A DNA stretch of 50,970 nt, taken from contig CALUOB010000004.1 in NCBI GenBank assembly GCA_944322175.1, positions 1 to 50,970 on the forward strand, read 5' to 3'. This stretch comes from an uncultured Coriobacteriaceae bacterium. Its GTDB lineage: Bacteria > Actinomycetota > Coriobacteriia > Coriobacteriales > Coriobacteriaceae. Both the position numbers and the translations under genes were made by a program. Below the pieces are notes generated by a model. The model saw only the letters and a list, made by a program, of their open reading frames with translations, searched no databases and was not told where the DNA came from. Positions 1 through 50,970 of this stretch are shown here, one piece after another (position 1 is the stretch's first letter; each line of letters begins with the position of its first letter).

Positions 1-557
1 GGATCGGCGCCCACAAAGGTCAGATGCGTGGCCAAAAACACGCGGATGATCTCGTCGGTATAACCCGGCGAGGGAGCGATGTTGGTCAAGAAGGCGATCT
101 TGCCCGCCTCGAAGCCCGTCTCCTCGCGCAGCTCGCGCTTGGCCGCCTCGAGCGGATCCTCGCCCGGCTCGAGCTTACCAGCGGGAATCTCCACCGTCAC
201 GCGGTCGAGCGAGGTGCGGTACTGGCGCACGAGCGCGATCTTGCCCGAATCGGTAAGCGCCACGATCCCCACGCCGCCCGGGTGCCGCACGATGTCGCGG
301 TGCTTGATGTGCCCGCTCGGCACCTCGACGCGCAGGTCCTCGACGCGGATCACGCGGCCCTGCCACGCCGTCTCGCCGTCGACGTAGCGCTCGTGAAGCA
401 TCGGGTCGCGCTCGTCTTCGTCGCCGAGCACGAGCGTCGGCACGTACTCCTCGGCCTCGGCGTCGTCATCCTCAACGGCCGTGCCCACAAAGCCCTCGTC
501 GGGAGCCTCTACCTCGGGATCCTGCGTCTGCCGGTCAACATGTTCCTGATCTGCCAT
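1..557 (-). CDS. NUDIX hydrolase, probably ADP-ribose pyrophosphatase type (3' end outside window)
   Basis: The reading frame starts at ATG 557 and is still open at the window edge, so the C-terminus is missing (at least 185 residues seen). It contains a complete NUDIX box: G-x5-E-x7-REL-x-EE-x-G-F, seen as GKLEPGE then RELREETGF. This motif binds the metal and pyrophosphate in enzymes that split nucleoside diphosphates linked to another group. The sequence ahead of the box, with a basic VRQYR stretch and an acidic N-terminal extension of about 50 residues, resembles ADP-ribose pyrophosphatases (NudF/YqkG type). The substrate is inferred from family resemblance only. It is divergent from the helicase gene, sharing a 127 bp gap. 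Confidence 0.85.
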   Translation of the reverse strand, partial: MADQEHVDRQTQDPEVEAPDEGFVGTAVEDDDAEAEEYVPTLVLGDEDERDPMLHERYVDGETAWQGRVIRVEDLRVEVPSGHIKHRDIVRHPGGVGIVALTDSGKIALVRQYRTSLDRVTVEIPAGKLEPGEDPLEAAKRELREETGFEAGKIAFLTNIAPSPGYTDEIIRVFLATHLTFVGAD

Positions 558-684
558 TGCAACCTCCGCATGCAGCCCTGCGTTTATCGGCATCAGTATA
601 CCCGCCGCGTGCGGTACGCTCGCACGCCGCGCGGGCGCGCGCTCCATTATCATGAGGAAAGCAAGGCGAGAAGAAACGAGCATC

Positions 685-3264
685 ATGAGCGACCACAACG
701 CAAACGAAGCGACCGATACCGCACCGCGCGAGCTGACATTGCCGGACCTCTACCCCTACGAGGACGAGCCCTGGCTCGAACCCGACGAGGCCTTCGAGCG
801 TTTTTTGGAGTGGGCGGAGGCGCGCGGCATCAACCTCTGGCCGCACCAGGAGGAGGCCCTTCTGAGCATCGCGGCGGGCGACCACGTGATTCTCGGCACG
901 CCCACGGGCTCGGGCAAGTCCATGGTGGCGCTCGGCATGCTCTTCATGGCGCTCACCGCGGGCAAGCGCGCCTACTACACCGCACCCATCAAGGCGCTGG
1001 TCAGCGAGAAGTTCTTTGACCTCGTCGAGCTTCTCGGACGCGACTGCGTGGGCATGATCACCGGCGACACGCGCATCAACACCCATGCGCCCGTGATCTG
1101 CTGCACCGAGGAGATTCTCGCCAACGACGCGCTGCGCGGCGGCGAAAATGCCGAGATCGCCTGCGCGGCGCTCGACGAGTTTCACTTCTTCGGCGACCCC
1201 GACCGCGGCTGGGCCTGGCAGGTGCCGCTGCTCGCGCTTCCCAACACGCAGTTTTTGCTCATGAGCGCGACGCTCGGCGACACCACGGCCATCTCGGGTC
1301 TGCTCGAGGAGCGCACGGGGCGCACGGTCACCCAAGTTGCCGACGCTCCGCGCCCGGTTCCGCTCAGCTACGAGTACGTCAAGACCGCGCTCGAGGGAAC
1401 CGTGGAGCTGGCGCTGCGCCGCGGCGACGCGCCCATCTACATCGTGCACTTTGCCCAGGACGCCGCGCTTTCGAGCGCGCAGGCCCTGGCGAGCTTCGGC
1501 GTTGCGAGCAAAGAGCAGCGCGAGGCTATCAAGCAGGCATGCAAGGGCACGAGCTTCTCGACCACCTTCGGCAAGACGCTCAAACGCCTGCTCGGCTGCG
1601 GCGTGGGCGTGCACCACGCCGGCATGCTGCCGCGCTACCGGCTCTTGGTAGAGAAGCTCGCCCAGCAGGGGCTTCTCCCGGTTATCTGCGGCACTGACAC
1701 GCTGGGCGTGGGCATCAACGTGCCCATTCACACCGTGCTGCTTACCGGGCTGACCAAATTTGACGGGCGCCGCATGCGGCGCCTGCGCTCGCGCGAGTTC
1801 CATCAGATCGCGGGGCGCGCCGGACGCAGCGGCTTTGACACCGAAGGCATCGTGCTCGCCGAGGCTCCCGAGTTTGAGATCGAGAACGAGAAGGCTCGTC
1901 TCAAGGCCGGCGACGACCCCAAGAAGCTGCGCAAGATCAAAAAGAAGAAGCCGCCGGAGGGCTTTGTCACCTGGAACGAGGGCACGCTCTCGCGCCTTAT
2001 CGAAGCGGCGCCCGAAGCGCTCGTGCCCCACCTGCGCGTTACGCACTCCATGGTGCTTGCCGAGGTCGAGCAGGGCGGCGACGCGCGCTCGCGCGTCATG
2101 GAGCTTATCGAGGCATCACTTCAGACCGCCGAACAAAAAGAGCGGATCCGCGAGCGCGCCGACGAGATCTTTGCCACCCTCATCGACACCGGCGTCATCG
2201 AACGGCACCAGTCGCAAGACGGTACCGAGTCGTACACCACCACGGTCGATCTTCCCGATAACTTCGCGCTCGACCAGCCGCTCGCGCCGTTCATGATCGC
2301 AGCGCTCGAGCTTCTCGACCCCGCGTCCGAGACCTACGCGCTCGACGTGATCTCGATGGCGGAGGCAACGCTCGAGGACCCCCACCAGATTCTGCGTGCG
2401 CAGGAGCGCGCCGCGCGCGACCGCGCCATGGCCGAGATGAAGGCCGACGGCGTGGAATACGAGGAGCGCGTGGAGAAGATCGCCGACATAACCTACCCCA
2501 AGCCGCTCGAGGACCTGCTCGAAATGGCGTTTGCCAGCTACTGCGAAAGCGTGCCGTGGGCAAGCGACTACAGCCTGCGACCCAAGTCGGTCCTGCGCGA
2601 CATGGTCGAATCGGCTTCGGACTTCAAGAGCTACATCGGACGCTACGGCATCGCGCGCTCCGAAGGGCTTCTGCTGCGCTACCTCTCGGATGCGTACCGC
2701 GTGCTCGCGCGCACCTTGCCGCTCGACAAGCGCGACGAGCAGCTCGAAGACATCATCGCGTGGCTCGGGCTCGTGGTGCGCTCGGTCGACTCGAGCCTGG
2801 TTGACGAATGGGCGCAAGGCGGCGCAGACGACGGAGCCGGGGCCGAGCTTGCGGCGCCCGGCCAAGCAGACGAGGTCGTGCGCGACCGGCGTGGCCTCAC
2901 CGTCCTCGTGCGCAACGCACTTATCCGTCGCGTGGGCCTGGCGCTGCGCGGAAACACCCGCGAGCTCGGCGCGCTCGACCAAGACGCCGGCTTTGGCGAG
3001 GCGCGTTGGAGGCGCGCGCTCGACGCGTTTTACGAGGAGCACGACGAGATCGTGCTCGATGCCGACGCCCGCAGCATGGCCTACCTCGTCATCGACGAGA
3101 AGGACGAGAAGGCCGAACACGTGTGGCACGTGCGCCAGATCTTCCGCGACTCAGACGACGCGAGCGACTTCGGCATTGCCGCCGACGTCGACCTCGATGC
3201 CACACAGGAAGGCGACGGCGTGGTGTTTAAGAACTACCGCATCGGCTTCTTCGAGGATCTGTAG
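685..3264 (+). CDS. Ski2-like DEAD/DEAH-box helicase with C-terminal DUF3516
   Basis: A protein of 859 residues. Superfamily 2 helicase motifs are visible in order: motif I GTPTGSGKS at about residues 71-79, motif II DEFH at 164-167, motif III SAT at 194-196 and motif VI QIAGRAGRSG at 374-383. The last 450 or so residues match what I know of DUF3516, found C-terminal to such helicases in actinobacteria. ATP-driven RNA (or DNA) unwinding is expected; the substrate is not known. An in-frame ATG at 652 would add 11 residues; I prefer 685 because the AAGGCGAGAAG purine run lies ahead of it and the next residues (MSDHN) look like a normal N-terminus. It converges with purD. Confidence 0.9.
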   Translation: MSDHNANEATDTAPRELTLPDLYPYEDEPWLEPDEAFERFLEWAEARGINLWPHQEEALLSIAAGDHVILGTPTGSGKSMVALGMLFMALTAGKRAYYTAPIKALVSEKFFDLVELLGRDCVGMITGDTRINTHAPVICCTEEILANDALRGGENAEIACAALDEFHFFGDPDRGWAWQVPLLALPNTQFLLMSATLGDTTAISGLLEERTGRTVTQVADAPRPVPLSYEYVKTALEGTVELALRRGDAPIYIVHFAQDAALSSAQALASFGVASKEQREAIKQACKGTSFSTTFGKTLKRLLGCGVGVHHAGMLPRYRLLVEKLAQQGLLPVICGTDTLGVGINVPIHTVLLTGLTKFDGRRMRRLRSREFHQIAGRAGRSGFDTEGIVLAEAPEFEIENEKARLKAGDDPKKLRKIKKKKPPEGFVTWNEGTLSRLIEAAPEALVPHLRVTHSMVLAEVEQGGDARSRVMELIEASLQTAEQKERIRERADEIFATLIDTGVIERHQSQDGTESYTTTVDLPDNFALDQPLAPFMIAALELLDPASETYALDVISMAEATLEDPHQILRAQERAARDRAMAEMKADGVEYEERVEKIADITYPKPLEDLLEMAFASYCESVPWASDYSLRPKSVLRDMVESASDFKSYIGRYGIARSEGLLLRYLSDAYRVLARTLPLDKRDEQLEDIIAWLGLVVRSVDSSLVDEWAQGGADDGAGAELAAPGQADEVVRDRRGLTVLVRNALIRRVGLALRGNTRELGALDQDAGFGEARWRRALDAFYEEHDEIVLDADARSMAYLVIDEKDEKAEHVWHVRQIFRDSDDASDFGIAADVDLDATQEGDGVVFKNYRIGFFEDL

Positions 3265-3316
3265 CGGCAAGCGGCGCTGCGGCCACCCATCATGCCGCCG
3301 CAGCGCCGACCAGCCG

Positions 3317-3444
3317 AAAGATTACGCAGATCGACGCATGTGCCACAAGATTACGCAGTCGGACGGCTTTACTCGGGCGTTCTTGTCGATAAACACGGGC
3401 CGCTGCGTAATCTTGCGGTATGTACGGGCAACTGCGTAGTCTTG
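3317..3444. repeat. dispersed intergenic repeat, copy 1 (AAGATTACGCAG units in opposed orientation)
   Basis: This lies in the convergent gap between the helicase and purD. The motif AAGATTACGCAG starts at 3318 and again at 3347, 29 bp apart. Its inverse, CTGCGTAATCTTG, occurs at 3403-3415, and CTGCGTAGTCTTG at 3432-3444, again 29 bp apart. Between the two halves is a core containing TTGTCGATAAACACGG. The same arrangement, with the core TTGTCGATAAACGCGG, recurs at 12681-12880. Short open frames cross both copies but differ in frame continuity, so I treat this as a non-coding repeat. Function is unknown. Confidence 0.75.
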
Positions 3445-3528
3445 CGGGCCATCCTTGCGGGTGATTCTCGCGGGTGATTCTCGCGGGCGACCCCGCCGAC
3501 CCTCCCGTCAGCTCAATCTGCGCGGCGC

Positions 3529-3562
3529 AAAAAAGCCCCTGCAGCGAGCATGCTGCAGGGGC
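3529..3562 (-). terminator. Rho-independent terminator of purD
   Basis: An 11 bp perfect stem (3535-3545 with 3552-3562, loop 3546-3551) is followed on the minus strand by a run of six T (3534-3529). It lies 34 bases past the purD stop codon. Confidence 0.85.
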
Positions 3563-3596
3563 CAAGCAGTCAGGTTGGCTGCGCAAGCGAGACGCG

Positions 3597-4907
3597 TTAC
3601 TCGTCCCAGGCTGCACGGCCCTTGAGGGCGCGGGCGCCGATGTCGCGGCGGAAGGTCTTGCCCTCAAAGCTGATCTTCTCGCATGCGGCGTAGGCACGCT
3701 CGCGCGCCTCGGCAAACGTAGGCGCCATCGCCGTTACGTCGAGCACACGGCCGCCCGAGGTCACGAGCTCGCCTGCCTCGTTGATAGCGGTGCCGGCGTG
3801 GTAGACCGTTACGGCTTCGAGGGCCTCGGCGGCCTCGATACCGGTGATAACCTTGCCCTTCTCGTACGACCCGGGGTATCCGGCGCTGGTGAGAACCACG
3901 CTCACGGCGTACTCGTCGGCCCACGCGAGGTCGACTTCGGCAAGCGTCTGGGTCGCGCACGCCATCATGACCTCAACGAGGTCGTTCTTGAGGCGGGGGA
4001 GAATAACCTGCGTCTCGGGGTCGCCGAAGCGCGCGTTGAACTCGAGCACCTTGGGGCCGTCCTCGGTAAGCATGAAGCCGCCGTAGAGGCAACCGCGGTA
4101 GTCGATGCCCTCGGCGTCGAGCTCGGCCACAGCCTTGTTCATCATAGCGACCATGGCCTCGTGCTCGTCGTCCGTGACGATCGGCACTGGCGAGTACACG
4201 CCCATGCCGCCGGTGTTGGGGCCCTTGTCGCCCTCGAGGGCGCGCTTGTGGTCCTGCGAGGTAGCCATAGGCAGGACGGTCTTGCCGTCGGTGAACGCGA
4301 GAAGCGAGCACTCGGGGCCCTTGAGGCACTCCTCCACCACAACGGTAGCGCCGGCGTCGCCAAACGCGCCGTCGAAGCAGGCGCGGACGGCCTCTACGGC
4401 CTCGCCCTCGGTCTGCGCGACAACGACGCCCTTGCCGGCTGCCAGGCCGTCGGCCTTAACGACCACCGGCGCGCCGAGCTCGCGCACGTAAGCCTCGGCC
4501 GGGGTAGCCTCGGTGAACGACTGATAGGCGGCGGTGGGAATGCCCGCCTTGCTCATGATGTCCTTGGCGAACTTCTTGGAGCCCTCCATCTGGGCACCGT
4601 CGAGCCCGGGGCCGAAGCAGGGGATGCCCGCGGCGCGCACGGCGTCGGCAACACCGACGACGAGCGGGGCCTCGGGACCGATCACCACGAGACCGACGCC
4701 CTTCTCCTGGGCAAAGGACACCACGGCCTCGGAGCTGTTCTCGTCGATGGCGACGTTCTCGCCCTCGCGAGCGGTGCCGCCGTTGCCCGGAGCAATGTAA
4801 AGCTTCTCGCAGTGGGGCGACTCGGCGAGCTTCTTTGCGAGCGCGTGCTCGCGGCCGCCGCTGCCGAGCAACAGAACCTTGATCTTCTCGTCTGCCACCA
4901 TTGCCAT
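3597..4907 (-). CDS. purD: phosphoribosylamine--glycine ligase
   Basis: A protein of 436 residues, the usual length. The N-terminus VLLLGSGGREHALAKKL and the PGNGG segment are typical of PurD, followed by an ATP-grasp fold with NTGGMGVYSP and FNARFGDPETQ. It joins phosphoribosylamine and glycine, using ATP, in purine synthesis. The start is set at ATG 4907 because AGAAAGGA precedes it by about 7 bases; an upstream in-frame ATG at 4943 has no such site. It lies in a minus-strand run with degV and purA, another purine gene, but 85-125 bp gaps suggest separate or loosely linked transcription. It ends in a clear terminator. Confidence 0.96.
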   Translation of the reverse strand: MAMVADEKIKVLLLGSGGREHALAKKLAESPHCEKLYIAPGNGGTAREGENVAIDENSSEAVVSFAQEKGVGLVVIGPEAPLVVGVADAVRAAGIPCFGPGLDGAQMEGSKKFAKDIMSKAGIPTAAYQSFTEATPAEAYVRELGAPVVVKADGLAAGKGVVVAQTEGEAVEAVRACFDGAFGDAGATVVVEECLKGPECSLLAFTDGKTVLPMATSQDHKRALEGDKGPNTGGMGVYSPVPIVTDDEHEAMVAMMNKAVAELDAEGIDYRGCLYGGFMLTEDGPKVLEFNARFGDPETQVILPRLKNDLVEVMMACATQTLAEVDLAWADEYAVSVVLTSAGYPGSYEKGKVITGIEAAEALEAVTVYHAGTAINEAGELVTSGGRVLDVTAMAPTFAEARERAYAACEKISFEGKTFRRDIGARALKGRAAWDE

Positions 4908-4992
4908 GCGCACATCCTTTCTCTTGGGGGCGCCGATGCGCACACGCCCGTTGTTTGTTCTAGAGCTTCTCGGTTACCTGCAGGGACACGCG

Positions 4993-5928
4993 TTAGAACG
5001 TAGGAGTGAGATAGCGGTCAAGATCGTTGAGCTCGGTGGCGTGGAGGTCTGCCGGAAAGCGGAAGAGCCCCATAGCGCCGAGGCCCACATGCGTGGCGAT
5101 AGTCGGGCCGATCGTGCCAACGGTCAGGCACGAGCCGACGTTGGCGGCATGGGTGCCGAGCGCGTACGACAAAGCGTCGAGTGCCTCCGGAGCCTTGAGA
5201 TAGAGCTTGTAGTACACGAGCTCGCCGAGCTCCCTGGAATCGCGCGCGAGCTGCTTGGCCAGATACGTTGCCGCTGCCTTGACGCCTTTGCACTTGTGGA
5301 CGACCTCGATGGCGCCCGTCTTGTCGAGCGACACTACGATCTTGATGTTGAGAAGCGACGTCGCCAAACCCTGGAACTTGCTCGCGCGGCCGCCTTTGAC
5401 GAGGTTGTCGAGGTTGTCGGGCACGAAGTAGATCTTGTGCCCGTCGCGGATGCGCTCGATGCGGTCCAGAGCCTCCTCAACCGTGCCGCCCTTGCGCGCA
5501 ACCACCGCTGCCTCGAGAACCATAGCCCCCTGGCCGACCGTGGCGCTGCACGAGTCGAACACCGTGATACGCAGCCCGTCGTGCTCGGCCATGAGCTTTT
5601 GCGCGGCAAAACGGGCGCCCTCGATAGTGCCCGAAAGCGTGCCGGCAAGGTGGATCGAGAGAATCTCGGTGGCCCCGCGGTCGATAAGCTCCTGATACGC
5701 CTCGATAAAGTCGCCGGGAGTCGGCTGGGAGGTCACGGGCAGCTCCTTGCCTCTGCCCTTAGCATCCTCGAGGATATCGCAGAACCGGTTGATGTCGATG
5801 TCGACGCCGTCGGCATAGTCGACCCCTTCGTAGCTCACGTGAAGCGGCACGACGTGCACGTCGTATTTCTCGATAAGCTCGCGCGGAAGATCGGCGGCGC
5901 TGTCGGTAACAATGGCGAAGGTGTTCAC
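4993..5928 (-). CDS. DegV family fatty-acid-binding protein
   Basis: A protein of 311 residues. The start IVTDSAADLP, the TSQPTPGDF segment (ligand-site Thr/Ser) and IHLAGTLSGT are DegV hallmarks. Family members bind long-chain fatty acids; in Firmicutes the related FakB proteins present fatty acids to a FakA kinase. No FakA-like gene is visible here, so a role in fatty-acid kinase activity is only a possibility. Translation appears to start at GTG 5928 with a weak ribosome site. It lies between purA and purD on the same strand; no functional tie to purines is evident. Confidence 0.9.
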   Translation of the reverse strand: MNTFAIVTDSAADLPRELIEKYDVHVVPLHVSYEGVDYADGVDIDINRFCDILEDAKGRGKELPVTSQPTPGDFIEAYQELIDRGATEILSIHLAGTLSGTIEGARFAAQKLMAEHDGLRITVFDSCSATVGQGAMVLEAAVVARKGGTVEEALDRIERIRDGHKIYFVPDNLDNLVKGGRASKFQGLATSLLNIKIVVSLDKTGAIEVVHKCKGVKAAATYLAKQLARDSRELGELVYYKLYLKAPEALDALSYALGTHAANVGSCLTVGTIGPTIATHVGLGAMGLFRFPADLHATELNDLDRYLTPTF

Positions 5929-6018
5929 GGATCGTCTTTTCTTACACGATGGCGGTTACGGAAGCGCCCCTTCTGCGGCAAGGTGCCGAGTGGGGCGCAA
6001 AACGACCGGATGAGCGAA

Positions 6019-6041
6019 CGGGCGCCCGCACGGGGCGCCCG
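6019..6041 (-). terminator. GC-rich hairpin after purA, possible terminator
   Basis: A 9 bp perfect stem (6019-6027 with 6033-6041) lies just past the purA stop. It lacks a strong T run on either side, so termination would be weak or factor-assisted. Confidence 0.45.
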
Positions 6042-6052
6042 CAAAGCACGTG

Positions 6053-7354
<1,302 letters not shown>

Positions 7355-7472
7355 TTAGATCGGCGCGCGCCCAAAGGCGCACAGTTACTTCACTATTATA
7401 TGTCCGCACCTGATGAAGCCCCAAGAAGAAGCTCAGCAGGTTTAATAAAAGTGTACGCGAGCGGTTAAAGAA

Positions 7473-7512
7473 AGCGCCTGGCGGCGTCCCACAAGGAAAT
7501 CCGCCAGGCGCT
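7473..7512 (-). terminator. terminator after dnaB
   Basis: A 12 bp perfect stem (7473-7484 with 7501-7512) with a 16-base loop, followed on the minus strand by a T-rich tract (CTTTCTTT type). Confidence 0.8.
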
Positions 7513-7529
7513 GCGAGATGCCGCGTCTT

Positions 7530-8939
7530 TTATGCCTCGTGCTCCTCGTCGAGCTCGTAGAACTTGGTGGATGCGGACAGGAACATAAGGTCGACATCGC
7601 CCACCGGGCCCGAACGGTTCTTGGCCACGATGACGCGCGTTACGTTGAGACCGGGGCGGTCGGGACGCTCCGCCTCTTGCTCGTCGGCAGAACGGTCGAG
7701 GAACATGACGATGTCGGCGTCCTGCTCGATAGCGCCCGACTCGCGCAGGTCCGAGAGCATAGGGCGCTTGCCCGAGCCGCCGCGCTGCTCGACCGCACGT
7801 GAGAGCTGCGAGAGCGAAAGCACCGGCACGCCGAGCTCCTTGGCCATGATCTTGAGACCACGGCTCATCTCGGAGACCTCGACCGCGCGGTTCTCGGCAC
7901 GGCGCCCGGCCGGCGGACTCACGAGCTGAAGGTAGTCGAGAATGATCAGGGCCTTCTTCTTGTTGTGCAGCATGCGGCGCGCCTTGGCGCGAATCTCGGT
8001 GATAGTCGTACCGGGCGTGTCGTCGATGAGAATGTCGAAGGTCGAAAGCAGCCCCGTTGCCTCGTTGATGTTCGACCAGTCTTGCGGACTGATGCGGCCG
8101 ATGCGGAAGTTAGAGATCGAAACCTGCGCCTGCGCGCAGATCAGACGCTGGGCGATTTCTTTGCCCGACATCTCGAGCGAGAAGAACCCGACCGTGTAGC
8201 CGGCGGCAGCCGCGTTGGTGGCGAGGTTGAGAGCGAACGACGTCTTACCGACGGCAGGACGGGCGCCCAGGATGATGAGCTGGCCTTCGCGCAGGCCGAG
8301 CAGCAGCCGATCCAAGCGGCTGAAGCCCGTCGGTACGCCATGGGCGTCGCCTTGGTTGCGCGAAACTTCCTCGGCCTCGTTGTACGCCTCGACCATGAAG
8401 TCAGTGAGTGTGCGGTACGAGTTGCGCACCTCGCGCTCGGTTACCGAAAGCAGCATGGACTCCGCGCGCTCGATAACCTCCTTGGTGTCGGTCGGCGCAT
8501 CGTACGCGAGCGCGTTGATCTGGTTCGTGGCGCCGATGATCTCACGGAGCATCGAGTCGCGGCGGACGATCCCGGCATGGTGCTGCCAGTTGACAAGCGC
8601 CATGGTGTTGCCGATGAGCTCGAGGACGTACGCCTCTCCGCCCACTTGGTCGAGTTTCTCGATGGAGTTGAGGTAGTCGATGAGTGAGATGGCATCGATA
8701 GGGATGGTCTTCTCGTACATGTCGCGCAGAGCCGAGAAGAGCGTGCGGTGAGACGGGCGGAAGAAGTCGTCGTCGCGCAGCTCGACCAACGCCTCCTCAA
8801 CAACCTCGGGCGAAAGCAGCATGGCCGCGAGAACATTGGCCTCGGCGTCCTGGTTGTTGGGCAACCCGCGCGGAGCCGAGCGCTCGGCCAGACCGGTTGG
8901 CGACCAGTCGTATGTAGGGGAGGCGGGCGAAGGCGCCAT
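7530..8939 (-). CDS. dnaB: replicative DNA helicase DnaB
   Basis: A protein of 469 residues. The N-terminal domain (LPNNQDAEANVLAAMLLSPE) is the DnaB primase-interaction region. The C-terminal RecA-like domain has Walker A GARPAVGKT at about residues 225-233, followed by FSLEMSGKEIAQRL and the Walker B strand ALIILDYLQLV. It unwinds DNA at the fork as a hexamer. The start is ATG 8939: AAGGAGTG precedes it by about 7 bases, whereas a longer in-frame extension upstream to 9140 has unlikely residues. No intein is seen. It follows the rpsF-ssb-rpsR-rplI operon after a 690 bp gap that holds DnaA-box-like sites. Confidence 0.96.
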   Translation of the reverse strand: MAPSPASPTYDWSPTGLAERSAPRGLPNNQDAEANVLAAMLLSPEVVEEALVELRDDDFFRPSHRTLFSALRDMYEKTIPIDAISLIDYLNSIEKLDQVGGEAYVLELIGNTMALVNWQHHAGIVRRDSMLREIIGATNQINALAYDAPTDTKEVIERAESMLLSVTEREVRNSYRTLTDFMVEAYNEAEEVSRNQGDAHGVPTGFSRLDRLLLGLREGQLIILGARPAVGKTSFALNLATNAAAAGYTVGFFSLEMSGKEIAQRLICAQAQVSISNFRIGRISPQDWSNINEATGLLSTFDILIDDTPGTTITEIRAKARRMLHNKKKALIILDYLQLVSPPAGRRAENRAVEVSEMSRGLKIMAKELGVPVLSLSQLSRAVEQRGGSGKRPMLSDLRESGAIEQDADIVMFLDRSADEQEAERPDRPGLNVTRVIVAKNRSGPVGDVDLMFLSASTKFYELDEEHEA

Positions 8940-9565
8940 GCGATCACTCCTTGAACGTTGCAGCAGAGCCCCGGGAAGAGGCTGTGACAACCATGGTAAG
9001 GCATCGCTTACCACAGAGGGCGGTTGCATGCCAGAGGGGTTTTGCGTCCACAGCATCCTGTGGAAAACCTTGGATTTGTTTCCTGCGGAAAGGTGAGTTT
9101 TCAACGTTTTCCACCATTTTTTACCCAACAGCAGGTTCATCTCAGCTTACACAGGCGTTACCTGCGGATATTCACAATATTAAACAATCTTGCGATCTAT
9201 ATTCATATTTTTGTGCAGATTTAATGAAGTCCCAGTTAATACCCGATAGATTATACATTCTGCAGCTTACGCACGGTGCTGGAAATGCTTCCCTCGCATC
9301 GCATATCTGACCATTCGCTTACACAGAGAGGGGTCCCGACAAAAACGACGGAACCCCTGTGGAAAGCGGCTGTCGCAAACGAGCGGAGACCCTCAGAGGC
9401 GCTGCGCCCCCGACCTGAACGTCCAAGCGCGCGCGGACGAGCGCTATCGATCGCTACGTCCGTACTGGGAATCGCTTTCCCGGTTTTCCCGGTACGTTGA
9501 CCGGTTACTGCATCGATCTCTTCGAGCGCACCGCGTCAAAACCCTCGGCAAGCGCAACCAACCAG
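8940..9565. other. long non-coding gap upstream of dnaB
   Basis: No convincing gene is seen. The stretch from about 9100 to 9270 is strikingly AT-rich for this genome. A minus-strand TATAAT (9255-9250) could be a -10 element for dnaB, but I find no good -35. A hairpin with AGGGGT/ACCCCT arms lies near 9329-9358. Several DnaA-box-like words are listed separately. Confidence 0.5.
9044..9067. promoter_or_regulatory. DnaA-box-like pair upstream of dnaB
   Basis: GCGTCCACA (9044-9052) and TGTGGAAAA (9059-9067) face each other. TGTGGAAAA is the complement of TTTTCCACA, the same word found between dnaA and dnaN at 30382-30390. Another, TGTGGAAAG, is at 9358-9366. This suggests DnaA binding near the dnaB promoter; it is a sequence match only. 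Confidence 0.35.
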
Positions 9566-9599
9566 AAAAAAGCCCCGCCTTCACACGGAAGGCGGGGCT
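9566..9599 (-). terminator. terminator of the rpsF-ssb-rpsR-rplI operon
   Basis: A 12 bp perfect stem (9571-9582 with 9588-9599), 5-base loop, followed on the minus strand by TTTTTT. It ends 33 bases past the rplI stop. Confidence 0.9.
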
Positions 9600-9632
9600 C
9601 ATCGGTGAGATGACCTCTTTGCGAGGAGATGC

Positions 9633-10154
9633 CTACTCGGCGTCCTCGACCGTCTCGACCTCGGCAGCCTCGGTCTCAGCCTCCTCGGCCTCGACCTCCT
9701 CCTCAGTCTCGTTCACACCGACGAGAACCGTAACGACAGCGTTGACGTCGCGGTAGATCGACAGCGTGACCTGGTGGGCACCGGCGACCTTGATGGGGTT
9801 GTTGAGCTCGACGCGACGGCGATCGAACTCGACGCCCAGCTGCTCCTGAATGGCGGCGACGATCATGGCGGAGGTAACGGAACCAAAGAGCTGGCCCTCC
9901 TCGCCGACCTTGGCGTCGATGGTGATGTTCTTGCCGTCGAGCTGCTCCTTGAGAGCGTTCGCGTCGGCCATGCGCTTGACCTCGCGCTTGGCGATGTTGT
10001 TGCGGCGCTCCTCGAGCTGCTTCAGGTTGCCCTTCGTAGCGAGAATGGCGATCTTCTTGGGGATGAGGTAGTTCTCAGCGTACCCCTGAGCCACGTCGAT
10101 GACGTCGCCCTCGCCGCCCTTGCCACGGAGCTCACCCAAGAGAATGACCTTCAT
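9633..10154 (-). CDS. rplI: 50S ribosomal protein L9
   Basis: A protein of 173 residues. The N-terminal domain MKVILLGELRGKGGEGDVI followed by VAQGYAENYLIPKKIAI is the L9 signature, and a long central helix leads to the C-terminal RNA-binding domain. It is longer than the common 148-150 residues because of a very acidic tail (EEEVEAEEAETEAAEVE) of about 25 residues. AAGGAG lies 7 bases before the ATG. It is last in the operon after rpsR, with a 35 bp gap. Confidence 0.97.
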   Translation of the reverse strand: MKVILLGELRGKGGEGDVIDVAQGYAENYLIPKKIAILATKGNLKQLEERRNNIAKREVKRMADANALKEQLDGKNITIDAKVGEEGQLFGSVTSAMIVAAIQEQLGVEFDRRRVELNNPIKVAGAHQVTLSIYRDVNAVVTVLVGVNETEEEVEAEEAETEAAEVETVEDAE

Positions 10155-10189
10155 GGGAACTCCTTCGTACTTATCGTATGCCCTCGGTC

Positions 10190-10453
10190 TTACTTACGGC
10201 GACGATCGCCGCGAGAAGACACCACCGGAACGGTGTAGGGCAGGAGCGCCATCACGCGAGCGCGCTTGATGGCGTTGGCAATGTCGTGCTGATGCTGCGT
10301 GCAGGCGCCAGTGACGCGGCGCGGCTTGATCTTGCCGCGGTCGGTCATGTACTTGCGGAGCAGCTGAGTATCCTTGTAGTCGATGTACTCAGTGTGATCC
10401 TTGCAGAACTGGCAGTACTTGCGACGCGGCTGACGTGCGAAATCCTGAGCCAT
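10190..10453 (-). CDS. rpsR: 30S ribosomal protein S18
   Basis: A protein of 87 residues. YCQFCKDH near residues 13-20 and GACTQHQH near 49-56 supply cysteines and histidines suited to bind zinc. The central [18 protein letters not shown] is the S18 signature. It pairs with S6 on the small-subunit platform. The gene sits between ssb and rplI in the usual order, with AAAGG ahead of the ATG. Confidence 0.97.
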
Positions 10454-10512
10454 GTCTTAAATACCTTTCTTGATGCGGAGCCGCCGCACGGGCGGCTTCT
10501 CGCAACACGGAA

Positions 10513-11040
10513 CTAGAAGGGGATATCCTCGTCGTACACATCCACCTGGGGAGGCGTAGCCGGTGCCTGAGGCGCCGGGGCCGGAACCTGCTGCGGCGCA
10601 TAGCTTGCCTGCTGAGGCTGCTGGCCGTAGGCAGGCTGCTGCTGCGGCTGCTGGGCGTAGCCGCTCTGAGCCGGAGCCTGCTGCTGGGGAGCGTAACCCC
10701 CCTGGCCCTGGTTGCGAGACGAAAGGAACTCGATCTCGTCAACGATGACCTCGAGCTTGCTGCGACGCTGACCGTCGCGCTCCCAGCTGGAGTAACGGAG
10801 CTTGCCCTCGATTGCCACGCGCGTGCCCTTCGTGAGGAAGCGACGCAGCGCCTCGGCACGGGAGCCGAACATCGTGCAGTCAACGAAGTTCGGGTAGTCC
10901 TCCCACTCGCCGGTCTGCGGGTTGCGACGGCGGTCATTCACGGCAACGCCGAAGCTCATGACCTGGGTGCCGTTCGCAGTTGCGCGCATATCGGGATCGC
11001 GCGTGAGGTTTCCTGAAATGTTGACGCGGTTGATGCTCAT
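10513..11040 (-). CDS. ssb: single-stranded DNA-binding protein
   Basis: A protein of 175 residues. The N-terminal OB fold (INRVNISGNLTRDPD, then VPFGVAVN-like and FVDCTMFG) binds single-stranded DNA. A flexible Gln/Gly/Pro/Ala/Tyr-rich linker from about residue 113 leads to the acidic tip DEDIPF, the docking site for partner proteins. I chose ATG 11040; a GTG at 11049 would add three residues but sits almost on top of the AGAGG ribosome site. The location between rpsF and rpsR is the standard bacterial order. Confidence 0.95.
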   Translation of the reverse strand: MSINRVNISGNLTRDPDMRATANGTQVMSFGVAVNDRRRNPQTGEWEDYPNFVDCTMFGSRAEALRRFLTKGTRVAIEGKLRYSSWERDGQRRSKLEVIVDEIEFLSSRNQGQGGYAPQQQAPAQSGYAQQPQQQPAYGQQPQQASYAPQQVPAPAPQAPATPPQVDVYDEDIPF

Positions 11041-11107
11041 TGAGCTCACGACCTCTCATAGACGGGATAATCCCGTGTGCGGCCACACGTGCGGCCGCCT
11101 TCCTGCG

Positions 11108-11401
11108 TTACTCCTGCTCGGGGCGAGCAACGATCATGTGGCGGACCACCGCGTCGGTGATGCGCAGCACGCGATCGAGCTCGGCGATCTGCGTGGGATC
11201 AGCATGGAAGTTGATGAGCGTGTAGTCGCCGTCGGTCAGGTGGTTGATCTCGTAAGCGAGCTTGCGCTTACCCCACTCCTCGACGTTATCGACCTTGCCG
11301 TCACCCTCGGCGATCGTGACGTCGATGCGCTTCATAACAGCAGCGCGCGTCTCGGGATCGAGGGACGGATCGACAAAAAACAGCAGTTCGTAAGCCTTCA
11401 T
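11108..11401 (-). CDS. rpsF: 30S ribosomal protein S6
   Basis: A protein of 97 residues. The start KAYELLFFVDPSLD and the segment GKRKLAYEINHLTDGDYTLINF are typical of S6. It is first in the rpsF-ssb-rpsR-rplI operon. The strong ribosome site GGAGGAGGTG ends 5 bases before the ATG at 11401, so the seven-residue upstream extension starting at 11422 is probably not translated. Confidence 0.96.
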   Translation of the reverse strand: MKAYELLFFVDPSLDPETRAAVMKRIDVTIAEGDGKVDNVEEWGKRKLAYEINHLTDGDYTLINFHADPTQIAELDRVLRITDAVVRHMIVARPEQE

Positions 11402-11425
11402 TTTGTCACCTCCTCCGGACATAAG

Positions 11426-11456
11426 GCCTTGGGTCGTGAAGGTTAGCGCCCAAGGC
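11426..11456 (-). promoter_or_regulatory. hairpin in the rpsF leader, possible S6:S18 control site
   Basis: An 8 bp perfect stem (11426-11433 with 11449-11456) with a 15-base loop lies 25 bases upstream of rpsF. Leaders of rpsF operons in many bacteria carry a structure bound by S6:S18. I cannot confirm the bulged CCG feature, so the link is tentative. Confidence 0.3.
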
Positions 11457-11472
11457 AGGAAAGGACTGGTTA

Positions 11473-11501
11473 AGTGTAGCGTTGCACCATCAACCGCGCA
11501 A
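11473..11501 (-). promoter_or_regulatory. candidate promoter of the rpsF operon
   Basis: On the minus strand TTGCGC (11501-11496) and TACACT (11478-11473) are separated by 17 bases, placing transcription start about 65 bases ahead of rpsF. Confidence 0.5.
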
Positions 11502-11731
11502 GCCGCTCGCTTCTCTCACCGCACGAGAACCACGAGCTTCACATGTTGCGCACAGCGCCCGGACTTCCATGCCGAATGGACCCTAGACCATGATCTCGCA
11601 GGCGCCCGACCGTTTTCAAAAATCTTCACCGACTGGTTGTGGGCGCGTATCCTGCCCTGAGCTGACCCCGGATCCAACCATGTGGAAAACTCAGACAAGA
11701 TGGGGGGCACTCGCGGCCGGAAGCTGGGGCG

Positions 11732-12586
11732 CTACGCGTTGTCGGTGGGAAGCGGATCCGCCGATCTGCCCCAGCGACGAACCTGGAACCGATTGAACCA
11801 CTGTCCCATAGCGTTGACCGTGATAAGGCGGCCGACCACATAGAGCGCAAGGTACGCAAAGACGCAGACCACCGCCGCGGCGATGATCGCAACCACCGGC
11901 AAAACCGCCGTTGACGCGAGCTCGGGCACCGTCATCCCGTAAGAGGCCGCATCAAAGATAAATGCCGTCGGAAGCAGGAGGACCAGGCCGACCGTTACCG
12001 CAACCGTCGCAAAGACCGCCTGAATGAGATTCGCGAGTACCGACACGAGAAAGACGTGCAAAAAGCCTCCGAGGTCGCGGCTGATCATCTGCACGATGCG
12101 GTCAACGCGCCAGCCGGCGCTGAACTTATCGTACAGCGTAAGACGCAGGGCGCACGCGCTGATAAACGTGTCAGACAGAGCGCCTACAACGACCGTCGCC
12201 GCCATAGCGAAGAGCGTTCCGGCGATAAGGCCGGGCACAACGTTTAAGGGCGAGAGACCGGCAACGAGCGATCCGGCACTTATCCCCACGACGGGGAGAA
12301 ACGACGTAGCTATGCCGACAATGATCGCCTGGAGCACCGTGAGACAGAGCACGAGGGCTCCTGTGGCGAGCACCTTGCCGTAGCGCACGCCTTGCTGCTT
12401 GGGAGCGGCGTCGACGCCCCAAGCGGTGAGGCGCGCCCACTCATAGGCATAACCGAGCAGTGCAATCTGCCCGAGGACGGGAATCACGCCGACCAGCGTG
12501 AGCAGGCACACCGGCTTAAGCCAGCCCTTATCGCGCGTCAACATACGCCACGACGAAACGAACCCGAGGTTGTCGGCGTTCTTCAT
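11732..12586 (-). CDS. DUF4013-type integral membrane protein
   Basis: A protein of 284 residues with several hydrophobic spans (for example LTLVGVIPVLGQIALLGYAY, a stretch around residues 75-100, and TAVLPVVAIIAAAVVCVFAY). The start, with a short soluble helix followed by LLTLVGVIPVLGQIALLGY and the residues EWARLTAWG, resembles DUF4013 proteins, whose function is not known. It stands alone, upstream of rpsF on the same strand with a 300 bp gap holding the rpsF promoter. Confidence 0.75.
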   Translation of the reverse strand: MKNADNLGFVSSWRMLTRDKGWLKPVCLLTLVGVIPVLGQIALLGYAYEWARLTAWGVDAAPKQQGVRYGKVLATGALVLCLTVLQAIIVGIATSFLPVVGISAGSLVAGLSPLNVVPGLIAGTLFAMAATVVVGALSDTFISACALRLTLYDKFSAGWRVDRIVQMISRDLGGFLHVFLVSVLANLIQAVFATVAVTVGLVLLLPTAFIFDAASYGMTVPELASTAVLPVVAIIAAAVVCVFAYLALYVVGRLITVNAMGQWFNRFQVRRWGRSADPLPTDNA

Positions 12587-12680
12587 GCAGTCCCCTTTCT
12601 CGGTTACGCCCAGTCTAGGGGAGTTTTACGAAGGCTGGCAGAACTTAATACACCTTTAAGTGGCACGACCGCAACCGCCG

Positions 12681-12880
12681 CAAGATTACGCAGAGCCGCG
12701 GATCTGCCGCAAAAGCGATCAGGCGCACGACGAGAGGGGAACATGCGCCCCGCAAGATTACGCAGGAAAACGGACCTACCGGGAGATTGCGCAGCCCGAC
12801 GGCTCTACGGCCCCGTTTTTGTCGATAAACGCGGCCCGGTGCGTAATCTTGTGGCACATACGGGGAGAAGCGCAATCTTC
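12681..12880. repeat. dispersed intergenic repeat, copy 2 (AAGATTACGCAG units in opposed orientation)
   Basis: The second copy of the repeat seen at 3317-3444. Direct units start at 12682, 12754 and, diverged (AGATTGCGCAG), at 12784. The core has TTGTCGATAAACGCGG. Inverted units follow at 12839-12851 (TGCGTAATCTTG) and 12868-12880 (AGCGCAATCTTC). Neighbouring units are again mostly 28-29 bp apart. It lies upstream of the DUF4013 gene. Confidence 0.75.
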
Positions 12881-12964
12881 AGACGCGCGACCTTCTCCAA
12901 GCAGGGGAAAAGCGCCCTCCCGATGCCGGGAACCACCGAACAACCTGCGTCCCTATCGGGGTCG

Positions 12965-13103
12965 GGCGGAGGAGGAGGGATTCGGCGCGGCTGGCGCCGC
13001 GCGCTCGCTCGGGCGCCACGCACCTTCGCGCGCTCACTACGGAGAGGCCACAGACCTCTCCGCTTAACGTTCGCGCCCTCAACAGGGTTCGAACCCCTCC
13101 TCC
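12965..13103 (-). repeat. tRNA-Ser(CGA)-associated structured element
   Basis: On the minus strand, downstream of tRNA-Ser(CGA) and its terminator. It begins with an inverted copy of the tRNA 3' end (13103-13085, GGAGGAGGGGTTCGAACCC). A GC-rich core of about 100 bp follows. It ends with a 20-base exact copy of the tRNA 3' end (12984-12965, equal to 13185-13166). The ends can pair with each other over 14 bp. The core matches those at 21653-21750 and 50801-50893, with a different but still paired hairpin (arms GGAGAGG and CCTCTCC). Confidence 0.75.
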
Positions 13104-13111
13104 TGCACGTA

Positions 13112-13150
13112 ACAGAAAGGAGCCCGGAATCGGGATGATTCCGGGCTCCT
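13112..13150 (-). terminator. terminator of the tRNA-Ser pair
   Basis: A 13 bp perfect stem (13118-13130 with 13138-13150), 7-base loop, followed on the minus strand by TTTCTGTT. It sits 15 bases past the tRNA-Ser(CGA) CCA end. Confidence 0.85.
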
Positions 13151-13164
13151 AGCTCAATTCATAA

Positions 13165-13257
13165 TGGCGGAGGAGGAGGGATTCGAACCCTCGTACCCGG
13201 GGATACCGGGTAAACGGTTTTCGAGACCGCCGCATTCAACCACTCTGCCACCCCTCC
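13165..13257 (-). tRNA. tRNA-Ser (anticodon CGA)
   Basis: 93 bases including an encoded CCA. The seven-pair acceptor stem (GGAGGGG with CTCCTCC, one G-T pair), discriminator G, a long variable arm typical of class II tRNAs, the T loop TTCGAAT and a CGA anticodon flanked by T and A give serine for UCG codons. Confidence 0.95.
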
Positions 13258-13315
13258 GCATGGGGTGAAACGGCGCCTTACCGAGAAAACTCGGGGGCGC
13301 CGGAGGTTAAGCAAC

Positions 13316-13406
13316 TGGCGGAGAGTCGGGGATTTGAACCCCGGAGACGGTTTTGCCGCCTACACGATTTCCAATCGTGCTCCTTCGGCCACTCGGACAA
13401 CTCTCC
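13316..13406 (-). tRNA. tRNA-Ser (anticodon GGA)
   Basis: 91 bases including an encoded CCA. The anticodon loop is TTGGAAA between ACGA- and TCGT-type arms, and a long variable arm is present. It lies 58 bp upstream of tRNA-Ser(CGA) on the same strand, so both are probably one transcript. A small hairpin lies between them. Confidence 0.95.
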
Positions 13407-13422
13407 GTTCATAGCAGGGGAC

Positions 13423-13450
13423 ATTTTACCGTATCTGACCCATATTGCAA
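13423..13450 (-). promoter_or_regulatory. candidate promoter of the tRNA-Ser pair
   Basis: On the minus strand TTGCAA (13450-13445), a 16-base spacer and TAAAAT (13428-13423) lie 16 bases upstream of tRNA-Ser(GGA). Confidence 0.5.
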
Positions 13451-13678
13451 GCCCTTTACGCAAAGGATTTGCCGCTCCGGGCAATCGGTTCACATCCTCA
13501 CCACTGCCCGGGCGCGCCTACCCGCCGAATACTTTACATAAGCCTGACATGCCCCTTACACATCAACAGCGCTATGCCCGATACCTTATAGAAATGCCCA
13601 CAACATTTTGTGCAATATCAGCCGGCGACCCCGAAACACAGCCCCCTCATCGCGCACTCTACGTATGAAAGGACCGTC

Positions 13679-14410
13679 ATGGGCCGACCCAGCGACATCG
13701 GAAGGCGCGTAAGAGCCGCCCAAGGCAATGCGCGCAAAGCCGATGACCTGGTGCGCGACTACCTTCCGTTCATCAAGGCCGAGACGGCAAAGTTCCTGTC
13801 GCGGCCCCCGATTGAAGGGCGGGACGACGAGCTCAGCATTGCGCTCTTCGCCTTCCACGAGGCGATCATGTCTTACGACGGCAAGCGCGGCGCGTTCATC
13901 CCGTTCGCAGCGCGCGCCATTCGCAATCGCTTGATCGACTTTACCAGGCGAGAAGCGCGGCACGCCCACACGGTCTCGCTCGATCAGCCACTCGACGAGG
14001 AGGGCGGCACGCTTGGCGACAACATCGGCACAGAAACAGCCGAACTCCATGATCTCGGCGACCGTGAGGCAACGCGGCAGGAGATCGCGTCCTACGCTGC
14101 CGCCCTCTCCGAATACGGCATCGCGTTCGTCGACGTGGCGGAAAGCTGCCCGAAGCAGGAGCGAACCCTCGACGCGTGCCGGCGCGTTCTCGCCTGTGCG
14201 CGCGAAAACCCTGAACTTCTCGACAAACTCGAGTCCTCGAAAAAGCTCCCTATGGCCGCACTGGCGAAGAAAAGCGGCATTGACCGCAAGACGCTCGAGC
14301 GTCACAGGCGCTATCTCGTGGCGCTGCTCGTTGCCTACACCAACGGATTCGAGATCATCCGCGGTCATCTGCGGGCAGTTGCCGTACCGGGTGGAAGGAG
14401 CGCGCAATGA
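13679..14410 (+). CDS. SigI-type RNA polymerase sigma factor
   Basis: A protein of 243 residues. The N-terminal half has a sigma region 2 pattern: DDLVRDYLPFIKAETAKFLS, then DDELSIALFAFHEAIMSYD and FAARAIRNRLIDFTRRE. The C-terminal part (LPMAALAKKSGIDRKTLERH) is a helix-turn-helix like that of SigI rather than a normal sigma-4. SigI factors direct transcription of stress or cell-surface genes in Bacillus and Clostridium. I chose ATG 13679, with AAAGGA five bases ahead. The stop codon overlaps the start of the next gene (ATGA), and that gene encodes an RsgI-like protein, which strongly supports the SigI call. Confidence 0.85.
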   Translation: MGRPSDIGRRVRAAQGNARKADDLVRDYLPFIKAETAKFLSRPPIEGRDDELSIALFAFHEAIMSYDGKRGAFIPFAARAIRNRLIDFTRREARHAHTVSLDQPLDEEGGTLGDNIGTETAELHDLGDREATRQEIASYAAALSEYGIAFVDVAESCPKQERTLDACRRVLACARENPELLDKLESSKKLPMAALAKKSGIDRKTLERHRRYLVALLVAYTNGFEIIRGHLRAVAVPGGRSAQ

Positions 14411-15258
14411 CGTACCTCGTCCTTGAATGCGGTCTTTCCTACGCGGTCGTGCTGAGCGACGACGGCCGCTACCTCACGGTCCCGAACCTCGGCTATCAGG
14501 TGGGCGAGACCCTGAGCGAGGTCGTCGTGCTCCCTGAGGCGACGCCCGAACCGCGCAGGCGCCTGAGCGTGGTGCACGGACGAGCCTTGCGGGCTCTCGC
14601 AGCGGCGGCGTGCCTGTGTGCTTTGGCGGCGGGCGGCGCAGCATGGCAGTCGCCCATGGGCACAGTTCACATGAGCATCAATCCCGAGGTGTCGGCCGAC
14701 GTCAACCGCTTTGACCGCGTCGTTGCACTCGAAGGGGACAATGACGATGGACAGGCGCTTGTCGACGGGTATTGGGCGTACGGCAAAGACATCCGCACGG
14801 TGACCAACGAGCTTGCGGACCGAGCCGAAGACATGGGCTACCTCGACGAAGATGGCACGATCGAGATTGACGTCACGTCGCAAAACGACGAATGGCGCAT
14901 CGTGCTCGAGGATCAGCTCATCGAGGAGCTCGTGATTCACGTTGACGGGTCGGTGACCGTGCAGCGCTACGGCGCCGGCGCAGAAAATACTGGCGAGGGG
15001 AGCGACGATCCGATGCTGCCGGCGGCAGGAACGGATGAGGGCGACGACGGTGATGACAAACGACAGGAAGTGGTCGTGCCAACCGCCGAGGTGCCGGAAC
15101 AGCCTCAGCCAGCTACCGAGACGCCTACTGCCGCAGCACCGTCCAACCAAGCCCATGGCGACGATGACGATGATTGGGACGACGACGGCTGGGGCAGCGA
15201 CGACGATGATGACGACTGGGACGACGATGAGGATGATGATGATGATGAAGAAGACTAG
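14407..15258 (+). CDS. RsgI-like membrane anti-sigma factor with acidic tail
   Basis: A protein of 283 residues, coupled by a 4-base ATGA overlap to the sigma gene. Residues 1-55 match the cytoplasmic RsgI N-terminal domain that binds SigI (ECGLSYAVVLSDDGRYLTVP). One membrane span lies near residues 60-80 (ALRALAAAACLCALAAGGAA). The outside part has MSINPEVSADVNRFDRVVAL, as in the RsgI middle domain. The last 55 residues are rich in Asp and Trp (DDDDWDDDGWGSDDDDDD). No sugar-binding or protease module is seen, so what it senses is unknown. The acidic tail may bind divalent ions; that is inference. Confidence 0.8.
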   Translation: MTYLVLECGLSYAVVLSDDGRYLTVPNLGYQVGETLSEVVVLPEATPEPRRRLSVVHGRALRALAAAACLCALAAGGAAWQSPMGTVHMSINPEVSADVNRFDRVVALEGDNDDGQALVDGYWAYGKDIRTVTNELADRAEDMGYLDEDGTIEIDVTSQNDEWRIVLEDQLIEELVIHVDGSVTVQRYGAGAENTGEGSDDPMLPAAGTDEGDDGDDKRQEVVVPTAEVPEQPQPATETPTAAAPSNQAHGDDDDDWDDDGWGSDDDDDDWDDDEDDDDDEED

Positions 15259-15393
15259 CGCCCAGCTGTGACCAGGGACCTCAAAGAAAAAGAAAAAAAC
15301 TTTCGAGCGACCCCGGTTTTACCCTCTGCCCCCCGCAGTCTACGGGTGTAAGGCGGAAAACAACACACCGTCCCACGACCAAAGGAGAGAACG

Positions 15394-16344
15394 ATGAAGA
15401 AGACCAAGATGACCCACGTCCTCGCCGGCCTCGGACTGTGCGCGTGCATGTGCGCCGCACTCACCGGATGCGGAACCAACGCTCCCGAAGCGAAAGGGGC
15501 TGCAACCGCTCAGGCGATCGGAAGCATCCTCCTCAGCGTTAACCCTGAGATCGAGATCAGCTACGACGCCGAAGGCCAGGTCGTAGAGCTCGAAGGCGTC
15601 AACGACGACGGCCAGAAAATCGTCACCGACTACCGCGACTACGAGGGTCGCCAGGCAAGCGAGGTCGTAGGCGAGCTCGTGACCGCCATCGACGAGGACG
15701 GTTACTTCGCCGACGGTATCGGCGGGCACGAGAAGAACATCGTCCTCAAGCTCACCGAGGGGTCCGCGTACCCCGACGACGCGTTCCTGGACGACATTGC
15801 TCAGCAGGCTCGCAACTCCGTGGAGAAGCGCGGCGTGACCTCCAAGGCCTACGCCATCAACGACGACGACCTCGACAAGAACGGCCTGATCGGCATCGAG
15901 GCGGCGCAGGAGCTCGTCCTCGGTCAGCTTGGAATCGACCCTGCCACGGCGACTTTCCACGACCACGAGTACGAACTTGACGATGGCGTGTACGAGCTCG
16001 AGTTCACCGCCGACGGCGTCGAGTACGACTACGAGGTCGACGCACGAACCGGCAAGATTCTCGAAGCTGACTTTGAGCGAAACGACGATTGGGATGACCG
16101 CGACGATTGGGCCCCCTCGGGCGGAACGGCGGCCGCCGGCGTCGACATCGATGACGATGACTGGGACGATGCCGACGGCCGAGACGACGACTGGGACGAC
16201 GACATCGATGATCGCGATGACATCGACGACCGAGACGACGATGACTGGGATGACGATCGTGACGACGATGATGATCGCGACGACGATGATGACGATGATG
16301 ACGATGACGATGATCGCGACGACGACGACGGCTGGGATGACTAA
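15394..16344 (+). CDS. lipoprotein with RsgI-like and PepSY-like domains and Asp-rich tail
   Basis: A protein of 316 residues. A signal peptide ends in the lipobox LTGC with Cys26, so it should be anchored on the outer face of the membrane. Residues about 45-70 (LLSVNPEIEISYDAEGQVVELEG) repeat the outside domain of the preceding RsgI-like protein. Residues about 167-230 look like a PepSY domain ending YEVDARTGKILEAD. The last 80 residues are almost all Asp with Trp, Arg and Gly. The 135 bp gap and shared tail suggest one functional unit with the sigma/anti-sigma pair. The low-complexity tail is coded by GAC/GAT runs. Confidence 0.8.
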   Translation: MKKTKMTHVLAGLGLCACMCAALTGCGTNAPEAKGAATAQAIGSILLSVNPEIEISYDAEGQVVELEGVNDDGQKIVTDYRDYEGRQASEVVGELVTAIDEDGYFADGIGGHEKNIVLKLTEGSAYPDDAFLDDIAQQARNSVEKRGVTSKAYAINDDDLDKNGLIGIEAAQELVLGQLGIDPATATFHDHEYELDDGVYELEFTADGVEYDYEVDARTGKILEADFERNDDWDDRDDWAPSGGTAAAGVDIDDDDWDDADGRDDDWDDDIDDRDDIDDRDDDDWDDDRDDDDDRDDDDDDDDDDDDRDDDDGWDD

Positions 16345-16410
16345 CCGCGCAAGCAAGCTGGCCGAATATGCACCCGAGCGCGCATAGCACCTACGCTAGG
16401 CTCACATAAT

Positions 16411-16443
16411 GGAGCGGCGCCTGATTCAGGCGCCGCTCCTTTT
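16411..16443 (+). terminator. terminator after the lipoprotein gene
   Basis: A 14 bp stem (16411-16424 with 16426-16439) followed by TTTT. It ends the sigma/anti-sigma/lipoprotein cluster. Confidence 0.8.
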
Positions 16444-16576
16444 CCGCAAGCACCGCGTGCCGCTCACCGTAAACCGCCGGGAAGAGTTCACGCAACACAC
16501 CGGCGAGGTTCGCGGTAGACTGTCCCTGTTTTTCCTTTGCACCATATCCCGTTCGCCTACCTACGACAGGAGAACT

Positions 16577-17329
16577 GTGGACGTCGACTTGCTTGGCCTC
16601 ATCACCAGCTCGCTCTTTACCACGATCCCGCCCGACACCGCCTCGGTAGCTATCCCGCTTTGGATGGACCTGCTCGCCGCAGCCACCGGCAGCGTCGGGG
16701 GCGCGCTCATCGCACGTGAATACAAGCTCGACCTGCTCGGCGGCATCGCTATGGGAATCACCACCGGGCTCGGCGGAGGTCTTCTACGCGACATGATCCT
16801 TCAGGTCGGAAACGTCTACATCCTGCGAGAACCTCTCGCCATACCGGTCTGCGCCGCTGCAGCGGCGGCCGTGCTGCTCTTCCCCCGCGCCATCGCCAAC
16901 CAGGACCGGCTCTTCAACCTGCTTGACATTTTCGCCGTGGGACTCTTTGCCGCTATCGGCGCCGATAAGGCCCTGGTTCGCGGATTCGAGCCCGCCGTCT
17001 GCATCATCATGGGGTTCTTCACCGCCGTGGGCGGCGGCATGCTACGCGACATCTGTATCAACCGCACACCGGCGATCTTCCGCAAGAGCAACCTCTACGC
17101 ACTCGCCGCCATTGCCGGATCATGCGCGTTTTTAGTTGCAGCGTGGATGCTGCATCTTCAGAAGGTGGGGTGCGCCGTCGTCTGCGTCGCTGTAACCATG
17201 GGGCTCAGATACTTCTCGCTTCACTTCAACATCCAGTCGCCTGACCCCGATGATCTCGATCTCAGCCCGGTTGTGGCCAAACCGATCCGGTCCGCCAAGC
17301 GCGCCATCACGAAAAAGCGACGCCACTAA
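16577..17329 (+). CDS. TRIC/UPF0126 family membrane channel protein
   Basis: A protein of 250 residues. It has two related halves, each with the glycine-rich pattern of this family: GITTGLGGGLLRDMIL and FFTAVGGGMLRDICI. About seven hydrophobic spans are visible. Bacterial TRIC homologues form trimeric cation (potassium) channels; some UPF0126 members may instead carry small solutes. The start is GTG 16577, with AGGAG four bases ahead; the longer upstream frame runs through the preceding terminator. It stands alone, convergent with typA. Confidence 0.85.
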   Translation: MDVDLLGLITSSLFTTIPPDTASVAIPLWMDLLAAATGSVGGALIAREYKLDLLGGIAMGITTGLGGGLLRDMILQVGNVYILREPLAIPVCAAAAAAVLLFPRAIANQDRLFNLLDIFAVGLFAAIGADKALVRGFEPAVCIIMGFFTAVGGGMLRDICINRTPAIFRKSNLYALAAIAGSCAFLVAAWMLHLQKVGCAVVCVAVTMGLRYFSLHFNIQSPDPDDLDLSPVVAKPIRSAKRAITKKRRH

Positions 17330-17414
17330 CGGGCGGACGAGCGCGATTCCCAGTATTCCCGGCTCTTTTCGTGGCTTCACCGGCTATCCGGGGCTCCTCG
17401 TCACAAGGTTTTTT

Positions 17415-17539
17415 CGGATATTCGAGTACTTTTGCGCAACCACTCAGTACAACAAAAACCCGCAGGCTTTTTACCTGCGGGTTTTCAAAACATAAGGTAC
17501 CTTATATTCGAAGGTTTTCAAAAAGTATTCGAATATCCG
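17415..17539. repeat. long inverted repeat flanking the terminator between convergent genes
   Basis: CGGATATTCGAGTACTTTTG (17415-17434) and its near-complement at 17519-17539 (one indel, one mismatch) flank about 85 bp that includes the terminator at 17455-17485 and the palindrome ATAAGGTACCTTAT (17492-17505). The stretch is AT-rich against the surrounding genome. The rest of the 17330-17632 gap holds nothing I recognise. Confidence 0.6.
17455..17485. terminator. bidirectional terminator between the TRIC gene and typA
   Basis: A 12 bp perfect stem (AAAACCCGCAGG, 17455-17466, with 17474-17485) has T runs on both strands, suited to both converging genes. Confidence 0.85.
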
Positions 17540-17632
17540 TCAAAACATTCTGAAGGCATCAGGATCGACCGCGAAATTGCGCGGGAACGCCGAGAACAAT
17601 CGGTGAACCCGCGCTGTAAACCGCTGAAGTCG

Positions 17633-19471
<1,839 letters not shown>

Positions 19472-19605
19472 GGATCCCCCGCTCAGATCTGGTGTTTCAA
19501 ACCAGCCTATTGTAGCGAGTTGACGCTGGTCGCGGCAGGCGATCACGCGTATTTCACAGGCTGCGAGGGCAGGACGCCCCACCCGCAGCCCAAAGCGCTC
19601 GATTG

Positions 19606-20079
19606 TTAGACGAGAAGATCCTCTTCGCCCGCCGGCTCGGGATCGGCCCAGCCAAAGGCGTCGCCGGCGCCGATGCCCTCCACGAGCACATAAGCGGAAT
19701 ACCCGCAAGGCGCGCCCTTCTCGCCAAAGCTCACAAGGAGCGCGTCGCGATAAGCGCCCGGGTCGGACGGAGCGTTGCCGTCGCGCACGTAGCCCAGGTA
19801 ACCGTAGGCATAGCGCACCGCACGGCCGATCTTGTCCTCGGGGTAGCCAAGCGCCGCAGCCTTCTGCACATGCTCGCGCGCGGCGAGCAGGCACTCGTCT
19901 TCTCCGTCGCCCGAAAGCGCCACAACGCTGCGGTTTCCCTTGGCATCCTCCAAGGCAACGGCCACGCCCGGGTCCTCTCCAGCAGCAAGGGCGTCGAGAA
20001 GCTCGCCGATCAGATCGCAGGTCATGGCATCGAGCTCGGGCGACACGCCGCCGGATTCACGCTGGTTGTTCTTCGTCAC
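19606..20079 (-). CDS. conserved-looking protein of unknown function, coupled to a J-domain gene
   Basis: A protein of 157 residues that I do not recognise. It is acidic, with no signal peptide or membrane span. It has a helical stretch (EHVQKAAALGYPEDKIGRAV) and ends in acidic residues. The GTG start at 20079 overlaps the TGA of the upstream J-domain gene (GTGA), and GAAGGGATC lies just ahead, so the two are probably translated together. A longer frame from 20175 would run inside the J-domain gene and is unlikely. A domain search would be needed for any function. Confidence 0.7.
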   Translation of the reverse strand: MTKNNQRESGGVSPELDAMTCDLIGELLDALAAGEDPGVAVALEDAKGNRSVVALSGDGEDECLLAAREHVQKAAALGYPEDKIGRAVRYAYGYLGYVRDGNAPSDPGAYRDALLVSFGEKGAPCGYSAYVLVEGIGAGDAFGWADPEPAGEEDLLV

Positions 20080-20594
20080 GACGATCCCTTCTTGATTTGC
20101 TGGTCGATCTCTTTCAGACGACGGCGCAGCACGCCGCGCTCGCCGCCGAGACGCACCAGGTCCTGCGCGCCCCACAGCGTTGCCGTGAGTCCGAACGAGA
20201 GGACCACGGTGCCCACGATACCATGCAGGCGCATGCCCGCAACAAGCGCGATGATACCGGCGGCGAGCAAGTACCGCGCCTTCACCAGCCGCTCGCGCGT
20301 TTGCACAAGCTGGCGCATCACCGTCGAGCGCGCCGCCCTAGCCGCAGCGGCACGGGCGGCTGGGCTCTCAGGGCTACTCGGCGCCGCAGATGCGTTGCGC
20401 CGCGAGCCGAGAAGAACGGCGCGCGCCTCGTTGATGGCGCGCATCTGCTGCTCCGCGCGGGAGCGCAGACGCTTGTTGCCCTCGTACTTGTCGGGGTGGA
20501 GCATCTGGGCGAGATCGCGGTGGGCGAGGCGCACGTCCTCGTCGGTGGCGCCCTCCTCAAGGCCGAGCGCGCTCAGAGCCTCTGCCCGCGTCAT
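20076..20594 (-). CDS. J-domain protein with membrane spans
   Basis: A protein of 172 residues. Residues about 1-65 form a J domain, with HRDLAQMLHPDKYEGN carrying the HPD tripeptide that stimulates DnaK ATPase. Two hydrophobic spans follow (near LLAAGIIALVAGMRL and GTVVLSFGLTATLWGAQ), then a charged C-terminal helix. It lacks the Gly/Phe and zinc regions of DnaJ itself, so it is likely a specialised membrane-bound co-chaperone. It lies between a bifunctional-nuclease gene and an unknown coupled gene. Confidence 0.8.
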   Translation of the reverse strand: MTRAEALSALGLEEGATDEDVRLAHRDLAQMLHPDKYEGNKRLRSRAEQQMRAINEARAVLLGSRRNASAAPSSPESPAARAAAARAARSTVMRQLVQTRERLVKARYLLAAGIIALVAGMRLHGIVGTVVLSFGLTATLWGAQDLVRLGGERGVLRRRLKEIDQQIKKGSS

Positions 20595-20636
20595 AACCGG
20601 AGCCGACCGCCGGCGGCAAGATGCGAGAGGCCCATC

Positions 20637-21137
20637 TTAAAAGTCATCGGGCGAAACCGTATGCGCAAACTCGTCGAAGCGCGCGTACTCGTCTTCGGTC
20701 TTCTGGTCCTCGTGGTAGCTCACGGTGCCCGCGCGGTTCATAACGTCGTCCTCCACGTACACGGGCGCGTTCGCGCGCACGGCAAGCGCCAGCGCGTCGC
20801 TCGGACGGGCGTCGACGCGCACCTCGGCGTCGTGCTCGTTCATGAGAACGATATCGGCGTAAAACACCGGCGACTCAAAGCGGGAGATCTCAACGCGCTC
20901 CACACGGGCGCCAAGCGCCCTGCACGCCTCGAGAAATACGTCGTGGGCAACCGGGCGCTTGGGCGGTGTGCCGTCGATGCCCTTGCTCACGGCAGCCGCC
21001 TCGTAGGAGCCGGTCTGAATGGACAGGGCACGCAGCGGCGCCTCGGAAGACTCGGCGGCCGAGCGCTCGCGCAGAACGATGGCCGAAGGAACGGGACCGG
21101 CAGCCATCATGATGGTCTCGATATCAACGCGAATCAT
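20637..21137 (-). CDS. bifunctional nuclease (DUF151) family protein
   Basis: A protein of 166 residues. The core pattern FYADIVLMNEHDAEVRVDARPSDALALAVR matches DUF151, the domain of plant bifunctional nuclease and of many bacterial proteins of uncertain role. In bacteria it often sits beside UvrBC-like or chaperone genes. Nuclease activity is not established for most members. It heads the minus-strand group that continues with the J-domain gene, 42 bp away. Confidence 0.85.
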   Translation of the reverse strand: MIRVDIETIMMAAGPVPSAIVLRERSAAESSEAPLRALSIQTGSYEAAAVSKGIDGTPPKRPVAHDVFLEACRALGARVERVEISRFESPVFYADIVLMNEHDAEVRVDARPSDALALAVRANAPVYVEDDVMNRAGTVSYHEDQKTEDEYARFDEFAHTVSPDDF

Positions 21138-21310
21138 AGCGGGTCCTCCTCACGCGGCTATCGGGCCACCTTATGCACACGGTGCGCCAAACGGCAAAAC
21201 ACGCGGTACATGCGGCGGCACTTCAGGCTTTTCTAGAACTGATATGGTACCCAAAGTTCCAGGACTGTCGAGCGTCGCAGAACCCTTCAAAACAAATTAG
21301 AAAAAACTTG

Positions 21311-21339
21311 TTGACGCGCTTGGAGGAGTGGGCTAATAT
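21311..21339 (+). promoter_or_regulatory. promoter of tRNA-Ile/tRNA-Ala
   Basis: TTGACG (21311-21316), a 17-base spacer and TAATAT (21334-21339), 13 bases before the tRNA-Ile gene. Confidence 0.75.
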
Positions 21340-21352
21340 TTCTTCACGCGAT

Positions 21353-21429
21353 GGGCCCATAGCTCAGTTGGTCAGAGCGCACGGCTGATAACCGTGAGGT
21401 CACAAGTTCAAATCTTGTTGGGCCCACCA
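21353..21429 (+). tRNA. tRNA-Ile (anticodon GAT)
   Basis: 77 bases including an encoded CCA. The acceptor stem GGGCCCA pairs with TGGGCCC; discriminator A; the anticodon loop carries GAT. It is not next to rRNA genes here. Confidence 0.96.
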
Positions 21430-21440
21430 CTTCTCTTCGC

Positions 21441-21485
21441 AATAAACACCCCCGCGAGAGCCGAGTCGCCGCTGGGGTGTTTATT
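21441..21485 (+). terminator. hairpin between tRNA-Ile and tRNA-Ala
   Basis: A 12 bp perfect stem (AATAAACACCCC, 21441-21452, with 21474-21485) with a 21-base loop. It may act as a terminator or a processing signal; no separate promoter is obvious before tRNA-Ala, so read-through is likely. Confidence 0.5.
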
Positions 21486-21492
21486 ACTATGT

Positions 21493-21568
21493 GGGGGTTT
21501 AGCTCAGCTGGGAGAGCGCGGGCTTTGCAAGCCTGAGGTCAGGGGTTCGATCCCCCTAACCTCCACCA
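21493..21568 (+). tRNA. tRNA-Ala (anticodon TGC)
   Basis: 76 bases including an encoded CCA. The acceptor stem GGGGGTT pairs with AACCTCC and includes the G3-T70 pair that marks alanine tRNAs. The anticodon loop is TTTGCAA. Confidence 0.96.
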
Positions 21569-21580
21569 TACGATTTCTCA

Positions 21581-21609
21581 AGACCTCGCAACTCGCGGGG
21601 TCTTTTTTT
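21581..21609 (+). terminator. terminator after tRNA-Ala
   Basis: A 9 bp stem (AGACCTCGC with GCGGGGTCT, one G-T pair) followed by a run of T. A second near-copy with a fully paired stem lies at 21783-21810. Confidence 0.85.
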
Positions 21610-21632
21610 GTTTGCGGTCGCATCGACCCCAA

Positions 21633-21770
21633 GGTTAGGGGGATCGAACCCCATTGGGGGCGCGAGCGTCAAGCAAACGCGGAGCGTTTGTAGCGAGCGC
21701 GCTGAGGCGCAGGGCGCCGAAGCGGGCGCGGGCGCCGCCAGGCGCACGCCGAGACTCCTAACCTCCACCA
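21633..21770 (+). repeat. tRNA-Ala-associated structured element
   Basis: It begins with a 20-base exact inverted copy (21633-21652) of tRNA-Ala bases 21542-21561. A GC-rich core follows, 49 bases of which (21654-21702) are identical to 50803-50851. It ends with a direct copy of the tRNA 3' end (CTAACCTCCACCA, 21758-21770). A second copy of the tRNA-Ala terminator follows. Hairpins in the core include AAACGC-GGA-GCGTTT. No open frame of note. Confidence 0.8.
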
Positions 21771-21782
21771 TTCAAATTCGCA

Positions 21783-21810
21783 AGACCTCGCAACCCGCGA
21801 GGTCTTTTTT
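21783..21810 (+). terminator. duplicate of the tRNA-Ala terminator
   Basis: AGACCTCGC (21783-21791) pairs fully with GCGAGGTCT (21797-21805), then TTTTT. Compared with the first copy, one base change restores a Watson-Crick pair. Confidence 0.8.
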
Positions 21811-22399
21811 ATGCAATTGCAACGGCCATCGTCAGCATGCCCAGCACAGAGCGGCGCAGACGCGCAAACCTTCACACATCGTCCTTGCTTGGGAGAACAA
21901 CGACCCTTCGAAGCGAGAAAGCACGCTCTTTGTGTCACATTGACTCTGCTTAGGAGAATTACGCTGGAACAAGAACCTTGCTTGGGAGAGACAGCAAAAC
22001 AGGCCATGCCGTTTACCTGCGAGAATGGCAGGTACCCCATCTTCCGCAAACCGAAGAACTCTCCAAAGCCGAGACGATGCGCAAGAAAGCTGGGAAAACG
22101 ACTCCGTACGGGCCGAATTTCTCCCAAGGCGGGACAATGTTCACCGGAACAGCCGAGAAATATGCAACGCTGTCGACCTCACAGAGCGCGACTTTGTCCC
22201 GCGAGCCCGACACACGCGCATCGAACCTTTCTCGGCACAACCCTTCAACAACCGCGAAAACCCCAGCTACATCCGGAAACTTTCTCGCGCAAACAGGGAA
22301 CACCGGCAACGTCTTTCTCGACAGGATCGCGCTTGGGGCCGCCGCGCACAAGGCGCCACGTGACAGAGCTCCTCCTTGTGAGGCATATCCATCAAATAA
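21811..22399. other. long gap with recurring CTTGGGAGA-like words, no clear gene
   Basis: About 590 bp between the tRNA-Ala element and the gyrA terminator. Open frames on both strands have no recognisable protein pattern. The word CTTGCTTGGGAGA occurs at 21884-21896 and 21977-21989, a variant CTGCTTAGGAGAA at 21946-21958, and the inverse TTTCTCCCAAG at 22118-22128. GC is lower than in the flanking genes. It may be a decayed or regulatory region. Confidence 0.4.
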
Positions 22400-22423
22400 G
22401 GCGCCGACGGGTTGGTCGGCGCC
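22400..22423 (-). terminator. terminator of gyrA
   Basis: A 9 bp perfect stem (GGCGCCGAC, 22400-22408, with 22415-22423), 6-base loop, followed on the minus strand by TTATTTGAT. Confidence 0.75.
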
Positions 22424-22452
22424 CTCTACGTCAGGCGGTTATGTGAGGAGGC

Positions 22453-25149
22453 CTACTCGTCGCCGAGGAGATCCTCGATGGCAGACTCGTCGGCTCCGAT
22501 GTCAACGCTCTCGTCCTCGGGCTCCGCACCTGCGCCGGCTGAGGCAAAGTCGAGCGTCTCCTGACCCTCGAGTTGGGCCTTCTTCTTGGCTTTGGCCTTA
22601 GCAGCCGTCATGCGCGCCACCGCGGTCACGCGGTCGCCGTCGGGCACGCTCATCATCTTCACGCCCTGCGTCGCACGTCCCAGACGCGAGATCTCGCTCG
22701 TCTTGACGCGCGTGACCATGGCCTCGGCCGTGATGATGAAGAGCTCGTGCTGCGGGCCAACCACCTTCATGGCAGCGAGCTGACCCTTGCGCTCGGTCAT
22801 CTGGATCGTGAACACGCCCTGACCGCCACGACCCTGCGGCGTGTAGTCGCTGATGGGCGTGCGCTTGCCAAAGCCGCGCTCGGTGATGACGAAAAGGTCG
22901 CCCTTGCCGTTGGTGATCTCCATGCCAAGCACGTGCGCGTCGCCCTTCATGGTGATACCGCGAACGCCCGAGGTGTCGCGACCGGTTGCGCGGACGTCCT
23001 CCTCATGGAAGAGAATCGCCTTGCCCGCCGTCGTTGCCATGATGACCATGTCGCCGGGCTTCACGCGGCGCACGTCGAGCAGACGGTCGTCCTTCTTGAG
23101 GTTGATGGCAATGATGCCGTCGCGGCGGCTGCGGTCGTACGCGCTCATGACGGTCTTCTTGACCATGCCCGACTCGGTGGCAAAGATCAGGTACTCGTCC
23201 TCGGGGAACGTACGGCAGCTGATGACGGCGGCAATGCGCTCGCCCTCCTCAAACGGCAGCAGGTTCACGATGGCCGTGCCGCGCGCCTGGCGGCTGCCCA
23301 CGGGCAGCTCGTGCACCTTCAGGCGGTACACCTTGCCCTTGGACGAGAAGAACAGCACGAAGTCGTGCGTGGAGGCCACGAACATCTCGTCGATGACGTC
23401 GTCCTCTTTGAGGTTCGTGCCGCTCACGCCCTTGCCGCCGCGGCGCTGCGCGCGGTAGGTGGCAACCGGGATACGCTTCACGTAGCCGGTGTGCGTGATG
23501 GTGACGACCATGTCCTCTTCGGCGATGAGGTCCTCGACGTCGAGGTCCTTCTCGGCCATCGAGATCTCGGTGCGGCGCTTGTCGGCGAACTTCTGCTTGA
23601 TCTCGCCCAGCTCGTCTTTGATGACGCCGAGGATCTTCTCCTCGTGAGCGAGCAGGTCCTCGTAGTACGCGATGCGCTCGAGAAGCTCGTTGAGCTCGTC
23701 CTCGAGCTTCTGACGCTGCAGGCCGGTGAGTCGGCGCAAGCGCATCTCGAGAATGGCGTCGCACTGAACGTCGTCCAGACCGAAGCGCGCGGAGAGGCGC
23801 TCCTTGGCCTCGGCGTCGTCGGCGGAGGAGCGGATGATGTGCACGACCTCGTCGATATTGTCGACGGCGATGATGAGGCCTTCGAGGATATGCGCGCGGT
23901 CACGAGCGCGGCGCAGGTCGTACTCGGTGCGACGGCGCACGACGCTCTGCTGATGAGCGATGTAGTAGTGCAGCATCTCCTTCAGCGTGAGCGTGCGCGG
24001 CACGCCGTCCACGAGCGCCAGGTTGATGACGCCGAACGTGGTCTGCAGCTGCGTGTGCTTGTACAGGTTGTTGAGAACCACCTGCGGAATGGCGTTCTGC
24101 TTAAGGTCGATGACGAGGCGCATACCCTTGCGGTTGGTCTCGTCGCGCAGGTCAGAGATGCCCTCGATGCGCTTCTCGTTGACGAGCTGCGCGATCTTCT
24201 CCTGCAAGGTGCCCTTGTTCACCTGATAGGGGATCTCGGTGAACACGAGGCGCTGGCGGCCGTTCTTCATCTGCTCGACGTGCGCCTTGGCGCGCACGGT
24301 GAGCGCCCCACGGCCCGTCTCGTAGGCCTGACGGATGCCGTCGGTGCCCATGATCGTGGCGCCCGTGGGGAAGTCGGGGCCGGGGAGCACCGTCATGAGC
24401 TCCTCGGTCGTGGCATCGGGGTTGTCGATGAGCAGGTCAACGGCGTCGATAACCTCGCCCAGGTTGTGCGGGGGCACATTGGTGGCCATGCCGACGGCGA
24501 TGCCCGACGAACCGTTGACGAGCAGGTTGGGGAAGCGCGAGGGAAGAACCTCGGGCTCCTGCAGGCTCTCGTCGTAGTTGGGGACCCAGTCGACGGTCTC
24601 CTTGTCGAGATCGCGAAGCATCTCCATCGCGGCGCGCGTCATACGGCTCTCGGTATAGCGCATGGCGGCCGGCGGGTCACCGTCGACCGAACCGAAGTTG
24701 CCGTGGCCGTCGACGAGCGGCACCCGCATGGAGAAGTCCTGCGCGAGACGCACCATGGCGTCGTACACGGCGGAGTCGCCGTGCGGATGGTACTTGCCGA
24801 TAACCTCGCCGACCGTCCAGGCCGACTTCTTATGCGGGCGGTTGGGGGTGATGCCCGCCTCGTTCATTGCGTAGAGGATGCGGCGGTGAACCGGCTTGAG
24901 GCCGTCGCGCACATCCGGCAGCGCACGGGCAACGATAACGGACATGGCGTACTCGATGAAGCTCGTACGCATCTCCTTGCCCATGTCGGCGGCCTCGAGG
25001 TGGCCTCCGTTGATGTCGTTCAGAAACGTCGTCTGCACGCCGTCTGTCGCTGCGTCGTCGTCGACGTCCTCAACGTCGTCGGCAACGTCCGCCGTCAGAT
25101 CAACAGGCTCGCGATCGTCATCGAACAAGCTGCGGTCGTTATCTGCCAC
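22453..25149 (-). CDS. gyrA: DNA gyrase subunit A
   Basis: A protein of 898 residues. The catalytic tyrosine is Tyr165 in [10 protein letters not shown], equal to E. coli Tyr122. The GyrA box [10 protein letters not shown] and a six-bladed C-terminal wrapping domain follow, then an acidic tail. The quinolone region reads [10 protein letters not shown] with Ser126 and Asp130 (E. coli 83 and 87), the sensitive-type residues. The 43 or so extra N-terminal residues are very acidic ([12 protein letters not shown]). With GyrB it introduces negative supercoils using ATP. It follows gyrB with a 192 bp gap that holds a GC-rich hairpin (25260-25280). Confidence 0.98.
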
Positions 25150-25341
25150 GAGACTCCTTTCTCGTCACTACCCTCTCGAACCCCAACCCGAACCCGATGA
25201 TTCGTGAAACTCAGCGAGCCGGGCGGGGAATCCGTCGCATGCGAGGTTCCGCATGAACAGGAGGCGCCAGTGGCGCCTCCGCCGTGAATCAGGATGCGCT
25301 CGAGCAGGTGACGGATTGCCCGCCCGGCACAGGAGGACGCG

Positions 25342-27294
<1,953 letters not shown>

Positions 27295-27466
27295 TCACAC
27301 GAGTCCTGTTGATTGAGCTATCCGAACTATTTTACCTGAATCAGCCATTGCTCTGACCTGCGTGTAGAAGGCTCTACAAGGCCCTCAAACACCGCTGGAA
27401 GGCGCGATTGGGCAAAAACGATTCGTTTATCTCATGGGCGTCTGCAAAACGGGAGAAAACGACCGC

Positions 27467-27955
27467 TCAGCGTCGGCGATACCCCTCGCGCGAGACGCGC
27501 ACCACGATCTTGCTCACGCGCGCGCCCTGAAACTCCATGCGGGTGCGGAGAATCTCGCGCATCATCGTGAGGTTCGTTCCCCACGCCTGCGCATCGACGT
27601 ACACCACGAGAGCGTTGTCGGCCTCCGCGTAGTACAGGCCGGTCACATGGTCTTTCTCGCGGGCCACCTCGGGGCTCGTCGCCATGACGGCGTTCCAGGC
27701 GGCAAACACCTCGCCGCGCCGCTCGGCCGCGCGCATACGGTCGCGCATCTGCGGCGTCGCGCCGCCGAGCACGCGGCCGCGCTCGGCGTCAATGTAGCCC
27801 TTGAGGTCGCGCATGGCGTGCTGGGGCACGGACCCGCCGTACGGCCACGGATGCTCGGCGGCGCGCTCGAGCTCGCCGTGCTCGATGCGCCTGCGGCGCT
27901 CCTCTTCCGCCCGTCCTGCGCGCACGCCCGCAGGACGCGTCGTCTCGTCACTCAT
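27467..27955 (-). CDS. DUF721 protein, probable helicase-loader DciA family
   Basis: A protein of 162 residues. The C-terminal half (VFAAWNAVMATSPEVAREKDHV to RVSREGYRRR) fits DUF721, with the pattern LVVYVDAQAWGTNLTMMREIL. DciA proteins recruit the replicative helicase DnaB in bacteria that lack DnaC or DnaI. No dnaC or dnaI is seen here, but only part of the genome is visible. The gene overlaps the end of recF by 8 bases and lies between recF and gyrB, the usual actinobacterial position. Confidence 0.85.
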   Translation of the reverse strand: MSDETTRPAGVRAGRAEEERRRRIEHGELERAAEHPWPYGGSVPQHAMRDLKGYIDAERGRVLGGATPQMRDRMRAAERRGEVFAAWNAVMATSPEVAREKDHVTGLYYAEADNALVVYVDAQAWGTNLTMMREILRTRMEFQGARVSKIVVRVSREGYRRR

Positions 27956-29036
27956 CGCCGATACGCACCACCTTCGCGCCGTCCAGCACCTCGTGCGAGA
28001 AGTACCCCAAGTTGGTGGTGGTAACCACCGTCTGAACCGAGCGCTCGGCGATGCCCATGATGGCGTCGCGGCGCGAGGCGTCGAGCTCGCTCATCACGTC
28101 GTCGAGCAGAAGGAGCGGGTACCTGCCGAGTATGTCGCGCGTCACACGGACCTCGGCCATCTTCCAGGCAAGCACCACGCTGCGCTGCTGACCCTGCGAA
28201 CCGAAGGCCCGCGCGTCGCGGCCGTCGATGGTAAAGACGATCTCGTCGCGATGCGGACCCGTGAGCGTCATGCCGCGGCGGCGCTCCTCCTCGCGTCGCG
28301 CGCGGAACGCCTCCACCAGACGATCGGCGAGCTCCTCGCGCGAGGCGCCCTCGACAGGCCCGACGGTTGCTTCGTACGCCACGCCAATCTCCTCGTGCGG
28401 GGCAATCGTGGCGTACGCCTCGGCCATATGAGCCCGCACGCGGTCGAGAAGCGCGCAGCGATGCTGCAGCAGCGCCGCACCGGTGAGCGCTATCGACTCG
28501 TCCCAGGCCTCGAGAAGCCCCGTGTCGAGCACGGGCTCCTTGAGCAAGGCGTTGCGCTGCTCAACCGAGCGCGCGTACGCCGACACGAGCTTGGCGTACT
28601 GCTCGTTGAGCTGCATACCGAAGTCGTCGAGCGCCTCGCGGCGCACGCGCGCAGAGCGCTTGACCATGTCGAGATGATCGGGGCAGAAGAGCACCGACGG
28701 CACGATGCCGCGCACCCCCGCGGCGGCGACGCCTTTGCCGTTGCGCTTGAACGACCGCTTGCCGCCCGTCACGTCGAGACGGATGTCGACAACACGGCCC
28801 TCGCCCTCGAGGCGGGCTGCCGCCATGGCGGCGCGGGCGCCCTCCCGCACGAGATCGCGCGGGGCGGGGCGCCTGAACGACTGTCCCGCCGTAAGGAGCT
28901 GCAGAGCCTCGACAAGGTTCGTTTTGCCCACGGCGTTGCGTCCCACGAGAATGGTGGTCGCTGGCGAAGGATCGAGGTCGTACGCTTCGAAGCTGCGGAA
29001 ATCACGCACCGTGAGGTGCGTCAGCTGCATGGCCAT
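27948..29036 (-). CDS. recF: DNA replication and repair protein RecF
   Basis: A protein of 362 residues. Walker A GRNAVGKT is at residues 32-39. The ABC-type signature region has TGPHRDEIVF and GSQGQQRSVVLAWKMAE, followed by Walker B LLLLDDVMSELD. It helps load RecA at single-stranded gaps. The start MAMQLTHLTVRDFRSFE is standard; a second ATG at 29030 is equally possible. It follows dnaN by 6 bases and overlaps the DUF721 gene, so all are probably one transcript. Confidence 0.97.
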   Translation of the reverse strand: MAMQLTHLTVRDFRSFEAYDLDPSPATTILVGRNAVGKTNLVEALQLLTAGQSFRRPAPRDLVREGARAAMAAARLEGEGRVVDIRLDVTGGKRSFKRNGKGVAAAGVRGIVPSVLFCPDHLDMVKRSARVRREALDDFGMQLNEQYAKLVSAYARSVEQRNALLKEPVLDTGLLEAWDESIALTGAALLQHRCALLDRVRAHMAEAYATIAPHEEIGVAYEATVGPVEGASREELADRLVEAFRARREEERRRGMTLTGPHRDEIVFTIDGRDARAFGSQGQQRSVVLAWKMAEVRVTRDILGRYPLLLLDDVMSELDASRRDAIMGIAERSVQTVVTTTNLGYFSHEVLDGAKVVRIGDE

Positions 29037-29042
29037 GCGAAC

Positions 29043-30146
29043 CTACACGCGCACGGGCATGACCAGGTAGAGGTAGTTGATCTTGCCGTAGGACTTGAAC
29101 ACGCCCGCCTGAGCGTAGCTCTGGAGCTCGAGGGTGATCTCCTTCTCGTGCCCGATGGCGTTCAGGCAGCCGAAGATGTAGTGGTAGTTGAAGGCAATGG
29201 TCCCGGACTCGCCCACGGCCTCGACCTCAAACGCCTCCTGCGCGGCGTCTTGATCGCTCGAGATGGCCGAGAGGCCCATAAGGCCGGCGTCGGTGTCGAT
29301 CTCGAAGCGAACGGCCGAGTTGTTCTGCGCGATAACTGCCACGCGCTTGAGCGCGGCGGCAAACGTATCGACGTTGATCTTGACGGACGTAGCGCATGCG
29401 GCGGGAATGAGCTGCTTGTAGTTGGGATACGTGCCCTCGATGCGACGTGAGACGTACGTGGTGCCGCCCGCCACGAACACGACCTGTGTGTCGGTGGAGC
29501 CGACAAGGATGGTGCCGGTACCGCCCGTGATGGAGAGCGCGTCGTAGAACGCGCCGGCGGGAACGTTCAGCTCGAAGCTGCCGTCGAGTGACGAGGTCTC
29601 CACCTGGGTGTCGCACACGGCCAGCCGGTACGAGTCGGTTGCGACAAGGCGGATGGTGTTGTTCTCGACGGTCATGTACACGCCGGTCAGAACAGGGCGG
29701 TTCTTGTCGGTGGAGGTCACACGGTACACGCGGTTGACCATCTCTGAGAGGATGTTGCTCGGAAGCTCCACGGAACGCTCGAGCGCAAACGCCGGAAACT
29801 CCGGAAAGTCCTCGGCCGGCAGCGTGTTGAGACGAAACGCGCTCTTCTCGCACGCGATCTGCGCCTGGCGGCCGTCGCAGACAAACTGAACGGCGGCGTC
29901 GGGCAGGGTCTTGGTGATGTTGGCGAGCATCTTGCACGGAAGGACCACGGCACCGGCCTCGTCAACGCGCGCGGCAACGCGGTGCTTGATCGAGATCGTC
30001 AGGTTGGACGTCTGGAACTCGAGGACGCCGTCCTGGGCCTTGATGAGAACGCCCGAGAGGATCGGCAACGTAGACGATCCGGCAATGCCCTTCTGTACAA
30101 CGGCGAGGGCGTCGGCGAGCGCTGATTGACTAACCGTGAATCTCAT
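29043..30146 (-). CDS. dnaN: DNA polymerase III subunit beta (sliding clamp)
   Basis: A protein of 367 residues, the normal length. The start MRFTVSQSALADALAVVQKGI, the central FPEFPAF and VLTGVYMTVENNTIRLVATDSYRLA, and the C-terminal YLVMPVRV are typical. It forms the ring clamp that tethers the polymerase. GAAAGGTG lies 5 bases ahead of the ATG. It follows dnaA with a 273 bp gap holding DnaA-box-like sites. Confidence 0.98.
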   Translation of the reverse strand: MRFTVSQSALADALAVVQKGIAGSSTLPILSGVLIKAQDGVLEFQTSNLTISIKHRVAARVDEAGAVVLPCKMLANITKTLPDAAVQFVCDGRQAQIACEKSAFRLNTLPAEDFPEFPAFALERSVELPSNILSEMVNRVYRVTSTDKNRPVLTGVYMTVENNTIRLVATDSYRLAVCDTQVETSSLDGSFELNVPAGAFYDALSITGGTGTILVGSTDTQVVFVAGGTTYVSRRIEGTYPNYKQLIPAACATSVKINVDTFAAALKRVAVIAQNNSAVRFEIDTDAGLMGLSAISSDQDAAQEAFEVEAVGESGTIAFNYHYIFGCLNAIGHEKEITLELQSYAQAGVFKSYGKINYLYLVMPVRV

Positions 30147-30280
30147 GGTGCACCTTTCTGGGAGCGGGTCTTGTTTATGTTCTCTTATATATCTAAACCT
30201 AACAGTAATAATAGAGCGGTTGAAAACGTGGAGTGTTCTTCTCCGCGCAGCTCACGGCGGTAAAGTTGCCTTTTGAGTGC

Positions 30281-30390
30281 GTGGAAAACCGAGGGTGTTT
30301 GTCCACAGGCCCGAGGCTCCTCCGGGGCTTTCCACGAGGGTGCGGCGTTTTTCCTCCCGTTGTCCGCATATCATACTCCAGTTTTCCACA
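30281..30390. promoter_or_regulatory. DnaA-box cluster between dnaA and dnaN, candidate oriC
   Basis: Box-like words: GTGGAAAAC (30281-30289, inverse of GTTTTCCAC), TTGTCCACA (30299-30307), CTTTCCACG (around 30329) and TTTTCCACA (30382-30390). The consensus is TTATCCACA, so all are variants. The dnaA-dnaN gap is a common origin site. A second cluster lies at 33423-33484. Confidence 0.6.
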
Positions 30391-30419
30391 GGGGCTTATC
30401 GCCCCATCGGTCGGTTCTC

Positions 30420-32117
30420 CTACGATCTCAGCTGAATCTTGGTTCGCAGGTGCTGGCACTCCTCGCGCACCGCCGGATCGGCTTCGAGGCGCCGCTCGAT
30501 AACCTTGACGCTCGAGAGCACCGTCGAGTGGTCGCGCCCGCCGAACGCCGCGCCGATGGCGTTGAGCGACATGGAACAAAGCTCGTAGGTGAGGTAGATG
30601 GCCATATGGCGCGCGGTGGCGATGTTGCTCGTGCGCTTGCGGCCGACCATCTCCTTGTGCGGCACCTGGTAGAACTCTTCCACGACCGTCTGCACGGTTC
30701 CGACGCGGATTACCTTGGCGGCGGTGTCGAAGTACTGGTTGGCGATGGTCTGGATGTCCTCGTTGGTGAGCTCTTTGCCGGCCAGCTCTTTCTCGCGCGC
30801 GTCGTTGGCGCAGCGTTCGCAGAAGCTCTCGAGCTCACGGATGTTGTTGCCCGAGATCTCGGCCATGAAGCTGAGCTGGTCCTCGGTGAGCGTGCCCGAG
30901 TCCATCTGGAGCGCCTGGAGAAGGTCGGGGTCGACGTTGGCGTACTGCGAGACGTCCTTGGCCTTGATCATGTTCTCGTAGTAGTGCTTGAGAATCGCGA
31001 GCTTTGTCTCGTAGCCGGGCTCTGACACGAGGCAGAGCATGCCGGAGTTAAAGCGGCTCGTGAGGCGCTCGTCCATAGCGAGCTCCTTGGGAGCGCGATC
31101 GGACGCGATAGCGATGCCCTTGCCCTTGCGGATGAACTCGTCGACAAGCTGGAAGAACTGCTCGATGGTCGACTGCTTGCCGAGGATGTTCTGAATATCG
31201 TCGATGATGAGCACATCGGCGTCGTGGTACTCGCGCAGCACACCCTTGCCGCTGTCGTGTTTGAGGTCGGCGAGGTCGCGCATGTAGTCATCGATGTAGG
31301 CCTGGGAGTTGGCGTACTTGACCCTGAGGTCGGGACGGCACTTGGCGAGCTCGTTTTTGATGGCGAGCAGAAGGTGGGTCTTGCCGAGGCCGCTGTGGCC
31401 GTAGATGAAGAGCGCGCGAGCGCCCGCGCCTTCTTCGGCGAGCGCTGTGAAGCGGATCGCGCTCTGGTACGCGAGTTTGTTCTCGGAGCCCAGGATGAAG
31501 TTCGTGAACGTGAATTTGGAGTTGATGCCCACGGCGGGCGCGGGCTCTGCCGCCGACTCCGCCGGTGCGCTGCCGGCGCTTGCGGCATGCTCGTCTGCGC
31601 TCGGTGCCGCCGCGCCGGTCATCTGCGCCATGAGACGGGCGAAGTCGGCGGGGGAGACCGCGTTGCGCACGGTCGATCCGGCTGGCGCAACAGGTGTCGT
31701 CTCTGCGGCGGCAGGGGCCTGCGCGACCGGGGCGGATGCCGCGGCCCCTGTGGGCTCACTCGCTGCGGGAGCGCTCTTCTCTGCGCGCGGCGGCGCTGCT
31801 TGCGCAGTCGGGGGCTGCGGCGCGGGCGCGCTCGCGGCTGCCTGCGCGCGCGGAGCCGCTCCGGCTTCCTGCTCGGGAGGGCGAACCTCGAGGCTGAGCG
31901 GGACAAACGCGATCTCCTCGAGGTAGGGCTCGATAACCGCGCGCTGCTTGTCGAGGTAGGCTACGGCAAAGCGCGACGGCGCCGCTATGACGAGGGAGCT
32001 TTCGGTGAGGTCGAGCGCACGGCATTGCGCGAGCATGCTCACGAGGCGCTGGTCGCGTCCGTCCCGCTCGCAGAACGAGCGCGTGTCGTCGAGAAGTATC
32101 TGGGCTTCGCTGTCCAT
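30420..32117 (-). CDS. dnaA: chromosomal replication initiator protein DnaA
   Basis: A protein of 565 residues. Domain I is at about 1-85. A long Ala/Pro/Gln/Glu-rich domain II runs to about 205. The AAA+ domain has Walker A GHSGLGKT at 240-247, Walker B VLIIDDIQNI and the sensor region. The C-terminal DNA-binding domain has GAAFGGRDHSTVLSSV, the DnaA signature. It binds DnaA boxes and opens the origin. The long linker makes it larger than the 450-residue norm but is common in actinobacteria. No stop or frameshift is seen. Confidence 0.98.
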   Translation of the reverse strand: MDSEAQILLDDTRSFCERDGRDQRLVSMLAQCRALDLTESSLVIAAPSRFAVAYLDKQRAVIEPYLEEIAFVPLSLEVRPPEQEAGAAPRAQAAASAPAPQPPTAQAAPPRAEKSAPAASEPTGAAASAPVAQAPAAAETTPVAPAGSTVRNAVSPADFARLMAQMTGAAAPSADEHAASAGSAPAESAAEPAPAVGINSKFTFTNFILGSENKLAYQSAIRFTALAEEGAGARALFIYGHSGLGKTHLLLAIKNELAKCRPDLRVKYANSQAYIDDYMRDLADLKHDSGKGVLREYHDADVLIIDDIQNILGKQSTIEQFFQLVDEFIRKGKGIAIASDRAPKELAMDERLTSRFNSGMLCLVSEPGYETKLAILKHYYENMIKAKDVSQYANVDPDLLQALQMDSGTLTEDQLSFMAEISGNNIRELESFCERCANDAREKELAGKELTNEDIQTIANQYFDTAAKVIRVGTVQTVVEEFYQVPHKEMVGRKRTSNIATARHMAIYLTYELCSMSLNAIGAAFGGRDHSTVLSSVKVIERRLEADPAVREECQHLRTKIQLRS

Positions 32118-32174
32118 GGCAACCTGCTTGGTCGTGTGGGGCTAGGTATATATGCGCTGCGGCGGTAGCGTGCG

Positions 32175-33344
32175 CTAGCGCGCAGCGTACGTTTTGCCGA
32201 GTTCGGTGAGGAAGTGCTTCTGGCCTCGCTTGATGACGAGTCCCGTCTCTGCCAGTGTAGCAAGCTCGCGGGACCACGTGGGATTGGAGGAGCCGAACGC
32301 GCGCGCCAACTCGGTGGGCCCGCATGACCCGTGTTCAAGCAGAAAACCAAGAGCTAGATGCCCTCGTTCCGAAATGAATGGGGCTGCTTCGCTCTGCGCC
32401 GCCATTGCCGTTTCCGCAGGTTGCGGAGGTGTGGAAAACATCTGCGGCGCTTGTGGATAACTCTGAGGAAATCCATATCCCTGCGGCTGTTGCCAGGCGT
32501 TTGGCGTCGCCTGCGCCTGCGTCCCCGGCCACGGGGCTGGGTAAGGCTGGTAGGCCGGCGCGCCCCATGGGGATCCGTAGCCTGCGCCTGCGGGTATCGG
32601 TCCTGCTCCCGGCGCCGCGCCGGCGTAGCGCGGGTCGCCCTGAGGTGCTCCGGGCGCCGCGGCGGCGGGAGGCTGGCCGTACCCCGCGAGCCGCGTCTGG
32701 TCGAGCGTCACGGTTACCACGGTTCCGCGGTTCATGTTGTCCTCGATAACGAGCTTGCCGCCCGCCATTTCGAGGTACTGCTGAACGGTCGGAAAGCCCG
32801 ACCCCACGCCGCGGATATAGCGTTTCATATGCTCGTCTGCGCTGGTCATGCCTGCTTCGAGCGCGAGGTCCTTGTTGGCGATGCCCGGACCCTGGTCGGC
32901 GAAGCGGATGGTGTTGCCGCCGTCGAGGATCGAAACCGTGGGCTCTATAAAGTACGCGTGGATGAAGTTCTCGACGATCTCGCGTATGACCATGAAGGGG
33001 ATGGAGCCGCCTTGCTCCTTCACACAGGCGTTGACCGTGTTGGTGATCTCCTCGAGGTAGGAGCGAATGTCTTTGGGCTCAACCACGATGACGCGCGGCG
33101 TCGAGAGCAGGTCGTCGTAGATGGCTATGCGCGCCGGGTAGCGCACGAGCTCGGCGCCGCCCTCTGCCCCGTGCCGCTCCGACTCGTTTTGCGCGGCCAC
33201 CGCTTCGTATGCGGCTGCCTCGGCGCCTGCCTGCGCGCGCTGCGCCTCGGCGAAGGGGCTTTTTTGCGCCGCCGTGATGTGCCTGTTGGTGGCAACGTCC
33301 TCGCCTGAATCGACGAAGGGGTAGAACGAATCCGCCATAGCCAT
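32175..33344 (-). CDS. GHKL ATPase domain protein with C-terminal winged helix, next to dnaA
   Basis: A protein of 389 residues from ATG 33344; the exact start is uncertain, as an in-frame ATG at 33440 precedes it and the ribosome site is weak. Residues about 85-215 fit a GHKL fold of the SpoIIAB/histidine-kinase type: EIVENFIHA (N box), FADQGPGI (G1) and GVGSGFPTV (G2). A Pro/Gln/Ala/Tyr-rich linker of about 110 residues follows. The last 60 residues look like a winged helix (FLLEHGSCGPTELARAFG). No His-phosphorylation domain is seen, so it is not a classical sensor kinase. It lies just upstream of dnaA on the same strand. Function is unknown. Confidence 0.75.
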   Translation of the reverse strand: MAMADSFYPFVDSGEDVATNRHITAAQKSPFAEAQRAQAGAEAAAYEAVAAQNESERHGAEGGAELVRYPARIAIYDDLLSTPRVIVVEPKDIRSYLEEITNTVNACVKEQGGSIPFMVIREIVENFIHAYFIEPTVSILDGGNTIRFADQGPGIANKDLALEAGMTSADEHMKRYIRGVGSGFPTVQQYLEMAGGKLVIEDNMNRGTVVTVTLDQTRLAGYGQPPAAAAPGAPQGDPRYAGAAPGAGPIPAGAGYGSPWGAPAYQPYPAPWPGTQAQATPNAWQQPQGYGFPQSYPQAPQMFSTPPQPAETAMAAQSEAAPFISERGHLALGFLLEHGSCGPTELARAFGSSNPTWSRELATLAETGLVIKRGQKHFLTELGKTYAAR

Positions 33345-33422
33345 GCCCGTTTCATGCTCGTTACTACGTTTGACCTGCGATTTTACGACTGTTTCACGCG
33401 CTTCCAACAACTTTTCAAAACA

Positions 33423-33484
33423 TGTTGAAAACTGAAGCAACTTCGTGAAAAGTTATCAACAATTCCAACAGGAGCTGTTGAAAA
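33423..33484. promoter_or_regulatory. second cluster of DnaA-box-like sites, between the ATPase gene and rpmH
   Basis: TGTTGAAAA (33423-33431 and 33476-33484) and TTATCAACA (33453-33461), one mismatch from TTATCCACA. The surrounding 33360-33600 stretch is AT-rich for this genome. The rpmH-dnaA gap is a classical origin position. Confidence 0.5.
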
Positions 33485-33555
33485 GTCGGCGAAATATCGT
33501 GAAAGAAATTTTAGCATCTTCCGAGGTGTTTGCCCTGTGTGTTTTGCGCTCGTCA

Positions 33556-33585
33556 TTGACATGAGCTGGAGTTATTCTCTACAAT
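33556..33585 (+). promoter_or_regulatory. promoter of rpmH-rnpA-yidD-yidC
   Basis: TTGACA (33556-33561), an 18-base spacer and TACAAT (33580-33585), about 60 bases before rpmH. Confidence 0.75.
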
Positions 33586-33644
33586 TCTGGAGCTTAAGCT
33601 GCCATAAGCATAGGCACTTGAAACGCAACAGGAGGAAATGAGAC

Positions 33645-33779
33645 ATGAAGCGTACGTATCAGCCTAACAAGCGCAAGCGCGCCAAGACCCACGGCTTCCG
33701 CGCCCGCATGGCCACCAAGGGCGGCCGTGCTGTTCTGGCCCGTCGTCGTGCCAAGGGTCGCAAGCGTCTCTGCGTGTAG
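33645..33779 (+). CDS. rpmH: 50S ribosomal protein L34
   Basis: A protein of 44 residues starting [20 protein letters not shown], the L34 pattern, with [10 protein letters not shown] near the end. It is very basic. The strong site GGAGG lies 9 bases before the ATG at 33645. It heads the rpmH-rnpA-yidD-yidC-jag order common beside dnaA. Confidence 0.97.
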
Positions 33780-33803
33780 CAAAGCGGGCATATCTCATCT
33801 TAT

Positions 33804-34151
33804 ATGAATACCATCAAGTCCAAGCAAGACTTCGAGCGTGTGTTCACTCATGGGAAACGCTACAACCATCCGCTTATTCGCATGATCATCTGCGATGCAT
33901 CCGACAAAGGCGACCCCGGACGGGTCGCCTTTGTCGCAGCTAAGCGGCTTGGGTGCGCCGTTGTGCGCAACCGCTCAAAGCGCGTTCTGCGTGCTACGGC
34001 TCAAGCCTGTGCGCTCCCGGTGGTCGGCAAAGACCTTATCCTGTTCGCCACCCCGCGCACGCGCGTTTCTCGCCCAGACGAGATGTGCCGGGCCCTGCGC
34101 TCCCTCATGAAGCGCGCCGGGCTCACCATGGAGGAGGCGCCGCGTGGTTAA
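33804..34151 (+). CDS. rnpA: ribonuclease P protein component
   Basis: A protein of 115 residues. [20 protein letters not shown] and the RNA-binding core [20 protein letters not shown] (RNR motif) are characteristic. It assists the RNase P RNA in trimming tRNA 5' ends. It follows rpmH by 24 bases and overlaps yidD by 8. Confidence 0.96.
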
Positions 34152-34356
34152 GCGCGCTGCACTGGCGTTGATCCGCCTGTACCAGCGCCGTCTTTCGCCG
34201 TTGCTGCCTGACTCGTGTATCTACATCCCCACGTGTTCCCAATACTGTCTCGAGGCAATCGAGAAGTACGGTGTTCTCCGAGGGTCCTGGCTGGGGTTGA
34301 AGCGCATCGTAAGGTGCCATCCGCTGCATGCGGGTGGCTACGACCCGGTACCGTAG
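34144..34356 (+). CDS. yidD: membrane protein insertion efficiency factor YidD
   Basis: A protein of 70 residues. [33 protein letters not shown] and [14 protein letters not shown] are the conserved YidD segments with the Cys residues. It starts with GTG inside the end of rnpA, with GGAGG ahead. It works with YidC in membrane protein insertion. Confidence 0.96.
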
Positions 34357-34382
34357 AGCACGGTGCCATCGGAGGAAATCTC

Positions 34383-35144
34383 ATGTGGGATTGGCTCGTT
34401 GACATTATCTTCGCGGTGCTTCAGTTCATTCAGAGCATCGCGATTGACTGGGGTCTCTCGATCATCATCCTGGTCCTCATCATCCGTCTCATCCTGACCC
34501 CGCTGCAGACGCGCGCTACCAAGTCTACGGCGCGCATGCAGGTGCTCCAGCCCAAGCTGCAGGAGCTGCAGGACAAGTACGCTGACGATCCTCAGCGCCT
34601 GAACGAAGAGATGATGAAGTTCCAGGCCGAGAACAAGTTCAACCCGCTGGGCGGGTGCCTGCCGCTGCTCATCCAGATGCCGGTCTTCTTCGCGCTCTTC
34701 ACGGTGCTGCGCGACCGCATTCCCGACGGCGGCTCGTTCTACAACATCATCCCGAACCTCGCGGGCACGCCCGGCGGTTCGTTTGCGAGCGGTGACATTG
34801 TGGCGGCCCTGCCGTACCTCATCATCCTTGCGCTCTTCGGCGTTCTTACGCTCATCCCGACGCTTTTGACCTCGCGTAACCAGACGGGTGCTCAGGCGTC
34901 GAGCATGAAGACCACTGCCATCTTCATGGCCGTCTTCATGGTTGTGATCGGCTGGAGCCTGCCTGCCGGCGTGCTTCTGTACTACGACACGTCGAGCGCG
35001 TGGGCGGTCATCCAGCAGGTGTTCATCACCAAGCGCGTGATGGAGCAGGCCAAGGCAGAGGAAGAGGCTCGCCTGGCTTCGGCACCTGTTGAGGTGGACG
35101 TGGTGCGCCGCGAGCGCAAAGCGCGCCCGCACAAGAAGCACTAA
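34383..35144 (+). CDS. yidC: YidC/Oxa1 family membrane protein insertase
   Basis: A protein of 253 residues starting MWDWLVDIIFAVLQF. It has the Gram-positive form: five membrane spans, the groove arginine in LIIRLILTPLQ, the cytoplasmic hairpin (KLQELQDKYADDPQRL), and PLGGCLPLLIQMPVFFALF. The C-terminal tail is basic. No lipobox is seen. GGAGGAAATC lies before ATG 34383; an upstream frame from 34215 overlaps yidD and is unlikely. Confidence 0.95.
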   Translation: MWDWLVDIIFAVLQFIQSIAIDWGLSIIILVLIIRLILTPLQTRATKSTARMQVLQPKLQELQDKYADDPQRLNEEMMKFQAENKFNPLGGCLPLLIQMPVFFALFTVLRDRIPDGGSFYNIIPNLAGTPGGSFASGDIVAALPYLIILALFGVLTLIPTLLTSRNQTGAQASSMKTTAIFMAVFMVVIGWSLPAGVLLYYDTSSAWAVIQQVFITKRVMEQAKAEEEARLASAPVEVDVVRRERKARPHKKH

Positions 35145-35147
35145 GCG

Positions 35148-35174
35148 GAGCGCGCCGTATAGGCGCGCTCTTTT
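35148..35174 (+). terminator. terminator after yidC
   Basis: A 9 bp perfect stem (GAGCGCGCC with GGCGCGCTC, 35148-35170) followed by TTTT. jag lies just beyond, so it may have its own promoter or depend on read-through. Confidence 0.75.
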
Positions 35175-35176
35175 AA

Positions 35177-35196
35177 TTAGTAAGGCACCTTACTAA
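35177..35196. promoter_or_regulatory. 20 bp palindrome abutting the jag ribosome site
   Basis: TTAGTAAGG, two bases, then CCTTACTAA: a perfect 9 bp inverted repeat ending at the first bases of AAAGGAG. It could be an operator or an RNA hairpin that hides the ribosome site. A shorter related palindrome is at 17492-17505. Confidence 0.4.
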
Positions 35197-35206
35197 AGGA
35201 GTTTCC

Positions 35207-35824
35207 ATGGATGATGTTGTAGAGATCGACGTCGACGCTCTTGAGCAGGCGGCTTCTGAGGCCGATGCTGTCGCGGACGATGTCCTGGAAGGTTACACCG
35301 GCGACTACCCTGAACTTGCCGCGCACGTAAAGTCCGGCGAGCCTCTGACCGACGCCGAGCTCGATCTGGTTGCCGACATCGCGATCGACGTCCTGCGCAC
35401 CATCCTCTCCCACTTTGGTGCCGACAAGTGCTCGATCGACGAGTACGATGGCGATGACGGCGAGCTGATCCTCGATGTGTCCGGCGGTGACCTGGCGGTG
35501 CTCATCGGCCGTCACGGCCGTACGCTTGACGCGCTGCAGACGCTCGTTTCGCTGATGGTCAGCCGCAAGCTGGGTTTCCGCTTCCCGCTGGTGGTAGACG
35601 TTGAGGGCTACAAGAGCCGTCGCAAGAGCAAGCTCGCCGGTATGGCGCGCAATGCGGCGAAGCGTGCGCTGCGCACCGGCGGTTCGGTCAAGCTCCCTCC
35701 GATGAACGCCTACGAGCGTCGTCTCGTGCACCTTGCACTCCGTGATTACGACGATGTGGTAACGCATTCCGAAGGTGTCGACCCCGACCGCTTCGTGGTT
35801 GTGGTTCCTGTTGAGATCGACTAA
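35207..35824 (+). CDS. jag: Jag/KhpB family RNA-binding protein (KH and R3H domains)
   Basis: A protein of 205 residues. An acidic N-terminal helix is followed by a type II KH domain (LAVLIGRHGRTLDALQTLVS, with the GxxG-like loop) and an R3H domain (LPPMNAYERRLVHLAL, with the Arg-x3-His pattern). Jag proteins bind RNA and affect cell division and wall synthesis. Location after yidC is standard. It is shorter than Bacillus Jag, lacking the Jag-N domain. Confidence 0.93.
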   Translation: MDDVVEIDVDALEQAASEADAVADDVLEGYTGDYPELAAHVKSGEPLTDAELDLVADIAIDVLRTILSHFGADKCSIDEYDGDDGELILDVSGGDLAVLIGRHGRTLDALQTLVSLMVSRKLGFRFPLVVDVEGYKSRRKSKLAGMARNAAKRALRTGGSVKLPPMNAYERRLVHLALRDYDDVVTHSEGVDPDRFVVVVPVEID

Positions 35825-35846
35825 GCATTTCTCATACAAAGTGTTG

Positions 35847-35870
35847 AAGGGGTCTTCGGACCCCTTTTTT
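35847..35870 (+). terminator. terminator after jag
   Basis: GGGGTC, a TTCG tetraloop, GACCCC, then TTTTTT: a textbook hairpin. Confidence 0.92.
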
Positions 35871-36135
35871 GTGCGCTTTGCGACTCAAGTTCTTGTGACG
35901 TGAGTCTGAGTCGCCGTTTTTGCGTTGCGCTTGTCTGTTTGGGGAATCCTTGTCTTATATATATGATGCACGAAGGCGTCCTTCGTTATGAGGCTCTCTG
36001 CGCTCCCGCTCTCTGACGCTCTTCGTTATACTGAAGTTTGTGTCAGAAGTCATGGCCTCTGCTGAGCGGTTGCGTGCTGAATCGTACAGCGGGGCTGCTG
36101 CGGATCGTGCTGACGGTTGTGAAACGGAGCTATAA

Positions 36136-36852
36136 ATGGAGCAAAAAGAAACCACTCAGCGTTTGTTGTCTTTAGCCGACGAGATGGGGCTCAGCGTTTC
36201 TCGCGATCAAGCGGAGCGTTTGCTCGAGCATCTCGACATGGTGATCGATGCGAACGAGCGTATCAATCTCACGCGCATCACGTCTCCGGAGGACGCGTTG
36301 ATCCTTCACGTGGTCGATTCTCTTTTGCTGCTTCCGTATCTCAAGCGCTCGTCCGGCTTCTTCCTCGATATGGGCACCGGAGCCGGTTTCCCCGGTATTC
36401 CTCTTGCCATCTGCTCCGGACGCCGCGGCGTACTTCTCGATTCCACAGGCAAGAAGATTCACGAAGTCACGGGTTTCGTTAAGCAGCTCGGCCTGACAGG
36501 CATCTCGACGGTGTGCGACCGCGTGGAGGCCTATGCTCAGCTGCATGGCAAGGAGTTTGGTTTTGTCACGGCGCGCGCCGTTGCGAGTCTGCCGACGCTT
36601 GTTGAGTACGCTTCTCCGCTTCTTTCGTTTGACGGCGTCCTTGCCGTTTCGAAGGGCAATCCTGACGAAGAGGAGATTGCTTCCGGCGACGCCGCTGCCA
36701 AGATCTGTGGTATGCGTAGGATCTCGTTTGACGAGTACGATCTGCCTGACGACAAAGGTCATCGTACGATCATCTGCTATCAGCGCAGTAGCCACCCAAA
36801 GATCAAGTTGCCGCGTCCTATCGGTAAGGCAAAGCGCGATCCGCTTGCGTAG
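36136..36852 (+). CDS. rsmG: 16S rRNA (guanine-N7)-methyltransferase RsmG
   Basis: A protein of 238 residues. The N-terminal helix is followed by NLTRITSPEDALILHVVDSL, the glycine-rich SAM site LDMGTGAGFPGIPLAI, and VTARAVASLPTLVEYA. It methylates G527 of 16S rRNA. GGAG lies five bases before the ATG. It precedes parA, the usual order. Confidence 0.96.
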   Translation: MEQKETTQRLLSLADEMGLSVSRDQAERLLEHLDMVIDANERINLTRITSPEDALILHVVDSLLLLPYLKRSSGFFLDMGTGAGFPGIPLAICSGRRGVLLDSTGKKIHEVTGFVKQLGLTGISTVCDRVEAYAQLHGKEFGFVTARAVASLPTLVEYASPLLSFDGVLAVSKGNPDEEEIASGDAAAKICGMRRISFDEYDLPDDKGHRTIICYQRSSHPKIKLPRPIGKAKRDPLA

Positions 36853-36883
36853 CGCTGTTTGAGTTGTTTGCCGTGCGGGCCTA

Positions 36884-36899
36884 TGTTTCACGTGAAACA
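36884..36899. promoter_or_regulatory. parS site 1
   Basis: A perfect 16 bp palindrome TGTTTCACGTGAAACA, the bacterial ParB binding consensus, between rsmG and parA. Confidence 0.95.
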
Positions 36900-37009
36900 T
36901 AGGCCCGCGGCATTACGGGCTGATGGTTCCGTTCGTGTCCGCACGGTACTATAGAATGACGCTACGGTTCACCGTCGTCTCTGACGGTGGCGTCGTTGCT
37001 CGATGACGT

Positions 37010-37025
37010 TGTTTCACGTGAAACA
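37010..37025. promoter_or_regulatory. parS site 2
   Basis: A second perfect TGTTTCACGTGAAACA, 111 bp beyond site 1 centre to centre plus a few bases, and 8 bases before the parA ribosome site. ParB bound here could repress parA-parB. Confidence 0.95.
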
Positions 37026-37046
37026 TCGCAGTAAGGAGAAGTTGCA

Positions 37047-37847
37047 GTGGGATACAAGGATGTGCCGCGCTCTAAGGCCAAGAAGGAATCTCAGATCATT
37101 GCGATTCTGAACCAGAAGGGTGGCGTTGGTAAGTCGACAACGGCGGTGAATCTTGCAGCAGCTCTTGGCGAGTACAACAAGAAGGTTCTTGTTGTTGACT
37201 TTGATCCTCAGGGCAACACAACGAGCGGGTTCGGTATCGAGAAAGAGGGGCTCGAGGCGTGCGTCTACGATGCGCTGCTTCGCAGCGTACCGATCGAGAA
37301 CCTTGTGATGGAGACGCCGTGTAAGAAGGTGTTTCTGGTGCCTTCGACTATCCAGCTTGCTGGCGCCGAGGTTGAGCTGGTGTCGGTGATGGCGCGCGAG
37401 ATGCGACTGAGAGACATCATCGTGGGTCTTAAGGATGATTTCGACTACGTGTTTATCGATTGCCCGCCTTCGCTTGGCTTGTTGACGGTCAATGCTCTGA
37501 CGGCAGCAGACAGCGTGTTGATCCCGATACAGTGCGAGTACTATGCGCTCGAGGGCGTGACCAAGCTCCTTGAGTCGATGAAGATGGTCAAAGACCGCCT
37601 CAACAGGCATCTTGAGACGTTCGGCGTACTGCTCACCATGTACGACTCCCGTACGACGCTTTCGAACCAAGTGGTCGACGAGGTTCGCAACTACTTTGGC
37701 AAGAAGGTCTTCCAGGCGGTCATTCCTCGGTCGGTGAAGGTGTCCGAAGCGCCGTCGTTTGGCCTGCCGGTGGTTAAGTACGCACCTAACAACAAGGGGT
37801 CGCGCGCGTATATGCAGCTTGCACGGGAGGTGATACGTCGTGGCTAG
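37047..37847 (+). CDS. parA: chromosome-partitioning ATPase ParA/Soj
   Basis: A protein of 266 residues, a GTG start with AAGGAG ahead. The deviant Walker A KGGVGKST is near residues 25-32, DFDPQGNTTSG and VFIDCPPSLGLL follow. It partitions the origin region by ATP-driven binding to the nucleoid, with ParB and parS. It overlaps parB by 8 bases. Confidence 0.97.
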   Translation: MGYKDVPRSKAKKESQIIAILNQKGGVGKSTTAVNLAAALGEYNKKVLVVDFDPQGNTTSGFGIEKEGLEACVYDALLRSVPIENLVMETPCKKVFLVPSTIQLAGAEVELVSVMAREMRLRDIIVGLKDDFDYVFIDCPPSLGLLTVNALTAADSVLIPIQCEYYALEGVTKLLESMKMVKDRLNRHLETFGVLLTMYDSRTTLSNQVVDEVRNYFGKKVFQAVIPRSVKVSEAPSFGLPVVKYAPNNKGSRAYMQLAREVIRRG

Positions 37848-38718
37848 CAGAAGAGGTGGTCTTGGACGAGGCCTTGGATCGCTTATCAGCGAGGCGCAGT
37901 CCGAGTCCGGCTACACAAGTCCTGACACTACGGTTTCGTTGAACGACATCGTTCCTAACCCTAATCAGCCGCGTGTTCATTTTGACGACGAGCTTCTCGA
38001 CGAGCTTGCCGAGTCGATCAAGGCTCACGGGGTGCTTCAGCCGTTGCTGGTGCGAAAGCACGACGGCAAGTACGAGATCATTGCAGGCGAGCGCCGTTAT
38101 CAGGCGTCTTTGCGCGCCGGCCTCAAAGAAGTCCCCGTAATTGTCCGCGCGGTCGACGACCGGGAGATGCTCGAGCTTGCGCTGATCGAAAACCTGCAGC
38201 GATCCGACCTCAACCCTATCGAGGAGGCAAAGGGATATCGACAGCTTATCGAGGCAAATGGGCTTACACAGGATGCTCTTGCAAAAGCGGTCTCCAAGTC
38301 CCGATCGGCAATTGCGAACGCCCTGAGACTGCTCGATTTGCCTGATGCAGTGCAGGATATGCTGTTTGAAGGAAAGATATCGGCTGGTCATGCGCGTGCC
38401 ATACTGTCTGTTCCTGACGACGAGGCTCGCGTTAAGCTTGCGGAGCGCGTTGTTGCGGAAGGTTTGTCAGTGCGCGCGACTGAGCGTCTTGCTCCGTTGT
38501 TTTCAGTCGGAGAAGAGCCTCGTCCGGCGCGAACGGTTGCCCCGCAGTCGTATAAACGCGCCGCGCGCGCCCTTCGCCGATACTTTGATGTTCCCGTGCG
38601 CGTAAAGTCGCTGCGTGGAAAGAATAAGATCGAGATCGAGTTCACAGATGAAGAAGATCTGGGCAGGCTGATTCAGATGATGACAAGCGGTCGAGAGGAG
38701 ACTCATGAGCATGAATAA
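37840..38718 (+). CDS. parB: chromosome-partitioning protein ParB/Spo0J
   Basis: A protein of 292 residues. The start GLGRGLGSLI is the ParA-interaction segment. The CTPase/ParB domain has NPNQPRVHFDDE, the conserved IIAGERRYQASLRAG and ENLQRSDLNPIEEA. The helix-turn-helix is LTQDALAKAVSKSRSAIANALRL. It loads at the parS sites close by. GGAGGTGA lies ahead of the GTG start. Confidence 0.97.
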   Translation: MASRRGGLGRGLGSLISEAQSESGYTSPDTTVSLNDIVPNPNQPRVHFDDELLDELAESIKAHGVLQPLLVRKHDGKYEIIAGERRYQASLRAGLKEVPVIVRAVDDREMLELALIENLQRSDLNPIEEAKGYRQLIEANGLTQDALAKAVSKSRSAIANALRLLDLPDAVQDMLFEGKISAGHARAILSVPDDEARVKLAERVVAEGLSVRATERLAPLFSVGEEPRPARTVAPQSYKRAARALRRYFDVPVRVKSLRGKNKIEIEFTDEEDLGRLIQMMTSGREETHEHE

Positions 38719-38971
38719 GATTGTTGCAATTGTTGCTGCTGCGGGTACCGCTGCTACCGTTGTGGCTGGCGCGATCGTCGGTTACAAGCTTGCGACAGAC
38801 GAGGTTCTGCGCAAGAAGATCGTGGGCAAGGCCAATGCGGCGTATCAGAGCTCCAAGGCCAAGGTATCTGGTATGTCGGAAGACGTTGTAGTTAGGACCG
38901 CGCAGCTTAAGCGCGACCCCAAGATCAACCAAGAATGGGTTGCCCAGCAGTGGGAGTACATCGGATACTAA
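38705..38971 (+). CDS. small membrane protein of unknown function, coupled to parB
   Basis: A protein of 88 residues. An N-terminal hydrophobic span (IVAIVAAAGTAATVVAGAIVG) is followed by a basic/helical part ending WVAQQWEYIGY. No family is recognised. It overlaps parB by 14 bases, with AGAGGAG before its ATG, so it is translated with parB. The terminator and a third parS-like site lie downstream. Confidence 0.7.
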   Translation: MSMNKIVAIVAAAGTAATVVAGAIVGYKLATDEVLRKKIVGKANAAYQSSKAKVSGMSEDVVVRTAQLKRDPKINQEWVAQQWEYIGY

Positions 38972-39030
38972 TATACGAACATATGTACGTATTGCTTCCT
39001 GAGTTGTAAGTACTCATGCGCAGCGAGAAG

Positions 39031-39046
39031 TGTTTCACGTAAAACA
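39031..39046. promoter_or_regulatory. parS-like site 3 (one mismatch)
   Basis: TGTTTCACGTAAAACA differs from the perfect site by one base and lies just before the terminator palindrome. Confidence 0.6.
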
Positions 39047-39080
39047 ACGGCCTGTCCCTCACGTGAGGGACAGGCCGTTG
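39041..39080 (-). terminator. terminator of rlmN, perfect palindrome
   Basis: A 36 bp perfect palindrome (39045-39080; 18 bp per arm). On the minus strand it is followed by TTTTA. It lies between the parB operon end and rlmN, and overlaps the third parS-like site. Confidence 0.8.
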
Positions 39081-39104
39081 CTGTTTGATCTCTGAGTAGA
39101 GGGG

Positions 39105-40157
39105 TTAAGCGTTGTGCGGGTTGATGACGCGCTGCTTAAGCTGGCCGCAAGCCGCGTCGATGTCGTTGCCGCGGGAGTTGCGGATCGTCGCCTCAACGCC
39201 GTGGGCGTTCAGGCGACGCACGAGCTCGGCGGCCTTCTCGGGCGTCGAGGGTTCCAAAAGGCTGTTCTTCACGCGGTTGAGCTGGATGATGTTGACGTGC
39301 GCAAGCGTGCCGGCGCAGAAGTCGACCAGCGCGTCCATCTCGGGGTTGGTGTCGTTGACGCCGCCGATGAGGGCGAACTCGTAGGTGGGTCGGCGACCGG
39401 TCTTCTCGATGTACTGGTCGAGCGCCTCGCGAAGGCGCAGCAGCGTGTACTTCTTAACGCCGGGCATGAGCTTGTTGCGGGTCTCCTGAATGGCGGAGTG
39501 CAGCGAGATGGCGAGCGTGAACTGCTCGGGCTCTTCGGCAAACGCGCGGATACCGGGAATGACGCCGCACGTAGAGACCGTCAGATGGCGCGCGCCGATG
39601 CCCGCACCGTCCTCAGCGTTAAGCCAGCGCAGGGCGGCGAGCGTCTCGCGGTAGTTGGCGAACGGCTCGCCCTGACCCATGAACACGACGCTCGTGGGGC
39701 GCGTGCCAAAGTCCTCGGCAACATGCATGACCTGGTCGTACATCTCGCCTGAGGTGAGCGAGCGCACAAAACCGCCCATTCCCGTGGCGCAGAAGGCGCA
39801 GCCCATGCCGCAGCCCGCCTGCGTCGAGATGCAGACCGAGAGTTTGTTGCGGCGCGGCATGCCAACGGTCTCGACGGTTACGCCGTCGGCGAGCTCGAGC
39901 AGGTACTTGCGCGACCCGTCCTTGGAGACTTGGCGCGCAACCTCCGCTGGGATGTTGAGGGTGTAGCGCTCGGCGAGCTTCTCGCGCAGCGCAGCGGGGA
40001 GGTTGGTCATCTCGTCAAAGGAGTGCGCATGCTTCTCGTAGAGCCAGCTGATGAGCTGCTTGGTTCTAAAAGCGGGCTGCTTGAGGTCGCTGAGCGCCCG
40101 TGCGAGGTCCTCGCGCGTGAGCTGCTTGATGTCGCGGCGGCGTTCTGTGTGTTCCAT
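39105..40157 (-). CDS. rlmN: 23S rRNA/tRNA adenine-C2 methyltransferase RlmN
   Basis: A protein of 350 residues. The radical SAM motif is C116-x3-C120-x2-C123 in CGMGCAFC. VVFMGQGEPFANY and LAISLHSAIQETRNKLMP are typical. The conserved C-terminal Cys of the family is in IDAACGQL. It methylates A2503 of 23S rRNA and some tRNAs. GGAGGTT lies before the ATG. It is divergent from ddl. Confidence 0.95.
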   Translation of the reverse strand: MEHTERRRDIKQLTREDLARALSDLKQPAFRTKQLISWLYEKHAHSFDEMTNLPAALREKLAERYTLNIPAEVARQVSKDGSRKYLLELADGVTVETVGMPRRNKLSVCISTQAGCGMGCAFCATGMGGFVRSLTSGEMYDQVMHVAEDFGTRPTSVVFMGQGEPFANYRETLAALRWLNAEDGAGIGARHLTVSTCGVIPGIRAFAEEPEQFTLAISLHSAIQETRNKLMPGVKKYTLLRLREALDQYIEKTGRRPTYEFALIGGVNDTNPEMDALVDFCAGTLAHVNIIQLNRVKNSLLEPSTPEKAAELVRRLNAHGVEATIRNSRGNDIDAACGQLKQRVINPHNA

Positions 40158-40276
40158 TAAATGAACCTCCGGAAAAGTGATACCGCGTATTTGGGTTATG
40201 CTGTTTCAACGCGGGGCTATACTCGCATAAGTCTACTGCATGAAGCCTAAAAGGCGCGGTGAGAGGAGCAGGTAGC

Positions 40277-41233
40277 ATGCCAAATACGGATCCGGCGTCG
40301 CTGCGCGTCGTTGTTTTGGCCGGTGGTCGTTCTTCGGAGCGCGAGATCTCGCTCGAATCGGGCGCGGCTATCAAAAAAGGTCTGATCGACGCGGGGTTTG
40401 CCTCGGTCGACATGATCGACCCTTCGGACGAGGGGGCTATTGTCGCCCTTGCGCAGGGCGGCTACGACGTTGCCTTTATCGGCCTGCACGGCGAGGGCGG
40501 CGAGGACGGCACTATCCAAGGCGTTCTCGAGTGGCTGGGTATCCCCTACACCGGTTCGGGTGTTATCGCGAGCGGCACGGCGTCCGACAAGGTGCTCGCC
40601 AAGCTCGTGTATCAGCGCGCGGGCATTCCCACCTCGCCCGACGTGGTGCTCACCAAGGGCGAACCGTACTCCGTTGACGAGATCGTCGAGAAGGTCGGGA
40701 CCTCGTGCTTCGTGAAGCCCGCTATCAACGGTTCGAGCTTCGGTGTGACGCCGGTTCACAGCGCCGACGAGCTCGACGCGGCGATCGCAACCGCCTTTGA
40801 GCTCGACAACAAGATCCTGATCGAGAAGCGCATCGTCGGCACCGAGATCTCCGTGGGCGTTCTGGGCAACAAGCATCCGCGCCCCCTTCCCATCGTTGAG
40901 ATCAACCCGGGCGAGGGTGCCGAGTTCTACGACCTCAAGGTCAAATACGAGCCTGCCGAGCTGCACCATATCTGCCCGGCCCGTCTCTCGCCTGAGGACT
41001 ACGCCCGCGCTCAGGAGCTCGCCGCGCTCGCGCACGACGCCCTCGGCTGCAGCGGTTACTCGCGCAGCGACTTCATCGTGTCCGAGGACGGCCCTGTCAT
41101 CATCGAGACGAACAACCTTCCCGGCATGACGCCCACCTCGCTGTTCCCTGACGAGGCGCGTCATGTGGGCATCGAGTTTGCCGACTTGGTGCGCACGCTC
41201 GTTGAGCTTGCGCTCGAGCGAGCAGGAAAATAA
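40277..41233 (+). CDS. ddl: D-alanine--D-alanine ligase
   Basis: A protein of 318 residues. The N-terminus VVVLAGGRSSEREISLESG, the segment GLHGEGGEDGTIQG and the ATP-grasp core ending IIETNNLPGMTPTSLFP are typical. The Tyr/Phe specificity loop has KVKYEPAELHHICPA. It makes D-Ala-D-Ala for peptidoglycan. I chose ATG 40277; an upstream ATG at 40259 lacks a spaced ribosome site. Confidence 0.95.
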   Translation: MPNTDPASLRVVVLAGGRSSEREISLESGAAIKKGLIDAGFASVDMIDPSDEGAIVALAQGGYDVAFIGLHGEGGEDGTIQGVLEWLGIPYTGSGVIASGTASDKVLAKLVYQRAGIPTSPDVVLTKGEPYSVDEIVEKVGTSCFVKPAINGSSFGVTPVHSADELDAAIATAFELDNKILIEKRIVGTEISVGVLGNKHPRPLPIVEINPGEGAEFYDLKVKYEPAELHHICPARLSPEDYARAQELAALAHDALGCSGYSRSDFIVSEDGPVIIETNNLPGMTPTSLFPDEARHVGIEFADLVRTLVELALERAGK

Positions 41234-41265
41234 CGGCGCGGGCTGCGCCGCAGAGGAGCAGGTAC

Positions 41266-44169
41266 ATGAGCAAGCCAGAGATTGCCTCTGTGGTGCTGCC
41301 CGGCACGCCGCAGACGGTCATTGATGCGTATCGAACGCTCGAGGAGCGCGCCGCTACGCGCGACTTCGGCCTTATCGAGGACGATGTGGTGGTTCTCGAT
41401 ACCGAGACCACGGGCCTCTCGTCCCAGGAGAACGAGCTGATAGAGATCGCCGCCGCGCGCCTGCGGGGCCGCGAGATCGTAGAGCGGTTCCAGACGTTCG
41501 TGCATCCTACCGCTGGTCCGATTCCGGCGGAGATCGTTAAGCTCACGGGCATTACGAACGCCGACGTTGCCGACGCTCCGTCGGCGGTTGAGGCTGTGGC
41601 GGCGCTGCGGACGTTTGTCGACGGGCGTCCGGTCATTGCCCATAACGCCAACTTTGACCGCACCTTCATCGAGTCGGTGAAGGGCGGCGTGTTTGTGAGC
41701 GATCTCTGGATCGACTCTCTGGCGCTCTCGCGCATCGCGCTGCCGCGCCTTGCCTCGCACAAGCTCGCCGTCATGGCCGAGCTCTTCGGCTGCACCTCCG
41801 TCGAGCATCGCGCCATGGCCGATGTCGAGGCGCTGTGCGGCGTGTGGCGCGTGCTGCTTACGGCGCTCTCCGACTTCCCGCGCGGGCTCATGCGGCGACT
41901 GGCTGATATGCACCCCGACGTGGCATGGTCGTACCGTCCGATCTTCTCGCAGCTTGCCGGCGCAGACGAAAGCGCTCCGTTCTCGCTCGTAGCCGCACGT
42001 GCCGACCTTCTCCGTTCCTCCGAGGTTGAGCAGCATCTCGATGCGGACGAGCTCCCGAGCCTGAGCGTGCCGAGCCGCGACGAGCTTGAGCGCGCGTTTG
42101 AGCCGGGCGGCTTGGTGGAGCGCATGTACGCGGAGTACGAGCCGCGCGCGGAGCAGATTGCCATGGCCGACGAGGTGCGCGACGCGCTCGCGACCCGCAC
42201 GCATCGGGTGATCGAGGCGGGCACCGGCGTTGGCAAGTCGATCGCCTACCTTGTGCCCTTTGCCTTGGCGGCTAAGCGCAACCACATCACGATGGGCGTG
42301 GCCACAAAGTCCAACAACCTCACCGACCAGCTCATGTACCACGAGCTGCCGCGTCTCGCGCGTGAACTGCCCGGCGGGTTGTCATTCTGTGCCCTTAAGG
42401 GGTACGACCATTATCCTTGCCTGCGCAAGCTCGAACGGCTGGCGCGCAGCAACGAGGCCATCGAGACCAACCGCGACCCGGCGGACACGCTGACGGCCAT
42501 TGCGGTCATCTACGCGTACGTGTGCCAGTCGCCCGAGGGCGACCTGGATGCGCTGGGTATCCGTTGGCGCAGCGTGAGCCGGCGCTCCCTCACGACGCAG
42601 TCCAAAGAGTGCGCGCGCCGTCTATGCCCGTTCTATCCCGATAAGTGCCTCGTGCACGGCGCGCGTCGCCGGGCTGCGGGTGCCGACATCGTGGTGACCA
42701 ACCATTCCCTGCTGTTCCGCAACGTCGCAGCCGACGGAAAGATCTTGCCGCCGATTCGCCATTGGGTAGTCGACGAGGCGCACTCGGTTGAGGCGGAGGC
42801 GCGCCGGCAGTGGGCGATTCAAGTGTCTGCTGACGAGACGCGCACGCTCTTCGAGCGCTTGGGCGGTCGCAGAACGGGCGTTGTCGGGCAGCTCACGCAT
42901 GATATGGCGTCCTCTGAGTCCGCCACGCTTTTCATGGGGCTGGTTGCCAAGGCCGATGCGGCCTGCGCACGCGCGTCGGTTGCGATGGCGGGGCTTTTTG
43001 AGGCTATGCGCACGTTTGCCCAGGGCTTCCCCGCGCAGCGCGGCTACGAGTCGGTCAGCCTGTGGATCAGCCCCGAGATCCGTGCTACGCCGGCGTGGGC
43101 CGAGCTTCTCGACGCAGGTGACACCGCGGTGCGCGCGCTCGATGCGGCCGACCGGACTATTGCGTCTGCCGTGGAGGCCATCAAGGCCGAGGTTCCCGAG
43201 AAGGTCGTCGACCTCGCCGACGCCGGCAGACGGGTTCACGAGCTTCTCGACTCGCTCAAGCTCGTACTCGACGGAACGGACAGCGCCTATGTGTACTCCC
43301 TGCAGGTCAATCACCGCATCAAGGCGGGCGGCGAGACGTTTACCGCCGAGCGCATGGATATCGGGCAGGCTTTCGCGGACCATTGGCTTCCCGAGATGCA
43401 CACGGTCATCTTCACGTCTGCCACGATTGCGGTTGCCGGGAACTTCTCGCACTTCAACCATGCCGTGGGCTTGGACCGTATCGGCGAGGGCCTGTCGCGC
43501 GCGCGGCACCTGGACTCGAGCTACAACTACGACGAGCATATGGCTATTGTGGTGGCAGGGGACGTTCCCGACCCGCGCAACCGCGACGCGTATCTGAGCT
43601 CGCTTGAGAAGCTGCTGGTAGACGTGCACGTTGCCATGGGTGGTTCAGTGCTGACGCTCTTTACCAACCGCCGCGACATGGAAGATCTTTACCGGCGGGT
43701 CAATCCTGCGCTCGAGCGCGCTGGGCTTGAGCTCGACTGCCAGTTCCGCAACAGCTCGCCCAAGCGTCTGCGTGATCGGTTCCTTGCGTCGGAGGAGCTC
43801 TCGCTCTTTGCGCTCAAGGCGTTTTGGGAGGGATTTGACGCCGTTGGGGATGCGTTGCGCTGCGTGGTGATCCCGAAGCTGCCCTTTGCGAGTCCGACTG
43901 ATCCGCTCGTGCGCGAGCGCGACCTGCGAGAGGAGCGCGCGTGGGCCCGTTACTCGCTGCCCGAGGCGGTGCTCGAGGTCAAGCAGGCCGCCGGCAGGCT
44001 CATTCGCTCGTCGTCTGACCGCGGCGTGCTCGTGCTTGCCGACTCGCGCCTGGTGACCAAAGGGTACGGCAGGCAGTTCCTCGGGTCGTTGCCCACGGGA
44101 TACCAGCGCATAGAATGCGCGCTCGTGGGGCGCTACCTCGAGCTGTGGAGAAAAACGCACCGACGCTGA
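41266..44169 (+). CDS. DinG-type helicase fused to an N-terminal DnaQ-like exonuclease domain
   Basis: A protein of 967 residues. Residues about 40-200 form a DEDD exonuclease (VVLDTETTGL, then HNANFDRTFIES and AMADVEALCG). Then Walker A GTGVGKS, DEAH box VVDEAHSVE, several Cys for an iron-sulfur cluster (KECARRLCPFYPDKC), SATI and QAAGRLIRSSSDRG follow, as in DinG/XPD helicases. It is likely involved in DNA repair or R-loop handling. The fusion is common in Firmicutes. It follows ddl by 32 bases; GAGGAG is ahead of the ATG. The following genes converge. Confidence 0.92.
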   Translation: MSKPEIASVVLPGTPQTVIDAYRTLEERAATRDFGLIEDDVVVLDTETTGLSSQENELIEIAAARLRGREIVERFQTFVHPTAGPIPAEIVKLTGITNADVADAPSAVEAVAALRTFVDGRPVIAHNANFDRTFIESVKGGVFVSDLWIDSLALSRIALPRLASHKLAVMAELFGCTSVEHRAMADVEALCGVWRVLLTALSDFPRGLMRRLADMHPDVAWSYRPIFSQLAGADESAPFSLVAARADLLRSSEVEQHLDADELPSLSVPSRDELERAFEPGGLVERMYAEYEPRAEQIAMADEVRDALATRTHRVIEAGTGVGKSIAYLVPFALAAKRNHITMGVATKSNNLTDQLMYHELPRLARELPGGLSFCALKGYDHYPCLRKLERLARSNEAIETNRDPADTLTAIAVIYAYVCQSPEGDLDALGIRWRSVSRRSLTTQSKECARRLCPFYPDKCLVHGARRRAAGADIVVTNHSLLFRNVAADGKILPPIRHWVVDEAHSVEAEARRQWAIQVSADETRTLFERLGGRRTGVVGQLTHDMASSESATLFMGLVAKADAACARASVAMAGLFEAMRTFAQGFPAQRGYESVSLWISPEIRATPAWAELLDAGDTAVRALDAADRTIASAVEAIKAEVPEKVVDLADAGRRVHELLDSLKLVLDGTDSAYVYSLQVNHRIKAGGETFTAERMDIGQAFADHWLPEMHTVIFTSATIAVAGNFSHFNHAVGLDRIGEGLSRARHLDSSYNYDEHMAIVVAGDVPDPRNRDAYLSSLEKLLVDVHVAMGGSVLTLFTNRRDMEDLYRRVNPALERAGLELDCQFRNSSPKRLRDRFLASEELSLFALKAFWEGFDAVGDALRCVVIPKLPFASPTDPLVRERDLREERAWARYSLPEAVLEVKQAAGRLIRSSSDRGVLVLADSRLVTKGYGRQFLGSLPTGYQRIECALVGRYLELWRKTHRR

Positions 44170-44190
44170 CCGAGGTGCAACCGGTTGGCC

Positions 44191-45129
44191 TTACAGTGCG
44201 CCGTCGAGCAGGCTGCGCGCGTACGCGGCGTACTGGTTGAGCACGTCGCTGGGCCCTATGAGCTCGATCGCACCGTCTGATGCCAGAACTTGGTCGAACA
44301 GCCAAGGCAGGTTCGTACAGGCAACGTCAACGGTCACGGGTCCGCGACGCTTGCCGCTTACGGCGAGGATCCCCTGCCAATCCGCCGCGGCAAACGTCTC
44401 GCGCGAGGCAAAGCGCACGCGTGCGAGGGTTCCGTCGTCCATGAAGGCCTCGTTGAGCGTACGATCGTCATAGCGATGCCGCGCAACGGAGTCCTCGGTG
44501 AGGACGCAGTCCGAGAGGCGGTCGAGGCGGTAAAGGCGCTGCGCATCCTTGCAAACATCCCAGGCAGAGAGGTACAGCGCATCGTCGGACTCAAACAGGC
44601 GGTGTGGATCGACCGTGCGCCAAATTGCCTTGTTTTCCCGGTTTGACCGGTAACGTATCCGGCACCGGATACCTACCTCAACGGCCTCGGCAAGCGCCGG
44701 GAGATGCGGCGACCACGGCGCGGCGTCACGCACGAGAGCGCTGCTCGCAGCGCGGTCTTCTCCGGGGGAGAGAATGCCCGCCAAACTCTCTCTGAGGGAT
44801 TGTGCGCGGACGGGTCCCGATGTGGCGTTGAGCGCGCTTAGGAGCGCCAAGCTCTGAGGCAGGGTGAGTCTTACCTGCGGGATCATCTCGTCAACGCCGC
44901 GGTATCGCAGGTACGCTCCCTCAACGGACACGGCGGCTCGCGCGCCGGTTGCGCGGTTGCCAAACACAGCGATCTCCTCGGCGGCGGCAACGGCTTCTTC
45001 TTCCGAGCAGCCGAGAAGCTCTGCCGCCCGTGCAATGGCAATGCGTCCTGAAGGCATCGTGCCTAACAGCGCCATGAGCGAGATGGCGCGATCGAGAAGG
45101 CCCTCGCGCTCCTTACTTGACCGCGGCAT
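44191..45129 (-). CDS. WYL-domain transcriptional regulator, PafC-like
   Basis: A protein of 312 residues. The N-terminal helical part (AIARAAELLGCSEEEAVAAAEEI) looks like a HTH, followed by a WYL domain (near IRYRSNRENKAIWRTVDPHRLFE and LYLSAWDVCKDAQRLYRLDR). It overlaps the upstream WYL gene by 17 bases. Tandem WYL genes like this are PafB/PafC in actinobacteria, where they control a DNA-damage response. The ligand (possibly single-stranded DNA) is not shown here. Confidence 0.85.
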   Translation of the reverse strand: MPRSSKEREGLLDRAISLMALLGTMPSGRIAIARAAELLGCSEEEAVAAAEEIAVFGNRATGARAAVSVEGAYLRYRGVDEMIPQVRLTLPQSLALLSALNATSGPVRAQSLRESLAGILSPGEDRAASSALVRDAAPWSPHLPALAEAVEVGIRCRIRYRSNRENKAIWRTVDPHRLFESDDALYLSAWDVCKDAQRLYRLDRLSDCVLTEDSVARHRYDDRTLNEAFMDDGTLARVRFASRETFAAADWQGILAVSGKRRGPVTVDVACTNLPWLFDQVLASDGAIELIGPSDVLNQYAAYARSLLDGAL

Positions 45130-46216
45130 GGTTGCTTACCGCCTTCCGTATCATGGTTCTCCATGTGCTCACGAAGTCGCTGGGATTGTGCGGTCGCACC
45201 CCAAAGCGCGCGTACGCGAGGCAGTACGCCGCCGCCTTGCGCGTATCGCGAACGGGAACGGACCAGATCTGTCCCCCTTCGATGCTGTTGAGTCTTCCCG
45301 TCTCGTGAGTAAAGGTCCTGACCTCGCTTTCGGTCAGGGTATCCGGTAAGAAGATCTCGATGGTTTCCCGGTGTGCACGGTTGTCTTCCCGGTTGAAGTC
45401 AAAGATAAAAAACCGCTGGTCGTCAATGGAAAATGACGGTGGCACCGTATAGGTTTTCCCGGGTGCGGCAACACGGTCTATCCGGTCAAGCCGGAACGTC
45501 TTTACTGGTTCTCCCTCGCAGTCCGCATCGGCGCCCGATAGGTACGAGACGCCATCCTCGGTAAAGAAGCCGTAGATCTTTACATGGCGGAGCCTGCGCG
45601 AGCCGTCTGGCTTGCGGTAGGCAAACGCGGCGGTCCTTCTCCATGAGAAGGCAGACCACAGCGCGTCTCTGATGAGGAGCTCGCGCTTCTCGGCCGCCGT
45701 CGTGGCCTCCACCGTCGCGTCGGCAGCTGTGCGCAGCGCGTGCGGGTCCGTATCGAAGCGGCTGATGGCGATCTGCTCGAGCTTGGCGCGGACTTGGAGA
45801 AGCTCCTGTCGGTACGGGACGTTCGGTCTCGTGAGGTGAATCTCTACGGCGCGCAGCGCGGCGAGAAGCTCGTCGAGCGCCGTGTCGGGAAGTGTGATGC
45901 CGGTGCGTTCCTGGTCTATTTCCCACAGGCTCTCTTCGTCGGCCGCCGCCTCACGGGGGCGCAGCTCTTTAACGATGCAGCCAACCTGCGCGAGGGACTC
46001 GCGGTCGCGCCGGAACTTTCGTTGGTCGGAGGCCTTGTTTCCCGAGCCGTACCCGAGATCGGAGTCGGAGATGATCTCCGAGGTCGCAAGGGGCCTGCCC
46101 GCTGAGGCGAGCGTGTAGAGAAGGTTGGCGGCACGCCCCGCCGCAGCTGCCGCCTCGCTACGTGCCCGCGCGCTAGGCGTGTCGGCTTCGTCGGTATGTG
46201 CTGCGTGGTTGGTCAT
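45113..46216 (-). CDS. WYL-domain transcriptional regulator, PafB-like
   Basis: A protein of 367 residues. The N-terminal HTH region (ANLLYTLASAGRPLATSEII) is followed by KASDQRKFRRDRESLAQVG, and a WYL domain (AFAYRKPDGSRRLRHVKIYG, with SYLSGADAD and VKTFRLDRIDRV). The start is ATG 46216, with AAGGA five bases ahead; an in-frame ATG 81 bases upstream lacks such a site. It is the first of two overlapping WYL genes. The product likely acts with the next gene as a heterodimer. Confidence 0.85.
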   Translation of the reverse strand: MTNHAAHTDEADTPSARARSEAAAAAGRAANLLYTLASAGRPLATSEIISDSDLGYGSGNKASDQRKFRRDRESLAQVGCIVKELRPREAAADEESLWEIDQERTGITLPDTALDELLAALRAVEIHLTRPNVPYRQELLQVRAKLEQIAISRFDTDPHALRTAADATVEATTAAEKRELLIRDALWSAFSWRRTAAFAYRKPDGSRRLRHVKIYGFFTEDGVSYLSGADADCEGEPVKTFRLDRIDRVAAPGKTYTVPPSFSIDDQRFFIFDFNREDNRAHRETIEIFLPDTLTESEVRTFTHETGRLNSIEGGQIWSVPVRDTRKAAAYCLAYARFGVRPHNPSDFVSTWRTMIRKAVSNHAAVK

Positions 46217-46428
46217 ATGCGTCCTTATCGCAAACGGTTGGCGTGCGCGAGGTTTCCTTTCTGGCAGCGATTGTAGCCGTTGGTTGAAGGGGCTCAAAAC
46301 CGCCGTTCAGGGGGATGAGAAAACCGTGGGGCATGGGCTGGGGCAAAGTGCCCGGTTCATAGAGAACCTATCTAAGAGTATACTTTCGACATATATATGC
46401 TGTGCCGAGTCAAGCGAATGGGAAATCG

Positions 46429-49400
46429 ATGGCCAACACGCTGAAATACCTCAACCACCTCGTGCAGCGCGCGGGGATCACTCCTGCATGCAGCGAGGAG
46501 GAGCGCGAAGCGGCGGAACTTATCGCCGACGTGTATCGCAATCACGGGTTCAACCCCGAGATCCAGGAGTTCAACGCTCCGACGTTCACCAGGCTTCCTC
46601 ACGTCATCATCGGAATCCTGCTGTTCTTGGGTTCCATCCTCTACGGCATCGGCGGCGCTGCCGGCATCGTCGGCTTTGTGATGATCGTGGCGAGCACGGC
46701 GCTCTACTTCCTTGACCGCTTCGGGCGACTCGAGGGCTTTCTGCGTGGGGGCATGGGTCTCAGCCAGAACGTCATCGCCTACCACAAGGCCTCCGGTCCG
46801 CTTGCCTCGCCCCGCAACCGCCCCGTGGTCATCGTGGCCCATTACGACTCGCCCCGCGCCGACATGTTCTCTCGTCCCGAGCTGGCGCCTTACCGCCCGC
46901 TCATGATGAAGCTCATGCCGTTTGCCTGCGCGGCACCCGTGGTGCTCGCCATTCTGAGCCTTCTTCCGATTCCCGGCTTTTTGCGCACGGTGTTCTGGAT
47001 CCTTTCGCTCGTGTGCGCGGCGCTGCCTTTGTTCAACGCCGTGTGCATCATCATGAACAAGTTCTTCCTGCCTTACACGAGCGGCTCGGTCTGCAACAAG
47101 TCTTCGGTTGCCGCCATGCTCGGCGTCATGGACGCGGTGTCACCGTTCCACGGCGAGAACGAGTTCCCCGACGACATCCCGGCCGAGCGCTTTGCCTCGA
47201 CTTACCGTTACAGCGATGAGGCTGGCGAGGAGCCGAGCGAGGAAGGCATGTATCGCGCCGATGAGACCTTCTCGGCCGTTTCCGGGTTTGGCGAGGAGGG
47301 GCCTGCTGCGGAGCCCGTTGCTCCTGTTGCTGGAGCTTCCCAGCCTGCGCAGGTTGCCGCGGCCACCGTGCCTGCGGCTCCGGCAGAGCCGGCCGCGCGC
47401 CGTCACGGCATTGAGGTGCTGCGCGCCCTGCAGATGCTTCCCGACACCTGTGAGATAGAGTACGAGGCGCCGCGCGTGGAGCCGGCTCCGGCGCCTGTTC
47501 CCGAGCCCGTTCAGGCTGCTGAGGCAGCTGCCCCGACCGTTCCCGAGGGTGTTGCGCCTGCTGCCGCACCTGTGGCGCCCGTGACGCCCGGTGATCCCGA
47601 ACCTTCTGTTGCCCAGATTGACACACAGGATACGGTTCAGCTTTCGCGCGCGGAGCTTGCCGCTGCCGCGAGCGCCGCGGTTGCCGAGGGGGCCGAGCCC
47701 GAGCAGGCAATGGAGCCTGCCGCGCAAGCTGCCGGAGAAGCCTCTCCTGTGGAGCGGCCGCACTATGTAGACGATTCCGACGCGCTTCTCGAGGCTGCTG
47801 CTCAGCCTGGCTTTGACGACGAGGAGCCTGCCGAGGAGGGCATCGACTACGCTGCCGCCGTTGAGCAGCTTCCTCCGGCTGAGGATGCGGTCATGGCGGT
47901 CAACGCCGCTATTACCGCCGCAAAGCATGTGGCGCTCAGCGATCACTACGTTATGGCGGATACGCCTGCGCCCCGCCCCATTGAGCCTGCTCCTGCGCCG
48001 GAGCCCGAGGTCGTCGAGCAGCCTGCCGCTCAGGCTTCCGAGCCCGTTGCGTACGAGCAAGAGCAAGTTGATCTTGAGGCAACGACCGCCTGGGAGGCTC
48101 AGCCTGCATACGAGGAGCCCTACGCTCCCGCGTATGACGAGGTTGCCGAAGACGAGATCGTCGCCGAGCAGGAGCAGCGCGAAGAGCCTGCCGCCGATGC
48201 CTACGCCGACGGCCCCGCGTACGACCTGGCTTCTGACACCGAGGAGTATCTCGAGGAGGACGCGTATCGTCAGCAGGATGACGCGTACGCCGAGGAGGCC
48301 GAAGAGGGCTATGAGGAGCAGCAGGTAGAGGAGCAGCCCGCCGCGACCGACTTCTTCGGTTCGCTGCGCGATCGCGTGCAGGGCGGTGTGCAGAGCCTGA
48401 CCGAGCAGGCGCAGTCCATTCCCGAGCGCGTGCGCGGTCTTTCGTTTGTCCAGCGTATTCAGGAGGCTCTGCAGGGTCGTGGCGGTGCGGACGATGCCGC
48501 CGACGAGCGCTACGAGTCCGATGCCGAGGACGCGCCTGAGGCGCAGGAGGGGTACGAGGCGGCATCTGTTGACAAGACGGCCGCTTGGGATCCCTCGATG
48601 ACGTACGACTCCACTGCCGCCTACGAGCCGGTGAGCGACGATGCCCTCGACTCCACGGCACCATATGAGCCCGAGACCGAGGCGTATGAGGAACCCTACG
48701 AGGAGGCGGCCGCTTCTGCTCCTCAGTACCGTGAATATGCCGGCGGAGCGTATGACTACGAAGAGGAGCCCGCGGCATACGCTGAGCCCGAGCCTGAGGC
48801 GCCGCATACCGAGGACTCCTTCGAGAATGAGGAAACGTGGTCCCCTGTTTATCACGAGGCTTCTTACGACGAGCCGGTCGAGGAGCACGCTTCCGACGAC
48901 GTGCCTCAGGCTGTGACTGAAGAACCTGAGTCCGTGGCCGCGCCTGAGCCCGTTGCGCATGCAGCCGAGCCTGCCTACACCGAGGAGACCGCGCAGGCTG
49001 CCGAAGAGCTGCAGGTGTTTAGCGTCAAGGATTTGATCCCCGACGCTCCTCAGGTAGACCCGGACGCCACCCAGGCGTTCTCCGCTGTTCAGGCGCGCGA
49101 GGCGCGTGAGGCGGCTGTTGACGTCATGATGCAGCAGATTGACCTGGCGTCCAGCCAGCCGCTTCCGGAGCCCGAGACCGTTCAGGCAGAGCCGGAGCCG
49201 GCGTCCGAGCCGGTTGCCGAGGCGTCGCAGGATGCCAAGGACGTTGTCGACGATCCCGAGTGGGGCACCTCGAGCTTCGAGCCTATTGAGGTTCCGTCTA
49301 CGGCTAACCGCTCTGCGCTCTTTGATCTTCCCGATCCGGCGGCTTCCAGCGATCCGTTTACGACCGGTGTTTCCGACAAGGGCACGATCGACGCCGACAT

Positions 49401-50256
49401 GGCGCCGTATCAGGAGCCTCAGAAACCCGTCGTTCCCCCGTTCATCGCCGAGGCGGTCAAGCAGAAGCCCACGCCGCGTCGCGCTTCTCATGCTGATGCC
49501 GACGAGTCCGCGCCCGCGAACTCCGGTGCAAGCGAGAAGCTTACCGGTAAAACCGAGAAGCCCGCGAAGAAACACGGCTTCGGCAAGTTCTTCGGTCACG
49601 ACGAGAAGCCCGAGGAGCCCGAGGGCGGCTCGATGAGCGAGTGGCTCGGCGTTGACGACGACTTTGACGCCAAGACCTCCGGTCGCAAGATCGGCTCGTG
49701 GGACAACTTCGAGAACGACGAGAAGCGCTGGAAGGGTGGTGCCGCCTCCGTTGAGAGCGTGACCGACGAGGAGATGCTCGACGCCATTACGTCGATGGGC
49801 GACGACGAGCTTCTCGGTCACGACATCTGGTTCGTGGCAACAGGCTCCTCGGTTCACGACGGCGCGGGCATGAAGGCCTTCCTTGCAGCGCATCGCAACA
49901 AGCTGCGCGGCGTGTTCCTGATCAACCTCGAGTGCGTCGGCGCTGGCGAGACCGCCGTGGTCATGCACGAGGGTACGCGCAAGCCCCTCAAGGGCGATCG
50001 CCGCATTCTCGGCCTGCTCAACCAGGTGTCCGCCGACTTCCACCGTCCGTTCTCCACGGTCGACATGCCGTTCGTTGAGACTGACGCCACGGTTGCCATG
50101 GGCATGAGCCTGCGCTCGATCACCGTTGCCGGCGTTGATCCGGTCGGTCCGCGCTTTGCCTGCGGCTACTCCGAGGAGGACGCGCCCGAGAATATCGAGC
50201 CCGAGAAGATCGACGTGGTTGCCGACGTGGTGACCGAAGTTATCCGTCGCTCCTAG
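46429..50256 (+). CDS. very large M28-like peptidase-fold membrane protein with long disordered insert
   Basis: A protein of 1275 residues from ATG 46429 (a GTG at 46402 is an alternative). Residues 1-235 contain the first half of an M28 fold: H138-Y-D140 in AHYDSPR, with membrane spans near 54-100 and 160-215. Residues about 240-1065 are a low-complexity acidic region rich in Ala, Glu, Pro, Asp and Tyr. Residues about 1066-1275 give the second half. Zinc and catalytic positions are changed: the expected Asp at the second metal site is Cys222 (SVCNKSS), the Glu-Glu pair is Ser-Ser (FVATGSS, 1135-1141), and the final His is replaced in ETDAT (1217-1221). Glu1168 (NLEC) is kept. It is likely not an active aminopeptidase. 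Confidence 0.75.
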   Translation: MANTLKYLNHLVQRAGITPACSEEEREAAELIADVYRNHGFNPEIQEFNAPTFTRLPHVIIGILLFLGSILYGIGGAAGIVGFVMIVASTALYFLDRFGRLEGFLRGGMGLSQNVIAYHKASGPLASPRNRPVVIVAHYDSPRADMFSRPELAPYRPLMMKLMPFACAAPVVLAILSLLPIPGFLRTVFWILSLVCAALPLFNAVCIIMNKFFLPYTSGSVCNKSSVAAMLGVMDAVSPFHGENEFPDDIPAERFASTYRYSDEAGEEPSEEGMYRADETFSAVSGFGEEGPAAEPVAPVAGASQPAQVAAATVPAAPAEPAARRHGIEVLRALQMLPDTCEIEYEAPRVEPAPAPVPEPVQAAEAAAPTVPEGVAPAAAPVAPVTPGDPEPSVAQIDTQDTVQLSRAELAAAASAAVAEGAEPEQAMEPAAQAAGEASPVERPHYVDDSDALLEAAAQPGFDDEEPAEEGIDYAAAVEQLPPAEDAVMAVNAAITAAKHVALSDHYVMADTPAPRPIEPAPAPEPEVVEQPAAQASEPVAYEQEQVDLEATTAWEAQPAYEEPYAPAYDEVAEDEIVAEQEQREEPAADAYADGPAYDLASDTEEYLEEDAYRQQDDAYAEEAEEGYEEQQVEEQPAATDFFGSLRDRVQGGVQSLTEQAQSIPERVRGLSFVQRIQEALQGRGGADDAADERYESDAEDAPEAQEGYEAASVDKTAAWDPSMTYDSTAAYEPVSDDALDSTAPYEPETEAYEEPYEEAAASAPQYREYAGGAYDYEEEPAAYAEPEPEAPHTEDSFENEETWSPVYHEASYDEPVEEHASDDVPQAVTEEPESVAAPEPVAHAAEPAYTEETAQAAEELQVFSVKDLIPDAPQVDPDATQAFSAVQAREAREAAVDVMMQQIDLASSQPLPEPETVQAEPEPASEPVAEASQDAKDVVDDPEWGTSSFEPIEVPSTANRSALFDLPDPAASSDPFTTGVSDKGTIDADMAPYQEPQKPVVPPFIAEAVKQKPTPRRASHADADESAPANSGASEKLTGKTEKPAKKHGFGKFFGHDEKPEEPEGGSMSEWLGVDDDFDAKTSGRKIGSWDNFENDEKRWKGGAASVESVTDEEMLDAITSMGDDELLGHDIWFVATGSSVHDGAGMKAFLAAHRNKLRGVFLINLECVGAGETAVVMHEGTRKPLKGDRRILGLLNQVSADFHRPFSTVDMPFVETDATVAMGMSLRSITVAGVDPVGPRFACGYSEEDAPENIEPEKIDVVADVVTEVIRRS

Positions 50257-50264
50257 GAGGTCAT

Positions 50265-50456
50265 ATGTGGGGTTTTATTAAGGCGCATTGGATTGCCTAC
50301 GTTATCGGTCTTGTCGTGGCATTGGCGGTAGGTTTTGGGGCGTCGTACGCGTTCTACGTCTGGGGCTCCTCTGACATCGACCACTCCACCGAGTTCGAGG
50401 AAACTACCACGGGGAGCGAGGAGATGGGCTCAGCCGACATCAACAGCCTCGGATAG
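50265..50456 (+). CDS. small membrane protein of unknown function
   Basis: A protein of 63 residues with one span (YVIGLVVALAVGFGASYAFY) and an acidic C-terminus (STEFEETTTGSEEMG). It follows the M28-like gene by 8 bases, with AGGAGG ahead of the ATG, so it is probably co-translated with it. No family is recognised. Confidence 0.7.
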   Translation: MWGFIKAHWIAYVIGLVVALAVGFGASYAFYVWGSSDIDHSTEFEETTTGSEEMGSADINSLG

Positions 50457-50477
50457 TGTGGCGCGCATAGTTTGAGA

Positions 50478-50511
50478 CAGGAGGCCGGTCGCAGATGTGA
50501 CCGGCCTCCTG
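50478..50511 (+). terminator. hairpin after the small membrane gene, probable terminator
   Basis: A 13 bp perfect stem (CAGGAGGCCGGTC, 50478-50490, with 50499-50511), 8-base loop. There is no T run, so termination may be weak or factor-dependent. Confidence 0.55.
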
Positions 50512-50596
50512 CGTTGTAGGCGCGCGTTCGAAATTGCTGACACTCTGCCCCAGATTCGTTTTTGCTGATTTGTTGAGCGCAGCGTTACAGATGACC

Positions 50597-50625
50597 TTGT
50601 CCTGTAAAAATGACCGCGCTATACT
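50597..50625 (+). promoter_or_regulatory. promoter of tRNA-Gly
   Basis: TTGTCC (50597-50602), a 17-base spacer and TATACT (50620-50625), 34 bases before the tRNA. Confidence 0.65.
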
Positions 50626-50659
50626 GTCCCTTGCGTTGCTTCGCGTGACGCACCCATAT

Positions 50660-50734
50660 GCGGGCATCGCCAAGTGGTAAGGCATCAGCTTCCCAAGCTG
50701 ACACTCGCGGGTTCGAGTCCCGTTGCCCGCTCCA
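50660..50734 (+). tRNA. tRNA-Gly (anticodon CCC)
   Basis: 75 bases including an encoded CCA. The acceptor GCGGGCA pairs with TGCCCGC; discriminator T; the anticodon loop is TTCCCAA; T loop TTCGAGT. Confidence 0.96.
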
Positions 50735-50742
50735 ATGAATGC

Positions 50743-50770
50743 AAGACCCTCAGCAATGAGGGTCTTTTCT
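50743..50770 (+). terminator. terminator after tRNA-Gly
   Basis: AAGACCCTCA, loop GCAA, TGAGGGTCTT, then a T-rich tract. An identical copy is at 50923-50950. Confidence 0.9.
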
Positions 50771-50788
50771 TGTTTGGGCATATCCCGT

Positions 50789-50893
50789 GGACTCGAACCC
50801 CGTTGGGGGCGCGAGCGTCAAGCAAACGCGGAGCGTTTGTAGCGAGCGCGCGAGGGCGCGAAGCGCCTGAGCGAACGCGCGGCGAAGCCGCGC
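50789..50893 (+). repeat. tRNA-Gly-associated structured element
   Basis: It begins GGACTCGAACCC (50789-50800), the inverse of tRNA-Gly 50709-50720. Its 49-base core (50803-50851) is identical to 21654-21702. Further hairpins follow (GGGCGC-GAA-GCGCC type, then GCGGC-GAA-GCCGC). It ends against CGAGTCC, which pairs with the opening GGACTCG. Confidence 0.8.
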
Positions 50894-50970
50894 CGAGTCC
50901 CGTTGCCCGCTCCAATGAATGCAAGACCCTCAGCAATGAGGGTCTTTTCTTGTTTGGGCATATCCCGTGG
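50894..50970 (+). repeat. direct copy of the tRNA-Gly 3' end plus its terminator
   Basis: All 77 bases are identical to 50714-50790, an exact tandem repeat with 180 bp spacing. It includes the tRNA 3' end (from the T arm), CCA, and the terminator. It stops exactly at the window edge, so more units could follow outside. It is not a complete tRNA. Confidence 0.9.

Follow-up and report, generated by a model that had tools for sequence, protein, structure and literature searches.

RtT-like repeats at tRNA and tmRNA 3' ends in Coriobacteriia and their proposed spread between tRNA genes

The closest described counterparts of the elements reported here are the RtT repeats (rttR; Rfam RF00391) behind the tRNA genes tyrT and proK of E. 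coli. So far RtT has been seen as a side product of a single tRNA operon in E. coli. The RtT RNA reportedly arises as a by-product when tyrT is transcribed and may take part in the stringent response, and rtT-like sequences of enterobacteria have been linked to BIMEs (PMC2965389). Northern signals for RtT have been reported in Actinobacillus (PMC4986893). The E. coli proK locus carries 0, 1 or 2 units depending on the strain. The tyrT repeat is 178 bp long. Tyrosine-integrase elements also reside in tRNA genes, and the stretch from the T loop to the CCA is a normal attachment block of tRNA integrases. A literature search found no paper describing the present elements in Coriobacteriia, and Fremin & Bhatt (2021) mention Collinsella solely for a different motif.

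The window, i.e. the whole stretch of 50,970 nucleotides that was analysed, is the complete contig C4 of the source genome, an uncultured Coriobacteriaceae bacterium (GCA_944322175.1; G000). At its end lies a forward-strand tRNA-Gly(CCC) gene (50660–50734; detected by ARAGORN and by the Rfam tRNA model at 63.5 bits), and repeat comparison within the window confirmed the original prediction that 77 bp from the 3' end of this tRNA through its terminator (50714–50790) recur unchanged at 50894–50970, with a spacing of 180 bp; a chance origin of an exact repeat of this length is far too improbable. All features of the unit lie on the forward strand. The first copy of the repeat segment spans 88 bp (50714–50801) and runs from the T-loop CGA to the CCA, through a linker with an intrinsic terminator-like hairpin and T run (AAGACCCTCA-gcaa-TGAGGGTCTT; 50743–50771; evident in the sequence, as an inverted repeat and in the folds), to an anti-T arm at 50789–50801 that is supported by inverted repeat, fold and covariation. 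An inverse of the T arm had been predicted to open the 103-bp interval between the copies (50791–50893), and inverted-repeat analysis placed it at 50789–50800, complementary at 12/12 positions to the arm at 50709–50720. In the fold, the anti-T arm contributes to two stems, its 5' half pairing with the 3' half of the copied T segment (P1) and its 3' half with GGGG at 50806–50809 (P2), followed within the core (50802–50893, which also supplies the P2 loop and 3' strand) by P3 (50811–50849), P4 (50850–50872) and P5 (50877–50893). The core leads into the second tRNA-Gly 3' end (CGAGTCCCGTTGCCCGCTCCA; 50894–50914), which is identical to 50714–50734 at 21/21 positions and whose first bases close P1, and then into a second linker and terminator (50915–50970). 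Models R1 and R2 match 50789–50914 at 125–126 bits.

The second copy stops at 50970 because contig C4 ends there. Since the first 77 bp of contig C3 of the same genome (C3:1-77) are identical to 50725–50801, the figure of 77 looks like an assembler overlap length. The identity originally noticed is therefore real, but the true repeat segment is at least 88 bp long (50714–50801), includes the anti-T arm, and was cut short by the contig end. Beyond 50970, contig C3 carries the repeat onward and then reads into purB, a gene that also adjoins tRNA-Gly(CCC) in at least eight relatives; on this synteny, together with the repeat and contig comparisons, the genomic order C4 tRNA-Gly(CCC) - repeat - core - repeat - C3 purB is well supported. 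Continuation of an array past the window end, as had been proposed, is plausible because tandem arrays of 2–3 units were found at other loci. The possibility that the 77-bp copy is an assembly artefact, to which its stop at the contig end and its length equal to the C3 overlap could point, was rejected as having very low probability: the copies are joined through the unique 103-bp interval, C3 and the purB synteny continue the repeat, and other, independent assemblies as well as complete E. coli genomes show this architecture too.

The architecture of this locus agrees with that of E. coli RtT at tyrT and proK. In both cases the unit lies directly behind a tRNA, here on the same strand, and combines an anti-T arm, a P2-like hairpin, GC-rich hairpins and a copy of the 3' end of its own tRNA with the CCA, the whole being closed by a complementary 5' segment that pairs with the 3'-end copy. 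Tandem units measure ~168–178 bp in E. coli and 180 bp here, and unit number varies between strains for E. coli RtT, as do unit number and presence among the Coriobacteriia elements. The proK linker of E. coli K-12 also holds an intrinsic terminator, and the proK unit has a T-stem copy and the proK 3' end. The differences are the core sequence and stem arrangement, the phylum, and the host loci, which comprise many tRNAs per genome and tmRNA in the Coriobacteriia as opposed to two tRNA loci in E. coli. The RF00391 model reached at best 14–16 bits in the four genomes of the genus against a cut-off of 45, in a search that finds E. coli above cut-off; no RtT match was present in window positions 50600–50970 at E-values up to 10, and Rfam as a whole, at the gathering threshold and at E ≤ 10, returned only the tRNA and chance matches for the element. 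Model R2, built from Coriobacteriia alone, ranked the tyrT and proK units first on E. coli stretches, with scores of 13–22 bits. Because the architecture agrees but RF00391 misses the Coriobacteriia elements, they are named RtT-like rather than RtT, and are best filed as a new, very abundant variant of the same architecture. A motif behind tRNAs in Methanopyrus was also considered and rejected as a match, being a different short palindrome. Two insertion sequences were seen near or inside the proK repeat region of E. coli: in strain 2024CK-00188 (L190) an IS621 (IS110 family) transposase gene lies ~200 bp behind the unit, and in strain Rb-23 (L197) ISEc13 is inserted in an anti-T/P2 remnant.

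The duplication does not stand alone. A core search of the source genome revealed that 17 of its 46 tRNA genes, as well as tmRNA, carry a unit directly 3' on the same strand, and two further members lie within the window, each found by model match and with ends fitted to its own tRNA: one on the forward strand at 21640–21770 behind tRNA-Ala(TGC) (21493–21568), and one on the reverse strand at 12964–13096 behind tRNA-Ser(CGA) (13165–13257). The occupied tRNA genes are Gly-CCC, Gly-GCC, Arg-CCG, Arg-ACG, Lys-CTT, Lys-TTT, Thr-TGT, Val-TAC, Ser-TGA, Ser-CGA, Glu-TTC, Leu-TAA, Leu-CAA, Leu-CAG, Phe, Ala-TGC and Gln-TTG (left half only), and the tRNA-Ser-GCT region ends at a contig edge just where the anti-T arm starts. 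Each strong core match in this genome directly follows a tRNA gene and shares its strand; one further match that seemed to have no tRNA (C56:4349-4492) follows tmRNA and carries a copy of its tRNA-like 3' end. An element in another family of the same order (L166) is also located behind tmRNA with a copy of the tRNA-like 3' end. Four elements, at tRNA-Val (L049), tRNA-Leu (second unit of L060), tRNA-Gln (L061) and tRNA-Gly(TCC) of genome G003 (L207), have a longer core with an extra GC-rich block (GCGGAGAGGCC..GGCCTCTCC..GCGCGCGG), which looks like a composite of two cores.

Model R1 detected elements in all four genomes of the genus (19, 6, 5 and 23 copies) and in 52 of the 67 searched from the taxonomic family; in the order the distribution is thinner. 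With model R2, elements were found in 93 of 398 genomes of the class, where matches outside the family were much weaker, and in 12 of 396 genomes of a phylum sample, all but one of these from the same family and the remaining one behind a tRNA-Ser. The named matches belong to Collinsella and other Coriobacteriaceae and Coriobacteriia, and copies per genome ranged from 0 to 23 among related genomes, most of the genomes searched being drafts. A majority of the class-level model matches (104/134) start 18–71 nt behind a tRNA; the remainder comprises later array units, matches at contig edges, a few overlapping low-scoring matches, tmRNA loci (L021, L166) and a truncated tRNA (L176). All significant matches that were checked are located behind tRNA or tmRNA 3' ends, in arrays or at contig edges. 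Among these matches there were no cores in arbitrary places, and none of the dispersal over intergenic regions irrespective of tRNA that characterises REP/BIME sequences. The elements resemble BIME/REP in being GC-rich hairpin repeats outside genes, but differ in that they are confined to tRNA and tmRNA 3' ends, hold fitted copies of the host tRNA and form a multi-stem junction.

Across loci the layout from 5' to 3' comprises the tRNA, a linker of ~55 nt that usually holds an intrinsic terminator, the anti-T arm, the core and the copy of the tRNA's own 3' end from the T-loop CGA to the CCA, to which many loci add another linker and anti-T arm. Complementarity of the anti-T arm extends to the two halves of the T arm, with the 5' half of the anti-T arm pairing with the 3'-end copy (P1) and its 3' half with the start of the core (P2), where a short copy of the 5' strand of the T stem serves as partner. 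For the anti-T arm, a retroviral-like primer-binding site was another candidate reading; it was abandoned since the arm is complementary to the T arm rather than to the CCA end. The remainder of the core, which is non-coding and ~90 nt long, consists of the GC-rich hairpins P3, P4 and P5, the last abutting the CGA at which the 3'-end copy starts at nearly all loci. Most hairpin loops are C-GNA-G triloops, not GNRA loops; the triloop motif is also very stable in single-stranded DNA. When 81 distinct members of the family were compared, both sides had changed in 24 of 30 pairs, 92.9% of cells were paired, and the covariation score was 0.349 compared with 0.135 for shuffled and at most 0.075 for slid controls, in an alignment that was fitted to the model and is thereby biased towards structure. 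The sense strand folded better than the antisense strand in 103 of 122 elements, a tendency rather than a probability given that the sequences are related. In cross-locus statistics, which ignore relatedness among loci, the 3'-end copy agreed at 16.2 of 17 positions with the tRNA of its own locus and at 9.7 with other tRNAs (26 tRNA species); its acceptor part was 97–100% identical to the tRNA where linkers had diverged to 60–90%, and where linkers were 60–75% alike the acceptor part remained 97% and the CCA part 90% identical, both of these lying outside the core structure.

The conserved acceptor part and the sense-strand folding bias could mean an RNA function, and a functional RtT-type small RNA is the main rival to a reading of these units as spreading repeats. 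Under this explanation, tRNA-processing enzymes would cut read-through transcripts of tRNA operons and set free a folded RNA with a tRNA 3' end as its terminus; this RNA would act in stress or translation control, and the repeats would be kept for that function. The strong covariation, the folding bias, the fixed position and strand, and the conservation of the copied acceptor strand and CCA beyond the drifting linkers are all in its favour, as are the RtT RNA reported in E. coli (PMC2965389) and the northern signals in Actinobacillus (PMC4986893). However, a terminator-like hairpin precedes the core at 82 of 91 loci, which disfavours strong expression while still permitting it, copy number differs widely between related genomes, and the loops are mostly not of the GNRA type. 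A functional small RNA is regarded as possible but doubtful, and propagation as a tRNA-dwelling repeat is judged the likelier reading, ahead of a dedicated regulatory role.

The prediction that the inverse segment could pair with either tRNA 3' end was borne out at the level of two-dimensional folding, in which both folds were computed: energies were -155.4 kcal/mol with the second 3' end and -149.5 kcal/mol with the native tRNA forced, a gain of 5.9 kcal/mol in a calculation that leaves out tRNA tertiary contacts and co-transcriptional folding. This difference, along with the conserved acceptor part of the copy, would be consistent with a folding switch: in read-through precursors the anti-T arm would bind the native T arm, the second 3' end would pair with the 5' strand of the tRNA, and the insert would be looped out from the T loop. 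Such a switch is improbable, given the factors missing from the energies and that termination normally occurs before the anti-T arm is synthesised.

Evidence bearing on movement came from the comparison of cores between loci. In genome G337 the cores at tRNA-Thr and tRNA-Ser are 98% identical, whereas same-tRNA elements of other genomes are 58–60% identical, and near-identical cores at different tRNAs were also present in G338 and G292. The block shared by the two G337 loci comprises the tRNA end, linker, anti-T arm and core, and ends at the 3'-end copy. Because cores of 98% identity stand at different tRNAs with ends fitted to the local tRNA, these sequences indicate movement of cores from one tRNA locus to another, or conversion between them; the near-identity could be the outcome of gene conversion between old elements as opposed to new insertion. 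At tRNA-Gly(TCC) a unit is present in G003 and absent in the source genome, an unpolarised pair for which loss is also possible.

The favoured explanation, held with slightly better than even confidence, is that of an RtT-like tRNA-3'-end repeat spreading between tRNA genes. The core would spread by recombination or copying at T-arm/3'-end sequence, the part that is partly common to all tRNAs, and the unit would be tolerated in that the functional tRNA retains an intact 3' end and terminator. Identical flanking copies could then recombine, causing units to multiply or be lost. Where the terminator is read through, a multi-stem junction would form in which the anti-T arm clamps the surplus 3' end, as expected for the E. 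coli RtT RNA. The restriction of the core to positions behind tRNA and tmRNA, the near-identical cores across tRNAs and the differing presence between relatives all support a mobile reading. Of the three ideas in the original prediction, a decoy for processing enzymes, a switch on tRNA folding and a small mobile element that exploits tRNA 3' ends, the last fits best, though there was no moving enzyme, circle or transposition event found for the units. As in tyrosine-integrase elements within tRNA genes, there is a direct repeat of the 3' end from the T loop onward and an intact tRNA is kept; the units differ in their length of ~180 bp, the anti-T arm, the covarying core, and the recurrence of one core at several tRNAs, each time with its ends refitted. 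A scar reading, in which an element inserted at the T loop by a tyrosine integrase has shrunk and left attL/attR-like 3'-end duplications, would account for a duplication that starts in the T loop and extends to the CCA, but is very improbable: the conserved, covarying core is common to different tRNAs of one genome and recurs at independent sites, no integrase gene lies within the units (~180 bp being too short for one), and an IMG/VR scan with the tested pattern gave 0 matches.

A broader and considerably more speculative suggestion, itself rather unlikely, is that RtT and the Coriobacteriia elements belong to a single class, spanning phyla, of minimal mobile units that carry no genes and live on tRNA and tmRNA 3' ends. 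These would use the 21 nt from T loop to CCA as attachment site and the anti-T arm as a built-in guide pairing with both T-arm halves around the insertion point, with ends refitted for each tRNA. The same layout behind about one third of the tRNA genes and the tmRNA of a gut actinobacterium, each fitted to its own host, would turn an old curiosity into a general class, and the many natural copies allow comparative tests of spread, of a possible RNA and of effects on tRNA processing.

Several further arrangements were observed around these loci. In G003:C27:5238-5522 (L208/L138), a truncated remnant (the last 55 nt) of the window tRNA-Gly is preceded by a complete but distinct tRNA-Gly(CCC), and the element stands behind the remnant; the arrangement looks like replacement of the tRNA gene from its upstream side. 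In Collinsella-like genomes (L110, L111, L144, L145), two to three full tRNA-Arg(ACG) copies occur with elements between them, which suggests that joint duplication of units and whole tRNAs can occur. A second intergenic repeat family, centred on AAGATTACGCA in direct and inverted orientation, occurs in the window at 3318–3414 and 12682–12850 and on contig C3 (L003) at 100–215; this sequence has six exact matches in the window against 0.01 expected, with more at the start of C3.
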